Of a stretch of DNA of 64,000 nucleotides, positions 1-64,000 are shown in pieces. This stretch comes from Acytostelium subglobosum LB1. Its lineage: Eukaryota; Evosea; Eumycetozoa; Acytosteliales; Acytosteliaceae. The notes under the pieces were generated by a model. It saw only the letters and a program-made list of their open reading frames with translations. It searched no databases and had not been told where the DNA came from. The position numbers and the translations under genes were made by a program. Every line of letters begins with the position of its first letter. The first letter of the stretch is position 1. The stretch is from NCBI RefSeq assembly GCF_000787575.1, contig NW_012236525.1, forward strand, positions 387,686 through 451,685, read 5' to 3'.

Positions 1-189
1 AGAGCTAGGAGATGAAGTTGTAAGTGTTTATATATAATGTATAGGTTACGTTAGGGGATGAGGAGGAAGGAGGAGGTGAGTGGCTGACATTGTAGCGCTA
101 CAAAGGAGTGTAGAGTGTGTTGGAAAGATGTTGCCAGTGATAGAGGTAGAGGAGAGAGAGGAGAGAGGAGGGAGGTGTGGCGTCGCGCG

Positions 190-3023
190 CTAGTTTGAGT
201 TAAGGTATTTCAGATTTCTCTCGTAGCATTGCTTGAGGAATGGATTGAGACCGGCGATGAATCCACTGCCAGTCTGTATCTTGTCGAGACGCTTCAGTAG
301 CTCGGTGGTGGCATTGCGCACCTCTTTGGACTGGTGGAAGAGACCGACGGCCACTGGGAACAGGCCACCGTGTGACTTGGGCAGGTAGCTGAGGAACTCG
401 GTCACCTGCTGCTCCGTCTTGATCGAGTTGAGGAATGAGTCGTAGATCTTGAGCACCTCCTTCTCGGTGACGTGCTTCTTCTTGCGCAGCTTCTTGATCG
501 ACTGCTGGATGGTGTGATCGCGGATGGCGCTGTTCTTCTTGGAGTTCTCGCGGTCCTGCAGGTAGGTCGTGTAGGTCTTGGTGCGTGTCCACGAGTCAAT
601 CCTGGCCTGGTTGGCCTCGAGGGCGAGGGCGCGTGTCTGGTCGTCGAGGAACTCCTCCTCGTCCAGCGCCATGTCCACGATGTGTTGTGTGTACTCCTGG
701 AACAAGCTCTTGATCTTGTCCTCGCCATAGTGAGTGGAGATGTTGTAGTTGACCTCGGCCATAAAGTCATTGTCGTACTGAGCAAACTTGTCGGGCACCT
801 CGCTGACCAACGACGCGTTCATGACCACCTTGCCCGTGCCAATGTTGCACAGTATGTCCCACCATTCGGGATGCTCCTCAAACATTGGATTGGTCACACC
901 GGTAATATAGCCGGGTACCGAGAGGAAGTCCAGATAGACAAGGTTGGTGTAGGGGAATGTACGCTCGCGGATACCCTTGAGTGGCGGACAGACCATGCTG
1001 CAGGCTGCCAACACATAGTTGCACACCTCTCCAGCGCTGCATCCATATCCCAAGAACAGTATCCTCTTCTGAGACAGTATACCATTGAATATCTTCATGA
1101 TATCATTGCCAAACTTCTGGACCAATGTAATAACTTTATACTATATTGTTGGATGGGTGGTAATGAGTCGTCAGTCTTGTGTAAGTTTGATTGATCGATT
1201 GATTGAATGAGTGATGACTACTTACATCTCCAACCTCATCAGGGAAGAAGGTGATGGGTATATAGACAGGCATTTGCTTCCCTAGATATGCAATGTTGGC
1301 CGAGTGATTCTGCTTGTTCTTGTCTGGCGACGACCTTAGGATGTGCTTCTGGACATCATTTAGGTATGGGATGGTTGACATATCCAAGCCATTCAATGAG
1401 TTGTACAAGTCGACGATCACATCAAGCGATGGCGAAGAGAAGTATTTCTGGATGCCAAGTATCATGAAAGGCTAAAGGATTGATTGATCAGTATGAGTGT
1501 GGCATGGGGCATGGGGCATGGGGCCTAGGCCTTGGAGAAACGGACATTACCTTATATATATGTATAAATGGATGTGTTGTACAGATGGCCAGCGACTTGA
1601 CAATGGCGCCTCTGCGCACTGAGTCATCCTTCTGGTTGTTCATAAAGTTGAGGCAATACAAGAACTGTTTGTTGTTGTTCTTTGAATCGTCGGTGTTGTT
1701 ACTGGTCGTGCTTATGCTATTACTACTACTATTGTTGTTGTTGTTTCCGCTGCTGATGTTATTATTACTGTTGTTCATATTGGTCACGTTTACACTGTTA
1801 CGTAACTCTGGTGCTGAATCATTCTTCTTTGGTGGTGGACCACCTGCTGCAGTCTCCTCTGCCAACTCCTTCACCATCCTATTGAGATGATTGAGGAATG
1901 TCTCCTCATCGCCTGCCGTCGAGAATCTAACACCTATTGCTGTTCCACTATCCGTCAGTACACAATCAAACAATGGCTCCAACTGTGTATGCTCAAGATC
2001 AGCATGCTTCTCACTGTTCATTCATTCATTGATTGATTGATCGATCCATCGTGATTGATGATTGAGGTAAGGATGTAAGTGATTGATTGATTGATTGAAT
2101 GATCCAGGACTACGTACATCTTGGTGACGACTGTATTGTTCTTGCCAATGACGTTTATATGGTTCTTGTAGACCTGTAGCGATAGCTTCTCTGGATCAAG
2201 CATGACCCATCCCTTATCCTCCTGCTCCTCTGAGAACCTATAAATAAAAGCTTCTATGATACTGTTTGAGTGAAGAATGATGGGTGATGGATGTAAGTCA
2301 GGTGATCGTTCAGGCCAGTCAATATCCAAGTCCAAAGCCAAGGACTAGGTCAAGGTCATCGACTTATACGTACCATATGGTTTTCTCGGCGGGAGGTGGC
2401 TTGGGCTTGGCTTTGCTCTTGGATAGATGTCCATCGGGGTCGGGACGATTGAGGAAGAAGACGGTCCAATCGTCGTCACGCTTGTGTGAACCGTCGGGCA
2501 ACATGAACTCGGCGAGTAGTGACTCATCCTCACCGGTGGGACTGGGATACTGGTACTTGACCTTGCTACCAACATCAATGTCAAACTCTGCCAGCAAGAT
2601 GTACTCGATGTTCTTCTTGGATGCTGTATTCGAGTTGCTGCTGGTGAATGATGGCGAGGGCATGGCCATCGTGCCAATCGATGATGACGACGACGACATT
2701 GATGGCGACGCCTGTGGCTGCATCGAGGGCGAGTGGGTGCCGGCTCCGACCGGATTGATTGGGTTCTTGATCATCATTGAGCCACGGCTCATGGGCGATC
2801 GAGTGCCAGATGTTGTGCTGCTGGTCGATGTGGTGCTGGTAGTCGACGATGACGATGTTGTGGTTGGTGATTGTGTCATTGACTTTGTAGGCATGCTCCT
2901 ATGTGCCTGTTGTGATGCACTAATCGGTGTCAATGCCACTATTGGAGATGGAGCATTGCTTGAGCCTGAAGAAGAAGATAACACTGGTGACAGTGGCTTC
3001 AACCTGTTTGGTGAATCTGTCAT
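190..3023 (-). CDS. Afi1/SPA-type DENN-domain protein
   Basis: Five exons on the minus strand: 3023-2374, 2237-2118, 2013-1551, 1471-1226 and 1116-190, giving 801 aa. All introns are GT-AG and the sum is in frame. After about 145 residues of Ser/Thr/Pro-rich low complexity, the segment beginning EYILLAEFDIDVGSK and running to DDWTVFFLNR matches the docking domain of fungal Afi1. The later VKSLAICTTHPFIHIYKPF and ILFLGYGCSAGEV blocks match the SPA (stabilization of polarity axis) part of the same DENN-like family. In yeast, Afi1 binds the GTPase Arf3 in polarised vesicle traffic; a membrane-traffic role here is inferred from the family. The last 120 residues are Lys/Glu-rich and helical. Family assignment is firm; the partner GTPase is unknown. 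Confidence 0.85.
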
Positions 3024-3611
3024 CCTATGATTGATCGTTTGTTGATACTGTTCAAGCTATATATTTATATATTGCGCGCTGTACTGTACTTGTAGTTTGT
3101 TTGTTATGATTGATCGAATGAATGATTGATTAATGAATGATTGAATGAATGTATTATAAGATGTTGTTGTTATACAATAATGATATTGAATAGACTACTA
3201 ATGTACAATGTAAGTGTTTGTGATGATGATGATGATGTCTTCAACAACAATGTAATAATATAATATAATGTATATATCTGCTTCAATGTCAATCACAAAA
3301 GATTAAAATAGAGTGATCACTCAACTTCAGAGATCTGAGGCATAATTGAAAAAAAAAAAACAAACACACCCTTTTGTTGATGATGGAATCAACATTCATT
3401 CAAGCCCAAATTCAAATAATTATGCTCCACTCTATCCCTGTCGACTGACAGACAATACCAAGTAGATGTTGCAAAGGGAACAACGATCACATCCATCAAG
3501 TCCCTGAGACATGGACGGACGACTAACTTTCAGCAGCACGTGCCACGAGCAGTGGCAATTAAATTAATTAATTAATTAATAAACAATCCACGAGAAGAGA
3601 GACTGTTAAAT
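3024..3611. other. Gene-free spacer between the DENN gene and aldolase
   Basis: AT-rich spacer of 588 bp. It should hold the promoter of the DENN gene and the 3' flank of aldolase. It contains GATT/GAAT tetranucleotide runs near 3110-3150, a run of A at about 3350-3360 and an E-box CACGTG near 3538. I see no coding sequence. Confidence 0.6.
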
Positions 3612-4785
3612 TTAATACTTGTAGTTGGCAACGAAAAGTGACTGGGAGTTGGTGGCGGTGGCCTCCTCTCCTGGGTACTTGCCGAGCTGAGCGAGCGAGT
3701 TGCAGAGTGCACGATGCATGTAGACCTTGCGGGCAGCCTCAATGTTGTCACTGGATCCCTTCCAGGTGGCGATGATGCTGGCCTGCAGAGCACGACCGTA
3801 TGAGAACGAGACGGACCATGGACGGTTGGGCAGCAGGTTCATGGCGTTGAGGTTGGCGGTGGCCTCAAGCTCGGTCTGACCACCGGACAAGAAGACGATT
3901 CCTGGGAGGGCGGGTGGGACGGTGCGCTGGAGGGTTCTGACGGTCAACTCGGCGACGCGCTCTGGGGCGGCGGGCTGGGCGTTGGTGGTTCCGTTGAGCA
4001 CCATGTTTGGCTTCAAGAGGGCACCCTCCAAGAGGATGTGGTGGTCATTGAGGGCCTTGAAGACGGCGGCCAACACCTTCTCGGTGATGACAGCAGAGTC
4101 CTCAATGGTGTGGGTGCCATCCATGAGGATCTCTGGCTCGACGATTGGAACCAGACCGTTCTCCTGGCAGATGGCGGCGTAGCGAGCCAGGGTGTGTGCG
4201 TTCTCGGTGATGGCCAGCTGCGATGGCAGTCCCTTGGGGACGTCGATCTTGAGCACGGCTCTCCACTTGGCAAAGCGAGCGCCAGCCTCGTAGTACTTCT
4301 TGCAGCGGTCGGCAAGACCGTCGAGACCCTGGGTGGCGGTCTCGCCCTCGCCGGCGCCTGGGATCTGGACGGTTCCCTTGTCGACCTTGATTCCTGTGAT
4401 GATTCCCTTCTTCTTGAGGATCTCTGGGAAGGGAGTTCCGTTGTCGTCCTTCTGGTAGAGGGTCTCCTCGTAGAGGATCACACCACCGATGAACTTGTTG
4501 ATGTCTCCCTCAGTGTTGATGAGCAAGTCTCTGTAGGCACGTCTGTTTGGCTCGTTGTTCTCCAAGTTTATCTTTTGGAAACGGTTACCAATCGTTCCGG
4601 TTGACTCATCAGCAGCGAGAATTCCCTTGCCTGGTGCAACAATTGCTTTCTACATCATTCATCATCAAGTGTCAGTTGTTATTGTTGTTGTTAGGATTAC
4701 CCAAGTTGAGTTGATCAACTCAACAACAATGTTAACTACCTACAGCAGTAGCAATCAACTCTTGGTGGTACTTTGTGTGGCTCAT
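3612..4785 (-). CDS. fba: Class I fructose-bisphosphate aldolase
   Basis: Two exons, 4785-4744 (14 codons, ATG at 4785) and 4649-3612, joining in phase to 359 aa, the normal length for the family. It catalyses cleavage of fructose-1,6-bisphosphate to dihydroxyacetone phosphate and glyceraldehyde-3-phosphate in cytosolic glycolysis. The junction reads [22 protein letters not shown], the conserved aldolase N-terminus. The Schiff-base lysine lies in [12 protein letters not shown], and the C-terminus ends in Tyr as class I enzymes do. Codons are strongly biased to C-ending forms, as expected for a highly expressed gene. The single intron (4650-4743) carries a perfect 20-bp palindrome, listed separately. 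Confidence 0.97.
4705..4724. repeat. Perfect 20-bp palindrome inside the aldolase intron
   Basis: The sequence GTTGAGTTGATCAACTCAAC is its own reverse complement with no loop. It sits in the only intron of the aldolase gene, 20 bases from the 5' splice site. It could be a protein-binding site or could fold in the pre-mRNA; neither is shown. Confidence 0.8.
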
Positions 4786-5295
4786 TGTTATATATGTTGG
4801 ATTATAGCTAGTTAGTTAGATTAATATGATTGACAAGAGATGAATCGTATTGAATTGAATGAGTGTGTACGCGAACTGAGGAGGTGAAGTTGAGGTGAGA
4901 GTGTGAGTTCCCGAAGACATACCCCCCAAAACAGGTTAAAAATTAATTGTTTTGTTTCAACAAGCAAACCATAAATAAAGTCAAATCATATGATTCCATT
5001 TCGAGATTCGCATTACTACACTTGCCAAGTGTTAAGCCGATGTTCGTTTACAACTCAACAACTTAGAACTGACTTCTACGTTACACTTTGTAATCAGAGC
5101 AACCTTGAGAGTTATCTTATTCCATTTTAATCTTATACTACAAAGACATCATCACCTTCATCAATGTTTGTTGATGGTACAAGAATGACTTGAACCTCAC
5201 TCTTTTGGCGCGAAACTCTGATAAGTTCAAGTTATCTTGAAATCATGTAATTATGTTAACATAATTACAACACGACGATAACAACAACAAATAAG
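4786..5295. promoter_or_regulatory. Divergent promoter region, aldolase / RNase H2B
   Basis: The 510-bp spacer separates two genes transcribed away from each other, so it must hold both promoters. On the aldolase side there is a C-run followed by an A-rich stretch (about 4920-4950). On the RNase H2B side lies an E2F-like site at 5203-5215, listed separately. No open frame of note. Confidence 0.6.
5203..5215. promoter_or_regulatory. E2F-like site upstream of RNase H2B
   Basis: TTTTGGCGCGAAA contains the E2F/DP consensus core TTTGGCGC and is nearly symmetrical. It lies about 80 bp upstream of the RNase H2B start codon, in otherwise AT-rich DNA. RNase H2 works in genome maintenance during replication, so S-phase control is plausible but inferred. 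Confidence 0.45.
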
Positions 5296-6632
5296 ATGAG
5301 AAAGAGTATAAGTGTAAATGATAGCTATGATGAAGATAACATAGTAGTAGATGATGAGGATGTTGATGTTGATGTGCAACAACAACCGAAGCAGCAACAA
5401 CAGCAACAGCAGGGAGGTGGTGATGATGATGCTTTTGCCGATGAGTTTGACGATGATGAGGATGAGGATGATGACGATGGTGACTCAAAGAAGAGAAAGA
5501 GAAAGTCTACGTCTGGTTCATCGTCATCATCAACGGCCAAACCAACAAAGCAACAAACAGTACAACAGCTACCATATCAAGATCGTGTATTCGTTCTCTA
5601 CGACAAGCTGATAGACTCCAACGATATAGATGATGAAGCATCCTACACTGTATTATCATTGCTAAATCCAAAGACAAGTAAGTTATTCAATCATTCTATT
5701 CGTTGGCCGAGTGTGACACTCACTCACTCAATCAATCAATCAGATCAAGAATCGAGATATATGTTTGATAAGAGGACTCAACTGATATTGGAGATCAATA
5801 ACTTTAGACAGAGACCATCGTCATGGTTCATGGACAACAGTGTTCGTCATGGTATGCATTTTTATTGATCGATTGGAATGATCCCAGTTACTGATACCCC
5901 ACCCCGACATTCATAGATGGCTCACTATACTGCACTTCACCGATCGACCCATTGTTCCTGATCATTCCATACTTGGAGCGAGCAAAGGAGCGTGCTAACC
6001 AGTCGTCGAAAGCCGTGGAATATGTCGAACCTTCACAGATGATGTGCGAGCCACAGTTTCAACAGCTAAAGGATGCAGGCTTTGTGGTGGACGACTCACA
6101 ATTGGAATTGATATGCGATCATACTACACTGTCCGATCGTAAACTCTATGCGCTCAACACTGACAAGATGATGTTGTGGCTCAAGTGCAAGGTGGAACAG
6201 ATGCGCAAACATCTCTACGATACCAACACCAACACATATCGTGCCAGTGCCATCCAGTCCAAATCAGCATCCGACACGCCACACGAGATATGGCTTCAAA
6301 TGGCCTTGGACTTTGTTGGCGAGTATCTTGCCGAAGGTCTACTGGCCAGTCTGAAACAACATCTAGGGTATGCATCCAAAGTCCATGATCCTCATTCAAT
6401 CATTCACTCACTCATTCAATCATTCAATCAATCTAGATTGATCAAGACGGCAGCGGCCAAGACGGTAACAAGTGCCGATACATTGAATTACAATGAGAGA
6501 GTGATCGAGCAACAGTTCAATCTTGGTGTCGCGACAAAGAAGAAGAAGCCAATCTCTGTGGTCAAGTCCAAGTTGTTGGCGGCCTCTGCCAAACAGACAT
6601 CAAAGATATCAGACTTCTTCACAAAGAAGTAG
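5296..6632 (+). CDS. rnaseh2B: Ribonuclease H2 subunit B
   Basis: Four exons, 5296-5677, 5744-5851, 5917-6367 and 6437-6632, in frame to 378 aa. This is the non-catalytic B subunit of the trimeric nuclear RNase H2, which removes ribonucleotides embedded in DNA and RNA-DNA hybrids. The block SSWFMDNSVRHDGSLYC followed by SPIDPLFLIIPYL is the family signature (Ydr279/RNASEH2B). The protein ends TSKISDFFTKK, a PCNA-interacting (PIP-like) motif at the extreme C-terminus, fitting recruitment to replication forks. About 90 N-terminal residues are acidic, with a poly-Gln run and a KKRKRK nuclear-localisation-like cluster; this extension is low complexity and probably lineage specific. Confidence 0.93.
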
Positions 6633-6818
6633 TAGTAAATGATGTATATATATATTACAAGCAAAGTCGACTGTTATTGTAATGCATGGATAGAGATGGA
6701 TGGAGGGAAGGATGGATGGAGGGAAGGAAGGATGGATGGAGATGTTGACGAGGCAGCGGCGCCACGAATAACTGGATGATGGAGGGGAAGGATGGGAGGG
6801 GCTGTGGACTCGCCTCGT

Positions 6819-7793
6819 TTACAGGTCCAGACCAAGGCTCAGACCAAAGTTAGTCTTCTCACCAATGGTATGAGTGAAGAGACATTGGATAAAGACGGAT
6901 GAGGCGATTGTGTGCTTCATGCCAAGCAACAGTTCCCATTTGGTGCGGTAGTGAGTCTTGGTCTGGCGCACGCCAATCTCTGTGGCAGAGGGCACATGAA
7001 CCAATTTGTAGAATAGATGGTCCGACGTGCTCATTGAGGGCATTGGCGACGACTGGCCCTGCTTCATTGCGCTGGCCTGCGACACCAGGTGGCTGAGACG
7101 AGTGCTGCCCAGCTCGAGACTGGAGAGCATGGTGGTGCCGCGAACGTTGAAGAAGTAGTTGTGCTTGAGCGTCACGCGGTTGTGCTTCCTGTTGAGGTTG
7201 ATATTGAGCTGCAGCCAGCCAAAGGGCACAAAGAACGTCAGCTTGGGGTTGACGTAGGGCGTGACCGAGCTGCCCTGAATGCGCAGTCCCGTGCTGCCGC
7301 CCAGCTGGAACACGCCGCCAATGCGCGTCTTGTACGAGCTGTATAAGTTGGAGACGGAGACGCCCAGCTCGTGCACGCGGGTGCCCGTGGTGCTGCTCTC
7401 GAACGTCGAGATGAACGACTTGACGGGTGTGCTGGGGCGCTTGGCCATGTACACCGCCTTGCAGCGCGAGTCGAGTGAGCGTGCTGACACGCGCAGTGCG
7501 TCGGTCAAGTTATACTGTACATAGCCAAAGAGCAAATCGTTTGATGACGCTTGGAACATCTTCAGCTTCGAGGGTATGTTGACTGGGTCCATTATCGTCT
7601 CTTCTGATATATCAACTGGTAGTCTCTTAATATCACTCAGTCTGATGTGTGATGGGATTGTTATATGATGTTGATGTTGTTGTTGATGATGAGGTTGATG
7701 TGAGTTTGCATTGTTATTGGCAACACTTGATGCCATTGTCGTAGTCGATGTTGTCGTCGTAGTCGTAGTTGATGATGTACCCTTCTCGACCAT
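6819..7793 (-). CDS. Orphan protein, probable mitochondrial outer-membrane beta-barrel
   Basis: Single exon, 324 aa, ATG at 7793. I do not recognise a specific family. The first 40 residues are Ser/Thr/His/Gln low complexity. The remainder alternates polar and hydrophobic residues with many Gly, Thr and aromatic positions and has no long hydrophobic helix, as in transmembrane beta-barrels. The last residues, NFGLSLGLDL, fit the mitochondrial beta-signal (polar-x-Gly-x-x-hydrophobic-x-hydrophobic) read by the SAM machinery. Tom40, Sam50, VDAC and Mdm10 are the known barrels; none is obvious here, although a highly divergent member is possible. The GC-rich coding region contrasts with its flanks. 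The coding call is firm, the function weak. Confidence 0.6.
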   Translation of the reverse strand: MVEKGTSSTTTTTTTSTTTMASSVANNNANSHQPHHQQQHQHHITIPSHIRLSDIKRLPVDISEETIMDPVNIPSKLKMFQASSNDLLFGYVQYNLTDALRVSARSLDSRCKAVYMAKRPSTPVKSFISTFESSTTGTRVHELGVSVSNLYSSYKTRIGGVFQLGGSTGLRIQGSSVTPYVNPKLTFFVPFGWLQLNINLNRKHNRVTLKHNYFFNVRGTTMLSSLELGSTRLSHLVSQASAMKQGQSSPMPSMSTSDHLFYKLVHVPSATEIGVRQTKTHYRTKWELLLGMKHTIASSVFIQCLFTHTIGEKTNFGLSLGLDL

Positions 7794-8048
7794 TCTATAT
7801 CTATCTATCTCTGTCTGTATATGTATATATATATATTTAAAGTTAACAATAATATCTCAATTGACAAGGCAGAAGCCAAGATTTGAGTAGTCCGCGTTGA
7901 CTTAATTTGATCAAATGTCCCATAAATTGAAAGTAGTTTGACCACCTTTGCAGTTCACATCAAAGAACACATTGAGCAATCAATCAATTATTATCAAACA
8001 TGCAAGTGTAGTGAGACATCATAACAATAGTAACAACACAACAAGACA

Positions 8049-11000
8049 ATGAATAGGAACTACAGCCATGATAATATACTGTCTTCTTCCTCGACGATGA
8101 CACATCAACAACAGTCATCGTACCAACCAACATTCATTGGTGGCCAGTACAATCCTTTGTGTTTCAGTAAGGAGTCGTTTACATCGGATGCATTCAAGGT
8201 GGACGCTTTCATTGCAGATTGTAGGAAGCGTGTACCACTGGAGAGTGTACAGAAGGATCTGCGAGAGTATGCCAAGTGTCTGGATTCAGAACTGGTCGAG
8301 TTGATCAATCGCGAGTACCACTCATTCTTCTCGCTGTCCTCATCACTTCTTGGCATCGATGTCGTACTCAACGAGTTCAACGATACCCTATCATCAATCA
8401 AATCAGAGATATCTGTAATGTGATCGATCAATCAATCAATCTCCCAAGCTTGCTTACTAACTCCTCCCCATCTGCCGCCGCCCCCGCCAGACATTCAAGG
8501 GCGACATACATCGTGTTAGAGAGTGCGTAGAGGATAAGTTACGCGAGAAGAAACAGATCGATCATACAAAGCAACTGCTTCAACTGTTCATATCGGTGTC
8601 AGAGTCATGCACACATATCAACAATCTCTTTGATCAATTGACACTGTTCAGCAACACTGGACACATGCTCACGACCTCCTCTGCCTCGTCTACAGCCAAT
8701 GTCCCCTCATCATCGGCGACATCTCTCACATTACCCTTGGTCATTGAGCGTATCTCCAACTCATTCTATCAGATCCAACATCAACTTCTCTCACTCACTG
8801 TGGAAGAGTCCAAGCTTCGAATGTTCCAATCACTCAATATTGTAAAGTGTCATTGTTATTATACTCGCTGATCGATTGATTGATTGATTGATTGATCACA
8901 TGCTTACACCAATTCGGTCCTACTCTAGAAACTACTGGAACTGTCAAGTCAGATTGAGGCCAAGATCGAGCCAATATTCACAGCCACACTACAGGGTTGC
9001 ATCAAATCGAGTAGCACTGAAGGACTTCCAGTGGACATACTTTCCACATGTCTAAAGGTGTATCAAGTCATCAAGAAGATACATGGACCATACCGCATCT
9101 TTAGAAAGAACATCATCAAGCCACACTTTACAACTGTATGTACACATTCAATCAATGAATGACCGACTGACTGACCTTGACATGTACAGATCATCACAAT
9201 CAAGGGCCTGGAAGGCAACAACAAGGGATCATGTGATGGACTACCAACCATCTATTCAAACATACTGTCATACTTGGAGAAGGACTGCTGGTATGTTCAA
9301 CTTGTTAGCGATCATCCATCCATCAACACAATACTGACACCTCCCGACACAGCACATTCTTCAAGGTCTGCAGCCAAGTCAATAGCTTGTTCGAGGCGAC
9401 CAGGTATAACTTTATATCAGAGAGCGTGTTGCCAGAGGTGGACGAGACACTGGGTCAGCTGAAGCCTGTGTTTGCCACGGGCATGACGGATCTATTCTTT
9501 AAGAACTACACCTGCAGCAGTGCCTTTATCAATAGGCTTGAGGACTTGTGCACATCAATGCAGCAGGTAAAGGAACTGCGCATGTCGCCAACATACAGCT
9601 CACTGCTCAAACGTTGGAACTTTGCAGTGTACTTCCAGCTGCGTTTCTCAGAGATAGCTCAACAGTTTGAGCGTACACTGGCGAGCATCAACTGCATCGA
9701 TATCCTGACAGGACTCCAGCATCCCACTGAGAAGAACGAGCACTTCCTGGCACAGACTGGATCATTGTTTGGATTCCTGGACATGTGTTGGTCGCCCAAC
9801 ATATTCATATATGACCTGTCATCCAAGTTCTTCAAACTATTCCTTCAGCTGATTGCTCGCTATGAGTACTTCATTCAGGAGGCATTATTACATCTCGAGG
9901 TGGCCAAGGGTGCTGCTCCTGGCGTGCATCCAGATCAAAAGTCACTCAACAAGTCCACTCCACAAGAGAACCTTGCATATGTATATTCCGATGTATTAAG
10001 ATTGACAACAAAGGTACGTTAGGGATTATTCCGTCCATGTCCATACATTCATTCACTAACTCACTCACTCAATCAATCACTCAGATCAATGTACATTATA
10101 GACAGGTGATACTGCGAGCCATTGGCAATCCATTGAAGGAGATTGAATCATTGGTACAAGGTATGTGCTCCTAACCCAAACATGTCCAGCCTCACTCACT
10201 CACTCATTCACTCATTCACTCATTCACTCCTCCACTCCAATGTAGATGGTTTGAACCTGTCAGTCAAGTCACTTGATGTACTTAGGGAGAGGATGTCCAA
10301 GTTGATCACAGATCACTTCATAGCCAAATGTTCAGAGAGTCTGTCGCTGATCAGCTCAATCCCACCATCATATCGTATGAAGAATAAGCCTGTAAGTTGA
10401 ACCCTTCGTCCCTTCGCCAATCATGTACTAATTATGATGATGACGATGACGATGATACCTCAGATACCCACAAAGTATTCAATCTATGTTCCACAGATAG
10501 TCAATCCATTGGAAGCGTTCTATACCAACAAGGCCAATACCATTCCACTAGAGTATAGGGCACTTTGGTCAATGGATATATTCAGGCCAATCACTGAAAG
10601 GTATTTATTGATCGAGCTGGACATGTGCCAGGACCACTGACTTACCTTGATTGGCTAACTGACACCAANTTCAAACTCAATCAATCACCTTACCATGACA
10701 CAGATTCTTACAGAATACCAACGACGTATTGCTGTCCGTGAGTAAATCAGATGAGATGTTGAATAAGATGAAGAAATCATTGAAGTCCGCTGCCACTGTA
10801 CCATCTTCCACAACCACATCATCATTGAACAACAATACATCGACAACAACAACAAACAATACCACGACGACAACGACGACGACAGCCAACGCAACCGACA
10901 TGCAAAAGATATCTTTGCAACTCTACCTGGACGTCATCAAGTACGGTCAGCTGATCGAGAAGAGTGGAATCGACTTACATTCATTCGAGCCTTATATTCG

Positions 11001-11079
11001 TCTCTTGGAGGTGGTTGAGCCATTCAAAGTATATCAACAGCAGCCAACCACCTCGAACGCGATCTCAAACGATCAATAA
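8049..11079 (+). CDS. cog2: Conserved oligomeric Golgi complex subunit 2
   Basis: Nine exons: 8049-8414, 8491-8841, 8929-9135, 9190-9290, 9353-10013, 10085-10160, 10246-10391, 10464-10600 and 10704-11079, in frame to 806 aa. COG2 is part of lobe A of the eight-subunit tether for retrograde vesicles at the Golgi. The N-terminal block around LCFSKESFTSDAFKVDAFI then DCRKRVPLESVQKDLREY matches the COG2 family, followed by helical coiled-coil segments (about residues 60-280) and a C-terminal helical domain with LEAFYTNKANTIPLEYRALW. A Thr/Asn-rich linker lies near residue 710. Introns carry ATCA/GATT tetranucleotide runs, and one has an ambiguous base at 10669. Confidence 0.93.
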
Positions 11080-11492
11080 TAATAATAATAATAATAATAA
11101 CACCTTGCTAGGTGTTGTGATCACCATCAATTTGGACATCGTCATCATCCATCCCTTGTCTGTGTTCCATAGTCCGATGCGGAGAAGTCTTAAAGTGATT
11201 TTTGAATCATGTTTCAAGCTCCAGCTCACATGAGAATGATCAGTTTTTTCATTGAAGTGACAGACTTGACTTGGCTACATCCAGGTCTTGATTTCAATGA
11301 TGAGGGTAGTCGCTACTTCCAATCATGACAAGACTAAATATTCTTAGTCGAATCGATATATAATGAGGGAAGCCTCATTAACATCAATCCGGATCATCAA
11401 CAACAACTAGCTAAAACATAGTAGTAATTTACATACCATTGAATAATCATTGTACAAATAACTTATAACTTATATTAATAATAATAATAATA
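11080..11492. other. Gene-free spacer upstream of the LITAF gene
   Basis: Spacer of 413 bp between the COG2 stop and the LITAF start. It begins with an ATA/ATG-type trinucleotide run (about 11076-11100) and ends in an AT-rich leader with AAT repeats just before the ATG. No coding sequence seen. Confidence 0.5.
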
Positions 11493-11938
11493 ATGGAGCC
11501 AAACCATCAACAACCACCACCCCAATACTATCCACCTGCTGGTCAGCCGCAACAAGTGTACATGACACCTGGTGCTCCAGTTCAAACTGTTTATGTACAA
11601 CAACAACAAATTAAGGTTCACTATGGAGATGTGTAAGTAGGAATAACCAAACAAATGATAATTATATAATTACTAACTCTACCTTTCTTGGAATGAATGA
11701 ATGAATGAATAGTCCATGTAACTGTGTATGTCCAAACTGCCAAAAGAGCATTACAACAGAGACTGAGTATGTCAATGGATCATATGTATGGACAATTTTG
11801 TTAGTTCTATTGTTCCTCGGATGTTGGTTGGGTTGCTGTCTGATCCCAATGTGTATGGACTCTTGCAAGGATGTCATTCATCGTTGTCCAGAATGTCATC
11901 AACAACTTCATCAATACAGAAGAAGCAAGGGTAAATAA
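11493..11938 (+). CDS. LITAF-domain (SIMPLE-like) membrane protein
   Basis: Two exons, 11493-11632 and 11713-11938, in frame to 121 aa. A Pro/Gln/Tyr-rich N-terminus with PPPQYYPP precedes the LITAF domain, which begins PCNCVCPNCQKSI (CxxC knuckle), continues through a hydrophobic stretch around WTILLVLLFLGCWLGCCLIP and ends with HRCPECHQQL (second CxxC). In animals such proteins sit on the cytosolic face of late endosomes and lysosomes, with the hydrophobic part dipping into the membrane and the four cysteines binding zinc. The proline-rich start fits recruitment of ESCRT or ubiquitin-ligase partners, which is inference. Start, splice and both zinc knuckles are clear. Confidence 0.93.
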
Positions 11939-12306
11939 ACAATCAACATCATCATAATGTATGATTACTACCTCTACCTGGGTAGTTTGTTAGTTATAAA
12001 TAATATATGTTTGTTTGTTTACGTGTTAATGTTATTCATATGAATAATAATAAGTCTGGCATCTTCAAGACAAACCAGGAAGTCAATAGTTGAGTGCAAA
12101 GTTGTTCATCACCCACCCCACACTCCGTCCAAAGCGCTCACTTACCTTTCGTTTCTTTCAACCTATTCCTTCATTCACATCACACCATTCTACTTCTACA
12201 TCTACCTTTGACCACCTACGTTGTTATAATTATAATTATAGTTATTGTACAATAGAATTATAATATAGCTTGGACTCAAAGATAGATAAACAGAAGTTTT
12301 TATAAT
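11939..12306. other. Gene-free spacer, LITAF to TBC gene
   Basis: A 368-bp AT-rich spacer with a 16-bp AT-type palindrome (TTATTCATATGAATAA, about 12032-12047) and TTA/ATA runs at 12225-12245. No coding sequence or RNA gene seen. Confidence 0.5.
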
Positions 12307-14542
12307 ATGGCATTAGTATGTGTACTGATATTAGGTTGAATGAATGAATGTTGACTAACAATGTACATTATAATGATGATGATGATGATAGGCATTCCCA
12401 CCTCATGCTATACAGGCTATATTGGATATTGCCAATGATCTTACGAATTGTCATTCAAATGTCAATGCCAATAACAGCAATAACAACAACAATAATAACA
12501 ACAGTAGCAATATCAACAATAATGTCACAGATGTAAATACTACAACAACAACAACTACTACAACGACTACTACACAGACAACACAGACGACACAGACACA
12601 GACTACACAGACACAGACTCAGACACAGACTTCAGCAGCTGTATCATCATTGTTCTTAAAGAATAACATTGATGATATGTATCCGAACTGGATGTCAGAA
12701 CTCAAGATGGCAAGAAGAAACAACAATGCGCACCTATTCAGGAGCATCCTTGATCAGCCAATGATCAACATTGAAAGACTGCGAGCAATCAGTTTCAGTG
12801 GCATCCCAACAGAGCATCGTCCACTAGTCTGGAAGATACTACTCGTATGTCAATCATTCAATCATGGTCAATCAATCAATCAATCAATGACTTACACCTT
12901 TCTCTTGTTCATTCATACACACAGAACTACTTGCCACAAGAGAAGAGACAACATAACAAGATATTGTTTGATAAGAGGAATCAATATGTACAGTTGGTTA
13001 CAAAGTTCTATCATGCAGATATGTCAAATGAGGACAAGGCATTGCTCAATCAGGTCAAGTTGGATGTGCCTAGGACAATGCCAAAGGGATTCAATCAGAC
13101 ACCTTTGTTCAAGTCTGCCATACTACACAAGGTGTTGGAACGCATTCTCTATGTCTGGTCCAAGACCAACCCTCTCATATCATACTATCAAGGTCTAAAT
13201 GACATACCAGCTCAGTTCCTACTTGTATTCCTAACCCAATATATAAGTATGTAGTATATCAACTTGATGGATTGATTGGATTGAGTCCAGCGCACTGGAC
13301 TAACCTGTTGTGATCATCACTAGACATTTATGGCAACCTGGACGACTTGACTACAGACATCCTGGACAAGGTTGAGGCCGACACATTCTGGTGTCTATCA
13401 CTTCTCATGAACAACCTAAAGGTATGTTCAATCAATCAATCAATCAATCCCTCGCTCACTCAACTAATGATCGTATCACAAAACATTAGAATCGCTTCAT
13501 CAACTTCCACGATGGCTTGACGAGGATGACAGTGAAGCTGGAGCAACTTGTAAAGTTGAAGGAAGGCAGACTGCTGAACCATCTACAGAATGAGGGATGC
13601 GACTTTATCCTCTTCTCACTGCGTTGGATGATTTGTTTGTTGTGTCGCGAGTTTGAGTTCCGTCTGTGCAACAGACTTTGGGACAGCTACATTGCTCATG
13701 GACCCAACTTTGGCTACTTCCACATCTACGTATGCGCTGCACTGATCACCAACAAGGAGTGGCTGCCCTCGTTGCTCAAGAAGGAGTTCTCCGACCTCAT
13801 TGTCTTCCTGCAGCGTCTTCCCACCGACAATTGGAACATTCATCACATTGATTATCTGCTGGTCAGTGCCTATCACATCTTTTTGTCAGAGATACAGCAT
13901 TCGGTGCAAGAGTCCACGCTCAAACTGGTTGGACTGTTCACAACAAGGAGTATGGCCAACATCAGTCACGGTCACAGCAACAGCGAGCAACAGATGGTGC
14001 AACTACATCAACAACAACATCCATCGGACAATAGGAATCGTGAGTTGCTAGACAACCAGATGCGAAGCATCTACTCACAGTTCATGAGACAGCACAACAA
14101 CAATCGTCTTTCATCATCATTGTCGTCGACTGCTCTGGGTGTCGACCTGCCCGCCGCCACCAACCTGCCCCGCCTCGCGCCACCATACCGTCTGCAAGAC
14201 CGTGCTAGCTCTATGCTCTCAATGATGACGCCTGGTGCAGTGACCGCAGCGGATCCACTCAGTCCACCACTCAGCATAAGGAACAACAGTGACGACGATC
14301 AACTACTGCCCACATTGAACATTGACAGCGATCTTAGGACAAGTTTGTTACAACTGCTGCCGTCACATTTGAACATGTTCTCTATATCGCCAGAGGGTGC
14401 CGATGAAGAATTAGTCAAACAGATCACACTACATCTAATGGTCATCATTGGAGCACTACTATTTGTCGGTGTCATACTGATCATTGTAGTAATATCAATC
14501 TGTCTAACAGTGGTATCATTGGAATACTATAACAACAACTAA
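12307..14542 (+). CDS. TBC1D22/Gyp1-like Rab GTPase-activating protein with C-terminal membrane segment
   Basis: Five exons, 12307-12315, 12392-12844, 12925-13246, 13324-13421 and 13490-14542, give 644 aa in frame. The 9-nt first coding exon (Met-Ala-Leu) is inferred, because the second exon has no suitable early ATG. After an Asn/Thr/Gln tract the TBC domain covers roughly residues 85-385: the arginine finger is in LDVPRTMP and the glutamine finger in SYYQGLNDIP, so both catalytic residues are present. Gyp1/TBC1D22 proteins act on Rab1-type GTPases at the Golgi. Unusually, the last 40 residues contain one strongly hydrophobic helix (LMVIIGALLFVGVILIIVV), suggesting a tail anchor; to my knowledge, family members lack this. 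Confidence 0.88.
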
Positions 14543-14643
14543 TAATCATAAGTGTAGTAATATAAGAGTATGTGCGGGTGCGGGCACATGTGTAAATAAA
14601 CCTTCCATTTGGACTTGGATATGATGTTGTGTTGGTTGTCCGT

Positions 14644-14683
14644 GGAAACACGGAAACACGGAAACACGGAAACACTGAAACAC
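14644..14683. repeat. Tandem octanucleotide array (GGAAACAC)
   Basis: Five adjacent 8-bp units: four exact GGAAACAC and a last TGAAACAC. It lies about 100 bp past the TBC stop codon. The unit differs from the four-base repeats that fill most spacers in this window. Confidence 0.85.
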
Positions 14684-14978
14684 GGCGACAGGAAGTATTT
14701 GGAAGGGAACCATTTATTATCATAATTAAATTTTAACCATCTGGATTACACTAATCAAACATATACTATTGTTTGGAATAAAGAGTTAATGATTGTTCGA
14801 TGATTGGGTCGCTCACTCGCGGACTCAATCAATCGCGACAACATTAACTAACTAACTTACCATTTTAGAATTGAAGTCTTGTTGAAGTTACTTCAAAGGT
14901 TGCGCGGGATATGTGGCTGCACTTGATAATATATAGGCAACAACAGTGAACATTAGGAGTTGGGGGATTGGACACAGT

Positions 14979-15006
14979 ATATGTCATGTGATGCAACATG
15001 ACATAT
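14979..15006 (-). terminator. Perfect hairpin just past the ubiquitin-like stop codon
   Basis: ATATGTCATGT and ACATGACATAT form an 11-bp perfect stem around a 6-base loop. On the minus strand it starts four bases after the TAA of the ubiquitin-like gene, so it would lie in that mRNA's 3' UTR. A role in 3'-end formation or mRNA stability is inferred only. Confidence 0.5.
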
Positions 15007-15010
15007 GCAC

Positions 15011-15244
15011 TTAATGCATCAAAGAGATAACATCTCCTTGCTCAATACCGCAAGTGTCAATGGTCTCATTCTCGTTGTCCAATGGGAGCAACGAACCGTC
15101 AAATGCCAGGTTGAAGTTGTAGACACTCTCGTGGCTAACCTCAGACACAGTGTGATACAACTGGTACAATCTGTCCTGGGTGTCCACCTGGACTGGGAAC
15201 TGGTTTCCCTTTTGTGACTTGACGGTGAGTGTAATGATTGCCAT
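15011..15244 (-). CDS. Small ubiquitin-like-fold protein
   Basis: Single exon, 77 aa, ATG at 15244. The pattern MAIITLTVKSQKGNQFPVQV, then VYNFNLAFDGSLLPLDNE and CGIEQGDVISLMH, reproduces the ubiquitin beta-grasp layout: a beta-hairpin, a helix, the 'F-G-x-x-L' strand turn and the final 'I-x-x-G-D-x-I' strand. It lacks a C-terminal Gly-Gly, so it is unlikely to be conjugated and is better seen as a stand-alone UBL protein. The substrate or partner is unknown. A perfect hairpin follows the stop codon. Confidence 0.75.
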   Translation of the reverse strand: MAIITLTVKSQKGNQFPVQVDTQDRLYQLYHTVSEVSHESVYNFNLAFDGSLLPLDNENETIDTCGIEQGDVISLMH

Positions 15245-15357
15245 TCTTTCTATATATGTTTATTATATATTATTATATATATGTTTGTTTGTTTGTTTTG
15301 TTATTATCTGTTATTGTTGTACAAGTATATTTGAGTATTGGTAACAATGAATATATA

Positions 15358-15550
15358 ATGAATGGAAAGGATGTCTGGGCTGGAGAATGGTTTGGTAGGG
15401 TGGGAGATGGAGCAAGGGAGGTGTCAACGTCGACGTTACCTCAACGAGAAGATGAGGTAACTATTGTTCGCGTTTTTTACTCGTTTTCTTTTTGTTAAAT
15501 TACAGGTTGATGAGATGGAAGCAGACATTCCATCTAGATTGTCGGGGTGA
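15358..15550 (+). CDS. Candidate 47-residue microprotein with one intron
   Basis: Exon 15358-15456 and exon 15506-15550 join in frame across a 49-bp GT-AG intron that has a TTT-rich stretch and ends AAATTACAG. The predicted peptide starts MNGKDVWAGEWFGRVGDG and ends EMEADIPSRLSG. Codon choice looks coding-like and the segment is GC-richer than the surrounding spacer. I do not recognise the family. It lies between two genes that diverge, so it could instead be a 5' leader with an intron belonging to the adenylyltransferase-like gene at 15804. Confidence 0.35.
15435..15461. repeat. Hairpin spanning the 5' splice site of the microprotein gene
   Basis: GTTACCTCA and TGAGGTAAC form a 9-bp perfect stem with a 9-base loop. 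The right arm contains the exon-intron boundary GAG/GTAAC, so folding would hide the 5' splice site. It overlaps a 12-bp palindrome AACGTCGACGTT (15426-15437). Confidence 0.6.
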
Positions 15551-15803
15551 TTCCAGCCTGATCAGGAGAAGTGTTAACATCTTGAGGTGAGAGTGTGTTT
15601 GTGGTCATGTGATTGATTGCTTGGCAGTGCATCACCAGATTTAAGTAAAGTAATTGTGGGTAATGTGGTTTGTGTGAGTTGTCGTTTCGTATGTTGTTTG
15701 TGTGAGTCATAGGAAGAGATGTAGGTCATTGTTTGACTATCTTCATGTGACAAACTCACATACAGACAGACAGACAGACGGAAGAAGAAGTAAACAGTTG
15801 TAG

Positions 15804-17111
15804 ATGAATACTTTATCGGTACCGCAGCAGCAGCATCGACAAAGACATGTATTGTACTTTGTCGAAAGCGACACTTACAATGCGCTGTCGCATCATCAAA
15901 CCAATATTGAACATATCATTATACAGTCGATGACGACACTAGATGACGACGACGACCATGAATTTAGGTCAGCTATCACACTCAACATATGCCTATTCCA
16001 TTGTCCCTTAGTTAATGTATGTTAGGTGTATACGGACATTGAACATCCTCTTCGGATATACACCCTGAATTCTCACTAACTTACTTTGATTGATTGATTG
16101 ATTGATCGATCATGTGATGCATGTCCATGCGACTAGTCAACTAAATCTATGATCGATTGGATTGGGCGATACTATGAGTTGACCAACCATGCTCTTGCTA
16201 AATTCAATGTACATCTACTCAAGATTGATTGCAATGTGTTACTACCATCACTTCAGTTAAAGGCCGTTGGTAGCGGTGATGGCAGTGATGTTGCCGGTGG
16301 CCCAATCAACAACAACAATAATACACCGATTATTAATGCTCTGTTATCAAGATTCGAACGTGGCTCGATCAATGCCATCTACATCACATCAACACATACT
16401 CAACTACAGATCAATGATATTATGGCACACAACAGTTCACGCTATGGAGGCATCACAATCACTTTGCTCGACAATCACGCCATCCCCTTTGGTTGGAATC
16501 ATGTGAATGACAGTCAGGACCATGATGAGTCTCAGCCAACTGAGCCCAAACAAACAATGGATGAAGATGATGATAATAATGTACATTATGACAATGTGTT
16601 TGCTGGAGGCTTCTTTGATTACCTCCACAGCGGGCACAAGTACTTCTTGTCAGTTGGCGCATTGTTGTCCAATCACTACTTCCTTGTGACAGTGTTGCAA
16701 CCGAGCGACACTGCATCCTCTACCAAACACAAGCAACATCTGATGCAACCTTTGGACACACGTATTAGACAGGTCAAACAGTTCATGGAACTATTCCATC
16801 CATATCATCAACACATTGATATTGTGCCCAATCAGAGATGCTCAGAGATTGGACGATGTCCATTGGTCACGAGACAATGTGGACCAAACGACGCCATACT
16901 ACTCATCGAGGAGAGTGTGTCTAGTGGCGTCAAGATCAACGATTTCAGGCGGCGAAATCAACTTGCACCTTTACACGTATATAGAATCCAAGAAATTTCA
17001 TCTGGGCGCACTCCCATGGCATCACCTACCACCAGTCCACTGTCATCTCCCACCAAGCTATCCTCATCCATCATCCGCACTATACTCGATGAGGAGGATC
17101 CAATGGCCTAA
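15804..17111 (+). CDS. Phosphopantetheine adenylyltransferase-like protein (CoA synthesis)
   Basis: Two exons, 15804-16016 and 16137-17111, in frame to 395 aa. The C-terminal half has the nucleotidyltransferase pattern of eukaryotic PPAT, the enzyme that makes dephospho-CoA from 4'-phosphopantetheine and ATP. The motif reads AGGFFDYLHSGHKYFLS with the HxGH ATP-binding signature intact, and ESVSSGVKINDFRRRNQLAPL matches the family's ...GG-x-x-V-N-x-x-R segment. The usual Thr of GTFD is Phe here, and no dephospho-CoA kinase domain follows, unlike animal COASY. The N-terminal 200 residues are divergent with acidic and Asn-rich inserts. Catalytic activity is probable, not certain. Confidence 0.75.
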
Positions 17112-18140
17112 GTCGCACTATTCCACCAAGGACGGTGTTGTTGCTGTTGGAAGTGAAGTGCCAGTCAGTGATTGGAATCATTCCACCAGCACCAATTACA
17201 TGGCTCATTGATTGTGATCAATCACCTATTCACATTATTCACTCCATCATGGTTTGGACATAGGCAAAGACTCCAGCAAGAGTCCAAGGATGACCATCCC
17301 GGGTGATGTAGTGGTCAGGAAGTATGGTATGTCACGTGATACTTGATTGACATTTGTTAAATTTCGCATAGATGTATTAAGCTAATGTCAGTGTTACAAC
17401 CATAACAACAACACACTTCGGTGTAGTTGACTGTCATAGACGACGTATCCCCCTTCACCTCTATCAATCATTGGGCATGCCCAATAAAAGACTGTCGCGC
17501 GTGCAACACATTGGCAACAAACACCCAACCCCAAACGACAAAGTTGTTTTTGATTGAATGACACTTGTGTCACTTTCCATTATGACCTCCTAATCCCAAT
17601 CAACATTGATGAATTCATATAACATTGACATCATATGATTCGGGAAACAGACCTACCTTCTAACAGACTCCTTGTCAACACTGTTTGACAGGACTTGCTT
17701 GCAGCATAGATAGATATTTGGTAATCTCGATGTTTGAAAGAATGAATGCATGAAGGTATGAATAAGGTAGGTCACACGCACTATCTTAAGTGATTGATTG
17801 ACATTCGCGTCCCACCACCAACACGACCACGACCACTCCCAGGTCCTACACATTGATTTTGATTGGATCGGATTGGACCCTCCCCTTAGACCCTACGTTT
17901 GGACAGGCCTAGGCCCATGTAAAGGAGGTGTGATATAACCATCCCCTTCGTCTTCTTTTAACTTCCATAGGCAATAACCAAATCACTAATACTGCTTCGG
18001 ATGGTAGCGAAATTTGAAGTGGACTCACTGTCAATCGTTCGCTATATATTGTGAACAGCTGTTCACATTCCATTTCATCTTCAGTCTACAACTACATAGT
18101 CTAAAGTCTTCAACACATACTCATAAATACTTATAACATA
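17112..18140. promoter_or_regulatory. Long spacer with the promoter of the cysteine-rich secreted protein
   Basis: A gap of 1029 bp. Near the right end are a TATA-like run (18043-18050) and a palindrome (18051-18066), about 75-100 bp before the next ATG. A TCACGTGA element occurs near 17332. The rest has CATT/GATT runs but no convincing gene on either strand. Confidence 0.5.
18051..18066. promoter_or_regulatory. 16-bp perfect palindrome beside a TATA-like run
   Basis: GTGAACAGCTGTTCAC is a perfect palindrome with an E-box-like CAGCTG centre. It directly follows TATATATT and lies 75 bp before the secreted-protein ATG, close to where transcription would be expected to start. A dimeric transcription factor site is a reasonable inference. 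Confidence 0.5.
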
Positions 18141-18473
18141 ATGTCCTTCAAGTCTACTATCTTTGCTTTGATTGCCGTCCTCTGCTTCGTTGGTCTGGTC
18201 TCTGCCATGTGCAACAAGATGGCCTGCCCACCAGTCAGCCGTCTGAACTGCTGGCACAACGGCGGAAGATTCTTCCGCAGCGACATTACCTCTGTTGAGC
18301 CAAAGCACTGCTGTGACGTCTGCCTCTACCAAGGTGAGATCGACTCCTACTGCAACTCCACCGTCACCCTCGAGTGGTTCGACCAGAATGCCCGTGGATA
18401 CCTCGCTGGTTGCCTTGAGGATCATGCCGTCTGTGTCATGAACCAGAACAAGTGTTTCCCATACTTGAACTAA
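18141..18473 (+). CDS. Small secreted cysteine-rich protein
   Basis: Single exon, 110 aa. Residues 1-22 are a clear signal peptide (MSFKSTIFALIAVLCFVGLVSA, cleavage after AxA-like VSA). The mature part of about 88 residues holds ten cysteines, including an adjacent CC pair and the spacing CC-x2-C, plus one N-glycosylation sequon (NST). No family recognised. The even cysteine number suggests five disulfides and an extracellular or vesicle-lumen location. C-ending codon bias and a TATA-palindrome promoter suggest strong, regulated expression. A spore-coat, matrix or effector role would be a guess. Confidence 0.85.
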   Translation: MSFKSTIFALIAVLCFVGLVSAMCNKMACPPVSRLNCWHNGGRFFRSDITSVEPKHCCDVCLYQGEIDSYCNSTVTLEWFDQNARGYLAGCLEDHAVCVMNQNKCFPYLN

Positions 18474-18746
18474 AGTGTTAGAACTAGTGTTCTACCCATT
18501 CATTCATTCATTTATTCTTAATAAATCACTTCAGCGATCACCGTGACAGTAATACTGTCCACCTTATCAAACTTACAATGTATCTCTTTCATTCATCCTT
18601 CACTCAACTAAAGAACATAACATAACAACTAACTTTGAAGAGATGTCTCGAAACACATGTGTTGTTAATTTATTAGTATTTGTTCTTGGAAATGTATATA
18701 GATAGAGATATTCAACATAGTTGTGTAATAATAATAATTAGGAGTA

Positions 18747-19043
18747 CTACTCTTCATCATCTTTTGTGGTCTCCTCAAAGTAGGTATCTAGGACAATTTG
18801 ACGACGCTCCTTGGTATCGGTCAAGGCTTCGACACAATCTTTTCTCGTGGGGAACTCGTCGGTAGAACTTGTTATCTTCTGGGCCATCTCTTGTAGTTCC
18901 TTGAGTTTATAGCTACGAAGTAGTTTGGACTTCATTGACTTGATGGTCATGGGACTGGTAGAATCCTTCTTCTTTGGCGCTGGGGCTTTAGAGTCAGTAG
19001 ACTTTGATGTTGTAGCTGTTGTTCTCGACTTTGTAGATGACAT
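18747..19043 (-). CDS. Small basic protein with SAP-like C-terminus
   Basis: Single exon, 98 aa, ATG at 19043. The first 30 residues are Ser/Thr/Lys/Ala-rich and basic, with a PKKK cluster. The rest, around SKLLRSYKLKELQEMAQKI and PTRKDCVEALTD, resembles a SAP helix-extension-helix unit (Leu at the start, L-K-E-L, then R-K-D-x-V-x-x-L). SAP motifs bind DNA or RNA, so a nuclear role is plausible. The acidic tail ends KDDEE. No named family recognised. Confidence 0.65.
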   Translation of the reverse strand: MSSTKSRTTATTSKSTDSKAPAPKKKDSTSPMTIKSMKSKLLRSYKLKELQEMAQKITSSTDEFPTRKDCVEALTDTKERRQIVLDTYFEETTKDDEE

Positions 19044-19762
19044 TATTTATATATATATTAAATGGAAAGGTATAAATATATATCTTTTATTTCTATTATG
19101 TTATTTCCTCAATATATGGTCAATGAATGTTTGAATGAAGTAAATAATGATGAAGTTATATTGGTATATATCTTAATTATACCACATGATTAATCTGGAA
19201 ACCATTTATAATAAAGTATTTCTTAATAATAAGTATTATTCATTAGATTATTAATAAAAGTTTAATAGGTTTATTAGATTTCTTATGAAGTTCATTTGAA
19301 TTATATTTAATAAACCAATAATAAATATATTTGGATAAACACTGATATATATAATTAGATATTTACTATACTAGTGTATTTTATAAGTATAACTACCAAT
19401 ATCGATCGATCAATGTTCCAGAATAAAAAATGGACAAGATAGTGTGGACTTTGAGAGTCGACGGGATGTGTGGGTTGAAGCATGACCCAAACGATTCAAA
19501 CACACTCTGGGATGGGAAGAAACACGAAACAATCTGCTGATGAACAACACTCACAATCATCATCATTATGCATTCATTCAATTGAATTGTACATTGTAAT
19601 TATATATATAATACTCTAGTGGACACAATCATCATCAACATTAACAACAACAATCATTCGATCGAATCACAAGTGTGACGACACACTTGAATATCTAATC
19701 AATCAATCAATAACAAAGATACATATACATATATATATTCATTGATATTATATAGATAGCTC
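19044..19762. other. Very AT-rich spacer with two divergent promoters
   Basis: This 719-bp gap separates genes that point away from each other, so both promoters lie here. It is among the most AT-rich stretches of the window, with TTATTAATAA-type runs around 19150-19350. I see no RNA gene or coding sequence. Confidence 0.5.
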
Positions 19763-20925
19763 ATGCCTACACAGCCACCTCAGCCTAATACATTACAATG
19801 GAATAGTACCATTAGTAGTGGACCGGCTGTTAGGTCATCAACAACAACAACAACACCGACGGCAGTTGACCCATCATCACATGCACGTCATTTGAACCCA
19901 AAGATGATAGAGATGATATCAGGTTGTGGCGCAGGCGCCATGGCCTCATTGGTCACCACTCCTCTGGACGTTCTAAAGACAACGATACAGGTGCGATCAA
20001 ATGAACACATTGGCGTGTGGCGTACTTTTAAAGATCTGGTCGGGCGAAGTAGTTGGCGAGCTCTATACATCGGCTTGAACCCGACACTCGTCGGACTGAT
20101 ACCATCTTGGTCGATCTACTTCCTCTCCTACAGCTTCTTCAAGACGTCGCTCGCCAAACACACTGGCCTCGATGAGGCCAATTCCTTTCCTCTGCACATG
20201 ATGGCCGCCATGAGTGCTGGTGCTACAACATCCACACTCACCAATCCCATCTGGGTCATCAAGACTAGATTAATTGTAAGTCATCAGTTCAGCATCAAGT
20301 ATCAGGTTCCATCATGTCAACGTGACACTGACACATTCATTCAATCGATCAATCGTTCGACCAATCATAGACACAAGAGATGTCAGGACGACAGAAACAG
20401 TACTCTGGCATTATTCAATGCTTTCAATCGATATTAAAGCAGGAAGGCGTGGCAGGACTATATAAGGGTCTTGGACCCAGTCTATTAGGTTTGATACATG
20501 TTGGAGTACAACTACCATTGTACGAACGATTCAAGATCATTATAGAGAGTGAGTACCTTGATCAATCAATCATTCAATCAAGTCGACTAACATATGTCAT
20601 TGTTAAACAATCAATAGAGAGGAAGAAGACACCGTTGACAACGATGGATATTGTAATAGCATCATCGACGAGCAAGATGATTGCAAGCATAGTGGCGTAC
20701 CCTCATGAGGTACTGCGTTCACGACTTCAAGATAGCTCACCAAACTCACCGCATAACTATAAGGGTGGCCTGTTACAGAACTTCAAACAGATCGTCCAAC
20801 AGGAGGGCGTGCGTGGTCTCTACAAGGGCATGGGCGTCAATCTGATAAGAGTGACGCCAGCTTGCGCCATCACATTTGCCACGTACGAATACATTAAGAA
20901 GCAGTTGACTGGCAGTCCGAGCTGA
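19763..20925 (+). CDS. Mitochondrial carrier, NAD/pyrimidine-nucleotide/folate type (SLC25A32/33/36-like)
   Basis: Three exons, 19763-20275, 20371-20548 and 20618-20925, in frame to 332 aa. Three repeats each carry the Px[DE]xx[KR] signature: TPLDVLKTTIQ, NPIWVIKTRLI and YPHEVLRSRLQ. The unusual W in PIWVIKTRL and the block YKGLGPSLLGLIHVGVQLP match the subfamily of plant NDT NAD+ carriers and animal SLC25A32/33/36. Six membrane helices are expected in the inner mitochondrial membrane. The first 45 residues are low complexity. The exact substrate cannot be told from the sequence. Confidence 0.9.
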
Positions 20926-21394
20926 GTGATGCATCATCTCTTATATAATATATTACAATAACAGGATCAAGTAATCATTGATTGATTGGCCATTGTATTT
21001 GATGATGGTGTTAATGCCAAGACCATTATTATTTTGCACTCAAGTAAACTTTGTTGGGTTCCATGGTAATCGCCAAGTGTTATATTGGTAGATTGATTGA
21101 TTGTCGTTCTGTCTTAACTAATGTTTATCATTGTCAATATCTTTGGGTACCAAACTGATCAAATAGTTTTGTGTGTTAAGGAGTGGGTTTGATGATCACA
21201 AACCACAGTTGTACAAGTAACGGAAACACACACATTCATTTATGATCAAACACACACACTCACATCACGAATGATTGTTCATTTTGCTTTAGCCATTGAT
21301 AGTGCAAAGAGATAATAGATAACTATATATAACAACAGAGGTAGATAGATAGACAGATATAGTGTTCAACAATCAATCAATCAATCCAATCAAT
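20926..21394. other. Gene-free spacer, carrier to nuclear protein
   Basis: A 469-bp spacer with GATT runs, CA-rich runs near 21225-21260 and an ATCA run directly before the next start codon. No coding sequence or RNA gene seen. Confidence 0.5.
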
Positions 21395-22762
21395 ATGACA
21401 TCACAACAGTTGAATATTATATTGAAGTCGTTCAGTGACTTGAGTGAGAAGTCGTTGCGACAGACTGTTGCACTGTTCAAACCACACGACGATGTCGCAG
21501 AGATAAACAAAGCGGAGCGAGGCGAGTTGGTGTCCAGTATGAAGTCATTGATCTGCGCCGAGACCTACTCATTCATGTTGGACAGCGCATTGGGCTTCAC
21601 AGATATCTTCTCCAAGCACTTCAACGTGCCCAACAACAAGGTGCTCGAGCAGCTGACCGCCACGGGCCTCGCTGCCAGTCTCGAGAAGCTGTCCAGCGAC
21701 AGTCTGCTCGCCGTCTTCAAGCTGCTCTCACTCGAGAGCGACGACGAGCCCACCGAGAACCTGCCTCGTCAAGAGAAGATGTCGAGAATCGAGGAGGAGT
21801 GCTTCCTGCAGGGTGTCAACAAGCTGCTCAGCAAGTTGGATCAGGATGTGTTGAAGAGCTACTGCAAGGATCTCAAGCTTACATTTGACGGCAACGACAA
21901 GGCCAAGAACGCAGAGGAACTGATGCGAGTGATGTTCAATCTCACTGACGACGAGCCTCCCGAGATCCCCATCGCCGGCCCACCTCTCCCCGCACAGGGC
22001 AAGACCAAGAAGGCGCCGGCGGCGCCCAAGAAGGCGACCACCAAGAAGGTGCCGGCAGTTGCAAAGAACAAGCCAGCGGCCACCACCACCACCACAAGAT
22101 CAGCAGCAGCAGCAGCAAAGCAGACAGAGATCGACGTTGACGATGACGAAGAGATTGTCTCCAGCACCACAAGAACAAGAAGGGCAGCAGCAGCAACTAC
22201 AACAACTAAGAACAACAATGGCAATGGAAAGAAGAGTGGTGAGGCGACGAGCAAGAGGGTCCGACTGCCTGTGCAAAAGTATGAGGACGAGACCGCCGCC
22301 GCTTCAGCAGGTGGCAACAAAAAGAGGAAACAGGTGGATAGCGATGTCGAAGAAGACGACAACGATGACAACAACGACGAAGAAGAAGAAGACTATGGAT
22401 ATAATGACAAACGAGCAAAGAGTGCCTCTACACAATCAACCATCACAAGTATGGGCGGCTACTATGATAAGGGCCGCTTTGTATCACCGCCGATCAGCAA
22501 GATCGTCCAGGGCGTGACGGCACTGGACCTGCATAACAACTACAACCTGGAGCCACTGCAGGAGTTCTGCAAGCTCAATGACATCCCGTGCGTATCCATG
22601 AAGAAGCAGCAGCTGACCAGAGTCATCGTTGCATTCCTGGATTACGGCGTGAAGCCCGAGCCCAAGAAGCCCAAGCTCACCAAGAAGCAGCGAATGGAGA
22701 TGTTGGCGCAGAAGAAGCTGGCAGCCAAGTCATCTGTCAACGATGAGAATGGCGACAATTGA
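21395..22762 (+). CDS. Nuclear low-complexity protein with helical ends
   Basis: Single exon, 455 aa from the ATG at 21395; the in-frame GTG 33 bases upstream is not used as a start. I do not recognise the family. Residues 1-185 are predicted helical (Leu-rich, acidic). Residues 190-345 are Lys/Ala/Thr-rich with acidic blocks and nuclear-localisation-like clusters (NKKRKQ). The C-terminal segment around GVTALDLHNNYNLEPLQEF and LTRVIVAFLDYGVKPEPKKP looks like a SAP-type or DEK-like helical unit, followed by a basic tail. A chromatin-associated role is inferred. A relationship to the 98-residue SAP-like protein nearby is not supported beyond fold type. Confidence 0.75.
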   Translation: MTSQQLNIILKSFSDLSEKSLRQTVALFKPHDDVAEINKAERGELVSSMKSLICAETYSFMLDSALGFTDIFSKHFNVPNNKVLEQLTATGLAASLEKLSSDSLLAVFKLLSLESDDEPTENLPRQEKMSRIEEECFLQGVNKLLSKLDQDVLKSYCKDLKLTFDGNDKAKNAEELMRVMFNLTDDEPPEIPIAGPPLPAQGKTKKAPAAPKKATTKKVPAVAKNKPAATTTTTRSAAAAAKQTEIDVDDDEEIVSSTTRTRRAAAATTTTKNNNGNGKKSGEATSKRVRLPVQKYEDETAAASAGGNKKRKQVDSDVEEDDNDDNNDEEEEDYGYNDKRAKSASTQSTITSMGGYYDKGRFVSPPISKIVQGVTALDLHNNYNLEPLQEFCKLNDIPCVSMKKQQLTRVIVAFLDYGVKPEPKKPKLTKKQRMEMLAQKKLAAKSSVNDENGDN

Positions 22763-22872
22763 ACGATCCCCCAAAGACCCAGGGATCGTTCATTGAGCAC
22801 TCCCCAAACCATAGAGTAAACAGATATAGGTCATGTACACATACTACACACTCCTCTCTCGCGAGTCTTTCT

Positions 22873-25800
22873 TTATTCTTGTGGCTGCTCTTGTAACAGA
22901 TACTCAATGTTGCGTTGGATGATGGCCTGTGTGACTGGCGGGCACTTGGCCTTGCCAATGCGCTCCAATTGAGTGATGGTCGCCGGATTCTTGTAGCCAA
23001 AGCGTCCAAAGCCTGGGAATCCAAAGCGGAACACCATGCTCATTGGATGAAGTGGATTGTCTGGCTGTGACACAAGGCTGGCCTTCCAATCTGAATAGTC
23101 CACTTGTTTGAGTGGTCTCATTGTAGAGATACCCGTACACAGATCATCCAAAGATACTGAAGTCTCATTGATGATATGGAACACCTTGATATTGCTGGCC
23201 ACGGCAGTATTGTAGTTTTCTGATTGGAGTGCCAATGAGACTATTGATGAACTGGCCCAGTTGACGGGCGACAGATTGAACATACCGCCACCACCTCCAA
23301 TCGTACTCTCGATGAGTGGATAGGCAGACATGTGTAGTATACCCTTGAGTAGTAGCCTAACAAAGTCATTGGGGTTGTCAACACCAGTGGCAGAATTGGC
23401 ATATACAGTGGCCGGTCTAAACATTAACACGGGTACACCTCTGACCTGCGCTTGTTTGACCAGTTGCTCAGCAATCAGTTTGGACTGATTATAACCGTTC
23501 ATCATGTCAAGGTTATCCAATGTTGGTGTGCTGGCCTCGGTGATCACTGAGGATCTGTCTGAGAATGTGCCAATGGTTGATACATGTGCCACACGGATGA
23601 TGTAGCTACCAGCGCAGGCCAGTCTAATAATCTCTTGTGTGCCAAGCACATTGGTGGCCTTCATGTTTGGATATGGGATGACCATGTTGACAACTGCACC
23701 ATTATGTAGAATTAGATTGACTTGGTTGGCCAGCTGAGTGAATGCATCAATGGACAGTCCGAACAGTGGTTGATCCAGACATCCAAGGACTGGTATGATT
23801 CGACTTGCCTGCTGCTCGGTCAAGCTCAGTTTGTACTTGTTGAGTAGATTGATCAGTCTATCCTTGGCCTCCTCCATGCTGGAGGTACCTCGAACGAGAC
23901 AATGGACCTTGTCAACACCTTGTTGTGAGAGCAACTCATACAGAAGGAATGATCCCAGGTATCCTGAAGCTCCAGTCAAGAACACATTGTTGCCAGTGGT
24001 TCCATTCAAAGGTGCTAAACTCTTTCCATTGATCTGTATAGTGTCATCCAACATCATCTCCTTGGTCCAATCAATGAATGATGTTTGAACATCCACCTCT
24101 CCCATATTCTCCTTTGCCATCTTGGCCAAAGTCTCCAAGTTATTGTTGTTGTTAAGTATAAATGCTGGCGAAACAGTGATGTTTGCTTTCTCTGTTGTTC
24201 ATGATTGGACGATGTGTAAGTAACTTGTTTGATTGATTGGATGGCTCGATGGCTGGGGAATGTTGACATTGCTTACCCTTTAGCAAGTTTGATAATCTGA
24301 TGGCACCAAGTGAGTCACCTCCAATGTTGGTGAAGGTCAGCTTGGACATATCAATGTCACTGGCTTGTTGCGAGTCAACTCCAAGGATCTGTCTGAGGTA
24401 GGTCTCCACCAGTCCTCCATTGTTTGAATCATCACGTAGTCCAACTTGAATGGAATCAATAGTGTCATACATTGTATTAATTCTCTCCTTGTAGAATTGA
24501 TACAAATGATTCCTACTATACTTTCCAGATCCAGTCAACAAGTGATTGTCCACAGTCCACACAGTATTGTCAATGGCAATAATCTTTGGTATCTCATAGT
24601 TGGCCAACTATAACATGATTGAGTGAGTGAGTGAGTATAGTGAGCGAGTGAGGTATGGACGTTGACTGACTTACCTTGATCTCAGTTGCTATCCTTTGGA
24701 TCTCCTTCATTACGATGTTCTTGAGTGGCAGACAATTGTCTTTGTCTTGGATCGTCGACTCATTGGTGATACCATGTTGCTCGAGGACACTCTTGCGTGG
24801 CATTACAACGGCCACAAGGAACGTCTTCAATGTGTTGCCATAGATGAACATCTGCTCGATTAGGTCACTGCCCAGGAAGTGGTTTTCCAGAGGCTCTGGT
24901 GCGACAAACTCTCCATTGCTTAGTTTGAAAGCATTCTTCTTTCGATCGATGATCTTGATCTTGCGTGGACCCAGTTGCTCGACAATATCGCCTGTCTTGA
25001 ACCATCCATCCTCTGTCCTCGAGTCATTGGTAAGCTGATCATTGCGGTAGTATCCTGAGCTCATTGTTGCCGACTTGACCACAAGCTCACCCCTGGGGTT
25101 GGGCTTGTCTTCTGGCGAGTATCCAAACTCTGGCACTGGCTCCAAACGGAATTGGATGTCCTCTGCAACGTATCCATCTACAAATATTCCAATGGCCTCG
25201 CTCAGACCATAAGAGTTGGCTATTCCAGTCTTTGGCCAACATCTCCTCATGAAGTTCATGACATCCTCGGATGTGGGCGCACCTCCAGTGACAATTGAGC
25301 TTACACGATTGCCCAACACTTGTGAGAACTGCTTGACAACCTTCTCCTCACAGTACTCTCTACTGCTCAGTGGGTGTGACTTGGTGAACTGCTCCAACTC
25401 ACTCTGGTATTGAGAGTAGATTAGGTTCCACATGCGTGGCACTGCCCAGAAGATGTGTGGTCGCAGCTCCTTGAGGTCGTCGAATAATGACTCCATACTG
25501 CCTGAGAATATACCAATCTTTGCACCATGATACAGCATCTTGTAATCAAATCTGCGCTGTGAATGTGACAGTGTGGCGAAACTGAGTGATGTGCCTGGAT
25601 ACTCGATGAATGACTTTGTGATCGACTGATTGAACTCTGAGTCCTTGATGATCACTCCCTTTGGAAGTCCTGTACTTCCACTCGTGTAGGCTGATCAAAG
25701 TGAGTGAAAGTGTGAGTGAGGGTTAGGGCTGGAATCATCCCATGACGATCCAATCTATCAATCAAACATACTTAGACTGAATATCTCGTAGGATTGAATT

Positions 25801-27096
25801 GGATTGTGATGTACATCCTTGACCTTGTATCCACCAGTGATCATCTCTGACAGGCGACGGAAGGTCACATTGTTTGGTATTCTTGATATGACATCCTGGT
25901 CCAGAGTATCCTCCATCTGAACGATCAACTTGATACCCTCATACTCCTTTGCAACCAATATATCCACAAGCAATGGTAATACACTATTTGATATAAACAT
26001 ACATGATGTCTCAGAGTTGGACAATGTCTCCACCAATGTATCATGATCTAATAGGGCCAAGTTAGGAATGATTGATTGAGTAGGTGAGAGAACATGATAT
26101 TATGGTACTCACTAACTTGATGATGAATTGGCACAACTGGCATGCCATACCAGAGACAGGCGAGATCAGCACAATACCATTCATAACAGTTATTGGCGCA
26201 TATTCCAACGAACGACCTCTAATTGATTGATTGATTGAGTGATGGTAAGTAAAACAAGTTATTGGAAGTATCCAAGTGATAACTTACCGATGGTATCAAA
26301 CTGACTAATGACCTGCCCAACATCTCAGTCTCCTCTTGGAATAGCTCATATGTCATCCAGACAAACTCTGCAAGTCCGTATGGATGCTCCTTTGAAATAG
26401 GGACCTTCCTCCTTGTTCCAATACAATGTCTATCCTTATGATCTCTAAATGAGTTCCTAAGTGAATGATAAGTTGTCTCTCCAACATTGGACAATGCCAT
26501 CGCCAGTTGTGACTCTAGAGAGTTTGGTCCAAAGTTAGTTAGTATGAATGTTTGGATGGATGTGATTGGAATGATTCCATTCAATTTGATTGATTTGGAT
26601 GATGATCGTACTTGTCTCAAGAGTGAATCTATGTGGTAGGGGAGCAGTGTCGGCATGATGATAACCAAGTGCCTTTTCATGTTTACGGATCAATGCCAAT
26701 CTTGCCTCTTCAATGGCCTTGTCATCTTGATCGACATTGTTGGATTCCAATGATGATGTTGATGATCTATCTGGAGTCTTGTTGGACAATGATTCATTGT
26801 ATTTTGTATAATACTTCTGATCTTTTTGCCAACACTTCTTGCAAAGACTCATTTCACGACATTCTGAACAAACATATCTCTCCTGTCCCAATTGCATCTG
26901 GCTTGTACAGCCAATACAAAAATATGTGGCCACTACATTATTGGATGCTGTTCATTCATTCATTCATTCATTACAGTGAGTAAGTTAATTTGGACAACAA
27001 AGTCAATCAATCAAACATACAATCCGACTTTTCCTCTTTGAGTACATGTTTCAAAGCGGACATCCTTGATTTGATTGAGTCCAATAATCCTGTCAT
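22873..27096 (-). CDS. Carboxylic-acid-reductase-like enzyme with N-terminal zinc finger
   Basis: Eight exons: 27096-27021, 26932-26612, 26514-26288, 26218-26113, 26047-25772, 25690-24675, 24607-24277 and 24185-22873, in frame to 1221 aa. Order of parts: a ZZ-like zinc finger (about residues 31-62, CIGC...CSEC...CKKC); an ANL adenylation domain (about 170-680) with P-loop TSGSTGLPKG, GYYRND, GWFKTGDI and KLSNGEFV; a carrier domain with phosphopantetheine site GGDSL (Ser near 773); and a thioester reductase with LTGASGYLG and YNQSK (Tyr/Lys catalytic pair). This is the layout of carboxylic acid reductases, which make aldehydes from acids using ATP and NADPH; the block GELVVKSATMSSGYYRND resembles bacterial CAR. 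All key residues seem intact. The acid substrate is unknown. No pathway cluster surrounds it. Confidence 0.88.
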
Positions 27097-27536
27097 CTCT
27101 CTATTATTATTATTATTATTCTATTTAATATGTATATAACTATTAATTTACTTTATGATGTATCGTTTGTATGAATGAATGAAGGTATGAATGTAATTAA
27201 TGTCAAACCGTTGATCGAGACACTGAATCGACAAAAATAGTTTGATGAGAGATATCTCAAAATGGTCTAATTTTCATCGAAGTCAATGAGTTGGAAGAGT
27301 GTGATTGTTGGTGCAAGGTGGTATTGTTTGTGTGGTTCATTCCGTGTTCTTTCATTGTGATTGGTCATTAACAAGATCAGAATGACAACATACCCCAGGG
27401 CACGTTAATGAATGAGTTGTCAATCGATGCAGACTCGACTCTGGTCTGGTCGATATTATGATATTATTTTTGGTTTAGGCTGAATAGCTTATATCTAACT
27501 CCTCTACAATTTATTTAATGGGGCGGACCTGTTGGT
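27097..27536. other. Promoter of the reductase gene and 3' flank of L14
   Basis: A 440-bp AT-rich spacer. The reductase 5' flank carries an ATT run (27100-27120). No coding sequence or structural RNA was recognised. Confidence 0.5.
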
Positions 27537-28434
27537 TTACTTTCTCTTGTTGGCAACCTGCTTCTTGGTGCGGGCAACGTTGGCAGCCTTAACCATCTTT
27601 CTAACCTCGAGAGCAACCTTGTGGTTGACCTATATTATAGTTTGATTTGATTGATTGATTGATTGATGATGTTAACAATTGTTCGATATTCATTCATTCA
27701 TTAATGATCGTGCGAGTTGTGATGTTGCTGAGGTTGTTGATGGATTCCTGTCAAACTCAAAGTTGATCATGTTCGCGATAAGTTCGTTCCCAAACACAAA
27801 TCTGTACTAAATGTACTCGAGTAGTCTGTCGCTATTCAATCGAAATCAATCCGTATTGGTGTGCTGTCGCTGTATGTATCAACCGAACCTGCTGCTGCTG
27901 CTGTTGTTTGAATGATTGTGTATGTAATGTATATCGATACTTACGACCTTCTTGGCGATGCGAGCCTTGAAACGCTCGAAATCGGTGGAGGCAGCCTTCT
28001 TCTCATGAGCAGCGACGGCCTTGACAAGACGGAGTCCGCTGATCTTGGTGTCGAGATCGGCAGCCTTGATAGCCTTGTTGAGGGTACCAGTGCGAGCACC
28101 TCTCAAGATGTTGAGCTTCAACTTGGACAGAGAGATCCACTTCAAGTTGATGACGTGACGTGGGACACCGGTGGATGGACCGTGAACCAAGACCTATAGT
28201 TGTTGAATGATCGATGATTAGCTAATCTGTGTTTCTGTCGATGATGCTGATGCTGATGCCTGCAGTTGGATGATAGATTGATTGATTGATCGCGGATAGA
28301 GAGAGAGATAGATGACGTACTCTGTTTTGATCGAGGACATCGAGGATGATGGCAGTCTTGTTTCTGAAGGCGCCAAAGTTGATGAAGACGACGCGTCCAA
28401 TCTCAACGAACAAAGTGTACTTGCTAACCAACAT
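27537..28434 (-). CDS. rpl14: 60S ribosomal protein L14
   Basis: Three exons, 28434-28321, 28193-27945 and 27629-27537, in frame to 151 aa. eL14 is a component of the cytosolic large ribosomal subunit. The start [19 protein letters not shown] and the segment [21 protein letters not shown] are characteristic, and the protein ends in a basic tail ([12 protein letters not shown]). C-ending codon bias is strong, as for other highly expressed genes here. The second intron is long for this window (315 bp). Because ribosomal-protein introns often carry snoRNAs I inspected it, but saw no convincing C/D or H/ACA boxes. Confidence 0.96.
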
Positions 28435-28732
28435 TATTGGATTGTATAGGATTCGGTATTAGGTATGAGCTGATAACGAGTAAGCTTGGCGATACATCTA
28501 ACTCAAAGACGAGGTTAGGTGGTCCCTCGCGCACCCATCTTCGCAAACACTCTCATTTCCATAAAACATGAAAAAATTCAAATTTAATTAATATCCAATA
28601 GAGTAACGTTATCAAATCAGAGTTCCAGATTGAGCGATCTTCATTTACCCCACTCCATCATTCACAATGTCAAAGGGATGGTCCCTCATTCAAACTTGTT
28701 GTTGAACTTAATAATAACTCATGTAATAAGTT

Positions 28733-30652
28733 ATGGCAATGACAGGAGCAAGAGTTACACATAATGGTGCCAACAATAATAATAAACCAAGTGTTGGCAA
28801 TAGAGGCAGCATCATTGGTAACCCTGCAGGAAGATCACATGGTACATCAGGGTCATCAGGGTCATCAGGATCATCATCATCAACAAACAAGACTGGTAAT
28901 AGGAGTGGTAGGAATAGGGATGATGATACAAAGTCATTCATCACATCTTGGTTGTTGAACATTGCATCATCAAACTTTGTATTGGACACTCTGTTGGTAG
29001 TTGTCATGCTCGTACATCTCTCAATGTGTCCCTACACCAAAGTAGAAGAGAGCTTCAATCTACAAGCCATGCATGACATACTATACCATCAGACTGATCT
29101 TGACAATGTATGTACCCTGCCCTGCCCTTGCCCTCACTCACATCTCACTAACAATCAAACAATCAAACATAGTATGATCACCTTGAGTTCCCTGGAGTTA
29201 TTCCTCGTAGCTTCATTGGCGCATTGTTGGTGTCGACGTTGTCGTATCCATTCGTTTGGTTGTCACAGTATTATATGCTTTGGAATAAGTTGGCTAGTCA
29301 GTATGTGGTGAGGGCTGTGCTGGGACTGCTTGGCATCGCTTCGTTGTCATTCATGCGCAGATCAATCGCTCGTCAATTCGGTAGAGACACTGCTGTCGTC
29401 TTCACACTGGTCTTGCTGTCACAGTTTCATCTGCTCTTCTATCTCTCGCGTCCACTGCCCAACATCTTTGCATTGGCATTGGTCACTCTGGCCTATGGCT
29501 GTTGGCTGCGCGACAAATACTCTTCAATGGTGGCCCTGTTGACCGTCAGCATCTTTGTATTCAGGAGCGAGGTGTTGGTGCTGGCGGGTCCAGTCGTCCT
29601 GGCGCTGCTCGTTACCAGACGACTGTCATTCCTGCGCTTCGTACTCATTGGAGCGATCACGGCCGCATTGGCCATTGGCGTCAGCGTGCTGGTCGACTCA
29701 TACTTCTGGCGACGAACACTCTATCCCGAGATGGAGGTGTTCTTGTTCAACACGGTGGAGAATCGCAGTCATGAATGGGGCACGATGCCATGGCACTGGT
29801 ACTTTAGCTCAGCACTTCCTCGTGCGCTACTCCTTTGGTTCCCCGTTGGATTGATTGCGCCCGTAATCGTTGAGCGTCGTCGTCTCACACCATTCATACT
29901 TCCAACACTTCTCTTCATCATCCTCTACTCCTTCCTCCCTCACAAAGAGCTTCGATTTATCATCTATGTCTTGCCCATCCTATCCATGTCAGCATCAGTA
30001 CTCATTGCCAAAGTGTAAGTTATTCAGTTCATCATCCATGATGGGGATAGTTCCACTCACTCACTCATTCACTCACTCAATCAATCAATCATTCCCGATC
30101 ACTTTAGGTTCCGACAACTTGGAAAGGGAACAATGTACAAGTTGATGGCATTGGGCTTCGTGGCGGCAATTGTGGCCAATGCAACGATATCAGCAGGCTT
30201 CTTGTATGTGTCCTCGTTGAACTATCCAGGTGGACATGCATTCACCCGACTTCATCAGGTTGAATCGGGTCGTTTAGATCAACCACTCAATGTACATATC
30301 GATAACCTTGCAGCCATAACAGGTGTAAGCAGATTTGGTCAACTATCATCAAAATGGACGTAAGTATCCCAACATCCATCATCAATCATCCTCTCCATAA
30401 TCCATTACCTAACTTTGTTTGTTTGGAACTTATTGTAGATACTCAAAGAAAGAAAGAGATGTTGAATATTTGGACTATGACTTATTGATCGCACCGAATA
30501 GAACAGCATCAGAAGATGGTCTTGGCTTTAATACAAAGGATAGTGTTTCGGGCTTTGTCAAGCTCCAACGAACATCATCTCCACCCTACATTCAAGTGAT
30601 CCAGGAGGAACAACTATTCATTCTTAGCAAAAAACCACAACAAGTAAACTAG
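28733..30652 (+). CDS. alg12: ALG12, dolichyl-P-mannose alpha-1,6-mannosyltransferase
   Basis: Four exons, 28733-29107, 29173-30014, 30108-30359 and 30439-30652, in frame to 560 aa. It adds the eighth mannose to the lipid-linked N-glycan precursor in the ER lumen. The GT22 signature is present: [14 protein letters not shown] near residue 97 and [11 protein letters not shown] (HKE motif) near 400, among roughly ten hydrophobic segments. [14 protein letters not shown] is a conserved luminal loop. The first 70 residues are Asn/Gly/Ser-rich and poorly conserved. Mannose is donated by dolichyl-phosphate-mannose. ALG9 and PIG-B belong to the same family, but the motif set fits ALG12 best. Confidence 0.9.
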
Positions 30653-31273
30653 TGATCAATCACTTTACTTCATTTCTATTCACCTCACTACATCAAATAC
30701 ATAATAGGCAATACCTGTTAGATGAGTGATGATCATCACTCTCTCAATTACCCTTCATCACCTCACTCACTCTCTTGTCCATCAAGTCAACAAACACACA
30801 CACTTCCCAAGCTAACCAAACCACGCTCACTCATTCATTCAAACATTCAATCACACTCACTCATTAACAAACAAACAAGAATGAGTGATTGACCAAAGGG
30901 ATGCGTATGATTAGGGATGCGCATTTCCATTTGCCCCTAACTGGCAATACAACAACAACAATAACAACAGCCAACAGCCAACAGTATAAACAAACACTAT
31001 ATACTTCCTGTCATATTTAGAAGGAATCGTCTATCCTCCCTTGTGTGTTTGGCCAACACTAAACAGGTAGGCGTACTACACATCTATAATGCATTTGTTT
31101 GTTAATATATGCTCTGGACGGAACTGAACTGAACTGAACTGGATTGGGAATGGACTGTTCACCTTCAATCTGTCCATCAATCAATCAATCCATCTCAACC
31201 AATCAATTAATCAATCAATCAATCAAAAATAATTATATATATTATATAGTTTACTAAATTATTATTATTTAGA
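30653..31273. other. Gene-free spacer with short tandem repeats
   Basis: A 621-bp spacer rich in CACT/CATT runs, AAC repeats (30950-30985), a GAACT triplet repeat (31121-31140) and an ATCA run (31175-31225). No coding sequence seen; it should hold the promoter of the receptor-like gene. Confidence 0.5.
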
Positions 31274-32622
31274 ATGATGAAGTTGGCATTATTAACAACA
31301 ACATTGTTGTTGGTATCAGTTATAAGTGGAGAGATATTATCTGGACAATTACAGACTAATGATAATTGGTACCTATTGGACAAGTTTTGTTTGACTGAAG
31401 AAGACTCAACATTCATCGTCAATGTTGATTTCTCAAAGACACCAAATGCCAGTCTACTCCTCTACTCTGACCTCTCCACCAACTGGGGCACAATCGAGAG
31501 TTATCCATACTCATCATGTTACACAAGAGTAAGAGAGTTGACCAAGTTACCTTGTTATAACAATGTTGAGACTAATGTACCATTCAATTCAATTAGTTGA
31601 GGTCAGTTAGTACAACTATAAATATAAATACACCAGAGTTGATGGGAAAGTCATTGGACGTTGGCCAGAAACGTGATAGATGGTGGTATCTTGTCTTTGC
31701 CAACTGTGGATCAAATGATGGCAGTGACTTTATAATTGATATCCCATCATACTCGATTATAATGAAGAATGGAGGTGATTCGTTCAACTCTATCATCTCG
31801 GCAGACCAGCAGAACATCCCTCACGCACAGATATTCTTTATTATCTTCTTCTTCATCCTTTTGGTCGTTACTATGATCAATATTGTATTCCTTGTACAAC
31901 GTAACTTGGAGTCAAAGGTGATGAAGTTGTTCTCTGTAGTGCTCCTGTTCAAGATCCTGGCCCTATTCGTTTGCCTCACCTATTGGGCATACTTCTTCCA
32001 TCAAGGCTATGGTATGGATGCTATCAACTTGGCTGGTAACACCATTGACCTCGTATCAAGATCATTCTTCATTCTCTTGCTCCTCCTGGTTGCACAAGGA
32101 TGGACCATCTCTCCATACTATGGTGGAATGGGTACTAAAGTGATTGCCGCTGGAGTATTCTTTGTCATCCTCATCCTCTCAATCTGCATCTACCTGATCC
32201 CCAACGTCACCACCATGCCAACAAGAATGTACATATTCTTCTACGATACCATCCCTGGTTACGCACTAATGGCCTTCTTCCTGGCCATCATGATCTACTT
32301 CATGGTCCTGTCACGCTCCACCTACATCAAGCAAGTTGATCACATCAAGAAGAAGTTCTTCCTGTTCTTTGGCGTGACTTTCACATTCTGGTTCCTTATG
32401 CTACCAATCAGCGTTGCCTTGTCTCACTTCTTGGAGACTTGGGTTCGCCAAAAGACCGTTGTAATCTTCAACCTCTGTGTTGACAGCATCTTCTTCCTGA
32501 TCATCACGGTCTTGTTCCGCGCCTCAAAGACCAACCCATACGTCCACATCCTCAACCTCGATCAACAAGAGAAGGGTGTCCGTCTTGATGACAAGGGATA
32601 CCAAGGTGAGGCCTCAGCCTAA
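31274..32622 (+). CDS. GOST-family seven-helix membrane protein (GPR180/TMEM145-like)
   Basis: Two reading frames, 31274-31576 and 31597-32622, form 442 aa if the intervening 20 bases are an intron. A signal peptide (residues 1-19) precedes a luminal/extracellular domain with Cys and N-glycosylation sites (NAS). Then come seven hydrophobic helices: the first near IFFIIFFFILLVVTMINIVF, then VAQGWTISP at helix 4 and a helix 6 with FFLFFGVTFTFWFL. This is the GpcrRhopsn4 pattern of GPR180, TMEM145 and related proteins, thought to act in Golgi/secretory trafficking rather than as classical G-protein receptors. Without the 20-nt intron the frame is broken between the luminal domain and the helices. 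Confidence 0.78.
31577..31596 (+). other. Possible 20-nt intron (or frame break) in the GOST gene
   Basis: GTACCATTCAATTCAATTAG starts GT, ends AG and resembles the 3' half of other introns here (CAAT-rich, then TAG). Its removal restores one open frame at exactly the point where the upstream frame ends (stop at 31598-31600) and the downstream frame opens (stop at 31594-31596). A collapsed repeat in the assembly or a one-base error are alternatives. Confidence 0.45.
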
Positions 32623-34118
32623 TCATCAATCCAATCATGTTTGTAAACATGATCCCCAAGTGTTATCTCTACCCTATATACATATACCAACCATAAAGTA
32701 CTATCTATCTATTCCGAACTACAACTCATACCCTTTTCGTTGTACTTCTGTTCACTCTTTCCTACATTTCGCCAGAGTTGGTAGTGAGTTGTCGTCATCA
32801 ATCAACTTCACAAGGATGTTCCAAGACGTGTACTGTTGACAATACTATTATGATGGAATGGATATTGACACCATGTCTATTTGGATATTGGAATGCCCAA
32901 ATTGAGTAATGGTCGTATTGGTATAACGTGTTGGTATAATTATCAATCCCTTGTTTGGATGTATTTGAATATATGATTGATTGATTGATTGTGAGTGTGA
33001 TGGTGTGGACAATAATAGCAATCAATCACAATCAATCAATCAATCTAAATATATATTACACCCAACTAGTTGATTCAATCTTAGATTCAACCATTGACCA
33101 TTATTCCATTGTCTACTATGATCACTCTTTGTCAACTTGGATGATGAATGTACGAGTATAGTTTGGACATCAACTTCACCAATCAACGATGAACTTGAGG
33201 CTATTATTAATCATTTGTCATTTTTGTTGTTGGTGCTTGTGTGTGTGTGTGTGTATGAAGAAGTAGTAGTAGTACATGTAGGATATTGATTTGTATCTGT
33301 TTGATTTGTATAACTGTAGGGGTGTGTGATATTATTATCAATCAACCCCCAAACACACACTTGCAACAACAGATCCATCAACACACACACTAGACAACAA
33401 CCAACCCACCCTTTGCGATGGGAGAAGGGTAGTGCTAGCTGAGGCAACGAGGTTGTTGGTGGACATCCTTCTAGCTCTGGCCTGGCTGGCTGGATGGATG
33501 GATGGTTGTTTGTGTTGGTGTTAATGGGAAAGGGAAAGATACACACAAACACACAGATACATACTTACCTTCATACATCCATCCACTGTTTGATATTGGA
33601 CAACAACAATAACAACAACAATAACAACAACAACAACAGTATTAGCAGTAGCAAGAGAGCAATAGCAGGTTCAGGGACAGTGCACTCAGAAGAAGAAGAG
33701 GAGAGTGTAGTGTAGTGTAGAGTGAGAACGTCAATGATGATGAGGTGATGTGTGAGTGCGTGTCTTTCCTGATTCTCCCTTGCTTGCTGTCCACTTCCAC
33801 TCCACTTCCACTCCACTTCCCAATTCAACTACCAATCAAACGATACTACACCTACTTCCTACGACCCTTACCTTACCTTACCTACCTACCTACTACATCA
33901 ACGTATCTTTAGTCTTTTTCCTAATCGATAGCCAAGGTTTAGGAAGAATATACCTTTACCCTTCTTCAAGTTCAAGGAGGAGGAGAGCGAGAGAACTAGA
34001 GCGAAACACAGTGACTGAGTGAGCTGTAGGTATCGATCAAACATCCATGGCTGTTCAACAAGTTAGTCTAACAATCACAGGCAACACATAACAACAGCAG
34101 CAGTTAGAGACACACATA
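32623..34118. other. Long gene-free spacer with simple repeats
   Basis: A 1496-bp gap between genes on the same strand. It contains GATT/ATCA runs (32968-33050), a GT run (33238-33255), CACA runs (33350-33390), an AAC/AAT trinucleotide array (33600-33645) and a CTACC-type run (33860-33895). Small open frames here are made of these repeats and do not look coding. The 3' end should be the promoter and leader of the SAPS gene, ending in a GAGGAGGAG purine tract. Confidence 0.55.
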
Positions 34119-36923
34119 ATGGACATTGACGCTAAATTACAAGAAAGGCGGAGACAGAGAGAAGAACGACGTATTAGAGAGGAAGAGGAAGAAAGACGAC
34201 AGGAAGAGGAGAGGAAACGAAAGGAGGATGAAAGGAACGATCGCAAGTTGCAGCGTGAGCGTGAGAGAAAGGATCGCGAGGACAAACAACGGCTCGAGAT
34301 GGAAATGTGTCTCAAAAAGGCCGAGGACGAGCGACAGGCGCGCCGCGAGGAGCGAGAGCGAAAGAAGAAGGAAGATGAACGTCGTCTGGCCGAGGAGGAG
34401 GAAAAGCGTCGTAAGGAGCGCGAGGACCGCGAGCGCCGAAAGAAGGATGAGGATGAAGAGCGACGTCGCAAGCAGCGTGAAATCGAGGAGGAGCGCAAGC
34501 GATTGATGGTCCAGCGCGAGCTAGAGCATTCCAGTCAATCAATCAATTCAAAGAGCAGTGTTGTCAGCATCACTGCCAGCATCAGCAGTAGCAGCGGCAT
34601 CAACAGTCCGAGCAACAGTGGCCTCAGCAGCAGTAGCAGCGGCAGCAGCAGTCCAAGAAGTATACTAATCAACAAAAGCTCCGTCTCGGTGGCGGCGTCA
34701 ACAGCAGCGGCGACGACGCCAAAGAAACCCACGCCCAAACAGATGATTGAGAAGATACTTCAAGGTTGCAGCAAGTCCAACAATCAATTGACAGCGACTG
34801 GCAACGAGCCAGTGATCAACGTGCTGTTCACGGACGAGTTGAGGGAGGAGGTCATGGACCTGGTCCAGTGCGGCTTCAAACCACTCTGCGAATACCTCTC
34901 ACTGCCCGAGTCCATCCAGACAATGATGCAGGTTGTGGTCGACGTGCCACTCTGCACCCAGGTGTACGCCGCGAGACAGTCTTTGATCCAGGGCACAGCC
35001 TCGCCGGAGCTGAAGAACGCCTATGCACGCCTATCCACCTCGTTCGAGATTGTCAAGGGCGCGATCATCACAGTGCCACGCATCATCTGCGAGCCCAGCA
35101 ACTACTCCATCCTGGACACACTGTTTGGCGTCATTGATTACCAAGAGCTGCCGACGGCCAACATCCAATCATTCGTCGATCTGATAACATCGCTGCTGGG
35201 CAAGAAGAAGGAGCTGCTACAATACGTGTCGGAGCGACGTGACACTGTGCTCCAGTCGCTCATGCAACACATTGCGTCGTCCAACATCATCGACCTCCTG
35301 CTCAAGATGATCGACGTCGAGATGCAAACAGTTGGCAACACCACAACCTCCTTCTTGAATGTATTCAGCTCTAGCACTCCTGCCTCGGGTGCGGCCGCCG
35401 CCTCCAAGGACAAGCCATCATGGACAAACCACCTGACGCCATACCTCATACTTAAGCTCAACGAGATATTCAGCGTCGAGCGCTCAGGAGACCTTTTGGA
35501 AAGTGAGATTGACAACATCACGCGACTCATCACCGAGGTCATCAAGAAGTACTCCAAGTCCAAGATTGCCCATCAGTTCTTTGTACAATCATTCTCCAAC
35601 ACGCTGCTCAAGAACGCCTTCAAGGTCGTGCTGGAGAATGACCTTGTCCGCTTCACGCCCTCCTGTTCCATCCTACATCTTGTGGCCACAATGATTGAGT
35701 ACAGCTCCATAACAACCAATCAACAACAATCCCAAGACATGGCACCTATCATTGGAATGTTGTTCAAACCAATCATTGTTCTAAATGATGGCCGAGAGAT
35801 GACCACAATTGAAGCCGTCAATGATATCATGTCGATGCCAGGTGGCTACTCTGAGCCCTACGGCATGATCCGACTCAAGTGCCTCAGTGTCATACAGGCC
35901 ATGGTCAAGGTGAATGTGCCCAAGCTGGACCAGGCCATTTGGGAGAGTGGCATCATGAAGAAGTGCGTCAACATCTTCTTTGAGTACGAGTCAAACAACA
36001 TTGCCCATAGCGCCATCGAGTCCCTGATTACACCTCTAATCCAGCGCAGTCTTGGCTCTGATGACGAGGAGTTTATGTATCATCTACTCAAAGACTGTGG
36101 CTTTGTCAAGCGCACCGTAGAGGTCCTCCTCGCCTCTACCCCATCCATCCCAGTGGCAGCTCCTGTGCCAGTACAAGAGAAGAAGGAGTCTCCTGGCACC
36201 TCATCCAACAAGTCGGTACGGTTTGCCGCTGATGGCGCTGATGTGGTTGAGGACAACTTCTCACTGCAGAAGAAACCATCGACCAAGATCAGGAGAAGAG
36301 TATCCTTTGCTGGTGGTGAGTCCGAGGAGGACAAACTACCAAAGAGAGAGAACTCGCTCGAGAATCTGTTCAAGCGACCCACGAGTACTACAGCGTCTGA
36401 GCAACAGGACGACAAAAAGAAGAATGGCTTGACCAAGCCAAACTCTCTGAGCGTGGAGATATGTGGCGCCGACACCGAGGTTGTCCTGTCTAAGCTCTCC
36501 ATTCACGACTCTTCAAATCGACTTGTGAATGGAACCAACAACAACACCAAACAACATTGTAACACTAGTAATGGATCCTCCTCCTCAAAGCAGGGACCGC
36601 AGCAACAGAAGAAGGTTTATCAGAATATTGGACACATCCTGTCGCTATGTATAGAGGTCACGCACATTGTCAACAAGAGCAAGAATCAATTCCTGCGCGA
36701 CATTGTTGACGAGTGCTGTGGCGACGGCGACTCTTGGGACCAGGTAGTCGTGCCCAGGCTCAAGAAGGAGATATCATACAGGAACAACAAGCCTGTCGGA
36801 ACCGTATCCATGCGCAAGAGCAAAGGCAAACCAGTCCTTTTCGAAACGGAAGACATACAGCCAATGACTGAATCGGGTGTCCCGATCGCTCCGACAGAGA
36901 CCTCGTCCAAGTTCTTCTTCTAG
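34119..36923 (+). CDS. SAPS-domain protein, PP6/Sit4 phosphatase regulatory subunit
   Basis: Single exon, 934 aa. The central region (about residues 205-680) is helical repeat sequence matching SAPS proteins: QSFVDLITSLLGKKKELLQYV then LMQHIASSNIIDLLLKMID is the signature. A final SAPS piece, GHILSLCIEVTHIV, appears near 830. SAPS proteins bind PP6-type phosphatase catalytic subunits and direct them to substrates. The N-terminal 140 residues are a Glu/Arg/Lys single-helix-like segment, followed by Ser-rich low complexity. This extension is absent from the yeast and human proteins as I know them. The tail is rich in potential phosphorylation sites. Confidence 0.85.
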   Translation: MDIDAKLQERRRQREERRIREEEEERRQEEERKRKEDERNDRKLQRERERKDREDKQRLEMEMCLKKAEDERQARREERERKKKEDERRLAEEEEKRRKEREDRERRKKDEDEERRRKQREIEEERKRLMVQRELEHSSQSINSKSSVVSITASISSSSGINSPSNSGLSSSSSGSSSPRSILINKSSVSVAASTAAATTPKKPTPKQMIEKILQGCSKSNNQLTATGNEPVINVLFTDELREEVMDLVQCGFKPLCEYLSLPESIQTMMQVVVDVPLCTQVYAARQSLIQGTASPELKNAYARLSTSFEIVKGAIITVPRIICEPSNYSILDTLFGVIDYQELPTANIQSFVDLITSLLGKKKELLQYVSERRDTVLQSLMQHIASSNIIDLLLKMIDVEMQTVGNTTTSFLNVFSSSTPASGAAAASKDKPSWTNHLTPYLILKLNEIFSVERSGDLLESEIDNITRLITEVIKKYSKSKIAHQFFVQSFSNTLLKNAFKVVLENDLVRFTPSCSILHLVATMIEYSSITTNQQQSQDMAPIIGMLFKPIIVLNDGREMTTIEAVNDIMSMPGGYSEPYGMIRLKCLSVIQAMVKVNVPKLDQAIWESGIMKKCVNIFFEYESNNIAHSAIESLITPLIQRSLGSDDEEFMYHLLKDCGFVKRTVEVLLASTPSIPVAAPVPVQEKKESPGTSSNKSVRFAADGADVVEDNFSLQKKPSTKIRRRVSFAGGESEEDKLPKRENSLENLFKRPTSTTASEQQDDKKKNGLTKPNSLSVEICGADTEVVLSKLSIHDSSNRLVNGTNNNTKQHCNTSNGSSSSKQGPQQQKKVYQNIGHILSLCIEVTHIVNKSKNQFLRDIVDECCGDGDSWDQVVVPRLKKEISYRNNKPVGTVSMRKSKGKPVLFETEDIQPMTESGVPIAPTETSSKFFF

Positions 36924-37208
36924 TATACCTACCTACATCCTTTCTCACTTCCTTCTTCCCCTCCTCCCTTCACTCCATACCAATGGACCAGATGGTCCTA
37001 ACTGCGCCCCTGCTGCTACTCTTGCAGTGGACAACCTTCCACCAATACTCTACCGCACCCTATTTATTCAAGCCACAATCATCACCTTCACCGCCACCAT
37101 CCATATCAATAAAGTATTATTACTACTTACCTAACATTCCATCGTTGATCGACTCATTGATTGATTGATTGATTGATTAGCACCTCTGCCAGCTGATTGA
37201 TAAACACT

Positions 37209-38789
37209 TTATTTCTCGACGGTGACAAGTTGCTCTGACAGCATCTTCCTTTCCTTGACCTGTCCCTTGCTGTGCTTGATAACGTTCTCCTCCTTCCTCT
37301 TCTTGGCTTGATGCATGACGTTCTTCAAGAAACGCTTCTTGTAAATAGCCTTTGGTACTCTTCGATGTCTGTTACATTGTTGAGAAAGAGTTTGATTGAT
37401 TGAGCGAGAGTTAGAATGTGATTGGAATGATTCCATGGATTGGTAACTTACTGTGCAATTGTCTTGATCTCTGGTATCTCCTTGAACTTATCCTTTAGTT
37501 TGTCGCTGTATTCCAGTTGCTCCTTCTGTCTGTGTGCGATCATACCCATTGGCATTGATGCCTTGCTCTTCCAGATACGAATGTTCATGTCGTCACTACC
37601 AGACATGACAAACTTGGTGTCGGCGGTGAACAGCACCGAGAAGATGTGCTGCATACGATTGGTGAAGTAGACCTCTCTGCTGTTGTACGAGTCGGTCGAG
37701 AAGATACGGATGGTCTTGTCGTAGGAGCCCGTGACAAACTCGTCGCCTGTCGGACTGTAGTCAATGTCGAGCACGGAGCCAACGTGGTCGCGATGCAAAC
37801 TGATTGCTCTCTTGAGATTCCTGATGTCGTATTGGTAGGCGTTCTCGTCCTCGTTGGCCAGGGCGATCACGTAGGCCTTGCGAGGGTTCCAAGAGGTGGC
37901 GTTCGATCGCATCTTGGTGATGAGCTTCTGAACAGCCGAGTTGGCGCGAATGTCGTACAGAATGACCTCGCGATCACTAGTGCATGCAGCCAACAGGTTG
38001 TTCTCGATGGGATTGAAGCGAACACGTGTGACTGACGCGTGGCCCCATGTCAGACGCTGCATTGGTGTGGATCGCGTCTGGTCCCAGATCGAGACGTCGG
38101 TGCCAGACGTGGCGAATGTGAGCGAGTTCAACTGATGATCGATCGATGTGAAAGAGTGTTGACCTTTGTACACTGTTGTCGCTTCCCTCTTCTCGCATGT
38201 ATAGTCAGGTGGAGTCAAGTCCCACAACTTCACAGTCTTATCCTCTCCACATGATAGTATACTGTTTCCATTCGGTGCAAATGACAATCCTCTAACGAAT
38301 CCATTATGTGATAATATATTAGCTGTCTCCTTCCTATTGATTGATTGATCGTTAGTTAGTATGAATAACATGAATGATTGATTGATTGAATGAATGAATG
38401 AGTGATGATATGTACAATGTTGATAGATTCCATAGTTTGATTACACCATCGCATGAACCTGATGCAAAGCAGTTGACTTGGTTGGGATGACGAGTCATCG
38501 AGAAGATACCATCGGTGTGACCAGTGAGTGCTGCTACGAATGGTTTGGCAAAGACCTTGTCCAACTTTACAGCATTTAGTGCTCTAACATATTCACGAGG
38601 TCTCTCAAATGGATGAACCAAAGGATCTAAATTACGTTGCATCTTCCTAACATCTGTACTCAACTCCTTTGTCTGGTCCTCTTCAGACCTACTAATAACT
38701 TTGATTTTCTATATTCGTTTGTTTGTTTGTTTGTTTGTTTGGTTGGTTAGGCTGTGCGAGAGTGCGAGCGACTTCATCAATCATACCAT
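37209..38789 (-). CDS. wdsof1: DCAF13/Sof1, WD40 protein of the small-subunit processome
   Basis: Four coding exons, 38789-38787 (ATG only), 38708-38416, 38333-37452 and 37368-37209, in frame to 445 aa, the length I recall for human DCAF13. Sof1/DCAF13 acts in the nucleolus with U3 snoRNP in 18S rRNA maturation. The start MKIKVISRSEEDQTKEL and LDPLVHPFERPREYVRALNA are the family N-terminus. Seven WD repeats follow (CFASGSCDGVIKLWNL, GNSILSCGEDKTVKLWD and others). The C-terminal Sof1 domain (HRRVPKAIYKKRFLKNVM and a basic tail) is present. The first coding exon is a single codon directly followed by GTATGA. Confidence 0.93.
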
Positions 38790-38934
38790 TGTATGTATAT
38801 ATATGTATAAATAGATTGATTGTTGAGAGTTTGACTTAGAACATAATAATTGAAGTGATTAGGAGTCGTTCGTTTTTATGTCTTTGTTGTGATTTGGTGT
38901 ATTTATTTCACCTCGCGAGTCAAAACAGTGCCAA

Positions 38935-38942
38935 GCGCCAAA
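38935..38942. promoter_or_regulatory. E2F-like core between DCAF13 and FKBP genes
   Basis: GCGCCAAA (TTTGGCGC on the other strand) lies 107 bp before the FKBP ATG and 146 bp before the DCAF13 ATG, in a short divergent promoter. It is followed by a 13-bp palindrome TCGAAATTTTCGA. It is the same core as upstream of RNase H2B. Confidence 0.4.
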
Positions 38943-39048
38943 TCGAAATTTTCGACAAGTATGAAGTGAGAGACGAAGCTAAGATTATCGTCAGTCTTTT
39001 GAACTCCTCTGTGATACATATATACAAATACTTAATAGATAGATAAAG

Positions 39049-40083
39049 ATGTTTTGGGGTATGTTCTCATTTTTTAATGTATTGTCATGATTGATGAAAT
39101 TCTAACCTTGTGCACTCAATCAATCAATCAATCATTTAATCAATCAATCACTCGCTCGACAACATTCATTCATTCGCGTTCATATTCTTAATCAATGATA
39201 TATAGGATTGGAAGTTGGAAACAAGCCAGTGACATTCACACCACCATTCGATGCTCATTTGACTGCTGCATGTTTGACTGCTGCTGCCAAGGGTGCTGAG
39301 CGTAATGTTTTGGTCGTCAAGTATGACGGAAAGGAGTACTCGCTCTGCTCACTCAAGCTTGGTCTGCTCGAGTCATCTCAGGTCGATTTGATCTTTGAGG
39401 AGAACAAGGAGATCGTCTTCCAGGTGCTCGGTGGTGGTCAGCCAATCCACTTGTCCGGCTACTTTGTCTCATCGATGGATCACGCAGAGGAGGAGGAGGA
39501 CGACGAGTTTGACGACGACGAGGAGATCGAGATGGACGACTCTGAGGAGGAGGAGGAGATCGAGGTCCCCCAGCCACAGAGCCTCAAGAGAAAGAGTGAT
39601 GCTGCCGACAAGTTGGCTGCCATCCCAGTCAAGAAGGCCAAGGAGACTCCAGTGCCAGCCAAGCCAGAGGCTGCTCCAGCCAAGCAACAGACCCCAACCA
39701 AGCCAGCCGCCGCCGCTGCCTCCCCAGCCAAGAGCGCCTCGCCAGCCGTTGTCAAGCACCCCAACGGACTGATTGTCAAGGACATCGTCGTCGGCAACGG
39801 AATGCCCACGATCAAGGGCAAGACCGTGTCGGTCAAGTACGTCGGCAAGCTGACCAACGGCAAGACCTTTGACTCATCGATCCAGAAGCCATTCAACTTT
39901 AAGCTCGGCGTCGGTGAGGTGATCAAGGGATGGGACCAAGGTGTCCACGGAATGCGTGTTGGTGGCAAGCGTCAACTCACCATCCCAGCTCATCTCGCTT
40001 ACGGTTCACAAGGCTCTCCACCCCAAATCCCAGGTAACGCTACTCTGGTCTTTGAGGTTGAGCTCGTCAAGGCTCAGCAATAA
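39049..40083 (+). CDS. Nuclear nucleoplasmin-type FKBP peptidyl-prolyl isomerase
   Basis: Two exons, 39049-39058 (10 nt) and 39206-40083, in frame to 295 aa. The N-terminus [20 protein letters not shown] is that of the FKBP39/46 (Fpr3/Fpr4-like) nucleoplasmin-like domain (about 1-95). An acidic tract (100-125) and a Lys/Pro/Ala-rich linker with KRK clusters follow. The C-terminal FKBP domain (about 190-295) has [35 protein letters not shown] and IPAHLAYG, with active-site aromatic residues in place. Relatives act as histone chaperones and proline isomerases in the nucleolus. Codon bias indicates high expression. Confidence 0.95.
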
Positions 40084-40853
40084 ATCAATATGTTGCTGTA
40101 CCCTTGTTATTAATTCTCGATCTAATATTTATTTAATTATTTATTTATTAACATCAATCTATTATTATCCACAACATTGTTGGAATCCAGTCGTCCAGTC
40201 AAAGTGACATCACATGTTATTATTCCATCTTTAGGAGGTATGGTTTCGTCACTGTATGAATATATATACAACTTATAATCCATAATAAGTATATTATTCA
40301 AAGAGTGATGTAATAATCATTCCCCGGTACATCCTCACACACTTACATGTCACTCACCAATCAATCAATAAATAAATTGATTGCCAGGGTGTGTCATGTG
40401 TGTGTGATCACACTCATTAGATCAATCAATACCCATCTCGCACACTCTGAATATAATATATATTAATATTAATGACGTATTTTAATTAAGTAGGAATTAG
40501 GACAATTGAATAGTAATGACGAATATATTTATAAAGAGATGATAAAATATTTTAAAAGAATATCCATTAAATCATTGGAATGGGTCCCATTCACAGTCCA
40601 TTAAATGATAAATCATTGGATATTGGTATCTTTCCTACTACTTCTTAATACATCTGCCTACTAATCTCAATGTAATAATAATATTATTCTAAGTTTACAA
40701 AAATGCCCATTGTAATTAAATGTTTATAAAGTATCTAACATTAATGATCAAACATCGAGTCGACAACTATAAATTCAACAATCATAAGTGAATATACATC
40801 ATTAAATCAAATACTCTAATACTCTAATACTCTAATACTACTCTACTTCTAAA
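40084..40853. other. AT-rich spacer upstream of the HssA-like gene
   Basis: A 770-bp gap, mostly A and T, with TAAT/ATTA runs, a CATTAAATGATAAATCATTGG segment around 40600 and a tandem 'ATACTCTA' array (about 40811-40841) just before the next start codon. No coding sequence or RNA gene recognised. Confidence 0.5.
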
Positions 40854-41114
40854 ATGTTGATCAGTAAGTAATACTATCCTAAATGGATCTTCAAATATAA
40901 TCCAAATCAATAATATTAATCAATTTGAATAGAGAATATCTCATCCTTCGGTGCCGCCCCAAAGACCATCTCCAACACTCAGGTTGGTAGCTTCACCTCC
41001 ACCTCGACCACCCAGTCGTCCAACCAGGTTGCCCTGTTGAATGGTGCCACTACCATTGACTTGAACATCCTCAACCTGATCATTGCTCACATCAACCTCA
41101 ACCTCAGTGCCTAA
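40854..41114 (+). CDS. HssA/SigN-like microprotein
   Basis: Two exons, 40854-40863 (10 nt) and 40933-41114, in frame to 63 aa. The peptide begins MLIKNISSFGAAPKTISN, is Ser/Thr/Asn-rich in the middle, and ends in a Leu/Ile/Asn-rich repeat (DLNILNLIIAHINLNLSA). Small Ser-rich proteins with a very short first exon are a hallmark of the large dictyostelid HssA/2C/7E/SigN family, and this resembles it in size, gene layout and start; the usual Gly-rich tail is replaced by the Leu/Asn part. C-ending codon bias supports real, strong expression. Function of the family is unknown. Confidence 0.6.
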
Positions 41115-41321
41115 ACCTACTACTATTGTTAACCAACAATTGTTCGATGTTTTAGTATCCTTCCTTCAACATCCTGTCCATCTATTTATTGAGGAGAACC
41201 TTCTTTTGGCAACTATTAATAGTACCAATTGAACATGTAATAAATGTAAACTTACATCAATATTTAATCAAATTATTGAATTTATGGTTTGAGGAAATTG
41301 GAAAAACGAACGAAAGACTAG

Positions 41322-41338
41322 TTTGAGTGAACTTTGAT
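41322..41338. promoter_or_regulatory. 17-base promoter element, copy near Rrp6
   Basis: TTTGAGTGAACTTTGAT, 48 bp before the Rrp6 start codon. Its exact reverse complement occurs at 45727-45743 between the Aly/REF and Rpn9 starts. An exact 17-base match at two promoters 4.4 kb apart is not explained by the simple repeats of this genome. Confidence 0.5.
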
Positions 41339-41385
41339 TTGATTCATATCACTCATCCTTCTAAACAAATACAAAGTAGACAGAT

Positions 41386-44376
41386 ATGTCAAAGAATAAT
41401 AATAATAGGAGGAGGAATGATGGAGACTCAACAGTACCAGCAAAGCTACTCACACCAGAGTCTGTTGAAGCATTCCAAAAGAGTCTATTGGGCAATCTGA
41501 TATCTGCAATCAAGATATCGAATCAATTACCATTGGATGAGGACTATTCATATTATACGACATACCCTGTGTTCAAGAACAAGATGAATCAATTGGGTAA
41601 TAGACTGTTGACATTGACACAGCGCTTCGTCACCTTTGAGAATCAAAAGAACAATCCACACATCTTTGAGAAGCATACTGCCGAGGACGTCGATGACATC
41701 TCCGAGCTGTTCCCATCAGTAGTAGATGTAGTAGATACCATCATTGACAAAGTAGTACGTATCTCGCGCTTCGATCAGCGTATCGGTGTCGATGCTAATC
41801 ACGCTCCACGATCGATCATTCGATCAATCAATCATACAGGATGGCTTCACAGATCAGATTGACAAGTCACAAACATCGTCTCAACCAAACATATATATAG
41901 CAACAAGCAAGATAGCTTCAAAGGTAGGCTATCTACACTCATTCATTCAATATACCTTGCTAACCAACCCTCGACCCACTTCCCTCTTCCCTCGACAATT
42001 AATCAATCAAAGGGAGGCAAGTCAAACGAGTACAATATGTTCTATGGAGCGAATATACAAAGACCTCAGATGAAGTTTGAGGAACCTGTGGACAACTCAA
42101 TATACCCATTCATTCCAAAGATACAGGAGAAGCCAAATGCAATGGTACCTTTGGACCCGATATTCGCAAAGGCAAGGGTGGAGGTGGTACATGGCAAGAT
42201 CTCCAGGACAAAGGAGCAGGAGAAGCTGGTCTTCCCCCATCCCTACCAGCATGAGCTGGACAACCTGCAGTACACGCCCAAGCAGACACAGTCCTGCAAG
42301 GAGATGCTGTTCAAGGAGCTCGATCAGACCGCCTACACATGGATCGACAAGATCGACCAGCTGAAGGAGCTGCGCGACAAGCTCAATCAGGTCGATGAGT
42401 TCGCTGTCGATCTCGAAGCGCACAACTACCGATCATTCCAGGGCTTTGTCTGTTTGATGCAGTTGTCTACGAGGAGTGAGGACTTCATCGTCGACACGCT
42501 GGCCCTGCGCTCGCACATGCGTCTCCTGAACGAGCCTTTCACCAACCCGCGCATTGTCAAGGTGCTGCACGGAAGTGACAGCGACATCAAGTGGCTGCAG
42601 AACGACTTTGGAATATACGTGGTCAACATGTTCGACACTGGCCAGGCGTCGAGAATCCTCGAGTTCCCATCGGCGTCGCTGGCATTCCTCCTGCGCTTCT
42701 ACTGCAACGTCGACGCCAACAAGAAGTTCCAGTTGGCTGACTGGCGCATCAGACCCGTGCCCGAGGAGATGATCAAGTACGCCCGCGAGGACACTCACTA
42801 CCTGCTCTACATCTACGATCGTCTGCGTAATCAGTTGTTTGATCACAAAGGCTCGGCGACAGCTGGCACCCTGGTGTTGGAGGTGTTGCGCCGCAGCAAG
42901 GAGATCAGTTTGGTGCGATACGAGAAGGAACCATTCGATGAGAATCAATCATACATTTCCTTTGCTCAGCGACTTGGACTCAAGTATGGTGCGGCCCAGA
43001 TGCAGGCTTTGAAGGTGCTGTACAATTGGCGCGAGAACATTGCACGAGAGGAGGATGAAAGTGTTCGATACGTGCTGCCCAACTCAATCATTCAGTTGAT
43101 CGTCGAGAAGAAGCCAACGACGATGGAGGCGCTGCTGGCATGTTGCTCGCCCGTCCCACCATACATCAAGCAGCATGGACATGACCTGCTTCAAGAGATC
43201 ATGAGGGCTCGTCTGAAAGAGAACCTGCCAGAGGGAGGCGTCATGGGCAAGCCAGTGAGCGTACTGGATAGGATACTACCAAAGTCCCTTGTAAAGACAC
43301 CAGCTATATCACAGCAGGAGCAACAACAGCAACAAAATGCGACACCAACAAGCTCAATATCGACAAAGCAGGAGTCATCGATCAGGAGTCAATGGCTGAC
43401 AGACACCTCCAGCAACATGGACGTGGATGCACCAGTGCAGACATTTATCTCTGCCGTTCAAAAGCGCACCGCGAGCATCTCGACGGCCAACATTGATAAC
43501 CATTCCAATGGCACACTACCAAATGGATTGAACTTCAACTCGGACGAAGAGGACGAAGACGAGCAGGCTAGAGCACACAAGAAGATAGCATTGATGGTTA
43601 AGTCATCGTTTGACCCATCCTCTGGTACTGCTCCAGTGTTCAAACCAGTGATAGAGTTGCAACAAGCAACTGTTGCCAAGACTGATGATATTGAGGCAAT
43701 GAATGTTGCCCCTGAACAAGCCAAATCAACAGATGCCACTGACACAAAGAAGAAGGAGGGCAAGGGCAAGAAACAGAAGCAAGAGAGTAAGTACCTTTAT
43801 TGATGTTAACATCATTCATACATACTAACATATCTCGCCCGTCACCATGGAATAGTTCCAAAGAGTCTCCATGAGCGATATAACATTCCAACATCCACAA
43901 ATACTACGTCGACTACATCACCAATGGATCTGGATTCACAACAACAGACATCTGCTGCTGACACTCAATCAACAACCACGTCCACTTCCACTGCGGAAGT
44001 GTCAACAACTCCAAAGTCAAAGAAGGATAAGAAGGATAAGAAGGATAAGAAGATGAAGAAGAAACTGCAACAGCAACAACAACAGAAACAAGCAACATCG
44101 AACCAAGCCAACAATACCTCCACATCCACTACCACAACTTCCACTACCAACAACAAGGAATCGGATGGTGTTGCGACAGATGCACCATTCGTTCCATTCG
44201 ACTACAGTGCACACGAACAGAAGCTTGAGAGTAGTGATACCAAGCCTGGCACCAAACAACATAACCAAAGCTTCTTCAACATTGACTCCAAGGTGTCCTC
44301 CAAGAAGAGGTCAAGCACAATGAGATCAGGAGTCAACTCAACAATCTTCCAATCAAAGTCAAAGACCAAAAAGTAG
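41386..44376 (+). CDS. Rrp6/EXOSC10, 3'-5' exonuclease of the nuclear exosome
   Basis: Four exons, 41386-41754, 41840-41923, 42013-43786 and 43856-44376, in frame to 915 aa. Rrp6 trims and degrades rRNA, snoRNA and other nuclear RNAs with the exosome core. An N-terminal PMC2NT (Rrp47-binding) region covers about residues 20-130. The DEDDy exonuclease domain has EFAVDLEAHNYRSFQG, HGSDSDIKWLQNDFG and KYAREDTHYLLYIYD, so the catalytic acidic residues and Tyr are present. An HRDC domain follows (around LKYGAAQMQALKVLYNWREN). The C-terminal 250 residues are low complexity with basic KKDKKDKK repeats. Confidence 0.94.
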
Positions 44377-44620
44377 TTGTAGTTTGATTGATTGAATGAA
44401 TAAAGGATACTTATGTTGTTCAGATACATTAGGAAGATGGTACCATTGCTTGCATCGTCAGTGTCCAAGTTATAATGCCCTTGGAAAGGGACGATGTTTA
44501 TTTGCTTGCAAGCCAAGGTTGCAGCAGCTGAGGGAGATGGTGACGTGCTCTTACTGATACACAATAATGTCGCGAATGAACCATGAACATGAATGAATAC
44601 TCTACTCTTACTCTACTCGC

Positions 44621-45546
44621 TCACAGGGCATTCATGGACTCCTCATCTTCGATGTCCTCTGACTGTTCTTGTTGTGCTTGATCGCTCTTGGTCTGAGCTG
44701 GTGGTGTGGACGTTGTACTGGTGCTGCTCTCGTTTAGCTCCAGGGTGATGCGTAGCTCTGAGCCATCGAGCTCAGTGCCGTTGAATCTCTCCATGGCCGA
44801 CATGGCATCGAGACGTCGTCTATAGGTGACGACGGCCTCCACCGGTGAAAGATGAGTCAGCAGATCAAAGTCCTTGACGGGTCCGATGATGCCAAATGCT
44901 CTGCCAATATCGGCGAGTGTGACGGATGGTGCGATGTTCTTGATGCGCAGTGTGGCGCCCATCTCCTCCAGGTCCTCAATGTCATAGAAGCCGTGACGGC
45001 CGTACTTTGGCTGTCTTGAGCCGGCCTGACTATAGTCTCTGATGCCTCTTGGGTCGAACAACGAATGATCGATCTGTTTGGATAGCACTATCTTCTTATG
45101 TGTCAGTGCATTGTTGTAACCACCGCGTCCATGGTAGCCGCCACCACTCTGGTAGTGACTATTATATGTTTGAGGATAGCTATATCTTCCATATCCTTGA
45201 TTGTTCTGTACTGTGACAACTATATTCTTGTTTGTGTCGTGCTATTCATCATCAATGTCATTGTCAATGTCAATGTCACAGTCATTCATTCAAACATTCA
45301 ACTATAACAACATACTGTATTATTATATTGTCTCTTGTTGAATGTGTTTGTTCGCTTGACATGGCCATCACCATTACTATATCTATTGTTATGTCTTTGT
45401 TTCTGTTGTGATTGAATAATGTTGTCAAGACTTGACTCCATTGGTGAAGGACCTGTTGACACAGGTGTAGTTGAAGCAGCTGCAGCAGGTGTATTTCTAC
45501 GTGATTCCTTCTTTGCTTTTATAAACTCATCCAATGATTGATCCAT
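44621..45546 (-). CDS. Aly/REF-type mRNA export factor
   Basis: Two exons, 45546-45316 and 45205-44621, in frame to 271 aa. The start MDQSLDEFIKAKK is the UAP56-binding motif of Aly/REF proteins. Then come Arg/Gly/Tyr/Asn-rich RNA-binding segments (GGGYHGRGGYNN). A single RRM (about residues 160-230) follows, with LRIKNIAPSVTLADIGRAFG and LDGSELRITLEL, although RNP1 is degenerate (AVVTYRRRLDA). TREX-complex Aly proteins couple splicing to export through UAP56/Sub2 and NXF1. The C-terminus is acidic and lacks the second UBM helix usually found at the end. The assignment rests on the N-terminal motif plus the RRM. Confidence 0.75.
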
Positions 45547-45726
45547 TATTATTACTTGGTATATTATATATATATGTATATCTATAAATATCACAACAAC
45601 TTATTATTAACTAAATAACTAATGTCAGAAGACTTCTGATCATGAGTTGTGTAGTAATTATCTGTGAGGGGTGTGTGATCAACTCATTCTTTCTTTTTTG
45701 AATTAATTTATTATTACTGTGTGTTG

Positions 45727-45743
45727 ATCAAAGTTCACTCAAA
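45727..45743. promoter_or_regulatory. 17-base promoter element, copy between Aly/REF and Rpn9
   Basis: ATCAAAGTTCACTCAAA is the exact reverse complement of the element at 41322-41338. It lies 116 bp before the Rpn9 ATG and 181 bp before the Aly/REF ATG in a divergent promoter. A second half-site-like AGTGTGAACATCACTT follows immediately. Confidence 0.5.
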
Positions 45744-45858
45744 GTGTGAACATCACTTCACATTCATTTAACAATCAATCAATTACAAATCATTCATATT
45801 CATACTACACTACTATACATATACATATACATATAATAATATATACAACATACTAAAG

Positions 45859-47305
45859 ATGATGAGAGCAACAGAATATTTAGAGCATTTGAGGATCACA
45901 TTCCCAGAGTTGATTGAACAAGTCCAGATCATTAAACATTGTTATGATCAGAAGTATGGATATTATGACAGGGTCAAGACAGAGAGAGCATGCATGAATC
46001 GGTTCTAACATACACCATCCATCAGACTTTATCATCAGTTGACTTCACAACTTGAGGACTTTGTTCTGCTGCCTCAGGTGGCCCAGAAGAATGAACTGGT
46101 CAACCTGTACGAGCACTTTATCAAGGAGTTTGAGTCTAAACTGAAGCCATTGAGTTTGGTCCTTATCTGTATCACTATAGCCTCTCATCTTGGTATGTAT
46201 ATTGTATTAATGTCATTTTATTGGTTGATTGATTGTATTACTAATAATTGTAATGATGAACAACAACAACAACAAACAGAGAATAATGAAAGCGCAAGGA
46301 AGTTCCTCGAGCAGATATCAGAAAAGGTCAAGAAGGATAAGAGTGGATACATCTTGTCATTGGCCTTTATTGCCTCCAAACATCTTGATGCCAAGCAGTT
46401 GCCAGAGGCAAAGCAGATCCTCGAGACTGCCAAGGATGAGCTCAAGGGTGTCACTGGCCTAGAGCAGACTGTCTACGCTTCATTCTACCAAGTGAACGCT
46501 GATTATCACAAGGTATGTTTGTTGTACAATCAATCGCAATCAAATGAACTGACATCAATCAATCAATCACTTAGATAATGGACCAACAGAGCGAGTTCTA
46601 TCAGAGCGCATTGCTCTATTTATCGTACAGCAAGGAGATACCATTGCCACAACAGCAGACTCTTGCACTTGATCTCTGTATTGCTGCGCTGGTCAGTGAT
46701 AATGTGTATAGCTTTGGTGACTTGATCGTCAACCCAGTGCTCAAGTCACTGGAGGGTACACCATTCGCATGGTTAATACAACTTCTCAAGGTCTACAACG
46801 TTGGCAACATCCATCAATACCAACAATTGATTGCCAAGAACCAAGATGCCTTGACCAAGATTGTAAGTTAGTTTGGTTTGATCATTCGTTCATTTAATCA
46901 ATCAATCAATCATACTCATTCATACTCATTCACATTGATTACATGTAGCCAAAGCTTAACAACAATAAGGATCAACTGGCGCAAAAGATATCAATTCTGT
47001 CTTTGATTGATCTTGCATTTAGGACTCCTTCGGACAAGCGTTTGATCTCGTTTGCAACGATCGCACAGACTACTGAGCTGCAATTGGGCGAGATTGAGTT
47101 CTTGTTGATGAAGGCATTGTCACTCAAACTGATCAGAGGCTTGATCGACCAGATTGACCAGACCATCATGATCACCTGGGTGACACCACGTATTCTGGAC
47201 ATCAACCAAATCGCCACGATGAAGTCCAAGATCCTCGATTGGACCGACAAGACACAACAATCCCTTCGTATATTGGAGACTGAGACAGTGGACCTTGTCG
47301 TTTAA
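45859..47305 (+). CDS. psmD13: 26S proteasome regulatory subunit Rpn9 (PSMD13)
   Basis: Five exons, 45859-45953, 46026-46192, 46280-46512, 46575-46862 and 46949-47305, in frame to 379 aa, normal for the family. Rpn9 is a PCI-domain scaffold of the proteasome lid. Diagnostic segments are YLEHLRITFPEL at the start, LYEHFIKEFESKLKPLSLV, DLIVNPVLKSLEGTPFAWL and the C-terminal PCI winged helix with LISFATIAQTTEL then EIEFLLMKALSLKLIRG. The third exon begins right after a CAA-rich intron end, which would read as poly-Gln if unspliced. Confidence 0.95.
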
Positions 47306-47762
47306 TCCATTCCATCATCATCATCCTCATCATCTTGATCATCATCATCAAACATTCTCTCTTCCTCCATCTTCATCTTCATCTCATTAATTAAACAAAC
47401 TTCCATTCCAGAGGTGTGTGCAACTTCACCATTCCCCCCACCCACACACTCACACACTCAAACAAACTTCCAAACACGCTCTACGAAACAGTTGATCAAA
47501 CACCACCCCGAATGGACTGTTGTAGTGGGGGTTATACACATACGCACAAGCATAACAACAATAGAGATGGAGTAGCACATAATTGAGAACACGAGTTCCA
47601 CATACATATATATAAACACACACAACAAGTTCAATTCAATATTAACATATATGGAGCAACAAGTTGACTAGTTTGTTCATTTACATCATCCTCAATCAAA
47701 CAAATACATACACATACAAATAATAATAGTAATAATAATAATATATATAGATAAGTATAACA
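47306..47762. other. Gene-free spacer, Rpn9 to orphan two-domain gene
   Basis: A 457-bp spacer that starts with CAT/CTT trinucleotide runs, has a C-rich patch (47430-47460) and ends in an ATA/TAT-rich leader. No coding sequence or RNA gene recognised. Confidence 0.5.
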
Positions 47763-48792
47763 ATGGATATAAACTCTAATATTGTAAGTATTTAATTATT
47801 TATTATTATTATTCAATTTAATACTAATATTAAAAATATGATATAATTTTTTGGATTAATAGGGAATTACAATTTATGTGGATCACAAGAGAACTACAAA
47901 CAAGGGTATCAACATTCAACTATATCTTGCAAAGTTCTTCTTACAACATGGAGTACACAGGAACTACATCATGATCTATGACATTGCCTACAACTATGAC
48001 AAACAAGCAGAGATTAAGAAGCATTCAATTCGTATTCCAAACTATCCATACATCGAAATCAATGGAGTATTGTGGGGTGTAAGTAGTTCGATCAATCTAT
48101 CAATTAATAGTAGCCCAAAATATTAACTCTTGAAACTATTTAGGAAGGTGCAATGGTAGAGGAGAAGAAGGAGGAGGTTTTGGCATTGATTCAGCCATTG
48201 GTTGGAATTATTCCAACAGATGAGAAGTCAGAGATCATCGAAGCCTTTGTTAATAACAAGGTGGTCACAGAGGAGGAGATCAAGGAGGAGTCCGAATCAC
48301 TCCAACTTGGTTACATCGATGCATCGATCAACGTCACCGAGTGGTTATTGTTTGGTTTGGTCAAGGGTATCATTAATGTTGCATGGCAGGCATCACCAAT
48401 GGAAGTGCCAAAGCTCGAGGACTCTGACTACGAGTGCAAGGTAATCAGAACAAACTGGTACGGAAGACATCAGATTAGAACATACCGTTTCACACCATCA
48501 GAGATCTATCGTATGGATGAAGGTGTCATCAAGGATACCCTTTACTATGTTGATATCAAGGAACTTGTATGCCAGGATCAGAAGAATATTATTATCAAGT
48601 ATGTATATATATTTACTTAACTTGATGATTCACCATCCTAACATTAATTATCTATTTAGGAATACAAAGGAGGACCAGTACATTCAAGGCAAAGAGAAAG
48701 AGGTTGCTAAGATCATTGAGATTGTTACCTCCAGAGCATACTTGACTCCTAATGGGGAGGGAGTTTGGACCTCAACATTGGTATCATCATGA
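47763..48792 (+). CDS. Orphan protein: thioredoxin-like N-terminus plus PH/GRAM-like C-terminus
   Basis: Four exons, 47763-47783 (21 nt), 47863-48078, 48144-48598 and 48660-48792, in frame to 274 aa. No named family recognised. Residues 8-80 look like a glutaredoxin/thioredoxin fold without the CxxC pair: a first strand ITIYVDH, a helix of about 20 residues, and IPNYPYIEINGVLWG, which mirrors the cis-Pro and 'G-x-x-x-G' part of glutaredoxins. Residues 165-250, around VIRTNWYGRHQIRTYRFTP then LYYVDIKELVC, resemble a GRAM/PH-like lipid-binding unit such as the one at the start of RME-8. Both readings are by eye. A membrane-associated adaptor is possible. Confidence 0.6.
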
Positions 48793-49115
48793 TCCTAGGA
48801 CTGAAGTAGTTCAACAATCACAAACCGATTCAATGTCTATATATCTATAGTTTTATATATAACACCTATTACACAAACATATATATATATGTATTTATTA
48901 TTATATATACCTTATTATCTTATCTGTACATATACCTCCAGAGAGATACTATTGAATAAACAAATACCAATCATTTGGTATCTCCTTTGGGAATAACTAA
49001 AGAGAACAAAGTAATGAATGTTGTATTAATAGTTGTTGTTGTTGTTGATGTTGACTATTATTAATTAATATTGTTTATTTCGACGTCCAGCAAAAATGGA
49101 TTGAATGATTGGCAA
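48793..49115. other. Convergent 3' spacer
   Basis: A 323-bp AT-rich region, mostly TATA/TTAT runs, between two genes that end toward each other. It likely holds both poly(A) sites (AATAAA at about 48954). Nothing else seen. Confidence 0.5.
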
Positions 49116-52100
49116 CTAGTTGACATTGTTAAGCTTTGATTTCTGGCTGGATGGTTTGAATATCTTGAGTATCTCCCTCTTCTTGTCTCTATCTCCCTTC
49201 TCTCTCTCCTTGTCTCGGTCATTCTCGCGATTAGCCTCTAGGCTCTTGTCGTTCTCTATGTCTCTATCGCGCTCCTTTGACTTGGCCTCGTCACCATCCA
49301 TTTTGGGCGACGACTTGCTGGAACCCTCCTCATCGTCGGTGGTCGTGGTGGGCTTGACACGCTTGTTCGGACCGCTGTCGCTGCCATCGTCGTCCAGTCT
49401 CCTCTTGTTGACCTCCTCCTGAGATGCATCCTGGCCTGGTTCGATTTGGTCTGGTCTGGGTGATGAGTGGAGTGGTTGCTCGCCGCCCTTTGTATCCACA
49501 GATGTCAACTCCTTCTGACTCTCTGTGCTTGTCTCCTTGGTTGATGATGGAGAGGCAGATGACGATGCAGCAGGCTCTGTCTCCTTCTCCTCCTTTCCTT
49601 CCTTTCTTGGTTCGTCTGGCAGTGTCTCAGATGAGGCAGATGGAGCCTTAGATGATTCCTGTGGCTTCTCCTTCTCAGTTTCCTTCTCCTTCTCCTTCTC
49701 TTGTGCTGCGGCTGGTGGTGTGGCTGCGGATGGTTCCTTTTCCTTTGATGGCTCCTTTGATGGTTCCTTCTCTGATTGTTCGACCTTCTCAGCGTCCTTC
49801 TCCTTCTCCTTGTCCTTCTCGCTTTCTTCCATTGTGACATTCTCCTCCTTATCCTTGTTTGTTACATCAGATGTTGTTGGTGGGGGTGGTGTAGCTGACT
49901 TTGGTGCATCCTCAACCATCTTCTCCTTTGGTGCTGCCACCTCCTCCTTCTCCTTTGGTGCTGTTGTTGTCTCCTTCTCTGTGGGCTTGGATTCCTTTGG
50001 TTCGGCATCCTCACTCATTTGAACATCTGTTTCGCGCACTTTCTCCCCTTCTGGAAGCTCTCTCTCTATCTGTCGTGCTCTCTGACGTTCTCTCTCGCGC
50101 TCCCTCTCTCGCTCTCTCTCAAGCTCACGCTCGCGTTCTCTCTCGCGTTCTCTCTCACGCTCTCTCTCAAGTACGCGCTCACGTTCAGAGTCTCCTCTCT
50201 CGGGCTCCCTTTCTATCTCCCTTTCGCTTGATTGCGCTCTGGAGCTGAGTTCGCCAAGAAGTGGAAGTGTGTTCTCCTGTCTGGATGACTTCATGCGATT
50301 CTCATCAAATCCACGTCTGTCTGCTGGTCTGTCAATGTCCATGAGCTCGCGGAGTTTAGACAGTCCACTCTCCTCCAACTTGTTGGGGCCAGAGCCACCG
50401 CCATTGTGGTGGAAGTCCTCCATCAGACCATGCTTGGTCTCTGGTGAAGATGCAGAGTGCATCTCCTTGCCCTTGCTCTTTTGTGTGCTCTTGTTCTTCA
50501 GCGAGATGTCGAGCTCATTCGATGAGGGCAGGCTGTTGTTCCTCTCCTCGCCAGCCATGGCGATCTCAGAGAGCTCGGGAAGGCTGGGCACGCCACCAGG
50601 GCCGTTGTTGTTGTTGTTGTTGTTGATGCCGCCGAGGTTGCTGTTGACACCACCGAGGTTGGGACGGCCATTCCTGTGCTGATCGACGGCCATCGCACGA
50701 CCTGGTGAACCTGGCTCGATGGTCGTTGGGTTGAGCTTCTCGTTGTACTCTCCACCTGGCTCCTTCTCGTCTCTGCCGTCTGCCGTTCCATCCTTTTGTT
50801 TGCTAATGAGTATCTTGAGTTGGGCAAAGCGGGCCTGGATCTGCTTGTTCTGTGGATCAAGCTCGGCAGCCCTCTTGTACGCATCCAACGAGTCGGTGTA
50901 CTGGTTGCAGCTCTCGTACAGGGCGCCCAGGTCGTACCAGACCTCGGACACGTAAGGGTTGATCCTGATGGCGCGGGTGTATGCGTCCAATGCGTCACGG
51001 AACTGATTGATCTGGTAGTAGAGCACACCGATCGAGCACCAGAAGGTCGGGTTTCTCGCGTCTCTGTACACGGCCTGCTGATAGGCATCGTAGGCCTTCT
51101 TGTATTTCTGCTGGATCATGTAGCAACGTCCTAGCAGGTACCAGGTCTGAGCGTCCGAGGCGTCGGCATCGATCGATCGCAACAGGAAGCTGATGGCATG
51201 CTCCTGATTGGTGAAGGATGGGTTATGATGGTAGAGCAATCCCAATGATTGCAGTACCTTTGGATGTGATCCATTCTCCTTCAAAGCTGCCTCAAATGCA
51301 TCCTTTGCTTGGTTATACTATGTACAATTGATTGATTGATCGTGTTAGTGTTGTGTGTATGATTGATTGATCTTCATTCACATCACGTGATGTGATGTGA
51401 TGTACTTACATCTTTCTGCATCTCATAGACTAAACCGATCTGACAGAGAATGTCGGCAGAGGTGAGAGGACGGGGAGGGTTCTTGAGGAGACTGTTAAAG
51501 TACTCCAAACTCTGCTCACTCTTGCCCTGATGCTTGTAGAGTATACCGAGACGGTAGAATATCTCATTGGCCTTGTCAAACTTGTTGTCCATCTTTAGCA
51601 CTGCAGTGAATGCCTCCTCTGCATGCTCATACGAACCATATCGGTCATAAAGTATTCCGATACCATACCACAAGTTAGGGTCCTAAGATGATGGCATTGT
51701 AGATGTTAGAGTCTTGTTGTGTTGATTGATTGATTGAACGAACGAATGATTGAATGAACGAATGAGTCCGTTACCTTTGGATTGGGAAGATGATAGAGTG
51801 CATGCTGATAGGCACTGTAGGCCTTTTGGAGATCGTCCAACATGAGGTAGCAGTTGCCAAGGTCGCCCCAAGCCTCGCCATTCTTCTCATCAATGGTGAT
51901 GATGCGTTGGAAGAACTCGGCGGCCTTTGTGAATTGCTCCTTGGACTTGAGAATGGAGCCGATCTGGGACATTGCCTTGATCGAATGTGGATTATGCCTC
52001 AGCACCATCTCGTAAGAGAAGATTGCCTTCTCATGATTGCCCAACACCTCTGCCACCGAGCCCAGTTGAGTCCAAACGATCTCATTCTGTTCTCTAAACT

Positions 52101-52137
52101 TTTGTGTAATGGCATTCAATGCATCGTTTGCTGCCAT
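49116..52137 (-). CDS. trfA: TrfA/Cyc8 (Ssn6)-type TPR transcriptional co-repressor
   Basis: Three exons, 52137-51775, 51682-51410 and 51317-49116, in frame to 945 aa. The first 390 or so residues are about ten TPR repeats, with the Cyc8 order GEAWGDLGNCYLMLDDLQKA, NLWYGIGILYDRYGSYEHAE, TWYLLGRCYMIQQKYKKAY and FWCSIGVLYYQINQFRDAL. Cyc8 bridges Tup1 to DNA-bound repressors. The remaining 550 residues are disordered: a Gly/Asn stretch, an almost pure Arg-Glu repeat segment (about residues 590-640), then Glu/Lys/Pro/Ser-rich sequence ending in a basic tail. The TPR part is highly diagnostic; the tail differs between lineages. Confidence 0.92.
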
Positions 52138-53120
52138 TATTATTATTTGTTTGTTTGTGTTTGTTTAGTTGATGTTTAGTATGTGTGAGTGTGTGTGTGT
52201 GTGTGTGTGTGAGAGTTGGATGAGGTGTCGGCTGGTGTCTCTAAAAAAGGTAATGTTTTAGAAGATCTGTATCTGTATCTGAATGATTGAATGAATGAAT
52301 GAACAAATGAATGAATTGAATTGTAAAAACACCTTATTTAATATATATAAACTTATAATATATTTATATTTATATATAAATAAATAAAGGGATAAGATAG
52401 AAGAATGAGATATGAAATGATGGTTGTTGTGTGTTCAATGGAACAAGATGTGTGTGTTGGTGGTGGGTGGACTTGGAGCGGTGGGGTGGGTGTTCTCCCC
52501 AATTATTACCCCGCACCCGATAACAAGTCGCGGTGGGGGTGATCTATGTGTTGGTGTGTATGTGGAGCATAGTGAGGGGTATGTTTGTCATTCACCCACC
52601 AACATTGATAGAAAGAGAGCGTGTTTGTGGACCCAGGTGGCGGTGTTTGTTTGTGTGAATATATTATTGTGGGTGAAGAGTTGTTGGTTGGTTTGGTAGT
52701 GTGTGAGTGTAGTTGACTTGTTAACAAGCCCATTCATCTGCCAAGGGGTTAATGAACTTCACATCTATAAGATGATGACTTAATGATAGTGAGTATTGAT
52801 TGATCAAATAGAGCTCTATTTATATACATATATGGTATGTAAGACGAGTCAATGACCAGATCAGTGTGTAACTATGTTGTGTTTGTATGTGCTTTCCTCA
52901 TACAGGTGTTTGTCAACCACAAACCCCACCACCAACGCGCGCAATTTTTGAACCGAGTCTCGTGTGTCAGATCATTCAAATACTTTGAGTCCTTCTTCTA
53001 AGTAACAAACCAACGAGCCAGGTTGGGGAGACTCCAAGTCTATCTAATACATTCAAACACACATACACTCATCATACACATAAACATACATACACATATC
53101 CACCCTCACCCTTCATCATC
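52138..53120. promoter_or_regulatory. Divergent promoter region, trfA / DDT gene
   Basis: The 983-bp gap lies between two outward-pointing genes. It has a (GT)n microsatellite at 52189-52210, an AT-rich part at 52320-52395, a G/T-rich part at 52425-52700 and a CGCGCGC cluster near 52938 followed by AATTTTT. Small open frames in the G/T-rich part look like repeats, not genes. Confidence 0.5.
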
Positions 53121-54841
53121 ATGGATGGACAAAAAGAAACAAATAGCGGCAATAGTACTGTTGCCATCAATGTTGACAGCCCCGTTATCAATAATGTTGA
53201 CAGCCCTGTAATCAACAATGTCGACAGTCCCATCATTATGACAGAAGTTGTCGATGTTGACAGAAGCAATGGTAATGGTAGTGGCGTCAACGGCAGCAGC
53301 AACAATGACAAGAAGACCGATTCCATTGATGTCGACAGTACAAATAGTCCAATATCCAATATAGATCAAGGTATGTTGACCTGCCCGCATCCACTCACTC
53401 GATGATGGTTACTAACAACATGTTATTCAGATAGGAATACACTGCGATCAATGTGGCAGCTGCCATCAGTTCAGTACTTTATAACAGTGTTCAAGGACGC
53501 ACTACATATCAAGGTGCCAATATACATCGATGACCTGGAGAATGCACTTCTCGAGCCTGCCAACGACGACAGCAAGACACTGCTCGCTGATTTGTTCATG
53601 CCAGTGTTACGTGGCCTTGTAAAGGGTCCAATAACGTATGTTGCCTCAACCATCCAGTCCTGTCCTGTGCTCCAACTAACGTCAAACCCACAGCGCTACC
53701 ACATGGGAGAAAGTGTTAAAGGTTGAACTGGGCAAGCGTACGAATGTGTTCCACAAGAATCCATTTGGACAAGGAGATCATTTCACAGACGTTAACATCA
53801 GCAATAGATTGCTGGCTATCAAGTGTCTCTGTGATCTGCACATGAGCAAGACCAAGTCAGTGCTGGACCAAATCAACAACAACCCAGATCTCGATGCAAT
53901 GCGACCCGAGTCCATTGGAAAAGACGAAGAAGGACGACTCATCTGGTTCTTTGATGGTATGATTGATGTCATATGATTGATTGATTGATCACCAATACTA
54001 ACACTACTGGACTATGTTAGATGGAAGATTATATAGAGAGGCACCGCCACCTCCTCGAGGCACACCATCAAAGTCACGCAAGTCATTGGATGGCAAGGAC
54101 AGGAGATGGGAGGTAGTGTGCTCGACAAAGGAGGAATGGGTCGAGTTTGTAAATAGTCTGGCCGGTAGCACAGATGATCAGGTGAAGGAACTGCACTCAT
54201 TGTTGGACAAGGAGATAATGCCATTGGGATTGGCCAAGATCCAAAACTACAAGAAACTGGTCACAAAGAAAGAGCGAGAGAAGAACAGAGAGACACAGCT
54301 GGCACACAGAGCCGTGGCGTCACTGGCGTTGCCACCTGGCTACAGACAGTTCCGATCACCAAGGCTGTTGGAGCAGAACTTGAAGAAGCTGGAGGCGGAG
54401 CGATTGGAGAAGGAGAGGAGGAAACAGTTGGGCTTGCCAGATGACGAGCCAGATGAGGAGGACGACGATGACAATGACGAGGACAACGATGAGGATTACC
54501 TCGATGACGATGAGGAGCAAGTCGAGGCAAAGACAAAGAGAGTGAAGCGTGTGCCAATCGTGCCACTGCGACAGACAAGCAGTGGAAGAAGGATCATTGC
54601 ACGTAAAGTCGATCAGAATGGAATGCCACTGCTGTCATCAGATGCCAGAAGGTTGGCTGAGGACGCCGCCATGGAAGAGGACAATGTTGAGGACACCATG
54701 GAGGATGATAATGATCAAACATCTACTACCACAACTACAACCACAACAACATCCACCAATGGACATGATAATAATGATCAAATGGAGGAGGAGCAGGAAG
54801 AGGACAACAAAGAGGATATTGATGCCGATGACCAGGAATAA
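53121..54841 (+). CDS. DDT-domain chromatin protein
   Basis: Four exons, 53121-53370, 53431-53635, 53694-53956 and 54021-54841, in frame to 512 aa. After an 80-residue Asn/Ser-rich start holding a tandem NNVDSPVI repeat, residues 85-185 form a DDT-like unit (MWQLPSVQYFITVFKDAL, then IDDLENALLEP, then FMPVLRGLVKG). WHIM-like segments follow: SNRLLAIKCLCDLHMSK and IGKDEEGRLIWFFDDGRLYRE, matching the 'G-x-D-x-x-x-x-x-Y-W' pattern of ISWI-partner proteins. The C-terminus is a charged helix and acidic tail. By family it should join an ISWI/RSF1-type remodeller and contact linker DNA. Confidence 0.78.
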
Positions 54842-54880
54842 ATAATCCCAGCCATCATCGTTTAATACAATTTTGATTGA

Positions 54881-55190
54881 TCAGTCTCGAATAATACATA
54901 TTCCATTAGAGCCACGCTCTTTGATTGGATCCTGGTCGGTAAGCCGTGTCCATTGGTTGTCTTGTATTGAGTAGACGTAATTGCCACTTTGATTGCCATT
55001 GAAGTAATAAATGCTCATTGTCGATTGGTCATATATGAGGGGAGAGGCCATGTACACCAAACATATCGTTTGCCTTTGTCCATTCCAAAGTTGATGGTGA
55101 GAACACATTGCACTCTGCCACTAATCCTTCCAACAATATTATATGTCCATCCAGTGTATTGGTAATAGTTGACTCAATTATTGTTAGTAT
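54881..55190 (-). pseudogene. Relic of a Kelch-type repeat protein
   Basis: On the minus strand, two overlapping reading frames encode parts of what looks like one Kelch-like sequence: NTLDGHIILLEGLVAECNVF with FSPSTLEWTKANDM in one frame, and MASPLIYDQSTMSIYYFNG with YVYSIQDNQWTRL in the next. The pattern 'IYYFNG...VYSIQDNQWT' is a Kelch blade. There is no start codon in the first part and a frame shift between the two. It lies just past the 3' end of mhcA on the same strand. A diverged pseudogene fragment is the best reading; an unsplit exon of an unrecognised gene is the alternative. Confidence 0.4.
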
Positions 55191-55301
55191 CTATCTATCT
55201 CATGTTATTGGAACCAACACGCACAAAAGACAAATGTTATATGTTTGATTGGTTGACTTTATTAAGTACTGATGATTGGACAACAATGGTAGGTAGGTAG
55301 T

Positions 55302-58300
55302 TTAAGCCTTGAAACCAGAGAAGAACTCTCCCATCTTTCTCTGCATATCCTGCTTGGAGACAACCTCTGCCTCGAGATCTCTCTTGGTCTTCTCGTGGTC
55401 TCTCTGGGCCTTCTCGATGGAGTCCTTGAGGATGATGATCTCGGACTGGAGCTTGCGGTTCTCGGTCTCGAGGGTGAGACGCTGTTGCTGCTCGTCGGAG
55501 AACTCCTTCTTGGCCTTGCGGAGGTCGGACTCGAGCTTCTCGGCACTGAGCGAGTCCTTGGTGAGGGTCTTCTCGACTTCTCCGTACTTCTTTCTGATCT
55601 CCTTAAGGTCGTTCTCGATCTTCTTGAGGTCCTTGAGGGCCTTGTTCTTGGCCTTCTGCTCGGCGTCAACCTGGGCGGTAAGGGCGTCGATCTCAGAGTC
55701 GAGTCTCTTGCGGGAGCGGTCAGCGTTGGTCTTGGCGATGGTCTCCTCCTCAAGGCGACCCTTGACCTCAATGAGCTCACGCTGGAGGTTGTTCTTGGCA
55801 TCCTCAGCGGACTCCTTGGCGTCGGACTCACGCTGCAAGTTGCGGCGGGCCTCCTCAAGGTCGAGCTCCTGGAGTCTTCTGGCGTTCTCAGCCTCGGACT
55901 TGGCCTCCTCGGCGTCGTCGACCTGCTCACGGAGATCCTCAAGCTCACCCTCGAGGGCGCGCTTCTCCTTCTCGAGTCTCATCTTGACCTTGCCCTCGTC
56001 GTCGACTTGAGCACGGAGGTCGTCGATTTGACCCTCGAGGGCCTTCTTGGACTTCTCAAGCTGCAGACGGGCAGCCTCGGCAGAGTCGAGCTTGGCGCGG
56101 AAGTCCTCGATGGACTCCTCCAGCTTGGCGGCACCGATCTCGGTCTGGGTCTTGGTGGCAGCCTCGTCGGACAGCTTGCCCTTGGTCTCGCGCAGATCCT
56201 TCTCGTACTTCTTCTTGTCCTTCTCGGCACGGGAACGGTTCTTGACCTCGTGGTCCAAACGTGCAAGGTAGTCCTCGTTCTCGGACTCGAGTCTCTTGCG
56301 GGCACGCTCGGCCTCGTTGCGGGCCTTCTTCTCCTCGTCCAAGGTCTTCTTGAGAACGTCCAACTCCTCCTGGAACTTCTTTCTCTCCTCCTCGGCCTTG
56401 GTGGCGGTCTCGACCTCGTTGGCGTACTTCTTCTTGATCTCCTCCAACTCGAGGTCCTTGCGGCGCTTGGCCTCCTCGGCCTCGATTCTGGCCTCTTCCT
56501 CCTCCTCGAGCGAGGCCTTGACCTCCTCGAGCTCGACCTCGATCAATCTCTTGGCCTTGACGTGCTTGTCCTTGCTGAGCATCTCGTCCTCGTGCAACTC
56601 GCGGAGCTCGTCGATCTCGGCTTGGAGCATCTTGATCTTCTTGTCAGAGGCGTTGAGAGCAGAGCGCTCGGCATCGAGCTGTCCACGGAGGTCGTCGACC
56701 TCTCCCCAGATCTGCTTGCGGAGCTCCTCGTCGGCAGCCTTTGAGCTTCCCTCCTCGGCGGCACGCTTCTCGGCAAGGGTCTGCTCGAGCTTCTTCTTGC
56801 CCTTCTCGGCCTTGGAACGGGCCTTGGACTCAGTGTCGAGGGCAGCCTTGAGGTCAACGAGATCGGCCTCGAGCTTCTTCTTCTGACGGTCGATGGCGGC
56901 GGTGTTGCGCTCGGACTCCTCGGCCTTGGTCTCGAGGTCGGAGAAGAGCTTGCGGGTGTTCTTCTTGTCCTCCTCGGCCTTGACACGTGAGTCGGTCTCG
57001 CGCTCCAAACGGGCGCGGAGGTCGTCGATCTCGGCATCCTTCTTGCGGATCTGCTCGACGTTGACGGTGCCAGACTTGTCCTCGAGCATCTCCTCCAGCT
57101 CAATGACACGGACCTCAGCCTCCTTGGCCTTCTTCTCGGCCTTGGACTTGGCAAGGTTGGCAGCGTCCAACTCGTCCTTGAGGGTCTCGAGTTGAGTCTC
57201 GGCGGCCTTCTTGGACTTAACGGCGTTGTTGGAACGGTCGTCAGACTCCTCCAGGATGGATCTCATCTCGCTGAGCTCCTCGTTGAGGCGCTTGAGCTGG
57301 ACGTACTGGTCGGAGGCGATGGCCTTCTGGTCGTCGGCGTCGGTACGGGCCTGACGGTGGTCAGCCTCAGCCTTCTTGAGGGCCTTCTCAGCCTTGGCGC
57401 GTTTGGCAGACTCCTCCTCGACGAGCTTGGTGGACTCCTCAAGGTCGTACTCGGCCTTCTTCTTGGCGCGCTCCGAGCGGTCGAGGTTGCCCTCAGCCTC
57501 GTCGGCAGCGTTCTTGAGCTCCTCGTTCTTGGACTGCAGAGCCTTGTTCTGCTCGACGGCCTTGTCACGTGATGAGACAATGTCGGCGAACTGGCGCTTG
57601 AGCTCGTCGAGCTCCTGCTCCTTCTTGGCACGGATCTCGTTGGCGCCCTTCTTGTGGGTGGACTCCTCCTCGATCTGGTCCTTGAGGGACTGGACCTCCT
57701 TCTCCAAGTCGGCCTTGCGGCGCTCGGTGGCCTCACGCTGCTTCTTCTCCTCGTCGAGCTGCTCGTTGGCAAACTTAATCTCGTTCTCGAGGGCCAGACG
57801 CTTCTTGTCGAGGGCTTGCTTGGCCTTGGTCTCTTGGTCGAGCTCGACCTTGAGGTTACCGATGGTTCCCTCAAGCTGCTTGTTGTTAGACTCGGATGAT
57901 GACTTGCCGTTGTTGGCGTCGTCCAGCTGCTGCTTGACCTCGGAGAGCTCCTGCTCGAGCTTCTTGCGGGTCTTGTCGAGGTTGCCCTTGCTGGTCTGCT
58001 CCTGGGCAAGGTGCTGCTTGACGTCCTCGAGCTCGGCCTCAACCTTCTTCTTGGACTTCTCGAGGTTCTCCTTGGCTTGACGCTCGGCATCGAGCTCACC
58101 AGAGAGACGGGCGACCTCAGCCTCGAGTGTGGCCTTGATCTTCTCAAGCTTGGCAATGGTGGACTGGAGCTCGGTGATCTGCTTGCGCAGGATCTCGAGG
58201 TCTTGCTCTTGCTTGACCTTGAGGTCGTAGAGGGACTTCTTCTCACCACCGGTGGACTCGAGCTGGCTGTTCATCTCGTCGAGCATCACCTCGAGGGCCT

Positions 58301-61300
58301 TCTTCTTCTTCTCAAGGCCATCACGCTGCTTCTTCTCCTCCTCCAACTCGTTGCCGACGGCGGTCAACTGGCCCTCGAGGGTCTTCTTGGTCTTCTCGAG
58401 GTTGTTGCGCTGGGAGACCTCGTTGTTGAACTTCTCGTTGAGGTCGGTGTACTCACCCTGGAGCTTCTTGTTGGCGTTCTCCTGGGCGACCTTGGCGGCG
58501 GTCTCTTGAACGAGCTGCTCGGTGACTTGAGCTAACTCATCCTCGAGCTTCTTCTTCTGGCGGAGAAGATCGTTCTTGTCCTTGGACTCGGACTCGAGCT
58601 TGGCAGAGACCTCGTCGATCTCACCCTGGAGACGGACACGGGTCTTCTCGAGGGCACCCTTGTCCTTAGACTCGGATGAGAAGGACTCGGTGAGCTCCTC
58701 AACCTCCTTTTGGAGGTCGTTCTTGATCTTCTCAAGACGGACGATGGTGTCCTGCTGGCCGTCGTTGAGCTTCTTGAGCTCCTCGACCTCCTCCTCGTAT
58801 CTCTTCTTCAACTTCTCGAGACCGGCGCGGAGCTTCTGCTCCTCGGCCAACTCGTCCTCGAGGTCGCGGACCTTCTCCTCGGCGTTCCTCTTCTGGGACT
58901 GGAGGGTCTCGATCTGGGCCTTTCTCTCGTCGAGGTCCATCTCCATGTCTGAGATACGGATCTGGAGCTGGTTCTTGTCGGACTCCAAGGCGTCCTTGGT
59001 GTCGTAGAGGGCGTTCAAAGCCTCCTTCTCGGCCTTGAGCTGGCGCTGGAGGTCCTGGACGTTGCCCTCGGCATCGCGGAGAGTCTTCTCGACGCGGTCC
59101 TTCTGGGACTGGGTCTCGGAGAGCGATGACTTGAGCTCGCCAATCTCTCTCTCCTTCTCCTTGATCTCCTTCTCGAAGTTTCTTCTCTTCAACAAGGGAC
59201 GGGCCTTGCTGAACAGCTTCCACCATGGCCAGTTCTTGAACTCCAAGTAGGCACGCAGGTTCTGCTGGATGATACGGGCAGAGACGGTGTGCTCACGGGC
59301 TTGCTTGTAGGCCTTACGGGCGATCCAACCACGGGCGGCGGCCTGGATTGACTTGATGATCTCGGAGATACGCAACTCACGAGCCTCCTCAATGCGGGCC
59401 AAGATTCCAGCGCGGAAGAAGATCTTGGTGAGACCGAAACGGAACTGCTCCTCGTCGATGTTGAGGTGCTTCAAGACGGCACCGGTGGCCTTCTGGACAT
59501 CCTCGGCATCACGTGGAACGTTGGGGGCGAGCAAGTAGTAACGCTTGACGAAGTCGGCGTAGATCACACGGTTGGGGAAACCCTTACGAGTGATACGGAT
59601 ACCCTCGAGCACACCATTGCATCTCAGCTGCTCCAAGACGACCTTGTCCTCAAGCTTGGCGGGCAACTGCTTGTTGTTGGGGATGATACAACGGACGAAA
59701 TGTGGGTTGGTGGTCTCCAGAGTGGCCATGAGCGACGAGAGCTGCTCCTTGTACTGGGCGGCGACGGTGACGAAGTTGGCACCCTTCTTGGCACGCGAGG
59801 CAATGGCTGGGTCGTTGAACAACTTCAACACCAAGCTGTCGCCCGACTCCTTGAAGGTGAGCTCCAGATCCTGCTGGAGTGGGTCCTTGTTCTTCTCGAG
59901 CCAATCGGTGACCTCGTACATGACCTGACCGGCATAATGGGTAACACCGAACTCGGTCTTGGAGAAACGTGGCTCCTCGTACTTGGGGTGCTTCTTGGAG
60001 AAGTGGGAGTGGAACTTGCCAATGAGGGTGATGTCAGTGGCGTTGGGGAACACAGACTGCTCGTCGAGGAGGGCCAACAGTCCTGGGGGCTGACGGGCGT
60101 CGATGAGGTCGATGGTGGCCTGCGAGTCGAGACCGAAATCGATGAAGGTCCAGTTGATCTTCTCCTTGAGGTACTCCTCCTGCTCGAGCTTGAACATGTG
60201 GTGGTTGAAGAACTGCTGCAACTTCTCGTTGGTGTAGTTGATGCACATCTGCTCGAACGAGTTCACCTTGAAGATCTCGAAACCAGAGATATCGAGCACT
60301 CCAATGAAGTAGGCCTTGCGCTCCTGGCACAGGACCTGGTTGATCTTCTTGACCAACCAGAGGAAGAGACGGCCGTAGAGGGCCTTGGACAAGGCCTCAC
60401 GTGAGTGACCAGCCTTCTCTGGGGTGAGATGGGTGGCGACGAGGTCACGACCGGCAAGGATACGTGGCTCGATCAAAGCCTTCTCGAGGGTCGATGGGTT
60501 GACCTGGAGGAGGGTGGCAACGTTGTTGAGGGCGGACTTGTCCTTGAGGATGGCACCCTCGCCGGATCCCTTCTCGAAACGGATGTTACCGAGGTGGAGG
60601 ATGGCAGAGACAACCTTGAGGATGGAGGTCTGCTCGTCGGCGGTGAAGCCCATGATGGTCATGGCGCTACGGGTGAGCTTGTACTCCTCGACGTCGCTGA
60701 CTCCCTTGATGTCAATGCAGCCCGAGCTGTTGAGGTAGTTGTAGGACTCTGGGGCGGCCAGGGCAAAGGTCTTTCTCTCCTCAGAGGTGGAACCGGCAAT
60801 GAGCTGGTAGAAGATGTGGAAGTTACGCTCCTGCTCGGCTTGGAAGGTGACACGGGACTTCTCCAAGAGGTAGGACTGGATGGAGGCACCAGAGATGAAA
60901 CCAGCGCTGTTGAACTGGATCTCAATGAACTTTCCGAAACGGGACGAGTTGTTGTTACGGGTGGTCTTGGCGTTACCAAAGGCCTCGAGAATTGGGTTGG
61001 CCTGGAGGATCTGCTGCTCCAACGTGCCTCCGGCGGTTCTACCGGCGACGGCGGCCAAGTACTGGATGACCTTCTTGGTGTTCTCGGTCTTACCGGCACC
61101 AGACTCTCCAGTGATCAGGAGCGACTGGTTCTGGCGGTCATCGAGCATAGCTCTGTAGGCACCATCAGAAAGGGCAAAGATATGAGGGGCAACCTCGGCT
61201 CTTCTTCTTCCCTTGTACAGGTCAACCATCTCGTTAGTGTAGATCTGCAATCTCTTGAAGGGATTGACGACTACCAAGAAGAGTCCTGAGTAGGTCTATA

Positions 61301-61715
61301 TGTTGTTGATTGAATGAGAGAGTTAGTATGTTTGATTGATTGAATGAATGAAGGATGTTATACATACGTAGATGAGGTCTTGACCATATCTGACACGCAT
61401 GTTGTGGAAGACGGCTGGCTCGTTGAGGTAGGAGAGCTCAGACATGTCCTCGACACCATCGAACTTGGCTGGGTTACGCTGGTTGGCGTCGTCCTTCTTG
61501 ACGGTGCGCTCCTCGCCCTGGGGGGTCTTGAAGACGAAGGAGTCGGCGGTCTCACGGACGATCTCACCGCAGTCGTAGGCATCACGCTCCTTGGGGTCTG
61601 GGTTGAACCAGATGTACCTCTTGTCAGAGGCGGCGATCTTGAAAGTCTCATTGTCGCCTTGGCGCATCTTGAGGTGCTTCCAGTAATCGGATTTACGATC
61701 GTTGATTGGATTCAT
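55302..61715 (-). CDS. mhcA: Myosin II heavy chain
   Basis: Two exons, 61715-61368 (116 codons) and 61295-55302, in frame to 2113 aa, close to the 2116 I recall for D. discoideum. This is the conventional two-headed motor for cytokinesis, cortical tension and motility. The motor domain (about 1-760) has P-loop GESGAGKT at 179-186, NNNSSRFGKF (switch 1), DISGFEIF (switch 2) and the relay/SH helices. A short neck with IQ-like helices binds the two light chains. From about residue 820 to the end is an uninterrupted coiled-coil tail. The extreme codon bias to C-ending codons reflects very high expression. In D. discoideum, threonines in the tail are phosphorylated to disassemble filaments; equivalents were not assigned. 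Confidence 0.98.
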
Positions 61716-63537
61716 GGTTGTTCTGGTTGTTGTTGTTTGTTGTTACTTTGGTACAGGGTAGTATATATATTGATGGACTATATATCTTTAGTTTTGGGAA
61801 TTGATTGGAGTTGAGTGAGTGATTGATTGAGTATTCGGTCGAGTGAAGTTGGGTGAGGTGATTGGGGATATTGTTGGATGATTGTTTGGGGAGGGAGAAA
61901 AAGAAAGATGTGGAGATAATGAATGTTAGTTCAATGAAGTTTGAAGAAGAAGGGCTATTTAAACACAAGGGAATAAAGGAAGAGATAATTGATATTATTA
62001 TATGTATATTTAGAGGCACACACGTATACGCATATGCCACACACAAACACATCAACTATAAATAACAACAACACACAACAATCTGATCCCAATGTTGGCA
62101 CCCATTGGGGGTGGGTATTGTTCATCAGTTGATGGCTTTGATCAATCACACACTTCTAAAGTGAGTGAGTGTGAACATGAAAGCATCCAATTTTGTTTTG
62201 TTGGTTGTGTGTGTATCATGTGATCATTCATTCACTTACTCAAATGTGATTGAGTGAAGTGAAGTGAAGGTGTGATGGATGTTGTTGGTAGAAGCAATGG
62301 ATGTTTGTTTGATTGATTGTAATAACATGGCATGCCTTGACAGACAGCGATAGAAAAGGAATAATAGGAATAGGCGAGTGGACGACAAAGTGTTGGATGA
62401 GGATGAGGATGAGTGTTGTGTGGATGGAGGATGAGTACTTACAAAATACAATTAAGAGTACAATTGGGTTGGGGTATATAATTGCTAACAATGGATCTCT
62501 GAGTAGAGGTGTTGTTAAGCAAGTGTGTGAATGAATGAATGAATAAACAAAGATATAATATATATTATATGTATATCAAAGGGGTGTATGTATTGAATGG
62601 ACCAATGAAGGGTGTGTATCTAGTTGTAGACCACTGAGGAAGTTACCAAGGGATACATCAAACAACACCAAAAATCAAAACAATTATTAAATGAATTAAA
62701 CTTTTGATAAAGAAACAAAATGATCATTTTCACAGCCCATTAGTTTACTTGAAAATGGCTTTTAAAGCCATAATTTAATAAAAAGTTAATATTTTGATGG
62801 ATTTCAAAGATTACACCCTTGTGATTAATGCAAGTGCTCCAATTTTGGATACACACAGACGGCATTGAGGGGTGATCGAGTGAACAAGATTTATCTCTGA
62901 CCATGGTAATGTTTATGTTTATGATGACACGCTGTTGTCCTATTGGGTCAAATATGACATTCTGGGAGGGAGGTGTCTACATGAATGGATAGTTGGTCTC
63001 ATCGTGTTGCCATTAATGTTCAAATCACCCCGTCAACAAAAAATGAACAAGGACCAAGGCCTCAACTTCAATAACATCGACACTAACATGTGAATGATGT
63101 TAGATCTTGCCGCACATTAATCATACTCCTCAATCAATTAATCAATCAATGTATGACTTTGATTCATCCATCAGGTCAGTCTAAACTTATTGGATGAATG
63201 ATTGATCAATCATTGTATCATGATGACTATCTATCTTTCTAATTAGCTAGAACAGAGTCTCTTCTTGTTCTTGCAAGAGCAAGTCTGCATCGCACATAAT
63301 GATGAACCAAACCCCCCAGTGTTTTGGTGTTATCACCTCACATTGGTTAGGTGTTGTGTGTTTGTTAGATTCACAATAGTTAGTTGGTCAGTATCACCAC
63401 CTCGTTGGACAAAGTAAATTCTGTGCTTTCGGAATTGTTGTTGTGAAGTAATAAATCATACATACTTATTATCTATCTATTTAGTTATATATTTGTTACA
63501 ACAACAATACAATAGTACATACATTATATACATTACA
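61716..63537. promoter_or_regulatory. Divergent promoter region, mhcA / ABCH transporter
   Basis: The largest gap in the window (1822 bp), between two outward-pointing genes. It is AT-rich near the mhcA start, then holds mixed sequence with GATT/ATCA runs, TCATGTGATCA at 62215-62226, an A/T-rich block (62645-62800) and a palindrome at 63264-63283. Short open frames here do not look coding. I see no RNA gene. Confidence 0.5.
63264..63283. repeat. Near-perfect 20-bp palindrome upstream of the ABCH gene
   Basis: CTTGTTCTTGCAAGAGCAAG is self-complementary apart from one mismatched pair. It lies about 255 bp before the transporter start codon, in the shared promoter region with mhcA. Function unknown. 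Confidence 0.6.
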
Positions 63538-64000
63538 ATGTCATCATTTCAAGAGAATACCTCTCAAGATGAGAACTACTTTGGACAGGTTAGGTTGAAG
63601 GATGATGGTGTAGACTTTAACGACTCTACCAATATAGTGGCCATGAAGAATATACACAAGACATATCTACTTGGTATTGAAGGTGTACCTGCATTGAGGT
63701 ATGTTTGTGTAAATGACACATAGGGGACTGACTGACTGATTGACTAACACGATCAAACACAGAGGTGTAACAATGACTATTAAGAGAGGAGAGTTTGTTT
63801 GTATCTTTGGTACATCTGGTGGTGGAAAGACAACTATGCTCAACTTGATTGGAACAATTGATAAGCCAACCAAGGGTGATATGAGGCTCTGTGGAAAGGG
63901 TAGGTTGAATGAATGCATAATGTCAACCCAACATACTGACTCAATCATCTATCATGTCACGTGACAACAGTGATCAATCATAAGACAACAGACAAGGACT
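63538..64000 (+). CDS. ABCH-family ABC transporter, 5' part only
   Basis: Exons 63538-63698 and 63763-63899 are visible, and the gene continues beyond the window. The start is the ATG at 63538. The second exon encodes the Walker A motif in [23 protein letters not shown], preceded by [22 protein letters not shown]. This layout is that of dictyostelid ABC transporter H (abcH) proteins, whose nucleotide-binding part resembles bacterial LolD/MacB. The intron starting at 63900 contains a GTCACGTGAC palindrome; a possible acceptor is CAG at 63989-63991. The substrate is unknown, and membrane segments cannot be judged because they lie outside. Confidence 0.88.

Follow-up and report, generated by a model that had tools for sequence, protein, structure and literature searches.

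Carboxylic acid reductases (CARs) have been divided into types I to V, which come from bacteria or fungi or are specialists for aromatic amino acids (PMC10168641). The residues known to be essential for their activity are the His of a PxxH motif, the Glu of a GE motif, the Ser of the carrier domain, the Tyr and Lys of YxxxK and a GxxNxxD motif, and fungal CARs are distinguished by a Ser in the catalytic triad, a Lys after GE and the absence of the A10 Lys (PMC5826065). CARs stop mainly at the aldehyde, with over-reduction as an intrinsic side activity (PMC10168641). Among the thioester reductase (R) domains of other systems, the myxalamid R domain carries out a four-electron reduction to an alcohol, and the R domains of Lys2, saframycin and nostocyclopeptide halt at the aldehyde (PMC2835699).

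The PKSs of social amoebae carry R domains of the release type. Dictyostelium discoideum has 40 PKSs, 21 of which carry offloading domains, and 19 of these 21 are most likely thioester reductases (PMC12828403). The literature on CARs and Dictyostelium together yielded two passing co-mentions only. Here we describe a CAR-like gene in a 64,000-nucleotide stretch of contig NW_012236525.1 of the dictyostelid Acytostelium subglobosum LB1 (hereafter the window). The gene is real and well formed, its ancestry is unusual, and the zinc-finger label given to its N-terminus in an initial annotation is doubtful.

Results

A complete gene of eight exons lies among dictyostelid neighbors

The gene model, in order of transcription after the coding sequence as a whole, consists of the following parts.

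22873..27096, minus strand: complete coding sequence of the CAR-like gene, ATG to TAA; eight exons, 1228 residues, introns all GT-AG
27021..27096, minus strand: exon 1, N-terminal 25 residues, from the hand-joined gene model
26612..26947, minus strand: exon 2, Cys6 finger and low-complexity linker; in-frame codon score highest of the frames
26515..26611, minus strand: intron 2, 97 bp, GT-AG, with a TACTAAC branch-point-like sequence, at the boundary of the finger exon and the adenylation exons
26288..26514, minus strand: exon 3, where adenylation homology begins (NF041592 match from residue 143)
26113..26218, minus strand: exon 4, 106 bases, from the gene model
25772..26047, minus strand: exon 5, from the gene model
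24675..25690, minus strand: exon 6, core of the adenylation domain, with TSGSTG, SH383, VPEFGY...PRGEL, TGDI and DRKKNAFKLSNGE601F
24277..24607, minus strand: exon 7, A10 lysine (LLTGSGK708) and carrier motif GGDS778L
22873..24191, minus strand: exon 8, last part of the carrier domain together with the whole R domain, from the gene model

When the eight exons were joined manually at GT-AG boundaries, they gave a single frame of 1228 residues that opens with an ATG at 27096 and closes with a TAA whose last base is 22873, so that the model fills the interval of the initial annotation exactly. The seven introns of that annotation were also correct, as were its core motifs, all of which were found in the protein (TSGSTGLPKG, GELVVKSATMSSGYYRND, GGDSL, LTGASGYLG and YNQSK). 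In a codon-usage test trained on the other genes within the window, the chosen frame scored above both other frames in seven of the eight exons. The sole exception was exon 4, whose frame was assigned because homology fixes it. Short tetranucleotide repeats of the TGAT/TTCA type were abundant in the introns (24192-26947) and in the intergenic region at 27620-27740 (gattgattgattg, attcattcattc) and not in the exons.

The gene lies on the minus strand between a SAP-domain gene and RPL14. The neighboring mhcA is a close relative of D. discoideum myosin II, with which it aligns over 639 residues at 1238 bits (∼83% identity, judged by eye), so that the host is a dictyostelid. The G+C content of the window is 45%. 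Bacterial contamination of the assembly was ruled out by the seven spliceosomal introns and by the dictyostelid neighbors, namely myosin II, RPL14, the SAP-domain gene and an Alg9-like mannosyltransferase. No biosynthetic gene cluster was seen, and the neighbors scanned for domains were housekeeping-like. Elsewhere in the window, positions 31597-32622 encode a seven-helix membrane protein of the GPR180/TMEM145 type (PF10192, 6e-41), and the minus strand at 49116-51317 encodes a TPR protein with a long charged tail rich in RE, RD and KE, which we take to be possibly a co-repressor of the Cyc8/TrfA kind.

The protein has the domain order and the essential residues of a CAR

Four domains were placed on the gene model.

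26835..26918, minus strand: Cys6 ZZ/B-box-like finger, residues 36-63, CxxC-x11-CxxC-x5-CxxC; profile matches below threshold
24461..26500, minus strand: CAR-type adenylation domain, residues 143-728, spanning introns; NF041592 310 bits, tree support 100/100
24121..24403, minus strand: phosphopantetheine carrier domain, residues 748-813, Ser778 at 24311-24313; best listed matches are bacterial CARs
22894..23988, minus strand: thioester reductase domain of the PKS/NRPS-release type, residues 858-1222; T995, Y1023, K1027, A1050 and the CPPV C-terminus

The order is thus finger, adenylation (A), carrier (T) and thioester reductase (R), and the A-T-R order within one chain is one of the marks of a CAR in the mechanistic sense. 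The initial annotation had described a CAR-like A-T-R enzyme with intact core motifs and had proposed a profile search of its ANL, PP-binding and NAD-binding-4 domains. That description holds: Pfam matched AMP-binding (2.7e-44), PP-binding (4.9e-7) and NAD_binding_4 (3.8e-52) in this order, and the bacterial CAR model NF041592 gave a collinear match over residues 143-1158 of 453.9 bits, a score far short of the equivalog cut-off of 1300 bits. The best solved relatives of the protein were bacterial CARs (E 1e-91). The essential residues are present as H383, E601, S778, Y1023, K1027 and G1059-N1062-D1065, and in the PxxH motif the Pro is replaced by Thr (T380).

Compared with the bacterial type I CARs SrCAR, MmCAR and NiCAR (PDB 5msp, 5mso and 5msc), the protein has the same A-T-R order and an overall identity of ∼31-33%. 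It shares with them H383, the E601-Phe pair, the A10 Lys, GGDSL, a T/Y/K triad with Thr and the VPELGY...PRGEL motif. It differs from them in lying outside their clade, in having an R domain of the PKS/NRPS type with A1050 at the position of SrCAR D998, in the T for P of PxxH, in the Cys6 finger and in its seven introns. With the fungal CARs of types II-IV, compared here through the one solved R domain of NcCAR, it has in common the A-T-R order and an SDR-type R domain; the NcCAR R domain (8aep) is a weak match (42 bits, 19% identity). The residues that mark the fungal types are not those found here, where T995, GEF and K708 stand instead. All three are the bacterial choices, namely Thr in the triad, Phe following GE and Lys at A10. 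In a search for closer CARs outside the Actinobacteria, genomes with a strong match were rare, at one in 398 for Pseudomonadota and five in 149 for Actinomycetota. The combination of finger, A, T and R was not found elsewhere in the sequences searched, which include no dictyostelid genomes.

The two halves of the enzyme have different nearest sampled relatives

Scored alone, the A half matched NF041592 with 310 bits, compared with 110 bits for the next family, and its best PDB match was a CAR A domain (E 1.5e-63), with luciferases at ∼1e-18. In a tree of A-domain cores rooted on NRPS A domains, with acyl-CoA ligases sampled from bacteria, the A domain joined 15 bacterial CARs with support of 100/100. 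The bacterial CARs were monophyletic without it (100/99), so that the slime-mould domain is their sister and is not nested among them. The T domain agreed, in that the 25 best matches listed were all bacterial CAR carriers. Among the sequences compared was a CAR-like reading frame that is cut off by the end of an IMG/VR 'viral' contig (L081, 4989-8153) and whose A domain groups with a Magnetospira CAR (100/99).

The R half gave a different result. Alone, it scored 245 bits on the Thioester-redct model TIGR01746, above the cut-off of 213, and its 132 bits on the CAR model were fewer than those for Lys2 (169) and MxcG (168). On profiles that we built, it scored 312 bits as a PKS/NRPS R domain versus 132 bits as a CAR R domain. 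It has the NAD(P)H-binding TGxxGxxG motif and the T/Y/K catalytic residues, together with HNGA, FRP and a C-terminal CPPV, which are motifs of the PKS/NRPS type. A structural model of exon 8 (pLDDT 81, from a 16-row alignment) was nearest to the terminal R domain of the myxalamid system (Z 46.0, 2.3 Å, 378 residues), followed by a Streptomyces PKS thioreductase (Z 42.7) and then by CAR R domains (Z ∼36). In the R tree, the CAR R domains formed a clade (100/100) that excluded the slime-mould R domain, which fell on a long branch among cyanobacterial PKS/NRPS R domains (81/88); the slime-mould row had a long branch in every tree.

The terminal R domains of PKSs and NRPSs (MxaA, 4u7w/4w4t; S. coelicolor, 8v1x; cyanobacterial T-R proteins; NRPS R domains) have HNGA and CPPV in common with the slime-mould R domain, to which that of MxaA is 33% identical (Z 46) and cyanobacterial R domains are 35-43% identical. 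In contrast to these, the slime-mould R domain is fused to a CAR-type A-T loading part and belongs to no PKS/NRPS assembly line. Stand-alone proteins made of a carrier and an R domain, ∼505-546 residues long, are encoded in many cyanobacterial genomes (L099-L112), and their R domains are 37-41% identical to that of the slime mould. These proteins look like the HglB/HetM type of heterocyst glycolipid synthesis.

We conclude that the gene probably encodes a single-chain CAR-like acid reductase, with an A-T part of CAR ancestry and an R domain from the lineage of PKS/NRPS release domains. A domain swap between a CAR and a PKS/NRPS R domain is likely and not proven, because the R branch is long and a sister position to the CAR R domains was not rejected (AU p = 0.26). 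One explanation without a swap is that the protein is a deep-branching ordinary CAR, inherited or transferred as one A-T-R unit, and that the R domains of bacterial CARs diverged fast on their own stem. Consistent with this idea, A and T each group with CARs, the clade of CAR R domains has a long stem, and grouping of the slime-mould R domain with those of CARs was not rejected in the tree test just cited. SrCAR D998 reportedly guards against over-reduction (Gahloth et al., 2017), and the Asp at this position is also missing from some bacterial CARs, such as L024 (FRSS), L017 and L081, so that the position is not invariant among CARs; the L081 frame has FRPS in place of the FRSD usual in CARs. 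Against it, the R domain scored lower on the CAR-R profile (132 bits) than every PKS/NRPS R domain compared (148-188 bits), its own score on the PKS/NRPS profile was much higher, its nearest solved fold is the myxalamid R domain, and it shares the CPPV C-terminus with PKS/NRPS R domains. We regard an ordinary origin as one unit as rather unlikely, though credible.

A simple transfer from bacteria, an origin that the initial annotation had raised, is not supported. The A domain is sister to the sampled bacterial CARs and not nested among them, and the R domain is of the PKS/NRPS-release type and not of the CAR type.

The A domain resembles CARs more closely than bacterial acyl-CoA ligases

In a different origin, a long-chain acyl-CoA synthetase (ACSL) of eukaryotes would have supplied the A domain, which became fused to a PKS-type T-R part, and the CAR likeness of the domain would be convergent or ancestral. 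The DRKKNAFKLSNGEFVAPEPLEN stretch of the A domain is ligase-like, the domain scored 235 bits on a bacterial-ligase profile on which CARs reached at most 200, and the ligases in our tree were sampled from bacteria, motif-pattern searches of the sequence collections having found no eukaryotic ACSL. Against this, the A domain scored 344 bits on the CAR-A profile versus 207 for the best ligase, and it has the motif VPE(L/F)GY...D.P.PRGEL, in the form VPEFGY...PRGEL. This motif was present in all sampled CARs, a few of which vary at the E or the L; the long-chain acyl-CoA ligases of bacteria in the comparison lacked it. The A10 loop (LLTG) and the carrier domain are also of the CAR type. Grouping of the A domain with bacterial ligases was rejected (AU p = 0.038), which eliminates an ordinary bacterial-type acyl-CoA ligase. 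We consider an ACSL origin improbable. These results bear out the earlier proposal that the A domain is nearer to bacterial CARs than to Lys2, and it is nearer to them than to FadD as well.

The N-terminal finger is a Cys6 motif below all curated cut-offs

The finger contains three CxxC pairs (C36/C39, C51/C54 and C60/C63). It scored 11.3-17.5 bits on the ZZ model (PF00569), below the gathering cut-off of 21.4, and 17.7-21.2 bits on an ANCHR-like B-box model with a cut-off of 27; B-box, FYVE and RING-like models were equally weak, and no Pfam zinc-finger model matched at its cut-off. The stretch after C63 (KKCWQKDQKYYTKYNES) contains no His and so lacks the terminal His pair that, with three Cys pairs, makes up the two zinc sites of a ZZ finger. 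Modeled alone, the finger exon gave an uninformative structure (pLDDT 49). Thus, of the ZZ-like zinc finger proposed initially, the three CxxC pairs stand, and the ZZ assignment is weak (17.5 versus 21.4 bits, no final His pair). Because the finger falls under every curated cut-off, 'ZZ-like' describes it at the level of motif only, and we call it a Cys6 finger because the ZZ score is low, the His pair is absent and other models are equally weak.

We considered the possibility that finger and enzyme are encoded by two genes, or that alternative transcripts yield an enzyme that lacks the finger and begins at an in-frame Met of exon 3. A-domain homology begins in exon 3, such a Met lies close to the start of that exon (QLAMALSN), and the finger scores below all curated cut-offs. 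However, intron 2 is only 97 bp long and contains TACTAAC, which leaves no space for a separate terminator and promoter, and the intron phases and codon frame are consistent across the finger-enzyme join. We consider such a division of the locus very improbable.

A Lys2-type aminoadipate reductase is refuted, since the match to TIGR03443 (170 bits) is confined to residues 758-1162 in the R half, membership needs a match along the A domain and more than 1030 bits, and the A half, which is of the CAR type, did not match TIGR03443 at an E value of 1e-20 or below.

Discussion

The conserved residues suggest how the predicted acid reductase of mixed CAR and PKS/NRPS ancestry may act. The A domain (H383, E601 and K708) would activate a free carboxylic acid with ATP to an acyl-AMP and would then load the acyl group onto the phosphopantetheine of Ser778, for which a host phosphopantetheinyl transferase would be needed. 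The R domain would reduce the thioester with a hydride from NADPH, releasing an aldehyde, and may carry the reduction on to the alcohol. The Cys6 finger may serve as a tether or regulator of the enzyme and would take no part in the chemistry. By its residues, the enzyme probably works like a CAR, though it is probably not a simply transferred CAR.

Since CARs by default make aldehydes, and since the nearest solved fold to the R domain is the alcohol-making myxalamid domain, an aldehyde is the expected product by analogy and an alcohol a real possibility. When the Pro of PxxH was changed in NcCAR, activity on an aromatic acid went down and activity on hexanoic acid went up (PMC5826065), so that T380 at this position is a weak hint of aliphatic substrates. 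The putative substrate may be a medium- or long-chain aliphatic acid or a polyketide-derived acid.

As to ancestry, the A-T part would be a deep branch of the CAR lineage that lies beyond every bacterial CAR sampled, and the R domain would stem from the PKS/NRPS-release lineage. Dictyostelid PKSs with C-terminal thioester reductases bear such domains and are predicted to release their products reductively in the same lineage of organisms (PMC12828403); we liken them by description and not by sequence, and the slime-mould protein, unlike them, has no ketosynthase or other PKS domain. The 19 likely thioester reductases of the D. discoideum PKSs mean that a possible source of the R domain is present in the lineage. 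A tentative extension is that the protein is a chimera that arose in social amoebae from a CAR-lineage A-T part, an R domain captured from a PKS and a Cys6 finger at the N-terminus, and that its MxaA-like R domain, which lacks the CAR Asp, may reduce free acids by four electrons to alcohols; we hold this fuller version to be possible rather than probable.

As sister to all sampled bacterial CARs, the A domain would provide a new root for the A-T part of the family. The mixed ancestry suggests that R domains can be exchanged naturally between CARs and PKSs, a swap of the kind attempted in enzyme engineering. If the four-electron reading is true, the protein would be an acid-to-alcohol enzyme within one chain. 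The enzyme would also allow social amoebae, which signal with polyketides, to convert free acids directly into aldehydes or alcohols.
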